Shown one piece after another: positions 1 through 64,000 of a DNA stretch of 64,000 nucleotides. The stretch comes from Deltaproteobacteria bacterium (GTDB lineage: Bacteria > Myxococcota_A > Polyangia > Polyangiales > Polyangiaceae): positions 1 to 64,000 of the forward strand of contig VGRJ01000014.1 in assembly GCA_016875405.1 (NCBI GenBank). The letters run 5' to 3'. The notes under the pieces were generated by a model. That model had not been told where the DNA came from. It was given only the letters and a program-made list of their open reading frames with translations, and did not search any database. Both the position numbers and the translations under genes were made by a program. Position 1 is the stretch's first letter. Every line of letters starts with the position of its first letter.

Positions 1-320
1 TCCCGCTGCTCCGCGCTCCCGAACGAGGTGATCACCTCACCGACCATGTTCGTCACCGCCATCGTGACCGCGGTCGAGGCGCAGCCGCGCGCCACTTCCA
101 TCATCGCGAGCGCGTACGCGACGACGCCGGCCTCGGCGCCACCGAGCTCGGCAGGCACATTGACGCCCATCAAGCCGAGCTCCGCGAGGCCTCGCAGCTG
201 CTCGAGCGGGAAGCGCGCCTCGCGGTCGAGCTCGGCCGCCACGGGCTTCACCGCGCGCTCGACGTACTCGCGCGCGCTCTTCACGATCAGGGCCTGCGTC
301 TCGTTCAGCTCGAAGTCCAT
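1..320 (-). CDS. Acyl-CoA dehydrogenase, N-terminal part (truncated by window edge)
   Basis: Reverse-strand translation from ATG at 320: MDFELNETQALIVKSAREYVERAVKPVAAELDREARFPLEQLRGLAELGLMGVNVPAELGG..., a typical acyl-CoA dehydrogenase N-terminus. Confidence 0.85.
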   Translation of the reverse strand, partial: MDFELNETQALIVKSAREYVERAVKPVAAELDREARFPLEQLRGLAELGLMGVNVPAELGGAEAGVVAYALAMMEVARGCASTAVTMAVTNMVGEVITSFGSAEQR

Positions 321-428
321 GGTGGCTCCACGTGCGGCGCGACCACGGCCACGGGCCTTGATCGAGGAGTTACCTTGGACCCGGGCAAAAACTCGCGCAA
401 GGGGGTTCGCTAGGCTACGACTCGCGCG

Positions 429-1961
429 GTGAAGGCCTCCCCTTCGGCTCGTTGGCTCGCCCTCGTGCTCGTGGGCTGCGCCGCCGAGCGCGGCGGGCAC
501 GACGAGCCGACCAGCGCGGCAAGCGCGACGGCGACCATGGCTGCGACCGAAGAGCCTGCCCCATCGGCGAGCGCGCCCCTTCACGCGAGCGCGCCCCCCG
601 CCGCGTCCGACGAGACGGCGTCGGTGCCGGCCCTCGAAGCGCCCGACTGGCCGAGCGCCGACCAGCGGGCCGTCGGCCTGCCCGCGCCGGTGACCGGTGA
701 CCGGATCTACAGCAAATCGCGGCACCTTTGGATTCGCAGCCAGCCCGGCGGCAAGGGCGAGGACTGGATGGGCTACCTGTCGCTGGGCGACTCGATCCGG
801 GTGAGGGACGGCGACGCAAAGCGCGCGCACGTCGCGCGGGGCGAGGGCTCGTGGTGCCGCGAATGGTACGCCGTCGAGCCGCGCGGCTTCGTCTGCACCG
901 GGATGGAAGGCACCCTCGACGCGAACGACCCCGAGATCGTGGAGCTCGTGCGCACCCGCGCCAACACGCGCTCGCCCTGGCCGTACCGCTACGGCGAGTC
1001 GCTCGGGGCAGCGGTCGCCTCGAGGCTCCCCGAGGCCCGAGGCGGCGCGGCGAGCTCGACGAGGCCCGCGCTCTTCCCGATGAATCCAGCCGGGCGCTCG
1101 CTGTTCCACGACATCGCGGCCGGCTCGACCGTCGCCTACACCGACGCGTTCGAGCACGACGGCAAGCCGTACCTGCTCACCTGGGATCGCGGCATCGTCG
1201 AGCAGAGCCGCGTAAAGCCCTACCCCGAGTCGCCCTTCCACGGCCTGCCGCTCGGGGGCGAGCTCGCCCTGCCGCTCGCGTTCGTGCGCGCCGACGAGGG
1301 CGCAGAGGTGCTACGTCGCGAGCCCGACGGCACGCTCGTCGCGACCGGGACGACGCTCCCGCGCCTCGCCTGGGCCACCCTGACCGGCCGCACCGAGGGC
1401 GAAGGACGCGCGCGCGCCCACGAGACGCGCGACGGTCGATGGCTGCGCGGCGGCGAGCTCGCGATCGCGCGGCAGGCCCCGGTCGTGCCTCCGATGGTCG
1501 CGACCTCGGGCGGGCGCAAGACCTGGGTCGACATCAGCCTCTTCGCCGGAACGCTGGTGGCCTACGAGGACGAGAAGCCGGTTTACGCGACCCTGGTGTC
1601 GCCCGGTCGCGGCGGCCCCCCGGTGCCAGGAAAGACCACGCTCAGCACCGCCTCGACGCCGATCGGGACCTACGCGGTGCTCGGGAAGTTCACGACCGCG
1701 ACCATGATCTCGAGCACGGTGTCCACGCTCGTGCACACCGAGGTCCAGTACACGCAGAATTTCGAGGGCCCCTACTCGCTCCACGGCGCGTACTGGCACG
1801 ATCGCTGGGGCCTGAAGAAGAGCGCGGGCTGCGTGAACCTCGCGCCGATCGACGCGCATCGCCTGTTCGCGTGGACCGACCCGCCGCTCCCCGAGGGGTG
1901 GCACGGCATGAAGTCCACGAGCGATACGCGAGCCCGAACTCTCGTCAACATCCGCAGGTGA
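429..1961 (+). CDS. L,D-transpeptidase (YkuD-like) lipoprotein with variant SAGC motif
   Basis: Lipobox LVGCAAE; C-terminal HGAYWHDRWGLKKSAGCVNLAPIDAHRLFAWTDPPLPEGWHG; paralogous to the CDS at 39263-40885. Confidence 0.85.
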   Translation: MKASPSARWLALVLVGCAAERGGHDEPTSAASATATMAATEEPAPSASAPLHASAPPAASDETASVPALEAPDWPSADQRAVGLPAPVTGDRIYSKSRHLWIRSQPGGKGEDWMGYLSLGDSIRVRDGDAKRAHVARGEGSWCREWYAVEPRGFVCTGMEGTLDANDPEIVELVRTRANTRSPWPYRYGESLGAAVASRLPEARGGAASSTRPALFPMNPAGRSLFHDIAAGSTVAYTDAFEHDGKPYLLTWDRGIVEQSRVKPYPESPFHGLPLGGELALPLAFVRADEGAEVLRREPDGTLVATGTTLPRLAWATLTGRTEGEGRARAHETRDGRWLRGGELAIARQAPVVPPMVATSGGRKTWVDISLFAGTLVAYEDEKPVYATLVSPGRGGPPVPGKTTLSTASTPIGTYAVLGKFTTATMISSTVSTLVHTEVQYTQNFEGPYSLHGAYWHDRWGLKKSAGCVNLAPIDAHRLFAWTDPPLPEGWHGMKSTSDTRARTLVNIRR

Positions 1962-1978
1962 GCGCCGCGAGATGAGGC

Positions 1979-3019
1979 TTGCCTCGAGGGCCGATCCCCG
2001 CGACGCTGACGGCTCGAAGGTCGCCTGTGCAGAACCGCAACCCACCGGTCTCGAAGCGCCCTGAGGCGCGCCCGCTGCTCTCGAGCGTGCCGCGCGGTGG
2101 CGCCCTCGGCGGGCTGCGCACGCGCGCTCCACGAGCCGCGGCGACCGCCGGTACGACGACCGAACCTGCGAGCTCTCAGGTCGAGGCGCGCCGCCGCCTG
2201 CTCGCGAAGCTCAGCAAAGTGCGCCCCATGAGCGCGACGGCGCAGCGGGTGCTCGCCCTTACCGGCGGAGAAGACGCGCAAGTCCCCGCGATCGCCGACG
2301 CCATCGCGGGCGATCCGGCGCTCGCGACCGAGACGCTGCGACTCGCCAACAGCGCCGTGTACCGACGCGCGTACCCGATCGAGGACATCAAGCGCGCCGT
2401 GATGACCCTCGGACTCGACCAGCTCCACTCGATGGCGACCGCGATGGCGCTCCTCGGGACGGTGTCGTCCGAGCACCCGCTGTTCGATGATCTGCACGCC
2501 TCGTCGGTGCTCGGCGCGACCCTCGCAGGCTTGCTCACGACCGAGCTCTACGAGGTCGAGAAGAGCACCGCCTTCGTCGCCGGACTGCTCGCCGAGATGG
2601 GCGCGATGGCGTGCCTCATGCTCGACGACGACTACGCCGCGATCCTCCGCGCGCATGCGCTCGCGCCCCTCGAGCGAGAGCGCGTCGAGCTCGACACCTA
2701 CGGCATGACCTCATGGGAAGTCGGCGGCCAGCTGCTCGCGAAGAACCGCGTGCCCGACTCGATCGTCGAGGCCGTGAAGCAGCCGAGCGACCTCCAGGGC
2801 CGCGAGGTGCCGCTCTTGTCGCGCATCGTCGTCTTCACCCGCGCGGCGGCGCCGCTGATCCTCGCCACCGAGAAGGAGGGCGGGTTGTCCGACGCGCGCG
2901 AGCGCCTCGACGCCATCGCGCGCCTCGCCGGCCTCGAGATCGGCTCGGAGACGCTCCTCGCGCTCTGCGACTGGGCCACCTCGAGCGCGTCCTTCATGAC
3001 CCGACCGACCCGCGGCTGA
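1979..3019 (+). CDS. HDOD domain protein
   Basis: LLAKLSKVRPMSATAQRVLALTGGEDAQVPAIADAIAGDPALATETLRLANSAVYRRAYPIEDIKRAVMTLGLDQL is HDOD-like; start uncertain (TTG). Confidence 0.8.
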   Translation: MPRGPIPATLTARRSPVQNRNPPVSKRPEARPLLSSVPRGGALGGLRTRAPRAAATAGTTTEPASSQVEARRRLLAKLSKVRPMSATAQRVLALTGGEDAQVPAIADAIAGDPALATETLRLANSAVYRRAYPIEDIKRAVMTLGLDQLHSMATAMALLGTVSSEHPLFDDLHASSVLGATLAGLLTTELYEVEKSTAFVAGLLAEMGAMACLMLDDDYAAILRAHALAPLERERVELDTYGMTSWEVGGQLLAKNRVPDSIVEAVKQPSDLQGREVPLLSRIVVFTRAAAPLILATEKEGGLSDARERLDAIARLAGLEIGSETLLALCDWATSSASFMTRPTRG

Positions 3020-3043
3020 CCCGCCGTACCGTCGCTCGCCTCG

Positions 3044-4219
3044 TCACCCGCGCGCCCAGAGCGGCACCGCGCGCGCGAGCCCCTCGGCGAAGCTCGCCTC
3101 GTCGGTGAGCAAGCTCATCACGACCACCCCCGGGCCCGGCATGTCGTAGGCGTAGCCGGGATGCACGAGCACCCCCGCCTCGAGCGTGCGCTCGAGCCAC
3201 TCGTCGTCGCTGCGCGTGCGCGGCACCTCCACGAGCGCGTAGAAGCCGCCGTCGAACGGCACCCGCCGGAGCGGGCTCTCGGGCCCTGCCGCGAAGAGGG
3301 CGGCGTCGAGCGCCTCGAGGTTCTGCGCGAGCCTGCGTCGTGCGCGGGCCTGCATCCGGGGCACCGCCGCGAGGAGGTCGGGCAGCGCGAGCTGCACCGG
3401 CGTACCGACCGACAGGTAGCTGTCCGCCACGATCTCGAGCCGCGCGAGCGCCTCCGCCACGAGCGCCTCGTCCTCGCCTCCGACCACGATCCAGCCGAGC
3501 TTGAGCTGCGGCAGGAGCGCGACCTTCGAGAGGCCGCTCATGATAAACGTCAAGCCTCCGGTCGTCCCCGCGAACGTCGGCAGGCGATCGGCCGGGAGCG
3601 TCGGGCCGGCGGGATAGTCCGCGAACACCTCGTCGACGACCAGCGCCGCGTCGTGACGACGCGCGAGGGCGGCGAGGGCCTCAGCCTCATCGCGACGAGT
3701 GAAGGCGCCGGTCGGGTTCCCCGGGTGCACGACCGTCACCGCGCGGGCCCGCGTCGCGACGAGCGCGCGCTCGACGGCGGCGAGGTCGATGCGCCAGCGC
3801 TCCTCACGGAGCAACGGGTAACGCTCGAGCCGCACCGACTCGAGGTCGGCGAGGTAAGGGAGCAGCGGGTACGAGGGCGACGGGACGAGCACCGTGTCGC
3901 CCGGGTCGGCGAGCAGCTTGAAGAGCCACGCGTACGCCTCGCTCGTGCTCGCGGTGATCACGACGCGCGAAGGATCGATCGTGACCCCGCGCGCCGCGTA
4001 GTAACCTGCGACGGCCTCGCGGGCCATGGGGTGACCGAGCGGCTCGGGCGCGTAGCGCGCCCCGCGTCCGTCTCCGAGGAGCGCCACGAGGTCGGGAGCC
4101 TCGAGCCCCGCCCGGGTCGGATTGCTCTCCGTCAAGTCGAGACAGGAGGCTCCGACGCGCGCGGTGAGCTCGGCCAGGCGACTCGGCGCCCGCGACCAAC
4201 CGGTGCGTCGCGACGGCAT
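3044..4219 (-). CDS. Pyridoxal-phosphate-dependent aminotransferase class I/II
   Basis: TESNPTRAG, VVHPGNPTGAFTRRDE, LVVDEVFADY, IMSGLSKVALLPQLKLGWIVV. Confidence 0.88.
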   Translation of the reverse strand: MPSRRTGWSRAPSRLAELTARVGASCLDLTESNPTRAGLEAPDLVALLGDGRGARYAPEPLGHPMAREAVAGYYAARGVTIDPSRVVITASTSEAYAWLFKLLADPGDTVLVPSPSYPLLPYLADLESVRLERYPLLREERWRIDLAAVERALVATRARAVTVVHPGNPTGAFTRRDEAEALAALARRHDAALVVDEVFADYPAGPTLPADRLPTFAGTTGGLTFIMSGLSKVALLPQLKLGWIVVGGEDEALVAEALARLEIVADSYLSVGTPVQLALPDLLAAVPRMQARARRRLAQNLEALDAALFAAGPESPLRRVPFDGGFYALVEVPRTRSDDEWLERTLEAGVLVHPGYAYDMPGPGVVVMSLLTDEASFAEGLARAVPLWARG

Positions 4220-4220
4220 G

Positions 4221-5174
4221 TCACGGGCACCCGACGCGATTGACCGGCGCCGACGCGCCCTCGCTGATGGTCACATAGCCGTCGCCCGAGGCCGTCCATT
4301 CGACCGCCTCGCCTTGCTTCTCGACCGCGACGGGCGCGCTGCACGGCTCGGCGGCAAGCGCCTCCGCGACGCTCCCTTCGAGCGGGTAGTGGTAGAGCAT
4401 CGTGTAGGCGCGGAGCAGGATCCCCTTGCCCTGCGGGTGAATCGAGCCCGACGTGAAGCGGGTGAGGCCGCTCGGCGAAGGCACCTCGCCGAGCTTCTCG
4501 AGGACCACCGTCGCGCCCGGCGTGAGCGGCATCGGGAAACGGTAGAGCGTCGACGCGCCGACGACGACCTTCGAGACGATGAAGAGCTCGCCCGTCGTCG
4601 GGTGCACGAGCAGCGTCTCGGCGTCGCGGCTCCCGTCGGGGTACGTGAAGTGCAGCGGCTCGGCCTTGACACTCTGCGTCCCAACGAGCGTCTTCGGCTC
4701 CGGAACGCGGTACACGGTGCACGAGCTGCGCTTCGCGAGGTTGTCACCGATGTCGGCGAGATAGACGCAGCGCCCCTCGGGGCACGGCCCGGCCGCCGCG
4801 TCCTCCCAGTCGACGGCGAAGGCACCGTCGACGTCGAAGCGCCCGCGCTCCTTGCCGCTCGCGTCGATCGCGAAGAGGCGCGCGCCGTCCCCGGAGTCGT
4901 TGTGGACGTAGTACACGTCGGGGTGGAGCGCGCTTGCGGCAATGCCCGACACCTCGACGAGGTCCGGACTCGCGAGCGTCCCCACCGCCGCCGGCGCCCC
5001 GCAGCGCTTGCACGGGTCGAAGATCCCCGCGCCTCCACCACCGCTCGACGATGCGGTCACCGCGACGCTCGTCGACGCGCTCGCGGTCGAGCCGTCAGGC
5101 GACTCGGCGGGCGGAGGCTCGCAGCCGAGGACCGCGAGCGAGAGGACGAGGCCCGTCGGCCGCGCGTGCGTCAT
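4221..5174 (-). CDS. Predicted lipoprotein, possible beta-propeller-type secreted protein
   Basis: MTHARPTGLVLSLAVLGCEPPP lipobox; start overlaps the aat stop (ATGA). Confidence 0.65.
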   Translation of the reverse strand: MTHARPTGLVLSLAVLGCEPPPAESPDGSTASASTSVAVTASSSGGGGAGIFDPCKRCGAPAAVGTLASPDLVEVSGIAASALHPDVYYVHNDSGDGARLFAIDASGKERGRFDVDGAFAVDWEDAAAGPCPEGRCVYLADIGDNLAKRSSCTVYRVPEPKTLVGTQSVKAEPLHFTYPDGSRDAETLLVHPTTGELFIVSKVVVGASTLYRFPMPLTPGATVVLEKLGEVPSPSGLTRFTSGSIHPQGKGILLRAYTMLYHYPLEGSVAEALAAEPCSAPVAVEKQGEAVEWTASGDGYVTISEGASAPVNRVGCP

Positions 5175-5890
5175 GTCGTCGCCGTACCACGCGAGGCCGG
5201 CGGGTCGAAGCGCCATGTACCGACGCGCGTCGGCCGCTCGAGCAGCCGGTCGAGCTCCGCGAGGTAGCGCGCCCGAGGCCACGGCCGCGCCCCGAAGCGC
5301 TCGAGGTGGGCCGTGTGCACCTGCGCGTCCACGAGCTCGATCCCCCACGCAGCGAGCTGCCGCACCAGCGTGACGAAGCCGACCTTCGAGGCGTCGGGCG
5401 CGTCCGCGAACATCGACTCGCCGAAGAACGCGCCGCCGAGCGACACGCCGTAGAGCCCACCAACGAGCCCACCGTCGCTCGCGAGTCGCACCTCGACCGA
5501 GTGCGCGTAACCGAGGTGGTGCAGCTCGACGTAGGCCTCGAGCATCGCGGGCGTGATCCAGGTCCCACGCTGCCCGGGCCTCGAGACGCACGCGCAGCGC
5601 TCGATCACCTCGGCGAAGGCCTCGTCGAGGCTGACGCGGAGCCCACCGCGGTTCATCACCCGGCGGAGGCTCGACGGGACGTGGAGCTCGGCGCTCGGCA
5701 ACACGTAGCGCGGATCGGGGCTGTGCCAGAGGAGCGGGTAGCCGCGCTCCGGCCACGGGAAGATGCCGCTCGCGTAACCGAGGAGGACGCGCTCCGAGCG
5801 CAGATCGCCGCCGACCGCCAAGAGACCATCGGGATCGGCGTGCGAGGGCGGCGGGAACGCGAGGCGTTCGTCGAGGCGGTAGATGGGCAT
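5171..5890 (-). CDS. aat: Leucyl/phenylalanyl-tRNA--protein transferase
   Basis: MPIYRLDERLAFPPPSHADPDGLLAVGGDL...GYASGIFPWPERGYPLLWHSPDPRYVL...GGLYGVSLGGAFFGESMF. Confidence 0.95.
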   Translation of the reverse strand: MPIYRLDERLAFPPPSHADPDGLLAVGGDLRSERVLLGYASGIFPWPERGYPLLWHSPDPRYVLPSAELHVPSSLRRVMNRGGLRVSLDEAFAEVIERCACVSRPGQRGTWITPAMLEAYVELHHLGYAHSVEVRLASDGGLVGGLYGVSLGGAFFGESMFADAPDASKVGFVTLVRQLAAWGIELVDAQVHTAHLERFGARPWPRARYLAELDRLLERPTRVGTWRFDPPASRGTATT

Positions 5891-5974
5891 TCGGCAGCGT
5901 GGCCCGCGAGGCCGGGGCATTTTACACGACAACGGTGTGCGATCCGCTATGCTCCGCCGCAAGGAGAACCTCCC

Positions 5975-6730
5975 ATGCGCGCAGCGTTCGCAATGAATCA
6001 GGGCCTTTCGACGGTGGTGTGGGCAGCGGCGCTGGTGGCGCTCGGAGCAGCTTGCGAAGAGTCGGGCTCGTCGTCTTCGGCGGCGCCCAGCGTCGCGGCG
6101 GCGGGCTCGGGCGGTGCGGCCGGCACCACGACCTCGGCCTCGGCCTCGACCGCCGTGGCCTCCTCGAGCACCGCGGTGCAGTCCTCCTCCGCGGCGACGA
6201 GCGGCGCGGGCGGCGGCAACGTCGTGTGCGATCCGCCCGCGGCGGCCGACAGCGTGTTCGCGACGAGCGAAACCAAGGTCGGTGACGTAAAGCCGACGAG
6301 CATGTGCGAGTACCGCGGCAAGGTGCTCCTAATCTTCAATGCGGCCGAGCTCTGCGGGTACACCGGGCAGTCGACCGCGCTCCAGAAGCTCGAGGCGAGC
6401 TACGAGGGGAAGGGCCTCGAGGTGCTCGGCTTCTACAGCAACGACTTCGGCAACCAGGGTGGCGATCCCGCAGCCTGCAACGCGAACTACAAGATCTCCT
6501 TCGACACCTTCGACATCGCACCCGTCAAGGGTGCCAACGCGCGGCCGGTCTTCGCATGGCTCGCCAAGCAGTCAAACCCCGGCCCCGAGGCGACTCTCGA
6601 GCCGCAGTGGAACTTCTCGAAGTACCTCATCGGTCGCGACGGCAAGCTCGTGAAGCACTGGAGCCACGCGGTCGTGCCGGATGACAAGCAGATCACCGCC
6701 GCGATCGAGGCCGAGCTCGCGAAGAAGTGA
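5975..6730 (+). CDS. Glutathione peroxidase-like lipoprotein
   Basis: Lipobox LGAACEES; VLLIFNAAELCGYTGQ...LEVLGFYSNDFGNQ...WNFSKYLIGRDGKLVKHW. Confidence 0.8.
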   Translation: MRAAFAMNQGLSTVVWAAALVALGAACEESGSSSSAAPSVAAAGSGGAAGTTTSASASTAVASSSTAVQSSSAATSGAGGGNVVCDPPAAADSVFATSETKVGDVKPTSMCEYRGKVLLIFNAAELCGYTGQSTALQKLEASYEGKGLEVLGFYSNDFGNQGGDPAACNANYKISFDTFDIAPVKGANARPVFAWLAKQSNPGPEATLEPQWNFSKYLIGRDGKLVKHWSHAVVPDDKQITAAIEAELAKK

Positions 6731-9131
6731 CCGTACGGCGTCGCGCGGCGAGCCAGCCGAGCGCGACGCACCCCCACGAGCCGAACGAGAGCCGCGTCGT
6801 CTCCGCGTAAGGTGATGCGGCGCAGCCGCCCGCCGCGACGAGGCGGCCGTCTGCGAGCCACGGATCCGCCGCGACGGGCAGCGTCCTCTTCCCCAGCGAG
6901 ACGCCGCGATGCCGCACCTCGACGGTCGCGAGGGTTCCCGCAGGGACGGCCTCGCCGGCCACCGAGAAGCGCCACAGCCCCGGGGCGACGCGCGTGATGG
7001 GCTTTACCACACGGGCGTTGACGGCGCGCACCTCGAGCTCGCCTGGCGGCACGCTGCCGACGACGCGCCCCTCCTCGTCGCGGAGCTCGACCACGCCGTC
7101 GAGCGTGCGATCGAGGCGCGGGCGCAAGTAATCGCCGCCGAGGTTCCAGAAGCTGCGGGCAGCGCTCGCCTCGACCCCGAGCGTCCCCCCTTCGAGGAGG
7201 TCGAGCGTGCGAGCGAGGTCGAGCCGCCCCGGGCCCGCAGCGACCTGGAAGGGCAGCGCCCCGGTCGGTTGCGCGACGCTCGCCTGGAGGAGCTGCAAGA
7301 GCTTCCGCTGCGTGAGCGAAGGATCGCGCTGGAGGAGCAGCGCCATCGCGCCGGCTACCTGCGGCGCCGACATCGACGTTCCGCTCGAGACCGCGTGCGT
7401 CTCGTCGACCACGTAACAGTACTGGGTCTCGGCCGGGCACACCGACGAGGCGAAGATCGGCGCGTCGCTCGTGCGCGGGTCGACGCTCCGCGACATCGCG
7501 GACACCAGGTTCATGCCCGGCGCGACGAGATCGGGCTTCATCACGCCGAGCGCGTTGGGGCCGGCCGCGCTGAACGAGCACACGTCGTCGGGCTCGAGCT
7601 CCGCGAGCACCAGCACCGCGCCCTCGAGCATCGGCCACGAGCGGCGGTTCACGGTGCACCCGACCGCGATGAGCTCGGGGTGGCTCGCGGGCACCGCGAT
7701 CGTTCCGCTCCGCCGCGCACGCGGGAACATGAGGCCGAGCCCGTTGCCGTAGCCCGCGCCCCCGGTTGCGGTGAGCCACAGCTTCGCGTGCCCGTCGCCG
7801 CGGAGGACCACCGCGATCTCTTCCGACGCGGGCCACGTGCCGCTCCACGAGACGATGGCGCCGTTCGTCCCCTCCGGCAGGTAACCGTCCCCGATCTGAC
7901 CGTTGATCACACCCGCGACCACCTCGTCGCCGCGATGCCCGCGATCGTCACCGGGACCGACAAAGCCAATCGACGCGCCAAGAGGACCCTCGAGCGCCAC
8001 GTCGACCTCGTCCTCCGGATCGAAGGTGAGCCACACGAAGCCCGCCCCGACAATGGTGCCCGACGCACCAGGGGAGACGATGGGTACCCGGGTCACTCCG
8101 TGCCGGGAGACGCGCACCTCGGTGTGGATGCCGTAGGGTCCGTCGCCGCGCGCGCTCTCGTAAAGCTGCCCGTCGTTGCCTGCCGCGACCACGACCGCGC
8201 GCCCAGGCGCGTCCTCGCCGATCATCGCGGCGAGCCCACGCTCGAGCTCGCTCGTCCCGTCATGAGGCCCGAACTCGGAGCCGAGGCTCGCGTTGATGAC
8301 CGCCGGCAGCCCGAGCGCGTCGGCTCGGTCGAAGATGAAGCGCGCCGCGTTCAAGATGTCCGGGTCGCTGAAGCCCTCGCTCGACGGCGCCGCGACGACC
8401 AAAGTCGCTCCAGGCGCGACGCCGACGTAGCGAGGCTTCTTCGTGACCGAGAGCCCGCCGTTTCCTGCGGCGATCGCCGCGACATGGGTGCCGTGGCCGC
8501 TCGTGTCGCCTGGCGGCGAGCCCGCCGCGATAAGCTCGTCGAGCTCGACCGAGGAGTAGATCGCGCACGGCGACTGCGCTGGGTCGGTGCACCCGAAGCG
8601 GGCCTCGAGCTCGGGATGTCGGCCGAGCGGAGGCTCGCGACGAAGCAGCCATGCGATTCGCGACTTACCATTCGCGTCTCGAAAGTCGGCATGCGAGACG
8701 TCGACGCCGGTGTCGAGGATGCCGACGACGACCCCCGTCCCGTCGACGCCCGCCGCCTTGCGGAACGAGCTCGCGTTCGTCCAGTTGTTCCCAGAGTAAT
8801 CGAGCTGCGTACGGCGCGGCGGCGCCGTGGTGAGCGTGAGCGCCGGGTGCGCGGCGGCGAAGGCCTCGACGTCTCCCGGCGCGAGGTGGATCGCGCCGAG
8901 CCCCGGAGCGACCGGCAGGAGGCCGTGAGCTCGCGGGTCGTCGGCCGCAGGGACGCGCACGAGCATGGGGACGCGCCCCTCCGGATCGACGAGCGCGCTC
9001 GACCGTGCGCGTGAGGGCGAGACGAGGTGCCGCACGAGCGGTCTCGCCGGCGCATCCGCGCGCGCGTCTCGACCGACGGCCGCGAGGGCCGCGAGGGCCG
9101 CGAGCGTGACGATCGCGGAGACGCGCCGCAT
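6693..9131 (-). CDS. S8 (subtilisin) family serine protease, possible MYXO-CTERM-like C-terminus
   Basis: GVVVGILDTGVDVSHADF, DTSGHGTHVAAIAAG, SSGTSMSAPQVAGAMALL; C-terminal GGCAASP + hydrophobic segment + AARRR. Confidence 0.9.
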   Translation of the reverse strand: MRRVSAIVTLAALAALAAVGRDARADAPARPLVRHLVSPSRARSSALVDPEGRVPMLVRVPAADDPRAHGLLPVAPGLGAIHLAPGDVEAFAAAHPALTLTTAPPRRTQLDYSGNNWTNASSFRKAAGVDGTGVVVGILDTGVDVSHADFRDANGKSRIAWLLRREPPLGRHPELEARFGCTDPAQSPCAIYSSVELDELIAAGSPPGDTSGHGTHVAAIAAGNGGLSVTKKPRYVGVAPGATLVVAAPSSEGFSDPDILNAARFIFDRADALGLPAVINASLGSEFGPHDGTSELERGLAAMIGEDAPGRAVVVAAGNDGQLYESARGDGPYGIHTEVRVSRHGVTRVPIVSPGASGTIVGAGFVWLTFDPEDEVDVALEGPLGASIGFVGPGDDRGHRGDEVVAGVINGQIGDGYLPEGTNGAIVSWSGTWPASEEIAVVLRGDGHAKLWLTATGGAGYGNGLGLMFPRARRSGTIAVPASHPELIAVGCTVNRRSWPMLEGAVLVLAELEPDDVCSFSAAGPNALGVMKPDLVAPGMNLVSAMSRSVDPRTSDAPIFASSVCPAETQYCYVVDETHAVSSGTSMSAPQVAGAMALLLQRDPSLTQRKLLQLLQASVAQPTGALPFQVAAGPGRLDLARTLDLLEGGTLGVEASAARSFWNLGGDYLRPRLDRTLDGVVELRDEEGRVVGSVPPGELEVRAVNARVVKPITRVAPGLWRFSVAGEAVPAGTLATVEVRHRGVSLGKRTLPVAADPWLADGRLVAAGGCAASPYAETTRLSFGSWGCVALGWLAARRRTVTSSRARPRSRR

Positions 9132-10660
9132 CAGACCGGCGGCACGAGGTGCTTCTTCTCGGGGCGAAGGCCTCGCCGCTCTGCGATGTTCGCGTAGCGC
9201 CGGACGAGCTCTCCGCGGAGCTCGTCGGCGGGGACGATGTCGTCGATCACGAGCTCGCTCGCGAGCTTCTCGAGGTCGACGTCGGCGCGGTACTCGTCGC
9301 GCAGCGACTCGACCATCCGATCGCGCTCCGGCCCCTCGGGGACCTCCTGGATCTTGTTGTAGTACACGGCGTTGACCGCTGCGCTCGGACCCATCACCGC
9401 GATCGACGCGGTCGGCAGCGCGAGGCATGCGTCTGGCTCGAAGGCGGGGCCGCACATCGCGTAAAGGCCCGCGCCGTAGGCCTTGCGCACGACGACGCTG
9501 ATCTTCGGCACCGTCGCCTCGCTCACGGCCGCGATCATCTTGGCGCCCGCGCGAATGATGCCCTGGCGCTCGACGATCGTCCCGATCATGAAGCCCGGGA
9601 CGTCGGCGAGGTAGAGGAGCGGGATGTTGTAGGCGTCGCAGAGCCAGATGAAGCGCGCGGCCTTGTCCGCCGAGTCGACGAAGAGCACGCCACCCTTGTG
9701 CTTAGGCTGGTTCGCGACGACGCCGACGACGCGCCCGTCGATCCGCGCGAGCCCGGTGATCATCTCCTTGGCGAAGCGCTCCTTCACCTCGACGAAGCTG
9801 TCCTCGTCGATCAGCGTGTCGATCACCTCGAACATGTCGAACGGCTTGTTCTCGTCGACCGGGACGATGTCGGCGATCGCTCGGCCGGCCTTGGGTGCGC
9901 GCGGCGGCGCGGCCGGAGCCTTCTCGCGGAAGCTCTGCGGCATCATCGCAAGCCAGCGCTGGCAGTAGGCGATCGCGTCGGGTTCGGTCTTCGCGAGCAC
10001 GTCGCCGCAGCCAGACACCGAGCAGTGCATGCGCGCGCCGCCGAGCTCCTCGAGGCTCACCTTCTCGCCGATGACCATCTCGGCCATGCGCGGCGAGCCG
10101 AGGTACATGCTCGCGTTCTTGTCGACCATCACGACGATGTCGCAGAACGCCGGGATGTACGCGCCCCCCGCCGCCGAGGGCCCGAAGAGCAGGCAGATCT
10201 GCGGCACCTGACCGGACATCGCGACCTGGTGGTAAAAGATTCGTCCCGCGTGGCGTCGGCCTGGGAACATGTCGATCTGGTCGGTGATGCGCGCGCCCGC
10301 CGAGTCGACGAGGTAGACCATCGGGCACTGCAAGCGCATCGCGGTCTCTTGGATGCGCAGGATTTTCTCGACCGTGCGCGCGCCCCATGAGCCCGCCTTG
10401 ATGGTCGAGTCGTTCGCCATCGCGCACACCCGACGCCCGCCGATGGTCCCGGTGCCGGTGATCACGCCGTCGGCCGGCAGGCCCTCGGCTCGGCAGTTCG
10501 CGAAGGCGCCGTCCTCGACGAAGCTCCCCTCGTCGAAGAGCCGCGCGATGCGCTCGCGGGCAAAGAGCTTGCCCTGCTTCGTGTTCGACTCGTGGTACTT
10601 GGGCGCGCCGCCTCGGCGGATCTCGGCACGCTTCTCGCGAACGCTCGCGTCGTTGGCCAT
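9131..10660 (-). CDS. Acyl-CoA carboxylase carboxyltransferase (beta) subunit
   Basis: MANDASVREKRAEIRRGGAPKYHE...LVDSAGARITDQIDMFPGRRHAGRIFYHQ...LLFGPSAAGGAYIPAF...LADVPGFMIG. Confidence 0.92.
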   Translation of the reverse strand: MANDASVREKRAEIRRGGAPKYHESNTKQGKLFARERIARLFDEGSFVEDGAFANCRAEGLPADGVITGTGTIGGRRVCAMANDSTIKAGSWGARTVEKILRIQETAMRLQCPMVYLVDSAGARITDQIDMFPGRRHAGRIFYHQVAMSGQVPQICLLFGPSAAGGAYIPAFCDIVVMVDKNASMYLGSPRMAEMVIGEKVSLEELGGARMHCSVSGCGDVLAKTEPDAIAYCQRWLAMMPQSFREKAPAAPPRAPKAGRAIADIVPVDENKPFDMFEVIDTLIDEDSFVEVKERFAKEMITGLARIDGRVVGVVANQPKHKGGVLFVDSADKAARFIWLCDAYNIPLLYLADVPGFMIGTIVERQGIIRAGAKMIAAVSEATVPKISVVVRKAYGAGLYAMCGPAFEPDACLALPTASIAVMGPSAAVNAVYYNKIQEVPEGPERDRMVESLRDEYRADVDLEKLASELVIDDIVPADELRGELVRRYANIAERRGLRPEKKHLVPPV

Positions 10661-10738
10661 GACCGCCCCTTTACACCGAACGGCCTCGGCTGTCGCTCGT
10701 GACCGGGGTGCTCGGGCTCGGGGGCGCGAGGCGCGACG

Positions 10739-11902
10739 TCAGCGCAGCCGGAGGTAGAAGAAGTCACGCTCCGCGGGCTTTTCGACGTAGCGGCGAGGGT
10801 CGGCGTCGAGCTTCGGGACGAGCGCCTCGCGAACCTTCGGCGTCGCCCCTGCCCCGGGCTCGAACCAGTAAAAGCGCGTGTACGACCAGTTGACGTCGAG
10901 CTCGGCCGCGACGTCGACCCCGAGCGCGACCAGCGCCTGCGCAAGCTCGCTCGCGTTGTTCCACTCGCTGAACACGTAGTAGAGGACTCGGCCGCTGCGA
11001 TCGAGCGCGAGGGCCGAGCGCCGGATGTCGACCTTGCCGTCGATCGCCTTGCCCCAGAGCGCGTTGCCGGGCTCGCGCGTGAGCCGCTCGTGCGCCTTGC
11101 CGCCCTCGACGAGGCACGGCGGCGTCTGGCGGTACCAGTCGACGTCTCCCCCGAGCGCGAGCGTCGCGTGGCTGCCGATTCGGACGGTTCCGTCGCGGCG
11201 GCGCGCGATCGTGCAGCCGTCCTCGCGCGGCGGCGTGAACTCGTCCTCGCCGACGCGCATGCCCCACTTGCCATGGCGCTGCATGAACCCGCCGTTGAGC
11301 ACGGCCAGCAAGCGCGGGTGGTCTTCGACCGGAACGAGCCCCGGGCGCCGCTCGGCCGGGACGGCGGGGGCCTCGGGCTCGATCGACCCGACGACGAGCA
11401 CCGGCTCGACGTACGCGCGATCGACGGCGACCACGTCGATGAACTTGTCGCGGCGGATCGGGTGACCGTGGAGCCGCGTCCGCGCCATCAACGGTTGGCC
11501 CTCACGCAGCGGCCCCACGACCGGCTGCCAGACGCCGTCGCCCGGCGCGGCGGTGCGGACGTGCGGGGGCGCGACATCGGCCGGCGGAAAGCGCGTCGCC
11601 GCGAGCTCACCGGCGGGCAGCACGCGATTGACAGAAGTCAACGGAGGCGAGAGAGAGGGCGGCGGCTCCTGGGTCGGGATGGGAGCGGCCGTGACCATGC
11701 GCGCGAGCGGCGGGCTCGCCAACGTCGACGAACCGCTCACCGCCGGGGCCGCGGCGGGCCGCGAATCGTCCGCCGGTGAGCGCGCCGGGCCGCAACCGAG
11801 GCCGACCGAGAGCGCGGCGCTGAGGAGCGTCGCGGCGACGAGCGGCGACGAGGCGATCGACGAGCGGAAGAGCGCGTGCGCCACGGCGTAGTACGCTAGC
11901 AT
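10739..11902 (-). CDS. Phosphodiester glycosidase (NAGPA-like) family lipoprotein
   Basis: LLAVLNGGFMQRHGKWGMRV...RRSALALDRSGRVLYYVFSEWNNASELAQALVALGVDVAAELD; lipobox GLGCGPA. Confidence 0.7.
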   Translation of the reverse strand: MLAYYAVAHALFRSSIASSPLVAATLLSAALSVGLGCGPARSPADDSRPAAAPAVSGSSTLASPPLARMVTAAPIPTQEPPPSLSPPLTSVNRVLPAGELAATRFPPADVAPPHVRTAAPGDGVWQPVVGPLREGQPLMARTRLHGHPIRRDKFIDVVAVDRAYVEPVLVVGSIEPEAPAVPAERRPGLVPVEDHPRLLAVLNGGFMQRHGKWGMRVGEDEFTPPREDGCTIARRRDGTVRIGSHATLALGGDVDWYRQTPPCLVEGGKAHERLTREPGNALWGKAIDGKVDIRRSALALDRSGRVLYYVFSEWNNASELAQALVALGVDVAAELDVNWSYTRFYWFEPGAGATPKVREALVPKLDADPRRYVEKPAERDFFYLRLR

Positions 11903-11912
11903 CCTCGAGTCG

Positions 11913-12500
11913 ATGAGGCGGAGTTCGAGACCGACCACCCACGGCGCGCTGCCCGTGACCTGCGGCCTCCTCCTCGCGTGGGGGTGCGGCGCCGCGCCCG
12001 CTCCGCTCGATCCCGACCTCGACTGGGACCTGAGCTCGCGCCCCCCCGGGAAGACGGCCGAGCTCCTCGCCCCCCCGCGCCCCCGGGTGGTGCCGCTCGC
12101 CGCGCGCCGCCCGTGGGTCCACGCGGCCGCGGCGTTCCTCGCCGTCGCAGGTCGCGAGCGCTCGGAGCACGGCGTCGGGGGTCACGAGCGAACGGTCCTC
12201 GTCGACGAGGGCGCCCGTGCCTACGCCGAGGGGCACCCGCGCGCTCCCTGGCCAACGGGGGCCCGCCTGGTCGAGCGGCTTCACCCCGCAGGCAGCGACG
12301 GCCTGACGCTGCTGTTCACCATGACGAAGCTCGCGCCCGGGACCTCTCCTGGAACGCTCGACTGGGCGTTCGAGGTGCTCGACCCGTCGTGGCGCGTCGC
12401 CGTCGAGGGCGACTTGTCGGCCTGCGCGCGCTGCCACGCCGAAGCTCCGCACGCGGGCGTGTTCGGGCCGCCGCAGCACGCCACCGTACCGTCGCTATGA
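11913..12500 (+). CDS. Cytochrome P460-like lipoprotein with one CXXCH haem motif
   Basis: Lipobox AWGCGAA; ...VERLHPAG...TLLFTMTKLAPGTSPGTLDWAFEVLDPSWRVAVEGDLSACARCHAEAPH. Confidence 0.65.
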   Translation: MRRSSRPTTHGALPVTCGLLLAWGCGAAPAPLDPDLDWDLSSRPPGKTAELLAPPRPRVVPLAARRPWVHAAAAFLAVAGRERSEHGVGGHERTVLVDEGARAYAEGHPRAPWPTGARLVERLHPAGSDGLTLLFTMTKLAPGTSPGTLDWAFEVLDPSWRVAVEGDLSACARCHAEAPHAGVFGPPQHATVPSL

Positions 12501-12530
12501 AAAAAAGTTCGAGCGACCTCGTGACCACGA

Positions 12531-12542
12531 CTGACGCGTCAG
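12531..12542. promoter_or_regulatory. Perfect palindrome CTGACGCGTCAG; candidate enhancer-binding site
   Basis: 12-bp perfect palindrome centred about 119 bp upstream of the TSS predicted from the sigma54 element. Confidence 0.35.
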
Positions 12543-12628
12543 GGGTCGCGCGCGCCGCGGCGCCTCACGGGCTGGGCGTGTGTTCCGTTGATTGAAGGTT
12601 TCCAAGCGATTTTCCGATGAATTCCAAC

Positions 12629-12644
12629 TGGCACGGACGATGCT
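12629..12644 (+). promoter_or_regulatory. Candidate sigma54 (-24/-12) promoter
   Basis: TGGCACGGACGATGCT versus consensus TGGCACRNNNNTTGCW: one mismatch, correct GG-N10-GC spacing. Confidence 0.6.
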
Positions 12645-12654
12645 TAACGAAGCG

Positions 12655-13087
12655 GTCACGCGCGTCGCGGTGGGCTGCGACGCGACGGTAGCCTCCTTTG
12701 CTTCGTTCCTTCGCATCTTCTCTTCTCTTCCTTCGTCCTGTCTTTCTTCGTTCGCGCTGACTTCCTTCGGTCTGGCTTCCCTGCGACCTCGTGCTCGTGC
12801 CTCCCAACCCGCACGAGCCGCTGAAGCGCCTCTGCTGACCTCGTGGCTCGAGGCGTCGCCTGAGTCGACCTCGGTGGTTTGTCTCGAAACCGTCGGCGTC
12901 GGCGAATCGTTCCTCGTGGTCGTCGATTCGTTCTTCGTTGTCGCTCGTCGCTCGTTTCGGTCCGTCTCTCTCCCGGTCGTTGACGAATGGTGGGGCACCG
13001 CGCTTCTTCCGGAGCGCGATTGAGATCGGCGTGTCTCCTCGCGTCGGTCGAACACGCGGCACCTATGGGCGGTGGCCGCGTGTTTTT
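12655..13087 (+). ncRNA. Candidate sigma54-dependent, pyrimidine-rich non-coding transcript
   Basis: Bounded by sigma54-like promoter and intrinsic terminator; no ORF with the local coding style; strong C/T bias and TCGT/TTCGTT-type repetition. Confidence 0.4.
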
Positions 13088-13088
13088 C
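13051..13088 (+). terminator. Rho-independent terminator
   Basis: AACACGCGGC (13051-13060) pairs with GCCGCGTGTT (13075-13084), followed by T-run ending TTTC; U-tract only on + strand. Confidence 0.75.
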
Positions 13089-13111
13089 ATTTGGGGCTCG
13101 TCGCCGTGCGC

Positions 13112-13141
13112 TTGACACGCCGTGGCAAGGGGTCGTAGAAG
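13112..13141 (+). promoter_or_regulatory. sigma70-like promoter for tRNA-Arg(ACG)
   Basis: TTGACA-N18-TAGAAG ending 13 nt before the tRNA 5' end. Confidence 0.6.
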
Positions 13142-13154
13142 AGGGCCCTCGATT

Positions 13155-13231
13155 GCGCCCATAGCTCAGCTGGATAGAGCACAAGCCTACGAAGCTTGGG
13201 GTCGTACGTTCGAATCGTACTGGGCGCGCCA
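13155..13231 (+). tRNA. tRNA-Arg (anticodon ACG)
   Basis: GCGCCCATAGCTCAGCTGGATAGAGCACAAGCCTACGAAGCTTGGGGTCGTACGTTCGAATCGTACTGGGCGCGCCA; full cloverleaf, CCA encoded. Confidence 0.95.
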
Positions 13232-13365
13232 GCTTACCCCTCTTCGTTCCCGCGCTCGCGCCATCGCCGGGCCCGCGCGATCCGAGTGGGGCCTCGACGA
13301 TGCCGCGGTGAGCGCTCGCGGACCGTCCACGTCAAGCGCGAGTCCCTCGGTGTAGACTCGACACC

Positions 13366-15192
13366 ATGTCCAGCCCGCTCCGAGCTTCGACGCTCGCCCT
13401 TGGCCTCCTCGGAACCTTCGCCTGCGGCAGCGAGGGGGCGAGCTTGCCGGTCGACACCGTGTCCTCGACGACGGCCAACGGCGGCGCAGGCGGTGTCTCG
13501 GTCGCGAGCGCGGGCGGCGCGGCGAACGCCGGTGGCTTCGGCGGGATGCCCGCGACGGGCAGCGGCGGGGCCGGAGGCGTCGGGGGTGGCAGCGGGGGCT
13601 CCATGCCCGACGTGCTGTCGCATCTCTCGCTCGCCATGCGCACAGGCAGCGGCCCGAACGACGGCACCGACAAGAACGAGCTCGCTCTCTGCCTGACGTC
13701 CACCGATTGCTTTCCGCTGAACGTCGCGGACGTGAACGACTTTCGAGTCGGCGAGCTCGATGTCTACCACTTCGACGACGTAGACCTCCCGCTCGCCGCG
13801 ATCGACCGCGTCGAGCTGCGCAGCCAAAACGGCACCGACCGCTATCGCCCGGCCTGCCTCGAGATCCAGTTCGACGGCAAGCCCGTGTACTGCGAGGACG
13901 GGCTCGACGTCGCGCTCGGCAGCGAGGGCGGGATCGAGGTCGAGAGCTACCTCGACCCGCTCGGCCTGCACCTCGCGTGCGTCACCTGTTACCCCGAGCC
14001 GGTGACGCACGGGCCGCTGGTCGGCGCCGTCACCCCCACAAGCGCGCGCGTGATGGTGCGCGCCGACGCGACTCGGAAGCTGAACCTTCGCTTGAAGAAA
14101 AAGGGCGCCGCAGGTCAGGCCGCGATCGTGGCGACGGAGCTGCCGTCGCCGCACACCGACTTCACCGCCCATTTCGACCTCGCCGGGCTCGAGGCCGGCA
14201 CGGCGTACGAGCTGTCGCTCGACGTCGACGGCGTGCCCTCGACGAAGGGGACGGGCTCGTTCGTGACCCCCTCCCCCGCGGCGACGCACCCGCCGCTGCG
14301 CCTCGCCTTCGGATCATGCGCGCGCCTCTGGGACCAGCCGATCTTCGACTCGATCGCCGCCGTCACGCCCGACCTCTTCCTGTTCGTCGGTGACAACCAC
14401 TACGGCAACACCCCCGACGTCGGCGGCCTGCGCTGGAACTATCGCCGCGCCCTCGAGGTGCCCGAGCGCGCCGCCCTGCTCGCGACGACGCCGACGCTCG
14501 CGGTGTGGGATGACCACGACTACGTCGGCAACAACACCCTCGGCTCGAGCCCCGGCAAGGAGAACGCGCTGCGGGTCTTCAAGGAGTACTGGGCCAACGC
14601 GACGTACGGCGTCGCCGGAACGCCGGGCGTGTTCTCGACCTACCGCTGGGGCGACGTCGAGCTCTTCCTGCTCGACGATCGCTACTACCGAAGCCCCGAG
14701 AGCGATCCGAAGGGCACGATGCTGGGAAGCGGCCAAACGAAGTGGCTCGAGGATGCACTCCTCGCCTCGACGGCGACCTTCAAGCTGCTCGTCACGGGCT
14801 CGATGTGGAGCGCGCATGGCGGCGAGACGTGGGCCGACTTCCCGGGTGCACGGACCGCGCTCCTCGACCTCATCCGCGACAAGGCGATCGGGGGGGTGGT
14901 GCTGCTCGCCGGCGACGTGCACCGCTCGGAGCTGCGCAAGCTGCGACGCAAGGCAGCGGGCGCCTACGACCTGCCGGAGATCGTCTCGTCGGCGCTCGCG
15001 AATCCTGGCGGCACCTGCCCCGCCTCGAGCGAGCCCGACGCGCAGACGGTGGCCTGCTTCGATGCGGGCGATCACTTTGCCACGCTCGACTTCGACACGA
15101 AGGCGGCCGACCCGAAGCTGACCGCGCGCCTCCGCGACGTGAAGGGCGCGACGCTCGCGACCATGGTGGTGCTCCGGTCGTCGCTGAAGTGA
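13366..15192 (+). CDS. PhoD-like phosphodiesterase/alkaline phosphatase lipoprotein with N-terminal PLAT/LH2-like domain
   Basis: LAMRTGSGPNDGTDKNELALCLT...NDFRVGELDVYHFDDVDLPLAAIDRVELRSQNG (PLAT-like); FGSCARLWDQPIFDSI, FVGDNHYG, VWDDHDYVGNN, LLAGDVHRSEL (PhoD-like). Confidence 0.82.
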   Translation: MSSPLRASTLALGLLGTFACGSEGASLPVDTVSSTTANGGAGGVSVASAGGAANAGGFGGMPATGSGGAGGVGGGSGGSMPDVLSHLSLAMRTGSGPNDGTDKNELALCLTSTDCFPLNVADVNDFRVGELDVYHFDDVDLPLAAIDRVELRSQNGTDRYRPACLEIQFDGKPVYCEDGLDVALGSEGGIEVESYLDPLGLHLACVTCYPEPVTHGPLVGAVTPTSARVMVRADATRKLNLRLKKKGAAGQAAIVATELPSPHTDFTAHFDLAGLEAGTAYELSLDVDGVPSTKGTGSFVTPSPAATHPPLRLAFGSCARLWDQPIFDSIAAVTPDLFLFVGDNHYGNTPDVGGLRWNYRRALEVPERAALLATTPTLAVWDDHDYVGNNTLGSSPGKENALRVFKEYWANATYGVAGTPGVFSTYRWGDVELFLLDDRYYRSPESDPKGTMLGSGQTKWLEDALLASTATFKLLVTGSMWSAHGGETWADFPGARTALLDLIRDKAIGGVVLLAGDVHRSELRKLRRKAAGAYDLPEIVSSALANPGGTCPASSEPDAQTVACFDAGDHFATLDFDTKAADPKLTARLRDVKGATLATMVVLRSSLK

Positions 15193-15240
15193 GCGCCGCG
15201 CGGGCGGGCTGACACGTCGGCCAAGGAGACGGAACGGTTC

Positions 15241-15268
15241 TTGACGAATCCAATCCGTACAGGATAAT
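15241..15268 (+). promoter_or_regulatory. sigma70-like promoter upstream of redoxin lipoprotein
   Basis: TTGACG-N16-GATAAT; downstream tandem GGCCGGTT GGCCGGTT (15285-15300) in the predicted leader. Confidence 0.55.
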
Positions 15269-15325
15269 CCTGGCCGCAAGCATCGGCCGGTTGGCCGGTT
15301 TGCAGTTTGACGGCGGAGGCATTTG

Positions 15326-16231
15326 ATGAGGAGCGACCGTTTCATCGCCGGGTTCGCGGTTGGGCTTGCGGGCCTCGTCGCCGTCGCCTGCAACGACATC
15401 ACGGGCGCCTCGAGCATCGAGCTCGACTCCGAGTTCAGCGGATCCAGCGGCAACGGCTGGGGCGGCGCAAGCGGCGTGACGAGCGGCGGCCCCGCGACCA
15501 CCGGCGGCACAGACGAGGGCGCGGGCACCAGCGTCACGGCCACCGTGACCACCGGCGTCGCGAGCGGCGCTGGCCCGACCTCGGTGTCGTCGTCTTCGGC
15601 AAGCAGCGTGTCATCGAGCGTGGCATCGAGCGTGGCGTCGAGCGTGGCGTCGAGCGTGGCGTCGAGCGTGGCGTCGAGCGTGGCGTCGACGGCGGCGAGC
15701 ACGGGCAGCGGCGGACCGGTCTCGTGGCCGCAAGGCCCCTACGGGGTGAAGGTCGGCAAGGTGGTGCCCGAGAACCTGACCTGGGAGGGCTACCCCGACG
15801 GCAACGGCCCCGCGCAGACCCTCGCGATCAAGGACTGGTTCGACCCCGACGGCTCGAAGGGGATCCACGCGATCCTGGTCATCACCTCGCAGTTCGGCTG
15901 CGGCCCGTGCAGCCAGGAGGCGAAGTACCTCCAATCCCACATCGACGAGTGGCAGGCTCAGGGCCTCAACGTGAAGGTGCTCACGCTGATCATCGACGAT
16001 CCTTACGGTGGTTACCCGAACCTGGCCGCAGCCGGGAAGTGGAAGACGCAGTACGGCCTCACCGAGATCGCGGTCGGCGCCGATCCGGACTACGCGTTCG
16101 CCGCGAGCTCGTCGTTCGCGACGCCGCAACAGACCGTGGTCAACCCGCGCACCATGAAGGTCCTCTCGGTTCACGAGGGCTACGACGGCGACTACACGAA
16201 GGTCGAGAACCTCGCCATCTCGAACAAGTGA
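15326..16231 (+). CDS. Thioredoxin/redoxin-like lipoprotein
   Basis: Lipobox VAVACNDI; ILVITSQFGCGPCSQEAKYLQ (CGPC active site); Ser/Val/Ala repeat linker. Confidence 0.8.
   Translation: MRSDRFIAGFAVGLAGLVAVACNDITGASSIELDSEFSGSSGNGWGGASGVTSGGPATTGGTDEGAGTSVTATVTTGVASGAGPTSVSSSSASSVSSSVASSVASSVASSVASSVASSVASTAASTGSGGPVSWPQGPYGVKVGKVVPENLTWEGYPDGNGPAQTLAIKDWFDPDGSKGIHAILVITSQFGCGPCSQEAKYLQSHIDEWQAQGLNVKVLTLIIDDPYGGYPNLAAAGKWKTQYGLTEIAVGADPDYAFAASSSFATPQQTVVNPRTMKVLSVHEGYDGDYTKVENLAISNK
15611..15694 (+). repeat. 12-bp in-frame tandem repeat (gcgtcgagcgtg, about 6-7 units)
   Basis: Consecutive tcatcgagcgtg / gcatcgagcgtg / 4 identical gcgtcgagcgtg units and a degenerate last unit, encoding (SSVA)n. 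Confidence 0.92.
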
Positions 16232-16262
16232 CGGCGCGCGCGACGCGCCGAGTCACGCCCCC

Positions 16263-16291
16263 TTCACCTCGCGCGCACGAGCCCCTACGCT
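16263..16291 (+). promoter_or_regulatory. sigma70-like promoter of tadA; transcript predicted leaderless
   Basis: TTCACC-N17-TACGCT with GTG start 8 nt after the -10. Confidence 0.4.
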
Positions 16292-16298
16292 GACGAGC

Positions 16299-16757
16299 GT
16301 GAACGATGAAGCGGCGATGCGGCTCGCGCTCGAGGAAGCCGCGCGCGCAGCGGCCGCGGGCGATGTCCCGATCGGCGCGGTGATCCTTGGGCCCGACGGC
16401 GAGGTCGTGGCGCGCGGTCACAACCGCCGCGAAGCGCGGGGCGACGCGACGGCGCACGCCGAGATCGAGGCGCTCCGGGAGGCCTCCGAGCGAACGCAGC
16501 GCTGGCGGCTCGAGCGACACACCTTGGTCGTGACCCTCGAGCCGTGCGTGATGTGCGCGGGGGCCCTGGTCAACGCGCGCATCGGGAGGCTCGTGTACGG
16601 CTGCCACGACGAGAAGGCGGGTGCGGTGTCGTCGCTCTTCGTCCTCGGCCACGACCCGCGGCTGAACCACCGCTTCCCCGTGACGACGGGCGTGCTCGCC
16701 AGCGAGTGCAGCGACGTGCTGCGGGCGTTCTTCGCCGAGCGTCGAGCGCGCCGCTGA
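16299..16757 (+). CDS. tadA: tRNA-specific adenosine deaminase
   Basis: GDVPIGAVILGPDGEVVARGHN, THAEIEAL-type AHAEIEALREA, LEPCVMCAGALVNARIGRLVYG. Confidence 0.93.
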   Translation: MNDEAAMRLALEEAARAAAAGDVPIGAVILGPDGEVVARGHNRREARGDATAHAEIEALREASERTQRWRLERHTLVVTLEPCVMCAGALVNARIGRLVYGCHDEKAGAVSSLFVLGHDPRLNHRFPVTTGVLASECSDVLRAFFAERRARR

Positions 16758-16767
16758 GCCCCGGCCG

Positions 16768-17388
16768 TCAGTGCGTGCGACCTGGGCGTGGCCGCGCCCG
16801 CAAGAGCGCCACGATCACGAGCGCGCCTGCGACGAGACCTACGGCGACCGCGCCGCGCGGTGAGTCGGCGGCAGCGAGCGCGAGCCTCAAGAGCGGACCA
16901 GGCGAAGGCGCGCCGACGAACGCGGCCTCGACCGTGGAGGCCGCCGCCGCCCCGTCACACCCCGAGCGAGCCGAGCCGTCGCCCTCGGGCTCGACGCACA
17001 CCGCGCTGCAGACGAGCAGGTCCGCCTCATCTCCGACGAAGCCGAGGACGTGCCGACCGCTCGCGCGGAGCCCCGGCCCGGCCCCTGTGAACCCTTGCTC
17101 CATCGGTCGACCGTCACGCACTTGCCCTGGGGTGAGCGTCGCGAGGCTCGCCCCCGCGCGGACCTTCGCCGACGCCGCATCGAGGACCGTCGCCTCGAGG
17201 CCGGGCACCCAAAAGGTCGTCGGCGCGACCACGCAGGCAACCGTGGTGTGGACCTCGCGCAGCGCGAACGCGCGGTGCAGCACGACGCGGGCCCCGGCCA
17301 TCCCGCCGAGGTCGAGCGCGCGCGGCAACGCCTCCTCCGCCCCGTCGAGCGTCACCTGGACGCGGACCTCCGGGGCGTCGAACCTCAC
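16768..17388 (-). CDS. Hypothetical protein with C-terminal transmembrane segment
   Basis: Open frame starting in GTGA overlap with merR stop; C-terminal [24 protein letters not shown]. Confidence 0.55.
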
Positions 17389-17759
17389 GTCGCGCCGGGA
17401 GACTCGAACGACGCGAGGGCGCTCGCGAGATCGTCGCGCAGCGCGAGCAGCCCCGCGCGCAAGCTGCGGATCTCTCGGTAGGTCGGATCGGCCTCGTCGA
17501 GCGGCTCGACGCCCTCGCCCCTCAGCTTTCGCTTCGCGCCCGCGATGGTGTAGCGGTGGCCGTAGAGCAGCTCCTTCACCTTGAGGAGCGTCTCGACGTC
17601 GCGTCGCGAGTAGACCCGCTGCCCCTTGCGCGATTTCTCGGGCCTAATCGAGCGAAACTCCGTCTCCCAGTAGCGCAGGACATGCGGCTCGACGCCGACG
17701 ATCTCCGAGACCTCTCCGATCCGGAAGTAGAGTTTGTCGGGCAGCTGAGGGCGGCTCAC
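17385..17759 (-). CDS. MerR family transcriptional regulator
   Basis: [70 protein letters not shown]. Confidence 0.93.
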
Positions 17760-17779
17760 GCGGCTACGATGTCCGTCGG

Positions 17780-18121
17780 TCAGGCCCGCTTGGTCGGGGC
17801 CTCGGCCTCGGCGCTCTCCGGGTTTAGGTCTTCCTTGAGGAGCTGGCTCGGCTTGAACGTGAGCACGCGCCGCGAGGTGATGACGATCGGATCGCCGGTC
17901 TGCGGGTTGCGGCCCTGGCGCTCGCGCTTGTCACGAAGGACGAAGTTCCCGAAGCCGGATATCTTGATCGTCTCGCCACGACCGAGCGTCTCCTTCATCA
18001 GCTCGAAGACCTGGTCCACGAGATCCGCGGCCTCTTTCTTCGAGAAGCCGCCGAGCTGGCCGTAGACCGCCTGAACGAGCTCGAACTTCGTGGTCCGCTT
18101 GTCCTTGGTAGACTCCGTCAT
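17780..18121 (-). CDS. ihfA: Integration host factor alpha subunit / HU family
   Basis: [82 protein letters not shown]. Confidence 0.92.
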
Positions 18122-18184
18122 GGTGCCCTCCCGCCGACGGCGAAGAATGCCAGCAAGCCCGTCCGAGGTCCAGACGCAACGAAC

Positions 18185-18224
18185 CGCGGCTCACCGGGAG
18201 GCCGGGAGCCGCGTCGCGGTGAGC
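18185..18224 (-). promoter_or_regulatory. Overlapping, mutually exclusive inverted repeats upstream of ihfA
   Basis: CGCGGCTC(18185-18192)/GAGCCGCG(18206-18213) and GCTCACCG(18189-18196)/CGGTGAGC(18217-18224) share bases. Confidence 0.4.
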
Positions 18225-18229
18225 GGCCG

Positions 18230-19795
18230 TCAGGCGGCGAGCTCTTCGTCGGTCGAAGCGAGCGTGCCCTTGTTGCTCGGGCGGATGCCGGAGTGCGCCA
18301 TGTCGAGGGCCTCGTCGACCTCCTCGGAGGGCGCCGCCACCGGAGCAGGCTTCCGGCCAAGGTGGTCGGTGATCACCAGAATCGCGATGTGGGCGTAGCC
18401 CAGCGTGAAGAGCGACACGAAGGGGAACACGAACCAGTGCCCCATCACCAGCGACATCACGGCGCTCGTCGCCGAGACGAGCGCGAGGCCGAGCTCTCCG
18501 AGCGGGAGGCTCGACATGGCCTTGTAGCGGCCGCGGCTGTTGCCATGCTTCGGCGTTCGCACGAACTCGCCGCCGCCCGAGCGCAGCCCGTCGTTCACCG
18601 CCAGGGTGAGGTGCGGCGCGAGGCCCGCGCCGAGCGCGATCAGCGCCGGAAGGAGCTTGATGGCGCCGAGCCGCGAGCGGCCCTGCGAGGCCTCGGCAAG
18701 CATGTAGAACGACGCGAGCGAGCCGACCGGCGCCATGCACATCGGCAGGTCGATGAGCAGCATGATCTTCCAGTTCGTCGCCTCGACCGTAAGGAGGATG
18801 GGGAGGAGCAGCAGGCTCAGCATCACCATCAGCGGGTACGCGAAGTGCGGCGTCATGTGGAAGAGCGCCTCCAACCGCTGCGAGAGCGTGAGCCCGCTGT
18901 CCTTCGAGACCACGCGACCGAGCAACTTGCGCGCGGTCTGAACGGTGCCCTTCGCCCAGCGGTGCTGCTGCGCGCGCAGGGCGGCGATGTCCTCGGGCAG
19001 CTCCGCCGGCGAGACGACGTCGGGGCGGTAGATGAAGCGCCAACCGCGGAGCTGCGCGCGGTAAGAGAGATCAAGGTCCTCGGTGAGCGTGTCGTGCTGC
19101 CAGCCGCCCGCGTCCGCGATGGCCACGCGACGCCACATGCCCCCAGTGCCCGAGAAGTTGAAGAGCAGCCCGGCGCCAAAACGCGCGCGGTTCTCGACCA
19201 TGTGGTGCCCATCGAGCATGAGCGCCTGGATCTTCGTGAGCAGCGACGCGTCGCGGTTCAGGTGCGCCCAGCGAGCCTGAACGCAGCCGATCTTCGGGTC
19301 TTCGAAGTGGCCGACGATCGCGCGGACGAAGTCGGGGCTGCACACGAAGTCGGCGTCGAAGATCGCGATGAGGTCGCCCTTGGCGGTCTTGAGCCCGTTG
19401 TCGAGCGCGCCGGCCTTGTAGCCGACGCGATCGACGCGGTGGACGTATTCGGCGTCGAACCCGCGCTTGCGGAGCTTCTCGACCTCGTCGCGCGCGATGG
19501 CGACGGTCTCGTCGGTCGAGTCGTCGAGCACCTGAAGCTGCAAGCGATTTTTCGGGTAGTCCATCTTCGCAACCGACTCGAGGAGGCGAACGACGACGGT
19601 CGACTCGTTGAAGATTGGGAGCTGGATCGTCACCATCGGGAGCTCCGCGTCGGCGCGGCGAGGCGCGAGCTCGGGGACGCGCTCGATCACCCGGCGGTTC
19701 TTCCAGCACAGGTAGACGAGGTGGGCTCGATGGAGGCCATACGCCGAGAGGACGGCGAGGACCGAGAAATACATGACGCAGAGGATGATGCTCAT
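18230..19795 (-). CDS. Membrane glycosyltransferase family 2 (cellulose synthase-like)
   Basis: VTIQLPIFNESTVVVRLLESV, QVLDDSTDET, IAIFDADFVCSPDF, TLTEDLDLSYRAQLRGW, QQHRWAKGTVQ; multiple TM segments. Confidence 0.92.
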   Translation of the reverse strand: MSIILCVMYFSVLAVLSAYGLHRAHLVYLCWKNRRVIERVPELAPRRADAELPMVTIQLPIFNESTVVVRLLESVAKMDYPKNRLQLQVLDDSTDETVAIARDEVEKLRKRGFDAEYVHRVDRVGYKAGALDNGLKTAKGDLIAIFDADFVCSPDFVRAIVGHFEDPKIGCVQARWAHLNRDASLLTKIQALMLDGHHMVENRARFGAGLLFNFSGTGGMWRRVAIADAGGWQHDTLTEDLDLSYRAQLRGWRFIYRPDVVSPAELPEDIAALRAQQHRWAKGTVQTARKLLGRVVSKDSGLTLSQRLEALFHMTPHFAYPLMVMLSLLLLPILLTVEATNWKIMLLIDLPMCMAPVGSLASFYMLAEASQGRSRLGAIKLLPALIALGAGLAPHLTLAVNDGLRSGGGEFVRTPKHGNSRGRYKAMSSLPLGELGLALVSATSAVMSLVMGHWFVFPFVSLFTLGYAHIAILVITDHLGRKPAPVAAPSEEVDEALDMAHSGIRPSNKGTLASTDEELAA

Positions 19796-19992
19796 GGGCG
19801 GACGGAGTCGTACCATCCCCCACCCGAGCGATTGTCACGCACTTGTATTTCTTTGCACTCAGTCGTCGTCTATTCCCGTAGACTACCGAAAGCGTTGGGA
19901 TTTCGACGCACGAGGCGGCAGCGTCAGGGGGCCTCCGATGCCCCCCGGGACGCGCCACCGACGGGCCGCAAGACGGACACGAGGGAGACGAC

Positions 19993-22900
19993 ATGGCGAC
20001 GGTGCGAGTGTGGAAGCGAGTGGTCCTCGGAGCGCTGACGATCGGGCTTTCGGGGGCCGGCTGCGACGTCGGTCGCGCTCCGCTCGACTACGGTCGCACC
20101 CCCGACGGCGGAGGCTCCGTCGTGCGGTACGATCTCGGGGCCCGGCCGCTGCCCTCGATCCCGCTGCCGAACGACACCGCCACGTGGCCCGACCCGACGA
20201 GCCGGACGGGGCTGCGCGTGAACGCGAGCCTGATCGCTCCCACGAACCTCGAGACGCAGGCGCGCGAGCGCTTCAGCCAGATGGAGGGCTGGGGGACCTT
20301 CGCGCCCGTGACCGTCGGCTTCGACGTCGACCGCGACGCCGACGGGTACGCGGCTTACGCGGGCGCTGCGCTCGATCTCGACAACCTTCGAAAGCGTCAC
20401 CAGGGCGACGACTACGAGTTCGCGAACGACGCGGTCTACCTGGTGAATTTGAAGACCGGCTTGCCGATCCCACTCGACATGGGCAACGGCAACTTCGACT
20501 ACACGTTGAAGCAGCTCGACAAGTACTGGGCGAACGACCCGCGGAAGAGCGAACGCAACCTGCTCTTCGAGACCGTCGACGAGACCAACGGCGGCGCCGT
20601 GACGAGCTACGCCCCGGAGCACGACAGCGACTACGACGGTGTGCTCGACCGGCCGAACCTCGCGCGCGAAAACATCTGCCCGGGGCCCGACCCGATCTGC
20701 GACGCACCCGAGAGCGGGGAGCCGTACGCGAGCGCCGAGTGCCGCCAAAGGCGGCAGCTTCGCGACCGCTGCATCGCCGACAATCTCCTCGACTGGTACG
20801 AGCGCGAGACCGATACGTTGGTGCTCCGCCCGCTCATCCCGATGGATGAAATGACGCGCTACGCCGTCGTCGTCACCGACCGGACCGTCGACGGCCTCGG
20901 CAACCCCGTTCGCTCGCCATTTCCGCAGGTGTTTCACGCCGCGCAGCGCGTCGCCGCCACCGAGGTCGAGGCGGCGATCGACAACCCAAAGCTCGCGAAT
21001 TACTGGGGTGACGTCGCGGGCACCGGCCTCGGGCGCGTCTCGTTCCTCTGGTCGTTCACGACGCAGCCGACGGTCGACGATCTCAAGCGGCTCCGCGACG
21101 GGCTCTACGGGACAGGTCCGTTCGCGCGGTTCGCGACCTCGTACCCGCCCGTGCTCGAGCTCCAGCGCGCGGTCGGCTTGGTCGGCGGTCTCAACGAAGG
21201 GGCGACCGATCCGCCGAACTGGCAGACGAGCCCGCTCGGCGTCGACGCCCAGTGCCCCAAGAAGGCGGGCAACCTTTGGATCGTGAAATTCGACGATCTA
21301 CGCAGCACGCTGAAGAACATCCTCTCGCAGGGATTCGGGCTCGCCAGCGGACCGTCGCTCGATCTCCTCTTGCGACGGCTCTCGGCGATCGACCACATGG
21401 TGATCGGCACCTACAAGGTCCCCTTCCTGCTCGAAGGCGGCCCCAAGTCGACAGACCCGAACGCTGCCTTCCGCCTGAACTACCGCTCCGGCGAAGGCGA
21501 AGAGACGACCGACACGGTGCAGGTCTGGATGATGGTGCCGAAGGCGAGCGCGAAGCATCAGCAACCGTTCAACGTGAACCTGTATGGGCACGGCTACACC
21601 GGTAATTTCCTCGAACAGATCTTCTACGCGGGGAACATGGCCGAGCACGGCCTCGCCACGGCCGGCATCAACGCGATGGGCCATGGCATCAGCTTCAGCA
21701 AGAACGAGGAGACCGGCGCAGGCGCGCTGCTCGGCGGCGCTTGTTATCGACCGTTCCTGGACGCGCTCGGGCTCACGCGCGCGCGCGACCTCGACCGTGA
21801 CGGCGACCTCGACTCGGGAGGCGACTTCTGGTCGAGCTACCTCTTTCACACCCGCGACGGTGTTCGCCAGTCGGTGCTCGATCACATCCAGCTCGTGCGG
21901 ATCATGCGCGCCTTCGGGGGCACGGCGACGATGCAATGCCGGAACGACGGCGACGCCGAGAGCGCCGTCCGTCCGTGCGATTTCGATGGCGACGGGACGG
22001 GCGACGTCGCGGGAGACTTCGACGGCGACGGCGTAGCGGACCTCGGAGGGCCGGACGCGACTTACGGGACGTGGGGTGAATCGCTCGGTGGGATCTTGAG
22101 CGCGATCCACGGCGCCATCGACGCCTACGTCACGAGCGCGGTCCCAGGCTCGGGCGGCGGGGGGCTCGTCGACATCGGGGTACGCTCGTTTCAGGGCGGC
22201 GTCGTCGAGGCCGTGCTCTTGCGGTTGTGGGGACCGCTGCTCGTCAGCATCCCCGCCTCGTCTCGCCCGAAATGCTCGGCGACCTCCGCCAACGGGGACA
22301 ACTGCACGATGTGCGCGGAGGGCGAGCAAAGCGTCCGCTGGGTGTTGCCCAACGTGAACGGCACCGGCGAGGTCGAGGTCGAGTGCGTCGACCCCACGGC
22401 GATCGCCAACTCGACGGTGCTCGTCCAGAACCTCGACACGGGCGAGGTGCGCTGCACGAGCGTCGACGATGCCCAGCGGTTTCGCATCGGCCTCCCGACG
22501 AGCCGCGGCGATCGCGTGCTCGTGACGTTCTGGGACGGCAAGCATCAGGTCGACGACTACGAACATTGCATCCTGAAGACCCAGGACCTGCGCCACACGA
22601 TCGATGCGTGGGGTCTCGGTCGGCACCTCACCGGCGCGCAGAGCGGCGACGGCTCGGCGACCTGCACCGGGCAAGCGTGCACGAGCTTCGAGGGGGCCTT
22701 CTTCGAGGCGGGCTCGCCGCTCACGAGCCCCGGTGAAGGGCTCGGCCTGCGCCGTCAGTCGCCCTCGCTGCGCCGCTTCATCGGCCTCGCGCAGGCGGCC
22801 CTCGAGCCCGGCGACCCGGTGAGCTTCTCACCGTACTACGCGCTGAAATCGATGACCGATCCGTTCGGCGCGACGATCGCGCCCCACGCGATGCTGACGC

Positions 22901-23730
22901 TGAACACGATCGGGGACATGAACGTGCCGATCAACTCCGGGATCGCGCAGGCGCGCGCGGCGGGCGCCGTACCCTTCTTGCGGCCCGACCAGGCCGAGCG
23001 GTACCCGGAACTCCTCGACTACGTGACGCCGAAGGCGCTCTACGACGCGCTCGGAGGCCGAACCCCGAACCAGGATTTGATCGACCGTCACGTCGTCGAG
23101 GGGATCACCGCGCTGGCACGTCACCCCGCAGGCGCCGCGTGTGCGACGAGCGCGAACGCCGCCGACGCGGACGCGACCTGGACCTCGCTCGAAGGCGAGG
23201 CGCGCGCCTGCTACCCGAGCTGCACCGGCGACGGCGACTGCTACTCCGGCACGCGGTGCGACGAGGCTTCGATGCGCTGCGTGCCCCGCGTGCTCGGAGA
23301 GCAACGCTGCGAGGAGGCGCTCTGGGACGCCGACGATCTCGATGAGGGCAAGCACCGCTACTTCGAGCAGCGCTCGCCCGTCCCGCATCGCCTCGCGCGA
23401 CTCACCGCCTCGGCAGCGACCTCGAGCGTGGATGCGGTCTGGGCTCCGCGCCTCCTCGGCGTCCCGTTCGGAGAGGACGCCAACGCGATGCAGCCGCTGC
23501 CCGCGCCGGCGGGCCGCATCACCGGTCTCCTCGACGCGTACACCGTGCCGCAAGGGGAGCACACCTTCGTCAACGGCGAGCCTTGCCAGAGCTTCGATCA
23601 CGGGAGCTACCTCACCAATCTGGTGGCGCGGTTCTTCGAGTCGGACGGGACGGATCTCTACTACCTGAGCCACCCGAAGACGCATCACTGCCTCGCGACC
23701 GAAACGCCCTCCTGCGACTACGCCAAGTGA
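19993..23730 (+). CDS. Large lipoprotein with bacterial virulence-factor-lipase-like N-terminus and GxSxG esterase motif
   Basis: Lipobox GAGCDVG; VRYDLGARPLPSIPLPNDTATWPDPTSRTGLRVN; NVNLYGHGYTGN; YGTWGESLGGILS; Asp-rich and Cys-rich insertions. Confidence 0.75.
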   Translation: MATVRVWKRVVLGALTIGLSGAGCDVGRAPLDYGRTPDGGGSVVRYDLGARPLPSIPLPNDTATWPDPTSRTGLRVNASLIAPTNLETQARERFSQMEGWGTFAPVTVGFDVDRDADGYAAYAGAALDLDNLRKRHQGDDYEFANDAVYLVNLKTGLPIPLDMGNGNFDYTLKQLDKYWANDPRKSERNLLFETVDETNGGAVTSYAPEHDSDYDGVLDRPNLARENICPGPDPICDAPESGEPYASAECRQRRQLRDRCIADNLLDWYERETDTLVLRPLIPMDEMTRYAVVVTDRTVDGLGNPVRSPFPQVFHAAQRVAATEVEAAIDNPKLANYWGDVAGTGLGRVSFLWSFTTQPTVDDLKRLRDGLYGTGPFARFATSYPPVLELQRAVGLVGGLNEGATDPPNWQTSPLGVDAQCPKKAGNLWIVKFDDLRSTLKNILSQGFGLASGPSLDLLLRRLSAIDHMVIGTYKVPFLLEGGPKSTDPNAAFRLNYRSGEGEETTDTVQVWMMVPKASAKHQQPFNVNLYGHGYTGNFLEQIFYAGNMAEHGLATAGINAMGHGISFSKNEETGAGALLGGACYRPFLDALGLTRARDLDRDGDLDSGGDFWSSYLFHTRDGVRQSVLDHIQLVRIMRAFGGTATMQCRNDGDAESAVRPCDFDGDGTGDVAGDFDGDGVADLGGPDATYGTWGESLGGILSAIHGAIDAYVTSAVPGSGGGGLVDIGVRSFQGGVVEAVLLRLWGPLLVSIPASSRPKCSATSANGDNCTMCAEGEQSVRWVLPNVNGTGEVEVECVDPTAIANSTVLVQNLDTGEVRCTSVDDAQRFRIGLPTSRGDRVLVTFWDGKHQVDDYEHCILKTQDLRHTIDAWGLGRHLTGAQSGDGSATCTGQACTSFEGAFFEAGSPLTSPGEGLGLRRQSPSLRRFIGLAQAALEPGDPVSFSPYYALKSMTDPFGATIAPHAMLTLNTIGDMNVPINSGIAQARAAGAVPFLRPDQAERYPELLDYVTPKALYDALGGRTPNQDLIDRHVVEGITALARHPAGAACATSANAADADATWTSLEGEARACYPSCTGDGDCYSGTRCDEASMRCVPRVLGEQRCEEALWDADDLDEGKHRYFEQRSPVPHRLARLTASAATSSVDAVWAPRLLGVPFGEDANAMQPLPAPAGRITGLLDAYTVPQGEHTFVNGEPCQSFDHGSYLTNLVARFFESDGTDLYYLSHPKTHHCLATETPSCDYAK

Positions 23731-24749
23731 CGCACCTCGACGATGAGACCAGGCGCGCCGTCCGCGCGGCGCAGCTCGCGTGGTACGCGCGGTGGCTCGA
23801 GGGAGAGGAGGCCCGCGCCGCGTTTCGAGCACTCGTCCTGCGCGGTCGTGAACGCCTGCTCACCGCGAGGCTCGCTGACCTCGTCGACGAGCCGGCCCTC
23901 GAGCGGATGCTCGACACCTACCTGTCCCCCGCCCTCCTCGATGGGACGCTCGCGCCGGCGGTCGCTGCGCTGGTCGACGCGATCGCGCGCCGCGCTTCGC
24001 TCCGCGAGGAGAGTCCCGGGGCGCTCGTCGGAGCCGAAGCCGAGAGGGCCGTCGCCCGCACCGCCGGCGAGCCCGAGGTGGTGAGCGCCGCGCTGGTGGA
24101 CGCGATCGTGAAGACGAAGGGGGTCGAAGAGGCCGCGAGCGGGCAGCTCTTCGAAGCGCTCGACGGCTTCTCTCGTCGCGTCAACCCCTTCGTCGCCGAA
24201 TGGGGCCTGCCGCTCCTCGTCGGGACGCTCCCGCTCCTCGCGCGTGGTGCGGTGAAGGGCGCGCTCGCAACCTTTCAAGCCGAGTTCGAGCGACGGCTCG
24301 AGCCCGAGATCCGACGCTACCTCGCGACCTTCGTGCGCCGCTCCTTCGACGCGGCCGCGAGCGAGTTCGCGAAGCGGCGGAGCGACCCAGACATGGTGCG
24401 GCTGCGAACGGAGCTCGCGAGCGCGGTGATGGCCGTACCGCTCGAGCACCTCGTGTGGTCGCCCGACACGCCGGCGGGCAAGCGGGCGCTCGACGCCGTC
24501 GCAGCCTGCGTCCGAGGCCTCGGTCGCCACGACGCCCTGCGAGCCGAGCTTCGACTTGCGTTACGTCAAGCCCTTGCCGACGAGCGGTCGCTTGCCGAGG
24601 CGCTCGAGCGCCATGGGATCTCGGTCCCCGCCGACGACGCCCTCGCCGACGCGCTCTGGCCGGGCGTACGGTCCCTGCTCGGCGACGCAGTGGTCGTCGA
24701 CGCGCTCGGCTGCGCGATCGAGGAGTCCCTCGCGCCGCTCGGGGGATGA
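23727..24749 (+). CDS. Hypothetical alpha-helical protein
   Basis: GTG start in GTGA overlap with the upstream stop; long frame with strong GC3 pattern; no recognised family. Confidence 0.65.
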   Translation: MTHLDDETRRAVRAAQLAWYARWLEGEEARAAFRALVLRGRERLLTARLADLVDEPALERMLDTYLSPALLDGTLAPAVAALVDAIARRASLREESPGALVGAEAERAVARTAGEPEVVSAALVDAIVKTKGVEEAASGQLFEALDGFSRRVNPFVAEWGLPLLVGTLPLLARGAVKGALATFQAEFERRLEPEIRRYLATFVRRSFDAAASEFAKRRSDPDMVRLRTELASAVMAVPLEHLVWSPDTPAGKRALDAVAACVRGLGRHDALRAELRLALRQALADERSLAEALERHGISVPADDALADALWPGVRSLLGDAVVVDALGCAIEESLAPLGG

Positions 24750-24757
24750 CCGCGCCG

Positions 24758-26566
24758 CTAGCGAGGCGGCTTCCCGCCGAACACCGCGTCGCGAAGGTAG
24801 CCGAGCTGGCTCCGCGTGAGCTCCCGCGCCGCATCGACCCTACCGCCCCCGCGCGCCGAGGAGCGCACGAAGAGCCGACCGGACTCGTAGAGGCTGCGTG
24901 TCTCCCGCCGCTTGAGCTTGCCGCTCGACGTCTTCGGGAGCACGCCCGGCTCGACCACCACCACGTCGTCGACGGCGAGCCCGATCGCCTGTCGAACGAC
25001 TCGCTGCACCTCGCCCTTCAACGACTCACGGGCGTCGGGGTCGGCCACGCTCGCCTCGACGCAGAGGACGACGCGCTCTCGGTCGTTCAGCGGACGCGAG
25101 GTCCCGAACGCGATGACGTTCCCCTTTCGCACTCCCGGGACCCGGCTCGTCGCCCACTCGAGATCCTGCGGGTAGTAGTTGCGACCATTGACGATGATCA
25201 ACTCTTTCGTCCGCCCGCAGACGTAGACCTCGCCCGCCACCAGGTAGCCGAGATCCCCCGTGCGTAGCCAGCCCCCAGCGAACGCGGCCCGGGTCTCGGC
25301 GGGCTCGTCGAAGTAGCCGGAGGTCACGCTGGGCCCGCGCACCCGGAGTTCACCGACCTCGCGCTCGGGCAGCGGCGACGCGCTCGCCGCGTCATCCTCG
25401 GCGAAGGCGCGAACCTCGTGTCCGTCGAAGCCGTGACCACAGCTCACGACCGAGGCCACGCGCTCCGGAGGGACGTCGGCCTTCGAGGCGAGCGGGTCGG
25501 CACGACCTTCGGCCGCGAGCACCTCGGCGTCGACGTCGTCGGTCCGAAGCCCAGTCCCCAGTCCTGCAAACGACACCGCAAGCGTCGCCTCGGCGAGCCC
25601 GTAGCTCGGCATCAGCGCGCGCCGATCAAAGCCGGCGGCAGCGAAGCGGTCGGCGAAGGCCTCGAGGTTGGCCGCGCGGATCGGCTCTGCGCCGCACCCG
25701 GCGACCCGCCACGTCGAGAGGTCGAGCCCGGCGAGCTCCGCGTCCTTGATGCGCTTGCAGCAGAGCGCGTAGGCAAAGTTGGGTCCGAACGAGATCGTCG
25801 CGCGGTGGCGCGAGATCGCCTCGAGCCAGCGGACGGGCCGCTTCAAGAACTCGTACGGCGGGAGGAACGTGATCGTGTTCCGGTGGTAGAGGGGCCCGAG
25901 CACGAACCCGATGAGACCCATGTCGTGATAGAGCGGGAGCCAGCTCACGCCGCTGTCGTTCCCGTCCTCGATCCGGATGCCGAGCTTCATGAACGCATGC
26001 ACGTTGTGAGCGACGTTCGCGTGCGTCACGACGACGCCCTTCGGCGCCGAGGTGGAGCCCGAGGTGAACTGCAGAAACGCGATGTCGTCGAGCGAGACCG
26101 ACACGGGTCGAAGCGGGGCCGTCGAGCCGCGCATGTCCTCGACCGCTACGACTCGACGCAGCGAAGGCGCGGAGGCCTGCACCGAGCCGAGCAGTGCCTT
26201 GATCTCGCGGTCGGTCACGAGCATTCGAGCGCCGCTCTTCGCGACGATGTGGAGCGTGCTCTCGAGGTACCCGTCGAGCTTACGGAGCCCGGCAGGCGGG
26301 TAGATCGGCACCGGGACGAGCCCGGCCCGCAGCGCGCCAAGGAACGCGAAGACGAAGTCCTGGTTGTCCGGCAACACGAGCGCGACCCGATCGCCCTTCG
26401 AGAGGCCGAGAGCCTGGAGCGCGCCTCCAAAGTATCCCGTCGCCCGCTCGACCCCGCCGAACGAGAAGAACGGCTCGGCGCGCGTGTCGTCGTCGATGAA
26501 GCGAAAGCCGTTGCGGGTCGCGCTCGCAGCGTCCTCGAGCGCTTGACAGATCGTGCGAAGCGTCAT
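24758..26566 (-). CDS. Fatty acyl-AMP ligase (FAAL/FadD32-like)
   Basis: LQFTSGSTSAPKGVVVTHANVAHN, WLPLYHDMGLIGFVLGPLY, YGLAEATLAVSF, WLRTGDLGYLVAGEVYVCGRTKELIIVNGRNYYPQDLE. Confidence 0.92.
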   Translation of the reverse strand: MTLRTICQALEDAASATRNGFRFIDDDTRAEPFFSFGGVERATGYFGGALQALGLSKGDRVALVLPDNQDFVFAFLGALRAGLVPVPIYPPAGLRKLDGYLESTLHIVAKSGARMLVTDREIKALLGSVQASAPSLRRVVAVEDMRGSTAPLRPVSVSLDDIAFLQFTSGSTSAPKGVVVTHANVAHNVHAFMKLGIRIEDGNDSGVSWLPLYHDMGLIGFVLGPLYHRNTITFLPPYEFLKRPVRWLEAISRHRATISFGPNFAYALCCKRIKDAELAGLDLSTWRVAGCGAEPIRAANLEAFADRFAAAGFDRRALMPSYGLAEATLAVSFAGLGTGLRTDDVDAEVLAAEGRADPLASKADVPPERVASVVSCGHGFDGHEVRAFAEDDAASASPLPEREVGELRVRGPSVTSGYFDEPAETRAAFAGGWLRTGDLGYLVAGEVYVCGRTKELIIVNGRNYYPQDLEWATSRVPGVRKGNVIAFGTSRPLNDRERVVLCVEASVADPDARESLKGEVQRVVRQAIGLAVDDVVVVEPGVLPKTSSGKLKRRETRSLYESGRLFVRSSARGGGRVDAARELTRSQLGYLRDAVFGGKPPR

Positions 26567-26847
26567 GGCTTCCCCTCCTCGTTGGCGTGGAGTCGGCCTT
26601 CGCCCTCGAGCCGGAGCGCGATCGCGCGCGCGACGTCGGCGAGCGTCACGACGTCACGCAGATCGGCATCGGTGATGCGGAGCCGAAAGCGGTCCTCGAG
26701 GTCGCCGACGAGCTCCATCACACCGAGCGAGTCGATCCCAAGGTCGGACACGAGCTCCGTTGAGTCGCCTACCTCGGTGCCTTCATCGGCGTGTTCGACG
26801 ATGACGCTTCGCACTTCGGCGAGGACGGTCGCTCGCGTCCAACTCAT
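26563..26847 (-). CDS. Acyl carrier protein
   Basis: ELVSDLGIDSLGVMELVGDLEDRFRLRITDADL phosphopantetheine site; 4-bp overlap with FAAL. Confidence 0.92.
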   Translation of the reverse strand: MSWTRATVLAEVRSVIVEHADEGTEVGDSTELVSDLGIDSLGVMELVGDLEDRFRLRITDADLRDVVTLADVARAIALRLEGEGRLHANEEGKP

Positions 26848-26906
26848 GCCCTCGGTCGTAGCAAGGCCTGCGCGCTTCGTCGAGGCGACAGCGCGATAAG
26901 CGCCCG

Positions 26907-27725
26907 TCAGGTCGAGCGCACAGCCTCGATGAGCGCGGCGACCTCATCGAGCGCTTCGAGCGCGCGGAGGCCGTACCACATGAACGCCTTGCCATCGACG
27001 AAGCGGACCTCGGGCCGGCACGCGAGCGCCTCGAAGACGGCGGCGTCGCTCGGCGAGAACTCGTGCGGCTCGTCGGGCAAGAGGACGAGCCTCGGCCGCC
27101 GGGCGTCGACCTCGTCGAGGGTCACCCGCGGATAGCGGGTGTCGCGTCCCGGCGCGGACACCGCGGGTCGCAGCCCGAGGTCGGCTCGAAGCGGGTAGCG
27201 GCGCGCGCGATCGGCGAAGACGTTGCGACCACCCGAGAGCTCGAGGACGTCGGACAGGAAGGCCCCCGAGTTGGCGGTCATCAGCGGGTCCATCCAGATC
27301 GGAAAAAAGGTCGGGAGTCCGTCCCCTCGCTCGGCCGCAGCGTGACGCGCGAGACGCGCCTCGGCTTCCTCCAACAGAGGCTCCAGCTCGAGCTCGGGGA
27401 AGAGCGCCGCGAGCGCCCTCACGTGCGCGAGCCCCTCGGCGACGGTGCAGGGGAAGGACAAGAAGACCTTTACCCCCGCGGCCTCGAGCCGCTCGATGTC
27501 GGCTCGCCGATTCTCCTCCTGGTTGGCGACGACGAGCTCCGGCTCGAGCGCGAGGATCGCGTCGACGTCGGCATTCTTGGTCCCGCCGATCGTCGGAACG
27601 CCCAGGATTTGCCGGGGCGCGACGCAGTACTCCGTGCGACCGACGAGCCGCTCGCCAAGACCGAGACGCGCGAGCGTGTACGTGTCGCTCGGCACGAGCG
27701 AGACGATCCGCCTAGGCCCGGTCAC
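26907..27725 (-). CDS. Helical-backbone metal receptor / BtuF-like cobalamin-binding protein without obvious signal peptide
   Basis: RRIVSLVPSDTYTLARLGLGERLVGRTEYC...VPTIGGTKNADVDAILALEPELVVANQEEN; GTG start in GTGA overlap. Confidence 0.8.
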   Translation of the reverse strand: MTGPRRIVSLVPSDTYTLARLGLGERLVGRTEYCVAPRQILGVPTIGGTKNADVDAILALEPELVVANQEENRRADIERLEAAGVKVFLSFPCTVAEGLAHVRALAALFPELELEPLLEEAEARLARHAAAERGDGLPTFFPIWMDPLMTANSGAFLSDVLELSGGRNVFADRARRYPLRADLGLRPAVSAPGRDTRYPRVTLDEVDARRPRLVLLPDEPHEFSPSDAAVFEALACRPEVRFVDGKAFMWYGLRALEALDEVAALIEAVRST

Positions 27726-28348
27726 GCGCGCCACCACGCGAGCAGCCACAGCGCGAGTCCCACGGCGCCGACGACGAGAGGCCGGGTGCCCTTCTCCCAC
27801 TCGAGGCGCGCGACGCCGGCGACCCGCTGAGCTGCGAACGCAAACCCGCCCGACGACAGCGCGAGCCCGAGCACAAGGAACACGACCCAGAGCGTTCGAG
27901 GCCGCTCATCGCTGCGCAGCCTAGCGAGCTCGGCCGCCTCGATGGCGCGATCCGGCTCGGCCCGCTCGTGCCGACCGAGCGCCGACAGCCTGGCGATCTC
28001 CGACGCCGCGCGAGCCTCGTCGCTCGCGTGAGGCGTCACGAGCCACCGGGTGTCGAGAGCTGCCTGTCGGACCGCCCTCCAAGCGTAGAGGGCGGTGTCG
28101 CGACGGTGATGCTCCTCGGCCGCCCGCGCGAGGGCGCCGAGCCGCCGGTACGCCTGCTCGATGTGCGGCGCTCCGGGGGCGTAAAAGCTCGCGGCTCGTC
28201 GGGCTTCCGCGATCGCGGCGTCGGCGTCGCCCCGGTCGAGGGCCGCATCGCTCGCGTCGAGGGCTCGCTCACCGCCGACGACGACGCGCACGGTCCACGC
28301 GGCGAGCCCGGCAACGAGGACTGCGACGACGACGAGCGCCCGCTTCAC
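27722..28348 (-). CDS. Hypothetical membrane protein
   Basis: N-terminal TM MKRALVVVAVLVAGLAAWTVRVVV and two C-terminal TMs; 4-bp overlaps on both sides. Confidence 0.65.
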   Translation of the reverse strand: MKRALVVVAVLVAGLAAWTVRVVVGGERALDASDAALDRGDADAAIAEARRAASFYAPGAPHIEQAYRRLGALARAAEEHHRRDTALYAWRAVRQAALDTRWLVTPHASDEARAASEIARLSALGRHERAEPDRAIEAAELARLRSDERPRTLWVVFLVLGLALSSGGFAFAAQRVAGVARLEWEKGTRPLVVGAVGLALWLLAWWRA

Positions 28349-29277
28349 GTGAAGTCACGCCGCTGGAAGACGAGCGCGCCGACGGCGAGGAGACCGAGCA
28401 CCCAGCCAGCGCTCTGCACGCCGGCTTGAAGCACATACCCGAGCAAGTTCCCGTCCGCCGCTTCGCCCGTGAGGAGCGGGCGAGCCGGAACATAGACATG
28501 CAGGTTCGGGACGACCTTCGCGAGCACGGCCGAGACGTCGTGCATCACCTGCCCGAAGACCTTCACGGGGAGCCGCGACATCGTGTCTGCGCTGCGCCCG
28601 ACGAGGAACGTGCCGAGCGTGAGCAGCGCCGACAGGAACGGCGTCGAGAACGCCGAGAACAGCATCGCAATCGCAGAGACGATCGCGACCTCCATCAACG
28701 TCAGCGCGCCCGACGAGACGATCAGCGAACGTTCGGCCGGCGCCGTCGAGGCGAGGCCCACACCCACGGCGAACATCGCGATGGCCCAGGGGATCGGGGC
28801 TGCGGTACGCGCCGACGGGAGACGCCAAACGGCGAACGCGAGCGCGAGCGCGAGCCCGGCGATGCTGCAGACCGAGACGACGGGGGACCGGCCGCCGAGC
28901 ACCGCGCTCATCGCGAGGACGAGCCCGCTCTCGGCGAGGACGAACACCGCGACGACCAACATGATGCCCAGGTATTTCCCGACGAGATACTCACCTCGCG
29001 CGATCGGGCGCGCGAGGATCGGGAGGATCGTCTTCATCTCGAGCTCGCGGTGGAGCGAGGTCGCCCCGATCAGGATCGCGACCGCGAGTGAAAAGACGCT
29101 CACGGTCATGGCGCCGAGGTCGGCGACGACCCGCGGAGCCTCGTGGAGCGTGAACGCGCCGACGACGAGCGAGTAGAACGCGACGGCGACCGCGACGCCC
29201 GCGAGCCCGAGGAGCACTCGCGCGCGGACGGCTTCGCGGTAGGTGCCGTAGGCGATCGTGGCGATGCGTTGGAGCAT
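28345..29277 (-). CDS. ABC-2 type transporter permease
   Basis: IATIAYGTYREAVRARVLLGL...HRELEMKTILPILARPIARGEYLVGKYLGIMLVV. Confidence 0.8.
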   Translation of the reverse strand: MLQRIATIAYGTYREAVRARVLLGLAGVAVAVAFYSLVVGAFTLHEAPRVVADLGAMTVSVFSLAVAILIGATSLHRELEMKTILPILARPIARGEYLVGKYLGIMLVVAVFVLAESGLVLAMSAVLGGRSPVVSVCSIAGLALALAFAVWRLPSARTAAPIPWAIAMFAVGVGLASTAPAERSLIVSSGALTLMEVAIVSAIAMLFSAFSTPFLSALLTLGTFLVGRSADTMSRLPVKVFGQVMHDVSAVLAKVVPNLHVYVPARPLLTGEAADGNLLGYVLQAGVQSAGWVLGLLAVGALVFQRRDFT

Positions 29278-29367
29278 GGCATTCGACGCGCGGCCCGCGA
29301 GGGGAACGGGCCCGGGCCGCCGCGCTAGGAGGTCATAACACCCCGGCGCGAGGCGGCAAAGGCGGCG

Positions 29368-31566
29368 CTAGTTGGTCGGCTCCGCGGTGAAGACGTCGAG
29401 GAACCATGGCCCGCTCTGTCCCGCGAACCCATCGACCTGAACGTAATACGTCCCGGCCGCGAGCGTGAGATCGAGGAAGCTGCGATCGGGGTAATACCCG
29501 GCAGCGCAGGCCTGAGGGAGATCCTTCCCAGGACAGCCGGGTCCCTCGCGCACGACCAAGACGGTCGCGTAGCCCGAGCCCTGCATGTCGAACACGACCC
29601 TCTTCGGGGCCCCAAGCTCGAGGCGAAAGAGCTGGTCGGCCGCGGTCTTCGGAGGTTGGTTGCCTTGGTCGCAGCCGGCAGGAAAGTCGGGCTTGGCGTT
29701 CTTCGTCGTGCCCTTGAAGAGCCCCCCTGTCGGAGGGATGGTCAGGGCGTCGGCGCAGGCGTCCGAGAACGGCACCACCACGGGCGGAGCCGAAGGCCGC
29801 ACGAACGCCGTGAGCTGCATCGGCAGCGAGCCTTGGCTCTCGGCGAGCACCCGGTAGCTCCCCTTCGCGAGGCCGTGAGCGCGCGCGCGTGTCGGCGAGA
29901 CATACCCCACCGCACACGCGACGCCATCCTGCGGCCCACACGCCTTCTCGGCGAGCGCCACCGCGGCCGCGTCTCCGCTCGCGTAGCGACCGACGACGAG
30001 GACGTCCGAGGTCGTCGAAAGCTCGAGCGAGTACGCCGCGTCGACGCCGCCCGGGAGGCAGCCGGTGTCGACGTCGTCCTGGTGGAGGAGGAGCGGGACG
30101 TCGACGGTCGCGCCCGGCACGAGGGTGGGAGCGCCGACGCACGACTCGTCAGGCGGAGCTGACGTCGGCGAGGAGGTCGCGAGCGTGACGAGTACGTCGG
30201 TCGGCGCCGAAGCCGACACCGCGACGTGATGAACGCCCGCCGGCAGCGCGCGCCGGTACAGGTGAGCCTTCGCCGCTCCCGAGGGCGCGAGCGCGCAAGT
30301 GAGCTCGTCGGTCGCGAGCGCGCAACTCTCGTTGCGGAGCGAGAGCACCGGGCTTCCGTCGCCGTCGACGGAGGCCGCGAAGAGATCCACGTCACGCGGC
30401 TCCGTGAGCTCGAATCGGTAGACGAGCTCCCCGGTGTCGCCGCCGCACGCCGTCTCGAGGTCGACCTTGGTCCCCGGCAACGACGCGGTTTGCGGCACGC
30501 CGTCTGCGAGCGCAGCCGCGGTGCCGCAGGTCTCGTTGGCGGGGGCGGTCGTCGGAGCGAGGAGCTCGTAGCGCAGCGTGATCGGGACGGCCGAGTCCGA
30601 GCTCACGATCGCGGGGAGTACGAGCTTCTGCGCGTCGCCGACGCTGCGCGCACGGAGCTTGGCGACGCGCCCCCCCTGCGGATGCGGAAATCCCCGACTG
30701 CACGCGGCCTCGGGCCCCGGCGGCCCGCACTGACCGAAGAGCGCGACGGCCGCGTCGGCCAACTCGGTGCGCACGGTGAGCTGCACGTCGTGGAGGCCCG
30801 TCGGAACCGACACCGCCGCGACCACATCGCGCGCCGCCGGCGAGTTCTCGACCGGACAGCTCGAGGCGTAATCGGCCTTCGCCGCGACGGTCGACATCGC
30901 GTACGTCCCGGGCGCCGCAGCCTCGAGCGGGTCGAAGCAGTCGTCGTGCATCGGAGCGCCGCAGCCCGCCTCGTCGACCACCCCATCGCAATCGTCATCG
31001 ATGGCGTTCGCGCATACCTCGGACTGGAGCGACGAGACGAGCGGGACGCCGTCATCGCAGTCGCCGCCCCCGCAGTGGACGTCAGGGTCGCCGTCGGCGT
31101 CGGCGTCGCGAGGCTCGGTCTTGCAGCTGTTGGTCGCCTCGTCGCACGTGTCGATCGTGCAAGGATTTCCGTCGGTGCAGGTCTTCGGCGCGCCGGGCGA
31201 GCACCCCGCGTCCACGTCGCAACGCTCCTCGCCGTTGCAGACGAGCGCGTCCTGACAGACCGAGTCGTCGGGCAGGTGTCGGCAACGGCTAAGGCCGAGC
31301 TCGCAGGCGTCGAGCGTGCAGGCCACACCGTCGTCGCACTGCGCGTCGACGGTGCACGGCCCTCCGAGCGTCTCGTCGGCTTCGCCTCCGCTGCCGGTTG
31401 CGCCGACGTCAGCGCCACCACCGCTTCCCCCCTGCCCGCTCGGGCCTGTGGCGAAAGGGCTCGGCGCGGCGGTCGTGCCGCAGGCAAGCTCCCCGGTGGC
31501 GGACGCGAGCGAGGCGGCCACCACGACGAGCGCCCATCGCGTCGGCCGTGCCGGGTCAAGGCTCAT
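29368..31566 (-). CDS. Large lipoprotein with Cys-rich and MopE-like putative metal-binding motifs
   Basis: GELACGTT lipobox; DADADGDPDVHCGGGDCDDGVPLVSSLQSEVCANAIDDDCDGVVDEAGC. Confidence 0.75.
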   Translation of the reverse strand: MSLDPARPTRWALVVVAASLASATGELACGTTAAPSPFATGPSGQGGSGGGADVGATGSGGEADETLGGPCTVDAQCDDGVACTLDACELGLSRCRHLPDDSVCQDALVCNGEERCDVDAGCSPGAPKTCTDGNPCTIDTCDEATNSCKTEPRDADADGDPDVHCGGGDCDDGVPLVSSLQSEVCANAIDDDCDGVVDEAGCGAPMHDDCFDPLEAAAPGTYAMSTVAAKADYASSCPVENSPAARDVVAAVSVPTGLHDVQLTVRTELADAAVALFGQCGPPGPEAACSRGFPHPQGGRVAKLRARSVGDAQKLVLPAIVSSDSAVPITLRYELLAPTTAPANETCGTAAALADGVPQTASLPGTKVDLETACGGDTGELVYRFELTEPRDVDLFAASVDGDGSPVLSLRNESCALATDELTCALAPSGAAKAHLYRRALPAGVHHVAVSASAPTDVLVTLATSSPTSAPPDESCVGAPTLVPGATVDVPLLLHQDDVDTGCLPGGVDAAYSLELSTTSDVLVVGRYASGDAAAVALAEKACGPQDGVACAVGYVSPTRARAHGLAKGSYRVLAESQGSLPMQLTAFVRPSAPPVVVPFSDACADALTIPPTGGLFKGTTKNAKPDFPAGCDQGNQPPKTAADQLFRLELGAPKRVVFDMQGSGYATVLVVREGPGCPGKDLPQACAAGYYPDRSFLDLTLAAGTYYVQVDGFAGQSGPWFLDVFTAEPTN

Positions 31567-31651
31567 CGGAAAGTGATAGCACTCACCAGTCGAGTCGTCG
31601 CCTGACGCGCGGATCGACGAGAGCGTCCGGCGCGACGAGGCGCTCGCTTCA

Positions 31652-32239
31652 TCACTGGTCGCAGTTCTGCATGGCGATCACGCTGCTGAACGTCGTCCCG
31701 TCGATGTTGCATTCCGAGGCCTCGCCGAGGTTCACGATCTTGGGGCACTCGAACGAGACCCAGAGAATTCCGGAGCCGACCTGCCCCTTCGCCCCATTGT
31801 CCCGCTCGAGCCAGAACGAGCAATCATTCCCAGGCGAGCGGTAGGTGTCGCCGGTCTTCGGGCTGCGAACGCCCACGTTTCCCTTCACAGGCGCAGCCTT
31901 GGACGCGTTCGCCGAGATCGACGGGATCGTGAAGTCGATCTGGTTTCCGTCGCCGTCGTCGATGAGTCCCTTGACCGTGTAGCCGCCACTCGCCTCGGTC
32001 ACGGTGCATTGAACCGTCGTCCCATCGACCGAGTCGGTGCGCAGGTCGAAGAGATCCTTGACGGTGGCCGAGCCAACCTTGATCGGGTGCGACGCGACCT
32101 TGCACTTGCCACCGTCGGGCTGACGAAACTCGGCGATGAACGCGCCCTGGCTTGCAGGCGGCACCGCCTCGCTGCAGCCGAACCAAAAGAGCGCGAGCGT
32201 GGCGCCGACGGCGCCCAAGAGACGGGTCGAGGTCATCAT
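31652..32239 (-). CDS. Hypothetical lipoprotein
   Basis: MMTSTRLLGAVGATLALFWFGCSEAVPP lipobox; coherent frame. Confidence 0.65.
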   Translation of the reverse strand: MMTSTRLLGAVGATLALFWFGCSEAVPPASQGAFIAEFRQPDGGKCKVASHPIKVGSATVKDLFDLRTDSVDGTTVQCTVTEASGGYTVKGLIDDGDGNQIDFTIPSISANASKAAPVKGNVGVRSPKTGDTYRSPGNDCSFWLERDNGAKGQVGSGILWVSFECPKIVNLGEASECNIDGTTFSSVIAMQNCDQ

Positions 32240-32303
32240 GGCTGCTCGACCGTCTACCACCGCGCGGCCGCGACCGCTAGAGACGGGCGCCGCGAGGAGC
32301 GGG

Positions 32304-33452
32304 TCAAGCGAGCGCAGCTCGCAGATCGTCCCAGAGGTCCTCGACGTCCTCGATCCCGACCGACAGGCGCACGAGGCCGTCGCTGATGCCGAGCGCGGCG
32401 CGCTGCTCGGGCGGGATCGACGCATGCGTCATGATCGCCGGGCTCTCGGCGAGCGACTCGACTCCGCCCAGGCTCTCCGCGCAAGCGAAGATCTGCAGGC
32501 GCTCGAGCATCCGACGAGCCGGCTCGACGCCGCCCTTCACGACGCACGAGATCATCCCGCCCGGGCCCTTCATCTGCCGCATCGCGAGGGCGTGCCCGGC
32601 GTGGCTCGGGAGCCCTGGGTAGAGCACGCGCTCGATCGCGGGGTGTTCCTCGAGGCGCGCCGCGAGCAACTGCGCCGACGCGACGTGCTGCCGCATACGA
32701 ACCCCAAGCGTCTTCAGTCCTCGGAGGACGAGGTAGCAGTCGAACGGGCTCGGCACCGCGCCCATCGCGTTCTGCAGGAAGCCCACGCGCTCGGCGAGCG
32801 CTGCGTCCGCGGTGACGATGAGCCCGCCGACCACGTCGGAGTGACCGTTCAAGTACTTCGTGGTCGAGTGCACGACGGCGGTCGCGCCGAGCTCGAGCGG
32901 GCGCTGGAGGAACGGCGTCGCGAACGTGTTATCGACCACGAGCGGGACGCTCGCGGCGCGAGCGACCTCGGCGACCGCGGCGATGTCGAAGACCTTGAGG
33001 AGCGGGTTCGTGGGCGTCTCCATCCAGATCATCCGCGTGGTCGGTCGAAGCGCGGCACGGACCTTGGCCGCGTCGCTCATGTCAAGAAACGTCGACTCGA
33101 TCCCGAGCGGCTTCATCACCTTGTCGAGCAGGCGGAAGGTGCCGCCGTATACGTCGTCGCCGCACAGCAAGTGATCGCCTGGCGCGAGGGTGTGAAGGAT
33201 CGTCGTCGAGGCGCCAAGTCCGCTCGCAAACGCGAACCCTTGGGTGCCTCCCTCCAGCGCCGCGGCGCACTCCTCGAGCGCCTTGCGGGTCGGGTTGCCG
33301 CTGCGGGAGTACTCGTAGCCCTTGTGTCGGCCGGGGCTCTCTTGCGCGAACGTGCTGGCGAGGACGATCGGCGTCATCACCGCGCCGCTGACGGGATCAG
33401 CGTGCTGACCGGCGTGGATCGCGGCGGTGTCGAGGGACCAAGGGCGGCTCAT
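32304..33452 (-). CDS. Cystathionine gamma-synthase/lyase (Cys/Met metabolism PLP enzyme)
   Basis: YEYSRSGNPTRKALEECAAALEGG...FASGLGA...YGGTFRLLDKV...STTKYLNGHSDVVGG. Confidence 0.93.
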   Translation of the reverse strand: MSRPWSLDTAAIHAGQHADPVSGAVMTPIVLASTFAQESPGRHKGYEYSRSGNPTRKALEECAAALEGGTQGFAFASGLGASTTILHTLAPGDHLLCGDDVYGGTFRLLDKVMKPLGIESTFLDMSDAAKVRAALRPTTRMIWMETPTNPLLKVFDIAAVAEVARAASVPLVVDNTFATPFLQRPLELGATAVVHSTTKYLNGHSDVVGGLIVTADAALAERVGFLQNAMGAVPSPFDCYLVLRGLKTLGVRMRQHVASAQLLAARLEEHPAIERVLYPGLPSHAGHALAMRQMKGPGGMISCVVKGGVEPARRMLERLQIFACAESLGGVESLAESPAIMTHASIPPEQRAALGISDGLVRLSVGIEDVEDLWDDLRAALA

Positions 33453-33481
33453 GGGGCGACGTCATAGCCGAGCCCGCGGTA

Positions 33482-33528
33482 GACGAACAACGCGTTCGTT
33501 CGTCCCGATGAGACCGGGGTCGACCCCG
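33482..33528. promoter_or_regulatory. Two adjacent inverted repeats upstream of the Cys/Met enzyme gene
   Basis: GACGAAC-N9-GTTCGTC (33482-33504) and 14-bp perfect palindrome CGGGGTCGACCCCG (33515-33528). Confidence 0.4.
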
Positions 33529-33624
33529 CGGCGCGACGGGATCAATCGCCGAGTGGCTTCCGTTGCGTAGGCGTTGCGTAGGCTTCGACCGGCTTGGGGG
33601 CCGGCGCGACCTCGCTGCGAGCGT

Positions 33625-33701
33625 TGGGGTGAGTAACGGGATTTGAACCCGCGACACCTGGAGCCACAATCCAGTGCTCTACCTACTGAGCTATACCCAC
33701 C
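33625..33701 (-). tRNA. tRNA-His (anticodon GTG)
   Basis: Reverse strand GGTGGGTATAGCTCAGTAGGTAGAGCACTGGATTGTGGCTCCAGGTGTCGCGGGTTCAAATCCCGTTACTCACCCCA; G-1:C73 retained. Confidence 0.95.
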
Positions 33702-33743
33702 ACAGAGCGTCCAAGCGACGGTCGCCGAGACGCTCTGGGGCGG

Positions 33744-33771
33744 AGTATACGCAAGGCGCGCTCGAAGACAA
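33744..33771 (-). promoter_or_regulatory. sigma70-like promoter for tRNA-His
   Basis: On minus strand TTGTCT-N16-TATACT; predicted TSS at about 33737. Confidence 0.6.
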
Positions 33772-33891
33772 TGGTGGCGCGCGCCCGGAAACGCCTGTTG
33801 TGGCCCGAAAGCGCGCGGTGGTAGCGTGAGACGCCTCGCGGGCGGGCCGCGTGGGCGAACGAACGGCTCGAGAGCGAGAGGGCGGCGCGGC

Positions 33892-35322
33892 ATGCGCGAT
33901 ACATTCATCGGAGTCTTCGGCGGCATCGTCTTGATCGTAAGCGTGCTGTGCTTCGGGCTGGTGCGGCTCACCTTCGGCGACCCGTCCTCGAAGGGAGCCG
34001 CTCGCACGGCGGTCAACGCGGCCGCCGCGCAGCTCGAGGTCGAGACGCTGCATGTCGAGCGCTGGCTCGCGACTCAAGCGGCGGACGAAGCCGCCAACGA
34101 CGCCTTCGACGCCGCGACCCCGGAGAGCCGCGGAGAGATCGCGACAAAGTTCGCGGACCTCGTCACCGAACGCGCCCTCGCCACCGGCGGTGACCTCGCC
34201 GACATCAAGCCCGCCGGCGTCTACGTCTTCGACGACAAGGGCGTCGTCGTCGGCCGTGACCACAGCAAGCTGTCGCGCGGCGATCAGCTCGGCGAGATCT
34301 ACCCGGATCTCCTGCGAGCGGTGACGGCGGGTAAGACGGGCTCGGCCCTGTGGATCAGCAAGGCGCTGAACCACCAGATGCTCGCGTCGTACGCACCCAT
34401 CCGCAACAACGCGGGCCAGGTGGTAGGTGGCATCGCCTTCGGGCGCGCGCTCCTCGAGCGGCTGAACGCCGCGAGCAACCTGGCGAACAACACGCCCCTC
34501 TTCGCGGTGGTCCCCGCTGGCGACGAGATGGCAATCTTCGCGCGGACCGGCAACGCGACAGCGGCCATGGAAGCGGCGGTCCCGTCGACGCGCCAGGCGC
34601 TCGGGTCGGACCAGACCGTTGTGCTCGGCGGCCTCGGCGCCAACTTCGAGGGCGCGGCGCGCGGTCTGTCGAACTACGGCAACGGCAAGCAGGCGGTGGT
34701 CGCGGCCGTGATCGAGTCGAAGCCCTTTGGGACCATCTCGTCGATGCTCCCAGCGCTCGGCCTCGCACTGATCGTCGGCTTCGTCCTGGTGTCGATCGCA
34801 GCGCACATCGTCGATCGCTTCGTGTCACAGCCGGTCGAGGACCTCGAGGAGGGCCTCCTCGCCGTGCTCAACGGCCAGACAGACATCCGCTTCGAGCTCG
34901 AGCACAAGCTGTACGGCGGGCTCGTGTTTCGACTGAATTCGCTGCTAAACCAGCTAACGGGTGTGCAGGAGGACAACTCCGACGAAGACGGACGCGTGTC
35001 CAAGTCGGCGGGCGGAGCGGCCGCGGCGTTCACGGCGCCGCTGCACCTCGACGAGCGTCACGCCGAAGCGACCATCGACGACGTCGAGGGTGCGACCGAC
35101 CTTCGGAACGTCGAGCCCGAGGATTACTACAAGGGCCTCTACGACGATTATCTCTCCGGCCAGGAGAAAACCGGGACGCCCGTCGAGGTGAAGTTCGCGC
35201 CGTTCTCGAACCGCATCAAGCAGGTCGAGCTGCAGCTGACGAACAAGCACGGCAAGCCCTTCCGTCTCTCCGTCGAGATCGACACCAAAGACGTCGTGTT
35301 CGTCGCGGTCCCGATGGCGTGA
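33892..35322 (+). CDS. Membrane sensory-like protein with extracytoplasmic domain between two TM segments and HAMP-like region
   Basis: TM FIGVFGGIVLIVSVLCFGLV, periplasmic region, TM LGLALIVGFVLVSIAAHIVDRFVSQPVEDLEEGLLAVLNG, cytoplasmic C-terminal domain. Confidence 0.7.
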   Translation: MRDTFIGVFGGIVLIVSVLCFGLVRLTFGDPSSKGAARTAVNAAAAQLEVETLHVERWLATQAADEAANDAFDAATPESRGEIATKFADLVTERALATGGDLADIKPAGVYVFDDKGVVVGRDHSKLSRGDQLGEIYPDLLRAVTAGKTGSALWISKALNHQMLASYAPIRNNAGQVVGGIAFGRALLERLNAASNLANNTPLFAVVPAGDEMAIFARTGNATAAMEAAVPSTRQALGSDQTVVLGGLGANFEGAARGLSNYGNGKQAVVAAVIESKPFGTISSMLPALGLALIVGFVLVSIAAHIVDRFVSQPVEDLEEGLLAVLNGQTDIRFELEHKLYGGLVFRLNSLLNQLTGVQEDNSDEDGRVSKSAGGAAAAFTAPLHLDERHAEATIDDVEGATDLRNVEPEDYYKGLYDDYLSGQEKTGTPVEVKFAPFSNRIKQVELQLTNKHGKPFRLSVEIDTKDVVFVAVPMA

Positions 35323-35361
35323 CCGAGCGCGCGGGCGAAGTGGCCCGAGGTCGATGAACGC

Positions 35362-37650
35362 GTGAGGGGGAAGATCTGCGCGAAGCGTGTCCGGCGCGCG
35401 TTGGGGGCGAGCGCCCTCGTGGTGCTCGCCTCGAGCTGCGGCTCGAGCGGATGCGGGCGACACTCCTCGAGCGCTGCCGCAACACCGCCCCCGACGGCGT
35501 CGAGCGCCGCACCGAGCGAGCCGACCGCGGAGCCGCCCGCTCCCAACCTCGATGGCCTCTTGCCTACGGACGGCGCGCCCGACTCGGACTGGCGGCTCGC
35601 CCTCCGTCATCACGAGTGGCAGCGCGCCTACGAGCTCCTCGCGAGCCTTCCGGGAGCGCGACGGGCGGAGGCACCCATCCGTCTCGTGCTCGGGTTCGCG
35701 GCATGGAAGTCGGGCCATCACGCCGAGGCGGCGGCGGCGCTCGCCAAGCTCGAGGAGGCGCTCCCTCTCGCGACGGCCGAGGTGAAAGACCTACGGGCTC
35801 GCGCCCTCCTCCGAGCAACGCTCGATCCGGCGAGCGCGGAGGTGTTGCTCACCAGCGATCGCGTCGATGACGCCCTCGAGGTCGCGAATGCGCTCGCGGG
35901 GAACGCCGATCCAAAGCTCGCGCGGACCGCCGCGGATCGCGCGGTCCTGCTCGCCGATCGCTCCAAGCGGAGGCGCGCCCTCGCACGCGCGACGCGCGCA
36001 TCGCTCGCCGAGCGAGCCGGAGAGCACGCGACCTCGATCGCCGATCATCGGTGGATCCTGCGCGAAGAGCCCGAGCACGGCCTCCCTTCGCTTGCGGCGC
36101 TCGACGGCCTCGGTGCGCCCCCCTCGCTCGACGAACGCCTCGCCGTCGTCGAGCGCGCGGCGAGCCCCGACACCCTCGATGCGATCCGGAGCGCCCTCGA
36201 CAAGCTTCGCGCGCAGGCCGGCGTCGAGCGCGGAAAGCTCGCGCTGGTGTGGGGCAAGGCTCTCTCTCGCGCGCGGCGCTTCGCGGAGGCAACGACGGCC
36301 CTAGACATCGCCTCGCGCGAGGTCACTGGAGACGCGGCGAGCGAGGCTCGCTATCAGGCGGCGCGGGCCGCGGCTCGCGCAGGGCAGCTCCGTGAGGCAG
36401 CGACGCGATTCGCGAAGCTCGCGGACGCGAGGCCCACGTCGCGATGGTCGGGGCGCGCCAGGGTGCGCCTCGCCGAGGTGCAGTCGCTCCTCGGCAAACA
36501 CGACGAGGCGCGGGTCAACTTCGATCGCTACCTCGCGTCGATGAAGCCGCCGCACGAGGATGGCGTTGCTCACGCGCGGGCACTCGCGCTGCTCGGGAGC
36601 GGCAGAGCCAAGGAGGCGCGCAAGGCGCTCGCCGAGCTCCGGAAGGCCTCGAAGAAGTCACGCCGCAGCGCGATGCTGCGCGAACTCGAGGGGGTGGCGG
36701 CCTACCTCGCAGGCGATCGCGAGGACGCTGTCGCGATCTGGCGAGACCTCGTCGCACGAGAGCCTCTCACGCTCGCCTCGTGGCTGGCCGCGGCGCGCCT
36801 CGTCCGCGCGGGCCACGCCGCCGACGCCCTGCCGGTCGAGCCTTCACGAGGGCCTGCCAACGGCTCGCTCGACGCCGAGCTTCCAGCGGCGGCAGGCTTC
36901 TTCGCCTCGCTCGGCCTTGACGAGCTCGCCGAGGCGCGCCTCATTCAAGGCGAAGACACGCTCGCCCGAGCATACGCAGGGAGAGAAGCCGAGGCGCTCT
37001 GCGCGACCTACGGGAGGCTCGCCACTGCGCGGAGGCGCCTTCAGGTCGGCGACAAGCGGGTCACACGCGAGCTCTTGATGCGAGCGCCGGGCGTTGACGA
37101 GCGCTGGGCGTGGCGCTGCGTGTATCCGGACGCGTACGCGGGCCTCGTCGCGCGCGAGGACCAAGCGCACTCGCTGCCGCGCGGGCTCGTCCACGGCGTG
37201 ATGCGCCAAGAGAGCGCCTTCGATCCAGGGGCGACGAGCCCCGTGGGAGCTCGCGGGCTGATGCAGCTTATGCCAACGACCGCGACGAGGGCCGCGCGGG
37301 AGGCGGGGCTGACCTTCGTCGACGACGACGTCGCGCGCGCGTCGGTCAACATCCGCCTCGGCGCGCACTACCTGAAGAAGCTCCTTTCGCGCTACCGCGA
37401 GAACCCGGCCGTGACCGCCGCCGCCTACAACGCAGGCCCCCACGCGGTTCACACCTGGCTCGCGCATCGCACCGACGAAGACCTCGACCTCTGGGTCGCA
37501 CGCATCCCGTTTCGCGAAACCCGTGACTACGTCGCCGCCGTGGTGGGCAACATGCTTCGGTACCAGTACCTCGACGGCGGCGCCGCCGCGGTCGCGACAC
37601 CGAGCCTCGTCGTCCCGCCCGTGCCGGTGCTCGACGACAGCGACTACTGA
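35362..37650 (+). CDS. Lytic transglycosylase (SLT domain) lipoprotein
   Basis: LPRGLVHGVMRQESAFDPGATSPVGARGLMQLMPTTA...AAYNAGPHAVHTWL; lipobox LASSCGS. Confidence 0.92.
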   Translation: MRGKICAKRVRRALGASALVVLASSCGSSGCGRHSSSAAATPPPTASSAAPSEPTAEPPAPNLDGLLPTDGAPDSDWRLALRHHEWQRAYELLASLPGARRAEAPIRLVLGFAAWKSGHHAEAAAALAKLEEALPLATAEVKDLRARALLRATLDPASAEVLLTSDRVDDALEVANALAGNADPKLARTAADRAVLLADRSKRRRALARATRASLAERAGEHATSIADHRWILREEPEHGLPSLAALDGLGAPPSLDERLAVVERAASPDTLDAIRSALDKLRAQAGVERGKLALVWGKALSRARRFAEATTALDIASREVTGDAASEARYQAARAAARAGQLREAATRFAKLADARPTSRWSGRARVRLAEVQSLLGKHDEARVNFDRYLASMKPPHEDGVAHARALALLGSGRAKEARKALAELRKASKKSRRSAMLRELEGVAAYLAGDREDAVAIWRDLVAREPLTLASWLAAARLVRAGHAADALPVEPSRGPANGSLDAELPAAAGFFASLGLDELAEARLIQGEDTLARAYAGREAEALCATYGRLATARRRLQVGDKRVTRELLMRAPGVDERWAWRCVYPDAYAGLVAREDQAHSLPRGLVHGVMRQESAFDPGATSPVGARGLMQLMPTTATRAAREAGLTFVDDDVARASVNIRLGAHYLKKLLSRYRENPAVTAAAYNAGPHAVHTWLAHRTDEDLDLWVARIPFRETRDYVAAVVGNMLRYQYLDGGAAAVATPSLVVPPVPVLDDSDY

Positions 37651-38834
37651 GCCCGCGGCGGGGTCAGCTCAAAGGCATGGATCCCCGGCGTGCGCGCGCG
37701 CGGCGTCGTGAGCGCATGGAATCGGTCGGTGTGACCGTCGCCCGCCCACTCGGCCGCGAAGGCGTCGCGCAGCACGAGCTCGGCCCGCTTGCCGCGCGGC
37801 GAGTACCCCCACTCGGCCTCCTGCGACACGTCACCAGGATCGGCGTAGGTACGCCACACGAAGAAGCCAGCGCACCACGGCTCATCCGCGAGCGGCGCGA
37901 GCAGCCCCTTGTAGGCGCTCGCCTGCGCGTCCTCGTCGATTCGGACGTTGACCATCGAGTCTGGCCACTCCCACGGGCGCAGCGCCGGATCGGCGCGGTT
38001 CGTGTAGCCCATCTCGGTGAGGAGCACGGGCTTGCGCCACTCTTCCGCGAGGGCACGCAGCTCGCGCGCGACGCGATGGCCGCCCTCAAGGAGCTCGGGC
38101 GTGGAGGCGCTCTCGCGGTCGGTGAGCGGATAGAACGCATTCACTCCGATGACGTCGAGGTCGCCCAAGATCACGGTATTGGCGATGTCGTCCCAGTTCC
38201 CCGAGTAGGTGAGCAGCCCCGAGTAGCGACGACGCACCTCGGCGACGAGCGGACGAAAGCTCTCGGCTCGACGCGTCGTCACCCAGCTGCGTAGCTCGAC
38301 GCCGACGCTGAACATCTCGGCGTGCCCCGCCTGGGCCACGTCCGCCCAGTGGAGCAAGAAGCGCTGATAGGAGGCGGCCCAGCGAGCCCAGCCCGCGTCG
38401 TCGCCCGGATCAATCTGCGCGCGCCAGCCGCCGGTCTCGACCCAGAGATGCGGCACCAGCATGACGCGCAATCCGAGGCGATGTGCATCCTCGATCGTCC
38501 GAAGGACCGCCTCGGTGTTCTCGACGTAGGGCGCCTCGAAGGTGCGATCAACGCCGCCCCCCGTGAGGTCCCAGACGCGTCCGAACGGCGTGAGCGCCAC
38601 CCACGTCGCGCCCATGCGCCGCGCCTCCTCAAGAGCTGCGCGGCCTGCATCGGTGCCGTAGCCCACCCCGGGATGCACCGTGCTCTCGATAGGCCCGACG
38701 GTGATGCCGCGCACGGCGCCGAGGGCCTCCTCGGACCAGCTCGAAGCACCTAGCGCGAGGGGCAGGTCTCGACCGCGCTCGAACGGCGGGGCGAGCGCAG
38801 AGAACAGCGTCAGCGCAGACCAGGCGAGAAACAC
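37644..38834 (-). CDS. GH113-like glycoside hydrolase (TIM-barrel)
   Basis: ITVGPIESTVHPGVGYGTDAGRAALEEARRMGATWVALTPFGRVWD...PVLLTEMGYTNRADPALRPWEWP. Confidence 0.75.
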   Translation of the reverse strand: MFLAWSALTLFSALAPPFERGRDLPLALGASSWSEEALGAVRGITVGPIESTVHPGVGYGTDAGRAALEEARRMGATWVALTPFGRVWDLTGGGVDRTFEAPYVENTEAVLRTIEDAHRLGLRVMLVPHLWVETGGWRAQIDPGDDAGWARWAASYQRFLLHWADVAQAGHAEMFSVGVELRSWVTTRRAESFRPLVAEVRRRYSGLLTYSGNWDDIANTVILGDLDVIGVNAFYPLTDRESASTPELLEGGHRVARELRALAEEWRKPVLLTEMGYTNRADPALRPWEWPDSMVNVRIDEDAQASAYKGLLAPLADEPWCAGFFVWRTYADPGDVSQEAEWGYSPRGKRAELVLRDAFAAEWAGDGHTDRFHALTTPRARTPGIHAFELTPPRAQ

Positions 38835-38843
38835 GGCGGCATC

Positions 38844-39242
38844 TCAATTCATCCGGCGACGAGCCGCAACCACGAGTTCGAAGAGGCCGAGCAGCACCGC
38901 CCCCGCGATGGCCGTCGCCCCGAAGACGGTCGCGACTTCAGCGGGCGACGCGACCGCACGTCCGAGCGCGAGGCCGAAGCCGACGTCGGCGAGCTCGACG
39001 AGCGACACGAGCCCAGCCGTCGACAGCGCGCCCACCCACACGCGTCGGTAGGGAGCTCGCGTCACCCAGCACCAGCCCAGCATCGAGAGCGGACCAAAGG
39101 CATAGAGCGCCGCGCCCCAGGTCGCCCCGTTCCAGCCGCGCGCGCGCGACGCGGGGTCCATGCGCGAGCGGTCGACATACTGCGCGACGAGCGGCAGCAC
39201 GATGCCGAGCACCATCGCGAGGACGAGCCGCGCCACCTCCAC
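38844..39242 (-). CDS. Hypothetical membrane protein
   Basis: Several hydrophobic helices; tight spacing with neighbours. Confidence 0.6.
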   Translation of the reverse strand: MEVARLVLAMVLGIVLPLVAQYVDRSRMDPASRARGWNGATWGAALYAFGPLSMLGWCWVTRAPYRRVWVGALSTAGLVSLVELADVGFGLALGRAVASPAEVATVFGATAIAGAVLLGLFELVVAARRRMN

Positions 39243-39262
39243 GGGCGCAGCCTACACCGACG

Positions 39263-40885
39263 TCACGGGTGGATGTGCACCGTGGTGCCCTCGCCCATCG
39301 ACTCGCCCGCGCTCGCGCCATGCCAGCCCGAGGGAACGGGCGGCTCGGTCCAGCCGAAGATGCGGTGAGCGTCGATCGGTGAGAGATTCACGCAGCCGTG
39401 GCTGCGCGGCCGACCGTACTCGGTGTGCCAGTACGCGGCGTGGAGCGCGTAGCCCGACTGGAAGTACTGGACCCAGGGCACGTCGTTCAGCTCGAACTCG
39501 CTCCCGAGGCTCTGCGAGTCCATCGTCGTCGTGACGTGCTTCTCGCGGATCTTGAAGGTGCCGACGGGAGTCGAGTGGGTGGTCTTCGGGTCACCGAGGC
39601 CGTCCTTTCCGGTCGACACCATCGTCACGAAGAGCGGCTTCTCACCCTCAAAGAGCGTGAGCGTCTGGCGCAGGATCGAGATGTCGACCCACTTGTGCTT
39701 GCCCTTGGCGAACGACGGCAACGAAGACGTCTTCGCGGCAATCGCGAGGTCCGAGCTCTTCAACCAGTCGCCGTCGTGGGTCTCGACATAGCGCTTCTCG
39801 CCCTCGCCCTTCGACTCGCCCGAGAGCTGCACCGAGCTGCCGTGCGCGAGGCGCGTCTTGATGCGCCGCCAGCGATTTCCCGAGAGCTTCTCGTAGCGGT
39901 AGACCTCATCCTTCTTCACGAAGCCGACCGGAAGGGACCACCCCTTCTCGAGCTCGACGCCGTGGAACGCCGAGCCGCGCCCGGGCTTCAGTTTACTTGT
40001 GGGGATGAGGCGTAAGTCGGTCGTGAGCGCGAAGTCGCGGCGGTCTCCGGCGAAGGCACCGATGAGCGCGACCCCCGCGTGCCGCTTGATGCGGTTCGTG
40101 ATGACGGCGTATTCGGGTACCGCGAAGTTCGAGATGTTCGGGATCTTTCGCCCGCCATCGAAGAACCACGGGATCTTCCCGCCAGCGACCCCGCCAAAAC
40201 GTTGATATTCATCAAGCTGTGGAGGGTCGGCGGGCGCCTCGCCGATGACCCTGCCCGACTCGTCGAGGGGCACGTCGTTTGCGCCGACCTCGTAGCTCGT
40301 CCACTTGTCCTTCAGGCGCTCGAACGAGCGCAGGTTTCGATCGAGCGCCATCTCGTACTGCTGCTGCTCCTTGAAGTTCGGCAGCCGGTAGTAGCGCGGC
40401 GCGATCGCGCGCACGAAGGCGTAGGCATACGGTAGCGGCTTCGAGCGATCCGGCGCCGTGAGCTTCGCCTTCACGAGCGGCTGCGAGGCATCGAGGCTCG
40501 CGCCCTCATCGACGCAAACGTAGCCCCGCGGGAGCACGGCGTAGTAGCCACCTTGGCACGCGTCGAAGGCCGTCGGCTTCTCGGCGCGGGTGAGCGTCTG
40601 CCCGACGCGCAGGTAACCTAACTGTTGGCTGCGCGGGTCGGGACGCTCGCGGATCACGATCGCCATCTTCACCGCGCCGAGGAGCGGGCCGCCCTCCTTC
40701 GGGATCATGGCGGGTTCGCGGACGACCTCGGCGGAAACCGCAGTCCCCACGGGGGCCGTCTTCAGGTTCGCGACGTCGGGCGGCGCCACCTTTTCGGTAG
40801 GCTTGCCGTCCTCGCCACGGCAACCGCCGATCACGGCGACGGCGACTGCCGCCCACAAGACTTTCGAGCATGCTCCCGAACGCAT
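39263..40885 (-). CDS. L,D-transpeptidase (YkuD) lipoprotein
   Basis: Lipobox VIGGCRG; YALHAAYWHTEYGRPRSHGCVNLSPIDAHRIFGWTEPPVPSGWHG, canonical SHGC motif. Confidence 0.92.
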   Translation of the reverse strand: MRSGACSKVLWAAVAVAVIGGCRGEDGKPTEKVAPPDVANLKTAPVGTAVSAEVVREPAMIPKEGGPLLGAVKMAIVIRERPDPRSQQLGYLRVGQTLTRAEKPTAFDACQGGYYAVLPRGYVCVDEGASLDASQPLVKAKLTAPDRSKPLPYAYAFVRAIAPRYYRLPNFKEQQQYEMALDRNLRSFERLKDKWTSYEVGANDVPLDESGRVIGEAPADPPQLDEYQRFGGVAGGKIPWFFDGGRKIPNISNFAVPEYAVITNRIKRHAGVALIGAFAGDRRDFALTTDLRLIPTSKLKPGRGSAFHGVELEKGWSLPVGFVKKDEVYRYEKLSGNRWRRIKTRLAHGSSVQLSGESKGEGEKRYVETHDGDWLKSSDLAIAAKTSSLPSFAKGKHKWVDISILRQTLTLFEGEKPLFVTMVSTGKDGLGDPKTTHSTPVGTFKIREKHVTTTMDSQSLGSEFELNDVPWVQYFQSGYALHAAYWHTEYGRPRSHGCVNLSPIDAHRIFGWTEPPVPSGWHGASAGESMGEGTTVHIHP

Positions 40886-40983
40886 CGACTCGCGGATCGC
40901 AGATCCGACTGCGCGGGGCCAAGTTCACCGAGGCACGGGTCGCTTGCGTCGCTCGGGGGTCGAGACTAGGGTCCGACGCGAGT

Positions 40984-41060
40984 GCGCTGGTAGCTCAGTT
41001 GGATAGAGCGTTGGCCTCCGAAGCCAAAGGTCGTGGGTTCGAGTCCCGCCCAGCGCGCCA
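40984..41060 (+). tRNA. tRNA-Arg (anticodon CCG)
   Basis: GCGCTGGTAGCTCAGTTGGATAGAGCGTTGGCCTCCGAAGCCAAAGGTCGTGGGTTCGAGTCCCGCCCAGCGCGCCA; full cloverleaf and CCA. Confidence 0.95.
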
Positions 41061-41182
41061 AGCGATGACTCGCCCTCGCGTGCCCTCGAGCGCGAACGCC
41101 TAACGTCGGAAGTTCCCGGAGCCCGCCTTGGGAATTCGTTGGGCGCTGCGACGCGAGCGGCTATCCTCCTCGCCGTCGCGTC

Positions 41183-43339
41183 ATGGCTACCTCGTCCACC
41201 GGCAAGTTCAGCGATCCGTTGGGGATCGTGGGCACGGTCGTCGCCGAGAAGTACCTGATCCTCGGCCTCGCCGGTCAGGGCGGCTTCAGCCAAGTCTATC
41301 AGGCGCGCCACCTCATCTGGCAGCAGCTGGTCGCCATCAAGTTCTTCGTCATCCTCGAGGAGGCAGACCCTAACGTGCGCGAGCGCTTGCTCGACGACTT
41401 CATCCGCGAAGGCAAGCTGATGAGCGAGCTGTCGAGCCGCTCGGCGGCGATCGTGCAAGCGCGCGACATCGGAAAGCTCCAGCGCGACAGCGGCTGGATC
41501 CCGTACATGGTGCTCGAGTGGCTCGAAGGTGACGCGCTCGAAAGGATCCTCTCGGCCGAGCGGCGCCAGGACAAGCCCCCGAGGAGCCTCGCCGACGCGC
41601 TGCTGATGCTCGAGCCGGTGGCCGCGGCATTGGATCTTGCGCACCGACGTAACGTCGCCCACCGCGATCTCAAGCCGGCGAACATCATGCTGATGACGAG
41701 CGAAGGCGACGGAGCGGTGGGCTGCAAGCTGCTCGACTTCGGGATCGCGAAGGTGATGGGCGAGCAGGTCGAGCATCAACAACAGCTGCAGCTCACCGGT
41801 CAGCAGATCACGGCGTTCACTCCGAACTACGGCGCGCCCGAGCAGTTCAGTCGCCAATACGGCGCGACCGGCCCCTGGACCGACGTGTTCGCGATGGCGC
41901 TGATCCTGATCGAGGTCTTGAGGGGCGGCCTGCGCGCGCTCGACGGGGCGTCGTTCTTCGAGCTCGGCGTCGCGTCGAGCCACCCGGTGCGGCCGACCCC
42001 TGGCTACTTCGGCCTCGACGTGGGAGGTGACCTCGAAGCCGTGTTCACGAAGGCGCTCGCAATCGCGCCATCCGAGCGCTACGCGACGATGGGCGAGTTC
42101 TGGCTCGAGCTTCATCGGCTCGTCTTCCCCGGCACGGGAGCCTGGCAGACCCGCGGTACGACGGTCGATCCGCCGATGATCCAGGGTTCGATGCCCGCGC
42201 CGCTGCCGGCCGTCACCGCGCGCTCGATCCCCGCGCACCTGCACCCGCAGAGCCTCGCGCCCGAAGGGCCACCGGCCGCGACGAGCGCCCCGCTGACCTC
42301 CACCGGGAGCGCCGCGGGCCGCACCACGAGCGCGCTGCGGATCGCCCTCGGCGGGGTGCTGCTCGGCGGCCTTGGCGTGTACCTCGCGCTGCGCCCGACG
42401 GTCCACCGGGAGCCCCCCGCCGCCGTCTCATCCGCATCCGCGACGCACGAGACAAGCGCACGAGCACCGCTCGCGAGCGCGGCCGCTGGGGGCGCGCAGG
42501 AGGGACCGTGTCCTCGAGGCATGAAGGTCGTCAACGGCGGGAGCTTCACGATGGGCTCGAACGACCCGGCGCTGGCGCTCTCGCGGCCGGCCCACCAAGT
42601 CACGCTCGATACGTTCTGCCTCGACGTCCACGAGGTCACCGCGCGTGAGTACCGCGCGTGCGTCGACAAGGGCGCGTGCAAGCCTGCCGACGCAACCCCG
42701 TCGTACGGGAAGGCAGACGGTCAGCGCGACGACGAGCACGCGAAGGTCCTCCAAGCGATGGCCGAGCACTGCAACCAAGGAAACGCGGCGCGCGAGGAGC
42801 ACCCGATCAACTGCGTCGACTGGGCACGCGCGAACGCCTACTGCGCGAGCCAGGGGCACCGCCTCCCGACCGAAGCCGAGTGGGAGCTCGCCGCTCGCGG
42901 CGCGGATGGCCGGAAGTTTCCGTGGGGAGATGATCCCGGCAACCACACGTACATGAACGCGGCGGGGCTCGAGTGGCGCGCGTGGCTCACCGAAAGGTCT
43001 TTGCCTCGCCCCGCGACGCTGATGTTCGCGGCCGACGATGGTTACGTGGGAACCGCGCCGGTCGGGAGCTTCCCTCGCGCACAAACCCGAAGCGGCCACC
43101 TCGATTTGATCGGCAACGTCTGGGAGTGGACGCAGGACTGGTACGCGCTCTACGGAGTCGACGAGCAGGTGAACCCGAAGGGCCCCGGCGCCGGCGATCG
43201 TAAGGCGCTCCGGGGCGGCGGCTTCGACGGCGCGACTCCCACGCTCGTCAACGCGGCGGCGCGGCAGCACCAGCTCGCCACGACCAGCGCCCCAACGATC
43301 GGGTTCCGCTGCGCGGCCCCGGTTCGGCCGGCTCGCTGA
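41183..43339 (+). CDS. Ser/Thr protein kinase fused to formylglycine-generating-enzyme/SUMF1-type domain
   Basis: VAHRDLKPANIML, KLLDFGIAKVMG, YGAPEQF; then MKVVNGGSFTMGS...EVTAREYRACV...RLPTEAEWELAARG...GNVWEWTQDW...ALRGGGF. Confidence 0.92.
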   Translation: MATSSTGKFSDPLGIVGTVVAEKYLILGLAGQGGFSQVYQARHLIWQQLVAIKFFVILEEADPNVRERLLDDFIREGKLMSELSSRSAAIVQARDIGKLQRDSGWIPYMVLEWLEGDALERILSAERRQDKPPRSLADALLMLEPVAAALDLAHRRNVAHRDLKPANIMLMTSEGDGAVGCKLLDFGIAKVMGEQVEHQQQLQLTGQQITAFTPNYGAPEQFSRQYGATGPWTDVFAMALILIEVLRGGLRALDGASFFELGVASSHPVRPTPGYFGLDVGGDLEAVFTKALAIAPSERYATMGEFWLELHRLVFPGTGAWQTRGTTVDPPMIQGSMPAPLPAVTARSIPAHLHPQSLAPEGPPAATSAPLTSTGSAAGRTTSALRIALGGVLLGGLGVYLALRPTVHREPPAAVSSASATHETSARAPLASAAAGGAQEGPCPRGMKVVNGGSFTMGSNDPALALSRPAHQVTLDTFCLDVHEVTAREYRACVDKGACKPADATPSYGKADGQRDDEHAKVLQAMAEHCNQGNAAREEHPINCVDWARANAYCASQGHRLPTEAEWELAARGADGRKFPWGDDPGNHTYMNAAGLEWRAWLTERSLPRPATLMFAADDGYVGTAPVGSFPRAQTRSGHLDLIGNVWEWTQDWYALYGVDEQVNPKGPGAGDRKALRGGGFDGATPTLVNAAARQHQLATTSAPTIGFRCAAPVRPAR

Positions 43340-43396
43340 GCCAGACGCGGGCCGATGAACCGCAACGACTCGCGCGTTGCGCGCTCTCCCGCGACC

Positions 43397-44332
43397 TCAC
43401 TCGTCGGCGACGAGCGCCCGCTCGAGGGCGGGCACGAGCTTCGCGTAGTGGAACTCGTAGCCAAGCTCGACCGCGCGCTTCGGGAAGACCTTCTGACTTC
43501 CGACGACGAGCTCGATCATGTCGCCGAGCACCGGACGAACGAACGCCTCCGGGGCCGCGAACGCAGGCTTGCCGAGCACGCTCGCCATCGTCTTCGCGAG
43601 GCCCTTGCCGGTGGTCGCGTAAGGTGACGTGCAGTTGATGGCGCCGCTCACCGCCTCGTTGTCGAGCGACCAGAGGATCATGCCGACGACGTCGTCGACG
43701 TGAACCCACGACACCGCGTTGTCGCCCTTACCGATCGGCCCCGCGACGAACGCGCCCATCGGCCCGACCATTCGCGAGAGCGCGCCGCCGCCGCGACCGA
43801 GCACGACGCCGATGCGCAGGGCCACGACGCGAACACCGAGGCTCGAGGCGCCCTCGGCCGCGGCCTCCCAGTCCTTGCAGACGCCGGCGAGGAAGTCCCC
43901 GCCCGCCCCGCCAGACTCGTCGACTTCACCCGAGGTGGGCGTGCCGTAGTAGCCGATCGCCGATGCGTTCACGAGCACGGCAGGGCGCCGCGCGTTGCGA
44001 GCCCGAGAGGAGCCGGCCGCGTCGAGCGCCTCGACGAGCGATGCGGTCGCGCGCACGCGGCTCTCTTTGATGTTGCGCTTCGAGGCGTCGGTCCAACGCT
44101 GCGCGACAGGCGCGCCCGCGAGGTTCACGACGGCGTCGACGAACGACAGCTCGTCGAACCACGGGCCCTTCTTGCCCGGCTCCCACTGCGCGACGCGACA
44201 CTCGCGCGGCAGCTCCTTGCGCGCCGCGACGACGTCGCGCGTGAGGACGGTGACCATATCTCCGCGCGCGACGAGCGCACGAACGAGATGAGCGCCGACG
44301 AAACCCGTTCCACCTGCCACCAGGACTCGCAT
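43397..44332 (-). CDS. TIGR01777-type NAD-dependent epimerase (YfcH/SDR39U1-like)
   Basis: MRVLVAGGTGFVGAHLVRAL...VDAVVNLAGAPVAQRWTDASKRNIKESRV...SAIGYYG. Confidence 0.9.
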   Translation of the reverse strand: MRVLVAGGTGFVGAHLVRALVARGDMVTVLTRDVVAARKELPRECRVAQWEPGKKGPWFDELSFVDAVVNLAGAPVAQRWTDASKRNIKESRVRATASLVEALDAAGSSRARNARRPAVLVNASAIGYYGTPTSGEVDESGGAGGDFLAGVCKDWEAAAEGASSLGVRVVALRIGVVLGRGGGALSRMVGPMGAFVAGPIGKGDNAVSWVHVDDVVGMILWSLDNEAVSGAINCTSPYATTGKGLAKTMASVLGKPAFAAPEAFVRPVLGDMIELVVGSQKVFPKRAVELGYEFHYAKLVPALERALVADE

Positions 44333-44454
44333 ACGACTCGACGCTTTTACCCCACTTCGCGGCCCGGCGCGAGCGCCCTCGCGTCATCCATCCGCCGCTC
44401 GACCTGGCGCTCGACCCCGCCACGACACCGCGCGCGTGAGGCGTGAGCGGCGTG

Positions 44455-47310
<2,856 letters not shown>

Positions 47311-47425
47311 GGTCGGCGCGAGTCCTAGCACGGAAAGCTGACGTTGCGTCACAAGCGGGGAGAAACCCTGTGCACGGCGAGACGGCTCGCGCGGTTCGCG
47401 CGTTTGCTATGGTGACGGGTCGTCC

Positions 47426-49537
47426 ATGCCCTCCCCCTTCAAGATGGTGACCGAGTTCGAGCCGCGCGGCGATCAGCCGCGGGCGATCGCGGAGCTCTCG
47501 AAGGGGCTCGACGAGGGCGAGCGGTTCCAGGTGCTCCTGGGCGTCACGGGCAGCGGCAAGACGTTCACCGCGGCGAAGCTCATCGAGCGCAGCGGGAGGC
47601 CGGCGCTCGTCCTCGCCCCGAACAAGACGCTCGCGGCCCAGCTCTACGGGGAGCTCCGCGAGCTCTTCCCCGAGAACGCAGTCCACTACTTCGTCAGCTA
47701 CTACGACTACTACCAGCCCGAAGCCTACATCCCGACGACCGACACCTTCATCGAGAAGGACGCGATCATCAACGACGAGATCGATCGCATGCGGCACGCC
47801 GCGACGCACGCCCTCCTGTCGCGCGAGGACGTCATCATCGTCGCCTCGGTGAGCTGCATCTACGGCATTGGCTCGCAGGAGAGCTACCAGGGCATGTTGA
47901 TTGCGCTCGAGGTCGGCGACGAGCTGCCTCGAGACGTGCTCTTGCGTCGCCTGGTCGACATCCAGTACGAGCGGAACGACGTCGACTTCCACCGCGGGAC
48001 GTTCCGAGTGCGGGGCGACGTGGTGGAGATCTTCCCCGCGTACGAGGAAGACAAGGCGATCCGGATCGAGCTCTTCGGTGACGAGATCGACTCGGTGAAG
48101 GAGATCGATCCGCTGCGCGGCAAGGTGCTCCGCGATCTGCGTCGGACACAGATCTTCCCGGGCTCGCACTACGTCACCGAGAAGGAGCAGCTGCGCCGCG
48201 CGATGGACTCGATCCGCGCCGAGCTAAGGGCGCGCCTGCACGAGCTGGACGAGAACGCACGCCTCGTCGAGAAGCAGCGCCTCGAGCAGCGCACAATGTA
48301 CGACCTCGAGATGCTCGAGCAGATGGGCTTCTGCCAGGGCATCGAGAACTACTCGCGCCACCTGTCAGGGCGTAAGCCCGGGGACCCGCCGCCCACGCTC
48401 ATCGACTACTTTCCCAAAGATTTTTTGCTGATCATCGATGAGTCGCACCAGACCGTCCCGCAGCTCGGCGCGATGTACCGCGGCGATCGCGCGCGCAAGG
48501 AGACGCTCGTCCTGCACGGCTTCCGGCTCCCGAGCGCGCTCGACAACCGGCCGCTCCGCTTCGAGGAGCTCGACACGCACTTCCGCCGCGTCGTGTTCGT
48601 CAGCGCGACGCCAGGGGAATACGAGCTCGAGCAGACGAAGGGCGTGGTGGTCGAGCAGATCATCCGCCCGACAGGCCTCGTCGATCCGATCATCGTTCAG
48701 CGCCCGGTCTCGGGCCAGGTGGATGACCTCCTCGGGCTCATCCGCGAGCGCGTCACCAAGGGCGAGCGTGTACTCGTCACGACGCTGACGAAGCGCATGG
48801 CGGAGGATCTGACCGAGTATTACACCGAGCTCGGGATCCGCGTTCGGTACCTGCACAGCGACATCGATACGCTCGAGCGAGTCGCCATCCTGCGGGACCT
48901 GCGGCGCGGCGAGTTCGACGTGCTCGTCGGGATCAACCTCTTGAGGGAGGGGCTCGACCTCCCCGAGGTCTCGCTCGTGGCGATCCTCGACGCGGACAAA
49001 GAAGGCTTCCTCCGCAGCGCGCGCTCGCTCATTCAGACGATCGGCCGCGCCGCACGAAACGTGAACGGCACGGTGGTGATGTTCGCCGACCGCGTCACCG
49101 CCGCTATGGCGCAAGCGCTCGGCGAGACCGAGCGCCGACGTGAAGCGCAGCTTCGCTACAACCAAGAGCACGGCATCACCCCGAAGACCGTGATGAAGGC
49201 CATCCTCGATCTGTCGCCGACCTCGGGCCAGCGCGACTACTACGCGGTGTCACGCGGCGGAGGCGAAGCCGCGGACGTCAGCGCGGACGAGGTCGACGTC
49301 GGCGAGCTCGCCGAGCGGCTCCGTCAGGAGATGTTCACCGCCGCCGAGAACCTCGAGTTCGAGCGAGCCGCCCGGCTCCGCGATCGGCTCCGAAAGCTCC
49401 GCGAGGAGCACGGCGACGCGCTCGACTCGGTCGGCCCCGCGCCCGCGACGTCGAAGCGCCCTGCGAAGAAGCCGACTTCCAAAGGCGCCGCTTCCCGCGG
49501 AAAGCGCCCTCCCTCGGGCAGCGCTCGCCGCCGCTGA
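47426..49537 (+). CDS. uvrB: Excinuclease ABC subunit B
   Basis: [73 protein letters not shown]-terminal UVR motif. Confidence 0.98.
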
Positions 49538-49640
49538 GCGACGCTGCAGGGCGGCGCCGGGCCGCCACAAGCGACAGCCTCGCGAGGGGCGCCACCTCCG
49601 ACACGGGCCTCCGCGCAACGGCGCGCATCCCCGCGACCGA

Positions 49641-51065
49641 TCACGGCATCAGCTTGAAAATCTCGGCCGAGTGGGGCTCGACCTTGAAGAAATCGACGAC
49701 GACCTCGGTGAGCTCCCCAGGCTCGACGCCCTTCGCGAACACGGTGCCCCCACCGGTCGCCACGACGCGGTTGACGACGCTTTCGAAAGTGGCCGGGACC
49801 GCGTTGTCGGTCGGGTTGACGTAGACCCAACCCTTCTCGAAGCGCCGCACGAACAAGCCCCCCGCGTCGACCAGCTCGTCGATGGACTTCCCCGTCTCGA
49901 GCGGCGCCCCGAGATCGATCGACCACTCCGGGTACCACTCGAGTGCGTTCGCGGCGTGGTAGTCGAGGAAGGTGCGAGGACCGCGCACGAGCAGATAAAC
50001 CCCGTGGAAATAGCGCCTCAGCTCACGGTTCGTCGGCTTGTCGAGGCGTCCCTTCACGATCACGGTTCGATCGCCCGTCAGCGCGAGGAGGCGGTTCGCC
50101 CACGGGATCCACTGTCCGACGGAGAACCCCGCCGAGCGCGTCACATCGACCATCACGCCGCCGACGCTGCCGTACTTCGTGGTGTCCCACGGCTCCGCGA
50201 GATCGCCCACGTCGACGAGCAGCGGGTAGCCCTTCGCGGCGAGCTCCTTCTCGACCCCAACCGCGAAGCCCTCCCACTCCTCCGAGAAGGTGAAGCCGCC
50301 GAGCTCGGGGAGCTTCGCGGTCACGAGCCCCGTGCCCTCGAGCCTTGGCTCACGCGGCTTCAGGCCCTCCTCGAGGATTGCGGTCGGCGAGCCCACGGTC
50401 GCGAGGACCCCATCGAAGTCACCGGCGGCGATTTGCTTGGCGACGCTGTCGGACCAGTAGCCGCGAAAATCGGTATTCGCGACGTTCATCAGCCACTTCC
50501 CGTCGTATCCGCTCGCGACGCGCTTGCCTTTGGCGTCGTGCCAGAACCAGGGCTCGTACACGTCCACGACGTCGAAGTCGCTGCCCCAGGTCTTGCCGTC
50601 GAGGATGAACTCGAGATCGGCGGTCGGCTGCCAAATCGCGAGCCGCTCGTGCAACACGAGGAAGTCAGACCGGTGCGCGCGGATCGCCTGGGCGACCGGA
50701 GCGGTGATGCGGCGCGCCCCGTCGAAATGGCTCGCGACGAAGGAGAGCTGCGCCGGCGACATCGCCGCGGGGAGTCGATCGACGAGCAAGCCGGTCCGCT
50801 TGGTCGTGTCGGGAAAGGGCCGCGGACCGACGACGCCCCCTCCGCTGCCCGTCATCGCGCTCGAGGACGCGCCGTCGCTCGACGACGCACCGCCCGCCCC
50901 CGCCTCGCCTCCCGCGCCGCCGGAGCCCGCAGAGGCCGAAGCGCTCATCGCGCTCGACGTCGACTCGCCCTCGAGGCCACCGATGAAGCGCAGCGAGCAC
51001 GCTGAGGTGAGGCCCGCGACGGCGCACGCGACGAGGACAGGACGACCGAGGGATGACGCTTGCAT
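49641..51065 (-). CDS. GHL15-like putative glycoside hydrolase lipoprotein
   Basis: Lipobox GLTSACSL; FVASHFDGARRI...DFDVVDVYEPWFWHDAKG...WLMNVANTDFRGYWSDSVAKQIAAGDFDGVLATV...GWVYVNPTD. Confidence 0.7.
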   Translation of the reverse strand: MQASSLGRPVLVACAVAGLTSACSLRFIGGLEGESTSSAMSASASAGSGGAGGEAGAGGASSSDGASSSAMTGSGGGVVGPRPFPDTTKRTGLLVDRLPAAMSPAQLSFVASHFDGARRITAPVAQAIRAHRSDFLVLHERLAIWQPTADLEFILDGKTWGSDFDVVDVYEPWFWHDAKGKRVASGYDGKWLMNVANTDFRGYWSDSVAKQIAAGDFDGVLATVGSPTAILEEGLKPREPRLEGTGLVTAKLPELGGFTFSEEWEGFAVGVEKELAAKGYPLLVDVGDLAEPWDTTKYGSVGGVMVDVTRSAGFSVGQWIPWANRLLALTGDRTVIVKGRLDKPTNRELRRYFHGVYLLVRGPRTFLDYHAANALEWYPEWSIDLGAPLETGKSIDELVDAGGLFVRRFEKGWVYVNPTDNAVPATFESVVNRVVATGGGTVFAKGVEPGELTEVVVDFFKVEPHSAEIFKLMP

Positions 51066-51111
51066 CACGTGCCTCACAAGATACCACCGACGACGCTGGA
51101 GGCGCGCGCCT

Positions 51112-51987
51112 TCAGCCCTTGACGGCACCCGCCGTGAGCCCCGCGACGAGGTGCCGCTGCACCCAGTAGAAGATCGCCATCACCGGCGTCGAGACGACGA
51201 GCGCCCCCGCCGCGAACGCGGGCCAGTTCGCGTCGTGCTCGCCGATGTAGCGCTGCAGGACGACCGGCAAGGTGAAGAGCTCTTCCTTTCCGAGGAGCGT
51301 CGCCGCGAGGATGAACTCGTTGTACGCGCTCATGAACGCGAAGAGCGACGTCACCGCGATCGCGGGGCGCGCCGCGGGCAGCACGACGCGCAGGAAAGCC
51401 TCGAAGCGCGTCGCCCCGTCCACCATCGCCGCCTCCTCGAGCTCGAGCGGGATCGCCTCAAAGGCCGCGCGAAGCTGGAAGATCGCGAACGGAACGGACG
51501 TGGTGGCGTAGCAGAGGACGAGCCCCGTCCGCGAGTCGAGCAGCCCGAGGACCTCGAGGAGAACGTAGAGCGGAATGGCGCCCGCGACGGCCGGAAACAT
51601 CTGCGTCGCAAGGAGCGCGTTCGTGCCAGAGCGCTTGCCCACGAACTCGAAGCGCGCGAGGGCGTACGCAGCGGGCACCGCGATGAGGACCCCGACGAGG
51701 GCCGCGGACGACGAGACGACGAGCGAGTTCACGATCTGTCTCCCGAAGAGCCAGACCTCGCGCCCGTCGGAGCTCGTGCGCGAGGCGCCGACGACCTCGA
51801 CGAGGTGCTCGAGCGTCGGCTGCTCGGGCAACGGCAAGAGCCTCGGCTCCGGGGTCTGTTGCCGCGAGAACGCGAGCGAGACCACCCAGAGGACCGGATA
51901 GAGCGCGAACGCCGTCGCAGCGAGCAAGACCGCGTGCACCGCGAGCGACTCTGCAAGAGAAGGAGGCTCACGCGCGGGGTCGCTCAC
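51112..51987 (-). CDS. malG: Maltose/maltodextrin ABC transporter permease (MalG-like)
   Basis: EAA loop LEEAAMVDGATRFEAFLRVVLPAARPAI; GTG start in GTGA overlap with upstream gene. Confidence 0.88.
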   Translation of the reverse strand: MSDPAREPPSLAESLAVHAVLLAATAFALYPVLWVVSLAFSRQQTPEPRLLPLPEQPTLEHLVEVVGASRTSSDGREVWLFGRQIVNSLVVSSSAALVGVLIAVPAAYALARFEFVGKRSGTNALLATQMFPAVAGAIPLYVLLEVLGLLDSRTGLVLCYATTSVPFAIFQLRAAFEAIPLELEEAAMVDGATRFEAFLRVVLPAARPAIAVTSLFAFMSAYNEFILAATLLGKEELFTLPVVLQRYIGEHDANWPAFAAGALVVSTPVMAIFYWVQRHLVAGLTAGAVKG

Positions 51988-54137
51988 GTCGCCGCCCTCC
52001 GACCGAAGCGCGCACCGAGCCGCGTCACTCCGAAGAGCAGCGCGAAGATGAGGACCGAATAGGCAGCGGCGTAGCCGTACTGCGCTTGGCGCGTGAACGC
52101 CCAGCGATAGGCCTCGCTCACGAGGATGTCGGTCTGTCCGTCGGGCTCGCCCCCGGACACGAGGAAGACGACGTTGAACATGTTGAACGTCCAGACGGCG
52201 CCGAGAGCGACCGACGGAATCATCGACGGTCGCACGATCGGAACGACGATGCGCGTGAAGCGCTGCCAACGGGTCGCGCCGTCGACCTCTGCAGCCTCGA
52301 GCACCTCGCGAGGGAGCGACGTCAGAGCGGCGATCGTCACCACCATCATGAAAGGGAACCCCAGCCAGACGTTGGTGGTGACGTTGGCAGCGAACGCCGT
52401 CGCGAAGCGCGCAAACCAATCGATCGGCTCGAGGTCGACGCCGAGGGCGCGGAGCTTCGTAGTGAGCGCCGTGACCGCGCCGAACTGGCGATGAAACATG
52501 CCCCGCCAGGCGAGGGCCGTGACGTAGCTCGGCACTGCCCACGGCACGATGAGGAGGACGCGGTAGGCCGCGCGCATGCGAAGGACGGGGCGGGAGAGGA
52601 GGACGCCGAGCGTCGCGCCAATGGTCACGTGGAGGCCGACGTTCAGCACCGTCCACGCGACCGTGACGGCGAGGACGAGGTAGAACGAGCCGGTCGCGAG
52701 GAGCGGACCGCCGCGCGCCGTGAGGATGTCGATGAAATTGGCGGTGCCCACGTACACGGTCTCGCCCGGGCGCCCGGCGGTGAGTGAGATCGCGGCCCCG
52801 GCGACGAGCGGCGCGAAGACGAGCAGGCCGAGCGCGAGCACGGCGTGGATGAGATAGCGGTACGCAGGGAGCGACGCGACGACCTCGGCCCGAAAGGAGG
52901 CGTCGCGCGAACGCCTGACCAGGGTGAGCGCCCCGGCGAGCAGCGCGAGGCCGATGAGCACGAGCAGCGGGCGACGCGAGGCCTCGGGCGGCGGCGGACG
53001 GCGCACGTCGTCGAAACGTCGCTTCGCTTCCTCGAGCGCAGCGCGCGGCTCCGCGGAGCCGTTCAACACCTTGCGGATCGCCTTCTCCGAAGGCTCCCAC
53101 ACGGCGCGCATCGCGGCGCTCGTCGGCATCGGGTCGGCCTCGCGAGCCGCCTCGGCAAAGCCGCGCACGACCGGATCGTCGGGTAGCTCCACGTCGGTAC
53201 GCGCCGACACGACGTGGGCGATTCGCATCCGCGTCGCGGCCGCCTCACGCGACGCGAGCAGCGCCGCGAGCGCGCGGGCCTCCGGTCGCGAAGCGCCCCG
53301 CGGCGATGCCATCACCGCCTCGACCGTGAGCAGCGGCCGCATGCGACCTCCGGTGACGCGGACGCGAGGCAGCGGCGCGACGGCGTACTGCACCGCCGCG
53401 TCGCCGAGATCTCCCGCGAGCCACGGGCCACTCACGGCGAACGCCGCGCGCCCCGAGCGAAAGAGCTGCGTCACGAGCGCCCCGTCGGCGTTGCCCGGGA
53501 CCTTCCCGGAGCGCTGGAGCTCACGGGCGAGGACGAGCGAACGCTCGGCCCCCTGACCGACGAAGCCGAAGCGCTCGTCGGGCCAGAGGAGCCGCCCCCC
53601 GAACGCGGCGAGGAACGGCGCGTGGTAATAAGCGCTCCGGCTCTCGTAGGCGAGGAGCACCTCACCGCTCGCGAGCGGTCGCACGAGGACGGCCTCGAGA
53701 TCCTCGAGGTCGGTCGGCACCCGTCGCGCGAGCGCGCGGTTCACGTAGAGCGCGACGCACTTCTGAGAGAGCGGCACCGCGAGTTGACGCCCCTCAATCT
53801 CTACCGCCCGGAGCGCGGAGGGCGCATACCCTACGCGCTCGACCTGCAGCTCCGCGACGAGCCCCTGACGCAGGTAGTCCCCGAGGCGCTCGTGCGCGTC
53901 GATGAAGAGGTCCGGACCCTCGCCGTGAGGAATGGCAGCGGCGAGCTTCGTCGCGAACGCGTCGGCCGGCACCGCGAGAAGCTCGACCTCGATCCCGGAG
54001 GTGCGGACGATCTCCTCCAGCGCCCGGGCCTCGGCACCTCTGTAGGCGTGCCAGAGGCGCACGGGCTCCGCGCTCGCCGCGCGGGTCGACGCGAGCGAGG
54101 CGACGAGCACGAGCAGCGCCGCGAGCGCCCTCAACAT
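51984..54137 (-). CDS. Fusion of extracellular solute-binding protein (MalE-like) with ABC permease (MalF-like)
   Basis: Signal peptide, SBP1-type domain (RLWHAYRGAEARALEEIV...GPDLFIDAHERLGDYL), then TMs with EAA loop LEAAEVDGATRWQRFTRIVVPIVRPSM in one uninterrupted frame. Confidence 0.92.
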   Translation of the reverse strand: MLRALAALLVLVASLASTRAASAEPVRLWHAYRGAEARALEEIVRTSGIEVELLAVPADAFATKLAAAIPHGEGPDLFIDAHERLGDYLRQGLVAELQVERVGYAPSALRAVEIEGRQLAVPLSQKCVALYVNRALARRVPTDLEDLEAVLVRPLASGEVLLAYESRSAYYHAPFLAAFGGRLLWPDERFGFVGQGAERSLVLARELQRSGKVPGNADGALVTQLFRSGRAAFAVSGPWLAGDLGDAAVQYAVAPLPRVRVTGGRMRPLLTVEAVMASPRGASRPEARALAALLASREAAATRMRIAHVVSARTDVELPDDPVVRGFAEAAREADPMPTSAAMRAVWEPSEKAIRKVLNGSAEPRAALEEAKRRFDDVRRPPPPEASRRPLLVLIGLALLAGALTLVRRSRDASFRAEVVASLPAYRYLIHAVLALGLLVFAPLVAGAAISLTAGRPGETVYVGTANFIDILTARGGPLLATGSFYLVLAVTVAWTVLNVGLHVTIGATLGVLLSRPVLRMRAAYRVLLIVPWAVPSYVTALAWRGMFHRQFGAVTALTTKLRALGVDLEPIDWFARFATAFAANVTTNVWLGFPFMMVVTIAALTSLPREVLEAAEVDGATRWQRFTRIVVPIVRPSMIPSVALGAVWTFNMFNVVFLVSGGEPDGQTDILVSEAYRWAFTRQAQYGYAAAYSVLIFALLFGVTRLGARFGRRAAT

Positions 54138-55219
54138 CGCAGCGCGAGCCCCGTCTCGGCATCGAAGAGGTGCACGCGCGAGGGCTCCACCGCGAGGCGG
54201 CGAGCCTCGCCGACGCGGACGTCCACGGTGGGCTCGAGGCGAACGACGAACGGCGCCCCGCCGATCGACGCATGCGCGTAAGTCTCGCCGCCGAGCTTCT
54301 CCGCGAACTCGAAGCGCAGCTCGACCGTGGCCTGACCGCTCGCCTCGTCGACGAGCGCAACGTCGTGCGGACGCACGCCGACGATGACGCGACGACCGGA
54401 GACGAGCCCATCGAACTCGGCCGCGCCCAACGTGAAGCGCGCGCCGGCCGAGTCTGCGATCCAGGCGGCGCCGTCCCGAACGAGCGTCGCCTCGAGGAAA
54501 TTCATGGGCGGGCTGCCGAGGAAGCCCGCGACGAAACGGCTCCTCGGCCGGTCGTAGATCTCGAGCGGCGCGCCCGACTGCTCGACCTTCCCGCGGTGCA
54601 AGACGAACATCACATCGGCGAGCGTCATCGCTTCGACCTGATCGTGCGTGACGTAAATGCTGGTGGTGCCGAGCGCCTCATGCAGGCGACGGATCTCGAC
54701 GCGCACCTGACCGCGCAGCGCCGCATCGAGGTTCGAGAGCGGCTCGTCGAATAGGAAGAGGCCCGGTCGCCGCACGATCGCGCGCCCCATCGCGACGCGC
54801 TGTCGCTGCCCGCCCGAGAGCGCCTTCGGCATTCGGTCGAGGAGGGCGTCGAGCCCGAGCATGCGGCTCGCCTCGGCCACCCGTGACGCGATCTCGGCGG
54901 GCGGCACCTTCCTCAGCGTGAGGCCGAAGGCGAGGTTGTCGCGGACGGTGAGGTGCGGATAGAGCGCGTACGACTGAAACACCATCGCGATGTCGCGCTC
55001 GCGCGGCTCGAGTCGAGTCACGTCGCGCTCGCCGAACCGGATGGTCCCCGAGCTCGGCCGCTCGAGCCCGGCGAGCACACGCAGGAGCGTCGACTTGCCG
55101 CAACCGCTCGGACCGACGAGCACCGCGAAGGCCCCCTCGGGGATCGCGAGGGCGATCTCGTCTAAGATCGTGTTCGACCCGAAGCGCTTCGTGAGACGCT
55201 CGACCGCGACCGAGGCCAT
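54131..55219 (-). CDS. malK: Maltose/maltodextrin ABC transporter ATP-binding protein (MalK/UgpC-like)
   Basis: GPSGCGKSTLLR, LSGGQRQRVAMGRAIVR, LFDEPLSNLDAALR, C-terminal TOBE-like regulatory region. Confidence 0.92.
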   Translation of the reverse strand: MASVAVERLTKRFGSNTILDEIALAIPEGAFAVLVGPSGCGKSTLLRVLAGLERPSSGTIRFGERDVTRLEPRERDIAMVFQSYALYPHLTVRDNLAFGLTLRKVPPAEIASRVAEASRMLGLDALLDRMPKALSGGQRQRVAMGRAIVRRPGLFLFDEPLSNLDAALRGQVRVEIRRLHEALGTTSIYVTHDQVEAMTLADVMFVLHRGKVEQSGAPLEIYDRPRSRFVAGFLGSPPMNFLEATLVRDGAAWIADSAGARFTLGAAEFDGLVSGRRVIVGVRPHDVALVDEASGQATVELRFEFAEKLGGETYAHASIGGAPFVVRLEPTVDVRVGEARRLAVEPSRVHLFDAETGLALRC

Positions 55220-55234
55220 CTTCGCTCGCCTCCC

Positions 55235-57082
55235 TCAGAGCTCCGACTGGGGGACGAGCAGCGCGCCCGTCCTTGGAGGGAGCTCGATGAGCAGCGTGCC
55301 CTGCCCGCTCACGGTGTACTTGGTGCCGGGTGGCGAGCTCGGGCTGCCGAGGACGTCGACGAGCACCGTGCCAGGGTTGACCCCGACCTTCATCGGCGCG
55401 CCGCCGAAGACGGGGGCCGACACGTGCTCCCGGTTCGTGTTCATGACGACGAGCGCATAGGCGTCTCCCGCGTCGCCGCCCGAGCGCTCGAAGGCGAAGA
55501 TGCCCGCATCTTGCTCCGCGCCCGTCCGCGCCGAAGCCCACACCACGCGGGCGTCTCCGCGCCGCAGCGCGACGTACTTCGCCCTCAAGCGGGCAAGCGC
55601 CTGCGTGTAGCGGAACGTGTCCCCGGTCGTCGCGTAGCCGGTGAGCCACATGTCCTCGCGGTTCGCCGGGTCGTTGCCGCCACGGAGGTCCTGCTCCGTG
55701 CCGTAGTAGATGCAGGGCAGCCCGTCCTGGCTCATGACGAAGAGGAGCGCGAGCCGGAGCCCGGCGGCGTCGCCTTCGAAGAGGAAGCGCGGGACGTCGT
55801 GGTTGTCGATGAAGTTCACCAGCGTCTTCACCGGCGGGAGGCCGGTGCCGAGCTCGTTGGCGGACGTGCCGTAGTGCTTCGTCCGGTCGGACCAAAGTCG
55901 CTCGATGCGATCGGTCGAGAGGCTGTCTCGGAAGACGTCGCGGATGACTTGGTAATACTGGGGGAAGTGGAACACCCCGTCGAGCTGGTCACCGGTGATG
56001 CCGAGCCCATCCTCGACACACTCGTTCTCACGCGCGAGCGTCTCGGCGCTCGGGAGCTCGCTCTTTGTGTACGCGCCGACGAGCTCCTCGCGACCGTCGA
56101 ACGCCTCGCCGAACATGAAGAAGTTCGTCTTGCCTTGGCGAGCGAGACGCTGCCTGACCTTCTGCGCGAAGTAGCGCCAGAACTCGCGGTCGACGTGCTT
56201 GATGGTGTCGATGCGGAACCCATCGACGTCGGTGAGCTCGACCCAGCGAGCATATACGTCGACCATCGCCTGCTTCACCTCGCAGCGCGTCGTGTCGAGG
56301 TCCTTCAGACCACCCGGAAAGTCGCCGTGGAGGAGCTGGTCCGGGTCCTCGAAACTCACGGTCCGACCGCGACGGTTGTACATCTCCGGGCGCTGCAAGA
56401 CGACCGGGACGGGGGGCATGTGGTTCGACGCCGGGTCGTGGTTGAAGATCACCGGTGCGGGACCGGCCTCACCGAGCGACGTCTCGGCCTGGATGCCACG
56501 CGGATCGAAGTCGGGGTCGTACTCGTTGATGTGCGTGACCTCGGACTGCTCACCGCTTCCGCGCACCGACTCGTCAGGGTTGCCGTTCAGGTTGATGTCG
56601 TAGAAGAAGAGCTGCCCGACGTGGTTCGTCACGACGTCGAGGATCACCGCGATGCCGCGATCATGAGCGCTTCGCACGAGCGAGCGGAGCGCCATGAGGT
56701 CGCCGTAGTGGATGTTGGTCGTAGTGAAATCCTGGGGCCAGTAGCCGTGGTAGCCGTCGACGCTCGCGTCGGTCTCGACGTTGCGATAGACTGGCGAGAT
56801 CCACAGCGCGCCGACGCCGAGCTCGGACAGGTAGTCGAGCTTGCCCTCGAGGCCGGCCCAGTCGCCGCCGTGCCAGCGCGCCTGCGACGACATGTCGACG
56901 TTGAAGTTGTTGCCGGCGTCCCCGTCGGCGAAGCGATCGACGAGCACCTGATAGATGACGCGATCGCGCCAGTCCGCGACGTTCGTCTCGAGTCGGACCG
57001 GCGCGTCGAGCCCGTCGAACGACATGCAGCCGGTCGTCATCGCGAGGAGCGCCGCTCCGAGAAAACCTATCGCGCGTGTCAT
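55235..57082 (-). CDS. Alpha-amylase family (GH13) lipoprotein
   Basis: Lipobox MTTGCMSF; VIYQVLVDRFADGD, VILDVVTNHVGQ, DVDGFRIDTIKHV, FMFGEAFDG, FIDNHDVPRFL. Confidence 0.93.
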   Translation of the reverse strand: MTRAIGFLGAALLAMTTGCMSFDGLDAPVRLETNVADWRDRVIYQVLVDRFADGDAGNNFNVDMSSQARWHGGDWAGLEGKLDYLSELGVGALWISPVYRNVETDASVDGYHGYWPQDFTTTNIHYGDLMALRSLVRSAHDRGIAVILDVVTNHVGQLFFYDINLNGNPDESVRGSGEQSEVTHINEYDPDFDPRGIQAETSLGEAGPAPVIFNHDPASNHMPPVPVVLQRPEMYNRRGRTVSFEDPDQLLHGDFPGGLKDLDTTRCEVKQAMVDVYARWVELTDVDGFRIDTIKHVDREFWRYFAQKVRQRLARQGKTNFFMFGEAFDGREELVGAYTKSELPSAETLARENECVEDGLGITGDQLDGVFHFPQYYQVIRDVFRDSLSTDRIERLWSDRTKHYGTSANELGTGLPPVKTLVNFIDNHDVPRFLFEGDAAGLRLALLFVMSQDGLPCIYYGTEQDLRGGNDPANREDMWLTGYATTGDTFRYTQALARLRAKYVALRRGDARVVWASARTGAEQDAGIFAFERSGGDAGDAYALVVMNTNREHVSAPVFGGAPMKVGVNPGTVLVDVLGSPSSPPGTKYTVSGQGTLLIELPPRTGALLVPQSEL

Positions 57083-58794
57083 TGCAGCGTGCCTCCGTAG
57101 CTCGAAGAGCCGAACCACCACTCAGCGCCAACTCCGAAGAAATGCTCTACCGCGCGCGTCCTGAATGGATCGTCGACGGGATAGAGGGCGCGCGCCCCCG
57201 CGTCGCGGAAGCCCGCAGAGTAGATGAGCCACATCATCGGTCGGCTGAACGAGCCGCGGCCCGCGGGCGAGATGAACGGCATCACCGCGAAGCGCGGCAT
57301 CGTCGCGACGATCGGGGCCGGCGAGCCGCCCTCCTCCGGGACGACGAGCGTACCGCGCTGCTGGAGCTGATAGCCGCCCTCGACGCCGATGCCCAACCAG
57401 TCACGAAACCACACCTGCGGCCGGACGATGACGCTGCCCTCGTCGACGTCGCTCGCGTCGAGCGCGCGGCTCGCATTGCGGAAGGACCGGAGGTAGCCGC
57501 CGGCCATCACCGCGAAGCGACCGAGCTCGTAGTTGCCGCCGAAGGCGACCTGTAGCTCGCGCGCGCCGCTCGTCGTGCGATCAACGCCGAGGCTCGAGGG
57601 GGTTGCGAACTCGCCGTAGGCCGCGAGCCCGCCCGCGTACCGAACGAACACGTTGAGGTGGCTGTTGCGTTCGCCCGTCCAGGCGCCGAGCTGGCCACCG
57701 ACCACAAAGCCAGCCTCGGCCGGAACAGCCTCGAAGACTCCGTCACGCGCCGTCTCGCGCTCGCCCGCCGGGAGCCGATGCGCCTCGCCGTACGCGACGA
57801 GCTTCATACCGACCTTCTCGCCGAATCGAATCGGCTGCTCGAGCCGTGCGCTCCCGATCCAGCGCTGTCGATCGAGCAGGTCGATGGTGGCCGCGCCGAA
57901 CTGATTGAGCGGCGACGGGCGCGACGCGCGCTGTTTGTAGAACGGGCTGTCGGGCTGGCCGAAGCCGATGTGGAGCTGGGCGATGGTGTGGGTCGGCGCT
58001 TCGAAGCGGAGCCCGGCGCCCATCGTGTTGAGGTTGTCGAGCGGCCAGAAGTTGAGGAGGTAGATGTCGTCGCCGCGGTACATGCGCGAGCCGGCCCACG
58101 CCGAGAGCCCGCGGTGCCCGAGGTTCATCGCCTCGAGGTAGAGGTTGCGCACCGCTACCTGGGCGTCGAACACGCCGTTGTGGTGAAAGATCGAGTTGCC
58201 AATCGCGAGCGTCGAGACGATGCGCGTGTCGATGCCGGTCGCCTCCCAGTGGTCCTCGCGGCGCAGCTCGAGCTCGACGTAGTTGACCGCGTCGACGCGA
58301 CTGCCGTAGGCCACGATGTCGCTGTCGCGGGCGGGGCGACCAGCCGCATCGCTCGCCGCGAGCACGCGCCCGTACGAGCCGAAGACGAAGGTCCCGCGAT
58401 GGCCGTTCGTGTTGGTCGGGACGACGAGGCCGGCACGCGCGAGCGTAGGAGCAGGCTCGGACGGCGGTGGGCTCACCGGCTCACGCGGCTCGACCTTCGG
58501 CGGGGCATCGGCCATCGGCGTGCGCTTGTCGCTCGGTGCGGTGCTCGAGCGCTCCGCGAGAGGAGGCTCGTCCTCACGTCGCGACGCGTCCTCGCGCGAG
58601 GCGCGCTGGGTCGCCGCCTTTGGCTCGGCGCTCTCGTCGCCGTGCTCGCGACGGGTCGTCCGCTCCGCCGTCGTGGGCTCCTCGGTCGCGTCGCGTCGAG
58701 GTCGACGAGGCGCGGGCGTCACGTCATCGGAGCGCGCCGACGACGCGGCGAAGGTCGCGGTGAGGAAGACAGTCGAGGTGAGGAGGAAACGCAC
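57079..58794 (-). CDS. lamB: LamB-type maltoporin
   Basis: Signal peptide VRFLLTSTVFLTATFAASSARS; FVFGSYGRVLAASD, WAGSRMYRGDDIYLLNFWPLDNLN, VRPQVWFRDWLGIGVEGGYQ, GSFSRPMMWLIY, C-terminal GVGAEWWFGSSSYGG. Confidence 0.75.
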   Translation of the reverse strand: MRFLLTSTVFLTATFAASSARSDDVTPAPRRPRRDATEEPTTAERTTRREHGDESAEPKAATQRASREDASRREDEPPLAERSSTAPSDKRTPMADAPPKVEPREPVSPPPSEPAPTLARAGLVVPTNTNGHRGTFVFGSYGRVLAASDAAGRPARDSDIVAYGSRVDAVNYVELELRREDHWEATGIDTRIVSTLAIGNSIFHHNGVFDAQVAVRNLYLEAMNLGHRGLSAWAGSRMYRGDDIYLLNFWPLDNLNTMGAGLRFEAPTHTIAQLHIGFGQPDSPFYKQRASRPSPLNQFGAATIDLLDRQRWIGSARLEQPIRFGEKVGMKLVAYGEAHRLPAGERETARDGVFEAVPAEAGFVVGGQLGAWTGERNSHLNVFVRYAGGLAAYGEFATPSSLGVDRTTSGARELQVAFGGNYELGRFAVMAGGYLRSFRNASRALDASDVDEGSVIVRPQVWFRDWLGIGVEGGYQLQQRGTLVVPEEGGSPAPIVATMPRFAVMPFISPAGRGSFSRPMMWLIYSAGFRDAGARALYPVDDPFRTRAVEHFFGVGAEWWFGSSSYGGTLQ

Positions 58795-58843
58795 GGTTGG
58801 GTCTCGGGGAAGGTACACCAAAACGCGCCCGGGAACCTGCAGC

Positions 58844-59763
58844 ATGACGACATCGCGCCTCGTCTTCACGATCCATTATCACCGGCCCTTTGGGAACCTG
58901 GATGAGGTGTTCGAAGCGGCCGTCGAATACTGCTACCGGCCGACGGTCGCGCTGCTCGCAGACGACCCCGACATCCTTACCGCGCTCCACGTCTCGGGTG
59001 CCGCTGCTCGACTGGCTCGAGACGCGCCCCGCCGACGTCCTCGAGGAGCTCGAGAAGCTCGTCGCGCGCGGGCAGGTCGAGCTCCTCGGCGGGGCCGAGC
59101 AGGAGCCGGTGCTCGCCGTGCTCCCGGAGCGAGATGGACGTGCCCAGCCGACCTTGCACGCCGCTCGATGCGAGGCCCTCTTCGGCGCGCAGCCCACGAG
59201 GATGTGGCTCGCGGAGCGCGTGGGGGAGCCTGCGCTCGCCCGCACGATTGGCGAGGCCGGGACTGCGCGCGACGTCCTCGAGGTGGACCATGCGCGTCGC
59301 TGGGCTCGGCTCGTATTCGAGGGCTCGGGCCTCAGGCTCGACAAACGCCGGTCGCTCGACGGCTCGCTCGAGTGCGCGTACCGCCTGGAGTCGCGCGACG
59401 GGACGAGAGCGCTGCGGCTCGCGAGCTCGATCGACCTGACGCTCCTCGCGCCGGACGAGCTCGGCGGCCGTCTCATCGAGGTCACGTGCGAGGCGGGGCC
59501 TGGGCCGCTCGCGCCGGGCGCGCGCGCCACGCCTCGAGGGGGTGACGTCCGTCCGCGTCGCGTGCGAGGCTCTCGGCATCGACGTGACCCTCCGCCCCTC
59601 TCCCCCGTGCGAACTCTGGCGCCTCCCGATCGAGACGGTGACGCGAAGCGAGCGAGGCTTCGAGGCCATTCACCGGGGGACGTCGCTCGTGTTCGTGTGG
59701 GACGCGGCGCTCGAGCCGGCGCGACCGCTCGAGGTGACGCTCGCGTTGACGGTGTCCTCATGA
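58844..59763 (+). pseudogene. Frameshifted, internally deleted GH57 alpha-amylase/4-alpha-glucanotransferase remnant
   Basis: Frame 2: MTTSRLVFTIHYHRPFGNLDEVFEAAVEYCYRPTVALLADDPDILTALHVSG; frame 3: PLLDWLETRPADVLEELEKLVARGQVELLGGAEQEPVLAVLPERDGRAQ...MWLAERVGEPALARTIGEAG; frame 1: VACEALGIDVTLRPSPPCELWRLPIETVTRSERGFEAIHRGTSLVFVW (DUF1926-like end). Confidence 0.78.
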
Positions 59764-60383
59764 GACGGTCGCTGCTCTTCGCGCCTGGCGCAGGTGCCCC
59801 CTCGACCTCCGAGTGGATGCGCGCGTGGGCGGCTCGACTCGGCGCGCTCGGGGACGTGCGCACGCTCGACTACCCGTACATGCACGCTGGTCGACGTCGG
59901 CCCGATCGCCTCCCGGTCCTCGTCGCTGCGCACCGCGACGCAGCCGACGCGTCAGCCTCGTGCGATGGGCCGCTCGTGTTCGTCGGCAAATCGATGGGCG
60001 GTCGAGTGGGCTGCCATGTCGCCCTTGAGCGTGCCCCGAGCGCGCTCGTGTGCTTTGGCTATCCGCTGCGCTCGCCGGCCGGGAAGCTCCGAGACGAGGT
60101 GTTGCTCGGGCTCGCCACTCCGATCCTCTTCGTGCAAGGAACGCGCGATCCGCTGTGCCCGCTCGACGTGCTCGACCGAGTGCGCGGGCGCATGACCGCG
60201 ACGAGCGAGCTCGTCGTCGTCGACGAGGGTGACCACTCGCTCCTCGTGACGAAGCGCTGGCTCGGTCGGCACGAGAAGACACAAAGCGACATCGACGCCG
60301 CGATCCTCGAGGCCGTCGAGGGCTTCCTCGAGACCTACGCCGCCCCTCACGCGGTCGAACGCGCAATCACCGCCGGAGGGTAA
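59760..60383 (+). CDS. KANL3/Tex30-like alpha/beta hydrolase
   Basis: LLFAPGAGAPSTSEWM...LVFVGKSMGGRVGCHVA...LFVQGTRDPLCP...VVVDEGDHSLLV. Confidence 0.85.
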   Translation: MRRSLLFAPGAGAPSTSEWMRAWAARLGALGDVRTLDYPYMHAGRRRPDRLPVLVAAHRDAADASASCDGPLVFVGKSMGGRVGCHVALERAPSALVCFGYPLRSPAGKLRDEVLLGLATPILFVQGTRDPLCPLDVLDRVRGRMTATSELVVVDEGDHSLLVTKRWLGRHEKTQSDIDAAILEAVEGFLETYAAPHAVERAITAGG

Positions 60384-60978
60384 AGGCGACGGTGTCGTGA
60401 ACCGCCGACCCGAAGGCGTTCGTCGCGAACACCTCGAGCTCCGCGCCGTCGACGAGGTTCCACGCGAGCGTCTGGTCGAACGCCTGAGTCGAGCACCCTT
60501 CGATGGCGAAAAAGATCGCGTCGTCAAACGTGGCCGTCACGGCCCCCGCGCGCGAGACGACGAGCCTGAGGCCTGGGTAACTGCTGACGTAGTGAGGCGC
60601 AACGTTCGCGAGGACGAGGCGAAGCGAGACGTCGACGCTCGTCGCCCCGACGACCATGACGCCGCCAACCCGCAGACCATCGGGAGCGCCGTCCTGAATT
60701 GCGGGGTCCGCCACGCACGCCTCGAGCGCGTCGGTCGTCTCGGCGAGGCGTGCGACCGCCTCGGGCTCGAAGCACAGCGAGCCGTCGCACGTCGGCGAGG
60801 GAGCCGCCGGCTCTGCTTCGACGACGACCGTCGCGCCGCACCCACCAGCGACGAGGAGCGCCGAGGCCCCGAACCCCGACCATGCGCGCGTCGACCACAC
60901 CCGGCCACGATGCCGAGCCGAGCGCCGCGAAGCAAGAGCGCCCCCGCGAAGTTGCCAGCATGCACGGCGCGGGTACAC
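60367..60978 (-). CDS. Hypothetical lipoprotein (true start probably downstream of ORF start)
   Basis: Lipobox LLVAGGCGATVVVEAEP; coherent frame. Confidence 0.6.
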   Translation of the reverse strand: MYPRRACWQLRGGALASRRSARHRGRVWSTRAWSGFGASALLVAGGCGATVVVEAEPAAPSPTCDGSLCFEPEAVARLAETTDALEACVADPAIQDGAPDGLRVGGVMVVGATSVDVSLRLVLANVAPHYVSSYPGLRLVVSRAGAVTATFDDAIFFAIEGCSTQAFDQTLAWNLVDGAELEVFATNAFGSAVHDTVAFTLRR

Positions 60979-60986
60979 CTTGAGAG

Positions 60987-61712
60987 ATGCCCCTCGATCG
61001 CGATGAGTTCCGGGAAGCGCTGCTCTCGGTGATGGAGCAGAAGGACCACTGGGCCTGGCCTCGGTTCACGGCGGGGGAGGTGCCACGGGACTTGCTCCAT
61101 CATCACCTCGAGCAGGAGTTTGCGAGCTACGTGAGGGACTTCCCGGTCCTCGTTGCGCGCGCGTACGTCGCGTGCCCGATCGCCGAGGTGCGGCGCCTCC
61201 TCGTCGAGAACGTCTACGAAGAGGAGACCGGAGGCCTCGCGGCCGGACGACCTCACCCCGACCTCTTCCTCGAGGTGCCGCGTGGGCTTCAGATGGACCT
61301 CGCGCGCTTCGAGCACGTCACGCTCCTCCCCGAGACGGCCGCGTATCGAGCGGTGCTCGACGAGCTCACCGAGCAGCACGGCTGGGAGGTCGCCGCGGCC
61401 GTGAGCACGCTCTTCCTCGAAGGGACCCGCTTCGAGCGGGGGGAGCTCGATCCCAAGGCCGAGCGCCGACCCGAGCCGCCTCTCGACCGTCACCCGCTGG
61501 TCGTCCACTACGGCCTCGATGTCGAACGCCTCGCGCTGACGAAGGCGCACCGACGCGTCGAAGGCGCACACCGCGCCGCCGCCTGGACCATGCTCCTCGA
61601 CCACATCGTACCGTCTCGCCGTGACGACGTCGTGGCAGCCATGCGGCGCGTGCTCGAGGCCTGGCTGCGCTATCGCGACGCGGTCGCCGTCGCCTGCGGG
61701 CTCGCTCGCTGA
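60987..61712 (+). CDS. TenA/PqqC/CADD-like haem-oxygenase-fold (HDO) putative iron-dependent enzyme
   Basis: HHLEQEFASYVRDFPVLVARAYVACPIAEVRRLLVENVYEEETGGLAAGRPHPDLFL...RVEGAHRAAAW pattern of Glu/His positions. Confidence 0.7.
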   Translation: MPLDRDEFREALLSVMEQKDHWAWPRFTAGEVPRDLLHHHLEQEFASYVRDFPVLVARAYVACPIAEVRRLLVENVYEEETGGLAAGRPHPDLFLEVPRGLQMDLARFEHVTLLPETAAYRAVLDELTEQHGWEVAAAVSTLFLEGTRFERGELDPKAERRPEPPLDRHPLVVHYGLDVERLALTKAHRRVEGAHRAAAWTMLLDHIVPSRRDDVVAAMRRVLEAWLRYRDAVAVACGLAR

Positions 61713-61802
61713 CAGGGCACCGCGCGACGCGGAAGGGCGGCTCGCCGACCACCAAGCGTGCTCGGAGTTCCCACGAACGGCTGGCTTCGGTATCGTGCTG
61801 CC

Positions 61803-63473
61803 ATGCGCGTTGGCTTCATCGGTCTCACAATTCTTGCCGCCTGTTCGGCCGACCTCGAGCCTCAAGCGCCCGAGCGCGTGGGCACCGTCGAAGAGGCGCT
61901 CACCGTCGATGCGGCGGTGAACGGCGGCTGCTCGACCAAGATCGTCGAAGGCCTGAGCAAGCAGATCGTGGCGCAAGCCGAGTGCATCGCCATGGGGGCG
62001 TTCAGCAACGTGCCGAAGCGCCCCAACGTCACCTTCGGGAGCGCGGTGCTGCCCTACATGCAGGAGCCTGGGCGGGACGCGCTGCTCGCCGCGCTCGACG
62101 CGAGCCCAGGCACGAAGATGACCATCAACTCGATGCTCCGCACCGTGGCGCAGCAGTACCTGCTCTACCGGTGGTACCTCGGCGCCAAGTGCGGCATCGC
62201 GCTCGCGGCCAAACCCGGCAGCTCGAATCACGAGACCGGACTCGCGATCGACATCCAGGAGTACTCGACGTGGCGACCGAAGCTCGAAGCGAAAGGCCTC
62301 GCGTGGCTCGGGTCGAACGATCCGGTGCACTTTGACTACGAAGGCCCGGGAGCCGCGAACCAATCGGGCGTTGGCGTGAAGGCCTTTCAGCAGCTGTGGA
62401 ACCTGAACCATCCCGAGGATCCGATCGCCGAGGATGGCGATTACGGGCCGCAGACCGAAGCGCGGCTGAAGCAATCGCCGGCCGAAGGTTTCGCGACGGT
62501 CCCGAGCGAGTGCGGCGGCACGGGCGGCGGTGGCGGTGGCGGCGGCGGCTCGACGCCGGGGGGTGAGGTCGAGCTCGCCGTGGCGTTGCTCGATGCGCCG
62601 GACGCCTTCGCGGACGGCCCCTCGAAGGGCGTCCCGGATCTCGTGGTCGGCAAGCGCTACACGCTCGCGATCACGGTCATGAATGGCACCGACACCGATC
62701 TCGAGACCTCGACGGTGACCGTCACGCTCCCGGCCGCGCTCTCGAGCAGCGGGGCTGGGACGATGTCGCTCTCGATCGGCGCGCTCGCCGCGGGTACGTC
62801 GACCACGCTCGAGGCGCGGGTCGACGCGCTCGCATACTCGGTGGTCGAAGTCGCGCCGGTGTCGATCGAGGCCACCCTCGGCGACGTCACCGCGACGCGC
62901 TCGGTCGACGTGTACAGCGATCGCCGCTGGGACTTCGATGGCGAGCGGCTCGAGGGATGGACCTCGGCGCAGATGCTCGCGGTCACGAGCACCGCCGAGA
63001 TGGGCGAGGCGGCCGCCGATGGCGAGCTCGTCCTCACCGGCGCCGCGGCCGCGCTGGCCGCCGAATCGCCTGCGATCAACATCACCACGGCCGGGCTCGG
63101 GGATCTCGTCTTACGCGCCCGTCGTTCAGGGGATCCCGACGGAGCCGCCGTGCTCGATCTCGACGGGACCTCGCTGCCGCTCGAGCTCCCGGCCGACGGA
63201 GAGCTTCACGAGATCGTGATCCCCGTGGCCTCGCTCCCAGCGACGATCACGCGCGTGCGCTTCGTGCCATTCCAGGGCGGAGCCGCGAAGACCGCCACGG
63301 CAGCGCTGGCGTCGCTCGTCATCGGCGATCGTCGAGGCGTCCGCGACGGAGGGGACAACGGCTGCGGCTGCGAGGTCGCACCGGGGGAGCGCGACGCCGA
63401 CGAGCGCTCGCTCGCGTGGCCGGCGATGCTCCTCGGAGTGACGGTCGCCGCGCGTCGGCGGAGGCGCGGCTAG
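61803..63473 (+). CDS. VanY-like D-Ala-D-Ala carboxypeptidase with peptidoglycan-binding-like segment and MYXO-CTERM-like tail
   Basis: TINSMLRTVAQQYLLYRWY, GSSNHETGLAIDIQEY, DPVHFDY; GVKAFQQLWNLNHPEDPIAEDGDYGPQTEARL; tail NGCGCEVAPGERDADERSLAWPAMLLGVTVAARRRRRG. Confidence 0.88.
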   Translation: MRVGFIGLTILAACSADLEPQAPERVGTVEEALTVDAAVNGGCSTKIVEGLSKQIVAQAECIAMGAFSNVPKRPNVTFGSAVLPYMQEPGRDALLAALDASPGTKMTINSMLRTVAQQYLLYRWYLGAKCGIALAAKPGSSNHETGLAIDIQEYSTWRPKLEAKGLAWLGSNDPVHFDYEGPGAANQSGVGVKAFQQLWNLNHPEDPIAEDGDYGPQTEARLKQSPAEGFATVPSECGGTGGGGGGGGGSTPGGEVELAVALLDAPDAFADGPSKGVPDLVVGKRYTLAITVMNGTDTDLETSTVTVTLPAALSSSGAGTMSLSIGALAAGTSTTLEARVDALAYSVVEVAPVSIEATLGDVTATRSVDVYSDRRWDFDGERLEGWTSAQMLAVTSTAEMGEAAADGELVLTGAAAALAAESPAINITTAGLGDLVLRARRSGDPDGAAVLDLDGTSLPLELPADGELHEIVIPVASLPATITRVRFVPFQGGAAKTATAALASLVIGDRRGVRDGGDNGCGCEVAPGERDADERSLAWPAMLLGVTVAARRRRRG

Positions 63474-64000
63474 AGCTTCGGCGGGACGCCCATCTCTTGG
63501 AGCAGGTGGTCGGCGCCGTCGACGCGATCCATGATCCAGAGCGGGTAGCGAATGTCGACGTGGATCGAGCGCGTGATGGGCGGCATGAACAGCCAATCCG
63601 ACGCCATCGCCTCGTAGTTGCCGTCGAACACAAGCCCGACGAGCTCTCCCTTCGCGTTCAGCGTCGGCGAGCCGGAGTTTCCGCCGGTGATGTCGAGATC
63701 GGCGAGGAAATTGACGGGGACCTCACCGAGCGCCGCGTCCTCATAAGGACCGAACGGCCCCTGGCGCGCCGCCTCGACGAGCGGCTTCGGCGCGTCGAAC
63801 GGCTCGGCCCCGGTGTGCTTCGCGGCCATCTCGGAGAGCTTGGTGAACGGGTGGTAAGTCGGGGCGCCGACCTTCGGGGAGTAGCCACGTACGGTCCCGT
63901 AGGTGAGGCGCAGGGTGGCGTTCGCGTCGGGGGCGAGCATTCCCCCTGCCTTGGCGCGTAGGCCGCTCACGTACGTCACTCGAGCGTCTAGCGTGTCGCC
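63470..64000 (-). CDS. S46 family peptidase, C-terminal part (truncated by window edge)
   Basis: VPVNFLADLDITGGNSGSPTLNAKGELVGLVFDGNYEAMASDWLFMP...SIHVDIRYPLWIMDRVDGADHLLQEM. Confidence 0.88.
   Translation of the reverse strand, partial: GDTLDARVTYVSGLRAKAGGMLAPDANATLRLTYGTVRGYSPKVGAPTYHPFTKLSEMAAKHTGAEPFDAPKPLVEAARQGPFGPYEDAALGEVPVNFLADLDITGGNSGSPTLNAKGELVGLVFDGNYEAMASDWLFMPPITRSIHVDIRYPLWIMDRVDGADHLLQEMGVPPKL

Follow-up and report, generated by a model that had tools for sequence, protein, structure and literature searches.

Results and Discussion

A split GH57 gene beside an intact maltodextrin cluster

The window, by which we mean the whole 64,000-nucleotide stretch analysed, is positions 1-64000 of contig C14 in genome G000, a 5.0 Mb assembly in 218 contigs that is 99% complete. 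On its reverse strand lie, all intact, a MalE-MalF type fusion of binding protein and permease (51984-54137, Pfam and NCBIfam), a MalK-type ABC ATPase (54131-55219, NCBIfam UgpC/MalK-type models), a GH13 amylase (55235-57121, PF00128 at 172 bits, 72-75% identity within the genus), and a divergently oriented LamB-type porin (57079-58824, PF02264 at 81 bits), which is syntenic in G001, G002, G003, G004, G062, G086, and G098. The MalE-like and MalF-like parts are fused in one 717-aa frame that aligns nearly end to end in G004, G001, and G003. On the forward strand, positions 58844-59762 hold the remnant of a GH57 4-alpha-glucanotransferase, split over three successive frames, and its TGA overlaps the ATG (59760) of an intact alpha/beta hydrolase (59760-60383, PF20408, 69% identity to the neighbor in G004). 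We note that a 497-aa open frame (58890-60383, forward strand) runs through the middle GH57 piece, the third piece out of frame, and then the hydrolase; automatic annotation of this joined frame may add a false N-terminus to the hydrolase.

The three pieces lie where an earlier note on this DNA had placed them. The N-terminal piece (58844-58999; 52 codons in the first frame from the ATG at 58844) is 55-60% identical to the starts of the orthologues in G001 and G004. The middle piece (59001 to about 59531) lies one frame on and the last piece a further frame on, and DNA alignment against G001 and G004 gives a net gain of one base at each join. The first shift falls within TCGGGTGCCG (58994-59003), which agrees with the site near 59000 named earlier, but the extra base, previously taken to be a G, may be either G or T. 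The second shift had been placed at about 59520-59535 and is found within CGAGGGGGTG (about 59530-59537), in a run of five G. Up to the point where it is interrupted, the middle piece (59001-59261) is 57% identical to the G004 protein, keeps the motif of the nucleophile Glu (WLAERV), and matches the GH57 domain PF03065 over profile positions 79-166 with 47 bits. There, at 59261/59262, the reading jumps from GEPALARTIGEAG directly to TARDVLEVD, and alignment with four intact orthologues identifies the jump as a loss of about 382 codons (about 1.15 kb) that keeps the frame. The C-terminal-domain piece that follows (59262-59531) is 38-49% identical to G004 and G001, and the C-terminal piece with the stop codon (59536-59762; 56-59% identity to G004 and G001) matches PF09095, the alpha-amylase/glucanotransferase C-terminal domain, at positions 220-283 with 46 bits. 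Both Pfam scores exceed the curated cut-offs, which excludes chance similarity. The GH57 domain is recognizable over about its first half only (to profile position 166 of 291); its second half, which holds the catalytic Asp, is missing, as are PF09094 in full and the greater part of PF09095.

Two genomes of the same genus, G004 (L038) and G001 (L037), carry an intact 689-aa GH57 frame at the same locus, counted from the ATG equivalent to 58844, and the two proteins are 83% identical to each other. In both genomes the frame is flanked by the genes for the LamB-type porin, GH13 amylase, and MalK and, at its other end, by the alpha/beta hydrolase gene; these neighbors are shared with the window on both sides, and all surviving pieces of the remnant align with these orthologues. 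Three genomes of another genus in the same family (G062, G086, and G098) also have GH57 beside the same porin and amylase, the G086 copy being cut by a contig end. The intact proteins have the domains PF03065, PF09094, and PF09095, and their only PDB match is the 4-alpha-glucanotransferase of T. litoralis (1k1w, E 4e-100). Among named genomes, the closest GH57 genes belong to metagenome assemblies assigned to Polyangia, Polyangiaceae, and Myxococcales, which points to an uncultured myxobacterium as the source of G000. The earlier claim that GH57 was lost beside intact transport and amylase genes is thus upheld by the syntenic orthologues in G001 and G004 and by neighbors in the window that are full-length and single-frame.

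Extent of damage and relaxed constraint

Catalysis by GH57 enzymes needs a Glu on strand 4 and an Asp on strand 7 (PMC6037648). The intact proteins carry the catalytic Asp region as GDDxEKFG, which lies within the part deleted from the window copy; the Glu motif is still there, as WLAERVG, with an invariant Trp changed to Gly. Even if the frames are ignored, a product of the remnant could not act as a GH57 transferase, because the catalytic Asp and the middle domain, PF09094, are lost. Nor does the window hold a single frame with PF03065, PF09094, and PF09095: there are two shifts, PF09094 is absent, and the other two domains are partial. Of 133 columns that are invariant in four intact proteins, 26 differ in the remnant; for the neighboring amylase, MalK, porin, and MalE-MalF of G000 taken together, the corresponding count is 45 of 794 (Fisher p 8e-7). 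The branch of the remnant measures 1.25 changes per site, which is 5-7 times the 0.18-0.25 obtained for the amylase, MalK, and porin of this lineage. By these counts, constraint on the remnant is relaxed relative to its working neighbors. Codon-position G+C was not informative for the remnant. On these sequence grounds we read the interval as a genuine GH57 4-alpha-glucanotransferase pseudogene.

It could be argued that an intact gene was collapsed in the metagenome assembly and that two bases were added, since the genome is fragmented into 218 contigs and the second shift sits in a run of five G. However, the neighboring genes stay in single frames over several kb, base-call errors do not account for the many invariant sites that carry a substitution (among them the Trp to Gly change in the nucleophile motif), and the separate GH77 gene described below fits a real loss. 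We consider such an artefact extremely improbable.

A second alternative, to which we assign the lowest probability, is that the pieces are still made as a short, noncatalytic GH57-derived protein, possibly via programmed frame shifting. Many GH57-like proteins in the phylum lack the catalytic residues, such groups have been described (PMC6037648), and the pieces of the remnant are free of stop codons. The known residue-lacking proteins are full-length, however, and the short product would need two shifts at different sites from a remnant that evolves several times faster than its neighbors. A short conserved GH57-like family, the case that the earlier note had set against its own reading, was rejected: no relative with the truncated architecture was found in any other genome searched, and constraint is relaxed.

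The age of the pseudogene is a separate matter. The loss itself had been described as recent, and here only the loss stands; the recency is doubtful on the sequence measures, as the long branch (1.25 against 0.18-0.25 changes per site) suggests that decay has occupied a good part of the history of the lineage and did not begin very recently. Although the pieces contain no stop codon, this says little about recency: the window has 70% G+C, and stops are also few in some noncoding frames of neighboring genes.

An intact GH77 transferase in the same genome

The reading of the locus as loss alone proved incomplete, since G000 carries an intact GH77 4-alpha-glucanotransferase gene (malQ) at C28:25049-26521 and, among its relatives, the presence of one enzyme type goes with the absence of the other. 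The 535-aa protein matches PF02446 with 406 bits over positions 1-460 of 465 and the malQ model TIGR00217 with 248 bits against a cut-off of 206, and the catalytic Asp, Glu, and Asp are conserved in alignment with the Thermus enzyme. The gene lies outside the maltodextrin cluster, between lpd and an RNase HIII-like gene. These two genes adjoin without malQ in all four congeners (G001, G002, G003, and G004), so malQ looks gained on the G000 lineage; the congeners appear to be draft metagenome-type assemblies, 67-98% complete, in which some absences could be gaps, and the GH57-bearing G001 and G004 are 97-98% complete with the lpd site assembled. The contig belongs to the genus, as its tetranucleotide composition matches the window (r 0.99) and its lpd is 84-85% identical to those of G004 and G001. 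The nearest relatives of malQ in the family are 57-60% identical and none lies beside lpd. We infer a horizontal origin of malQ. An ancestral malQ with several losses is less likely, given that none of the four congeners has malQ at this site and that its nearest relatives lie away from lpd.

A second GH57 gene of G000 (C8, 813 aa) was considered as a discriminating backup and set aside, as it is of a different subfamily, the DUF3536 type; similar frames of 811-816 aa occur in G001, G002, and G004 regardless of transferase state.

A probable separate exchange in the sister branch

No GH57 transferase was found in G002 or G003, and no GH57 vestige rises above noise at the locus in either genome. 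The hydrolase gene of G002 sits immediately next to the porin gene. The place beside the porin is taken in G003 by a VanY-like gene that resembles the one at window positions 61758-63473, which indicates that a larger block was lost; in the G003 stretch L060 8746-12235, the block of GH57, hydrolase, the gene at 60367, and a haem-oxygenase-like gene is absent. Both genomes carry GH77 in a shared context, which by our reading of the sequence is next to DUF1501-type genes. The GH77 of G000 and those of G002 and G003 belong to two deep clades with 31-33% identity, and a tree of four neighboring genes gives ((G000,(G001,G004)),(G002,G003)) with 100% support for both groups. The simplest history would have GH57 ancestral, followed by two independent exchanges for two different GH77s. 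This suggests that the exchange happened at least twice in the genus.

Distribution of the two enzymes across relatives

None of the five genomes with GH57 intact (G001, G004, G062, G086, and G098) has GH77, which is present in G000, G002, and G003. Across the 98 genomes of the family, GH77 occurs in 0 of 5 with an intact GH57 transferase versus 88 of 93 others (Fisher p 4e-6). Five family genomes (G009, G010, G020, G045, and G081) have neither enzyme; these may do without the reaction or use a third enzyme for it.

The same pattern holds in the phylum, where we compared 239 genomes, each at least 90% complete, using GH57 matches at E <= 1e-60. GH77 is present in 173 of the 239 overall and in 0 of 11 with a complete GH57 transferase versus 173 of 228 others (p 4e-7); these Fisher p values, like that for the family, ignore relatedness, and independent contrasts are few, two of them in the genus. 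Families f1, f49, and f55 hold both states, and not one of the 239 genomes keeps both complete transferases. The 11 complete enzymes come from nine families, score at least 335 bits, and all have the catalytic Glu and Asp in aligned motifs (ten aligned together, G062 separately). A further 22 weaker matches at 208-280 bits are all in genomes with GH77, and the 11 of these 22 that were inspected lack the Glu/Asp pair in the aligned motifs (e.g., L214-L224). We note that the split between complete and weaker matches was drawn after the scores were seen; the score gap and the catalytic residues support it.

These distributions bear on a further alternative, in which maltodextrin disproportionation is no longer useful to the G000 lineage, GH57 was simply lost, and the presence of malQ is a coincidence. 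The five family genomes without either enzyme indicate that the reaction can be dispensable, but the porin, amylase, and transporter in the window stay intact, malQ is an intact, lineage-specific insertion, and the exclusion spans nine families. We regard simple loss as highly unlikely.

Proposed history

Our preferred reading, to which we give a probability of roughly 0.85, is non-orthologous displacement of the GH57 enzyme by GH77, with the displaced gene decaying here and the same displacement having taken place independently in the sister branch. An unrelated gene of the same predicted activity is present where the original is lost, and its site is empty in four congeners. In this proposal, the ancestral GH57 enzyme would have been a partner of the maltodextrin porin, amylase, and ABC transporter encoded next to it. 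The G000 lineage would then have acquired a GH77 gene, the malQ seen today between lpd and the RNase HIII-like gene, and this gain would have made the GH57 gene redundant and relaxed selection on it. The GH57 gene would subsequently have lost about 1.15 kb including the catalytic Asp, taken two frame shifts, and gathered substitutions. In the sister branch, another GH77 would have taken the place of GH57 in a separate event. Intact syntenic GH57, the pseudogene, malQ with its empty site, the exclusion, and the relaxed constraint are states read directly from the genomes compared. The order of gain then decay, and redundancy as the cause, are what we infer from them, and the 4-alpha-glucanotransferase activity of both enzymes is predicted by homology, to 1k1w and to GH77 structures, respectively.

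A broader conjecture, which we think unlikely, is that GH57 and GH77 transferases are mutually disfavored in the phylum, such that gaining one drives loss of the other because their product patterns differ (PMC9582752). If so, the exchange would recur, and decaying intermediates like the G000 remnant could be caught.

Non-orthologous displacement is usually inferred from presence-absence tables. In this genus, the displaced gene decaying on its original site, the intact orthologue of sister species, the replacement in the same genome, and the site that relatives have empty are visible together, and the sister branch carries another replacement. Intact, decaying, and cleanly lost states of GH57 can all be dated and tested within a single genus. 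The displacement reading also guards against an annotation error: a species apparently lacking the glucanotransferase of its maltodextrin cluster probably retains the function.

Comparison with known systems

GH57 and GH77 4-alpha-glucanotransferases have a common reaction, separate ancestry, and unlike exact product patterns (PMC9582752), so an exchange between them need not be neutral. The characterized GH57 enzymes are mainly from hyperthermophiles (PMC9582752). The orthologues in G001 and G004 match the Thermococcus litoralis enzyme TLGT (1k1w) in domain content and in possessing the catalytic Glu and Asp, and the remnant aligns piecewise with these orthologues. Unlike TLGT, the window copy is out of frame and has lost both the middle domain and the region around the catalytic Asp, and the genomes that carry GH57 here are Polyangiaceae-type metagenome genomes. 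The G000 copy of the GH77 amylomaltase MalQ is intact with full Pfam coverage; it is the predicted replacement, of the same activity class and not homologous to GH57. It differs in that malQ of G000 is not in the maltodextrin cluster and that two GH77 clades replaced GH57 within one genus.

As a kind of event, non-orthologous displacement is known. Our searches, made in open-access literature, turned up no account of GH77 displacing GH57 in myxobacteria, although this does not prove the case new. Among described systems, the bacterial phosphoglycerate mutases come closest: two unrelated enzymes for one reaction alternate within genera, with gains, losses, and occasional pseudogenes (PMC2964296). 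Some genomes keep both mutases, whereas 0 of 239 genomes here keep both complete transferases. In contrast to the mutases, the displaced copy here can still be seen where it stood ancestrally, and sister species keep the orthologue intact.
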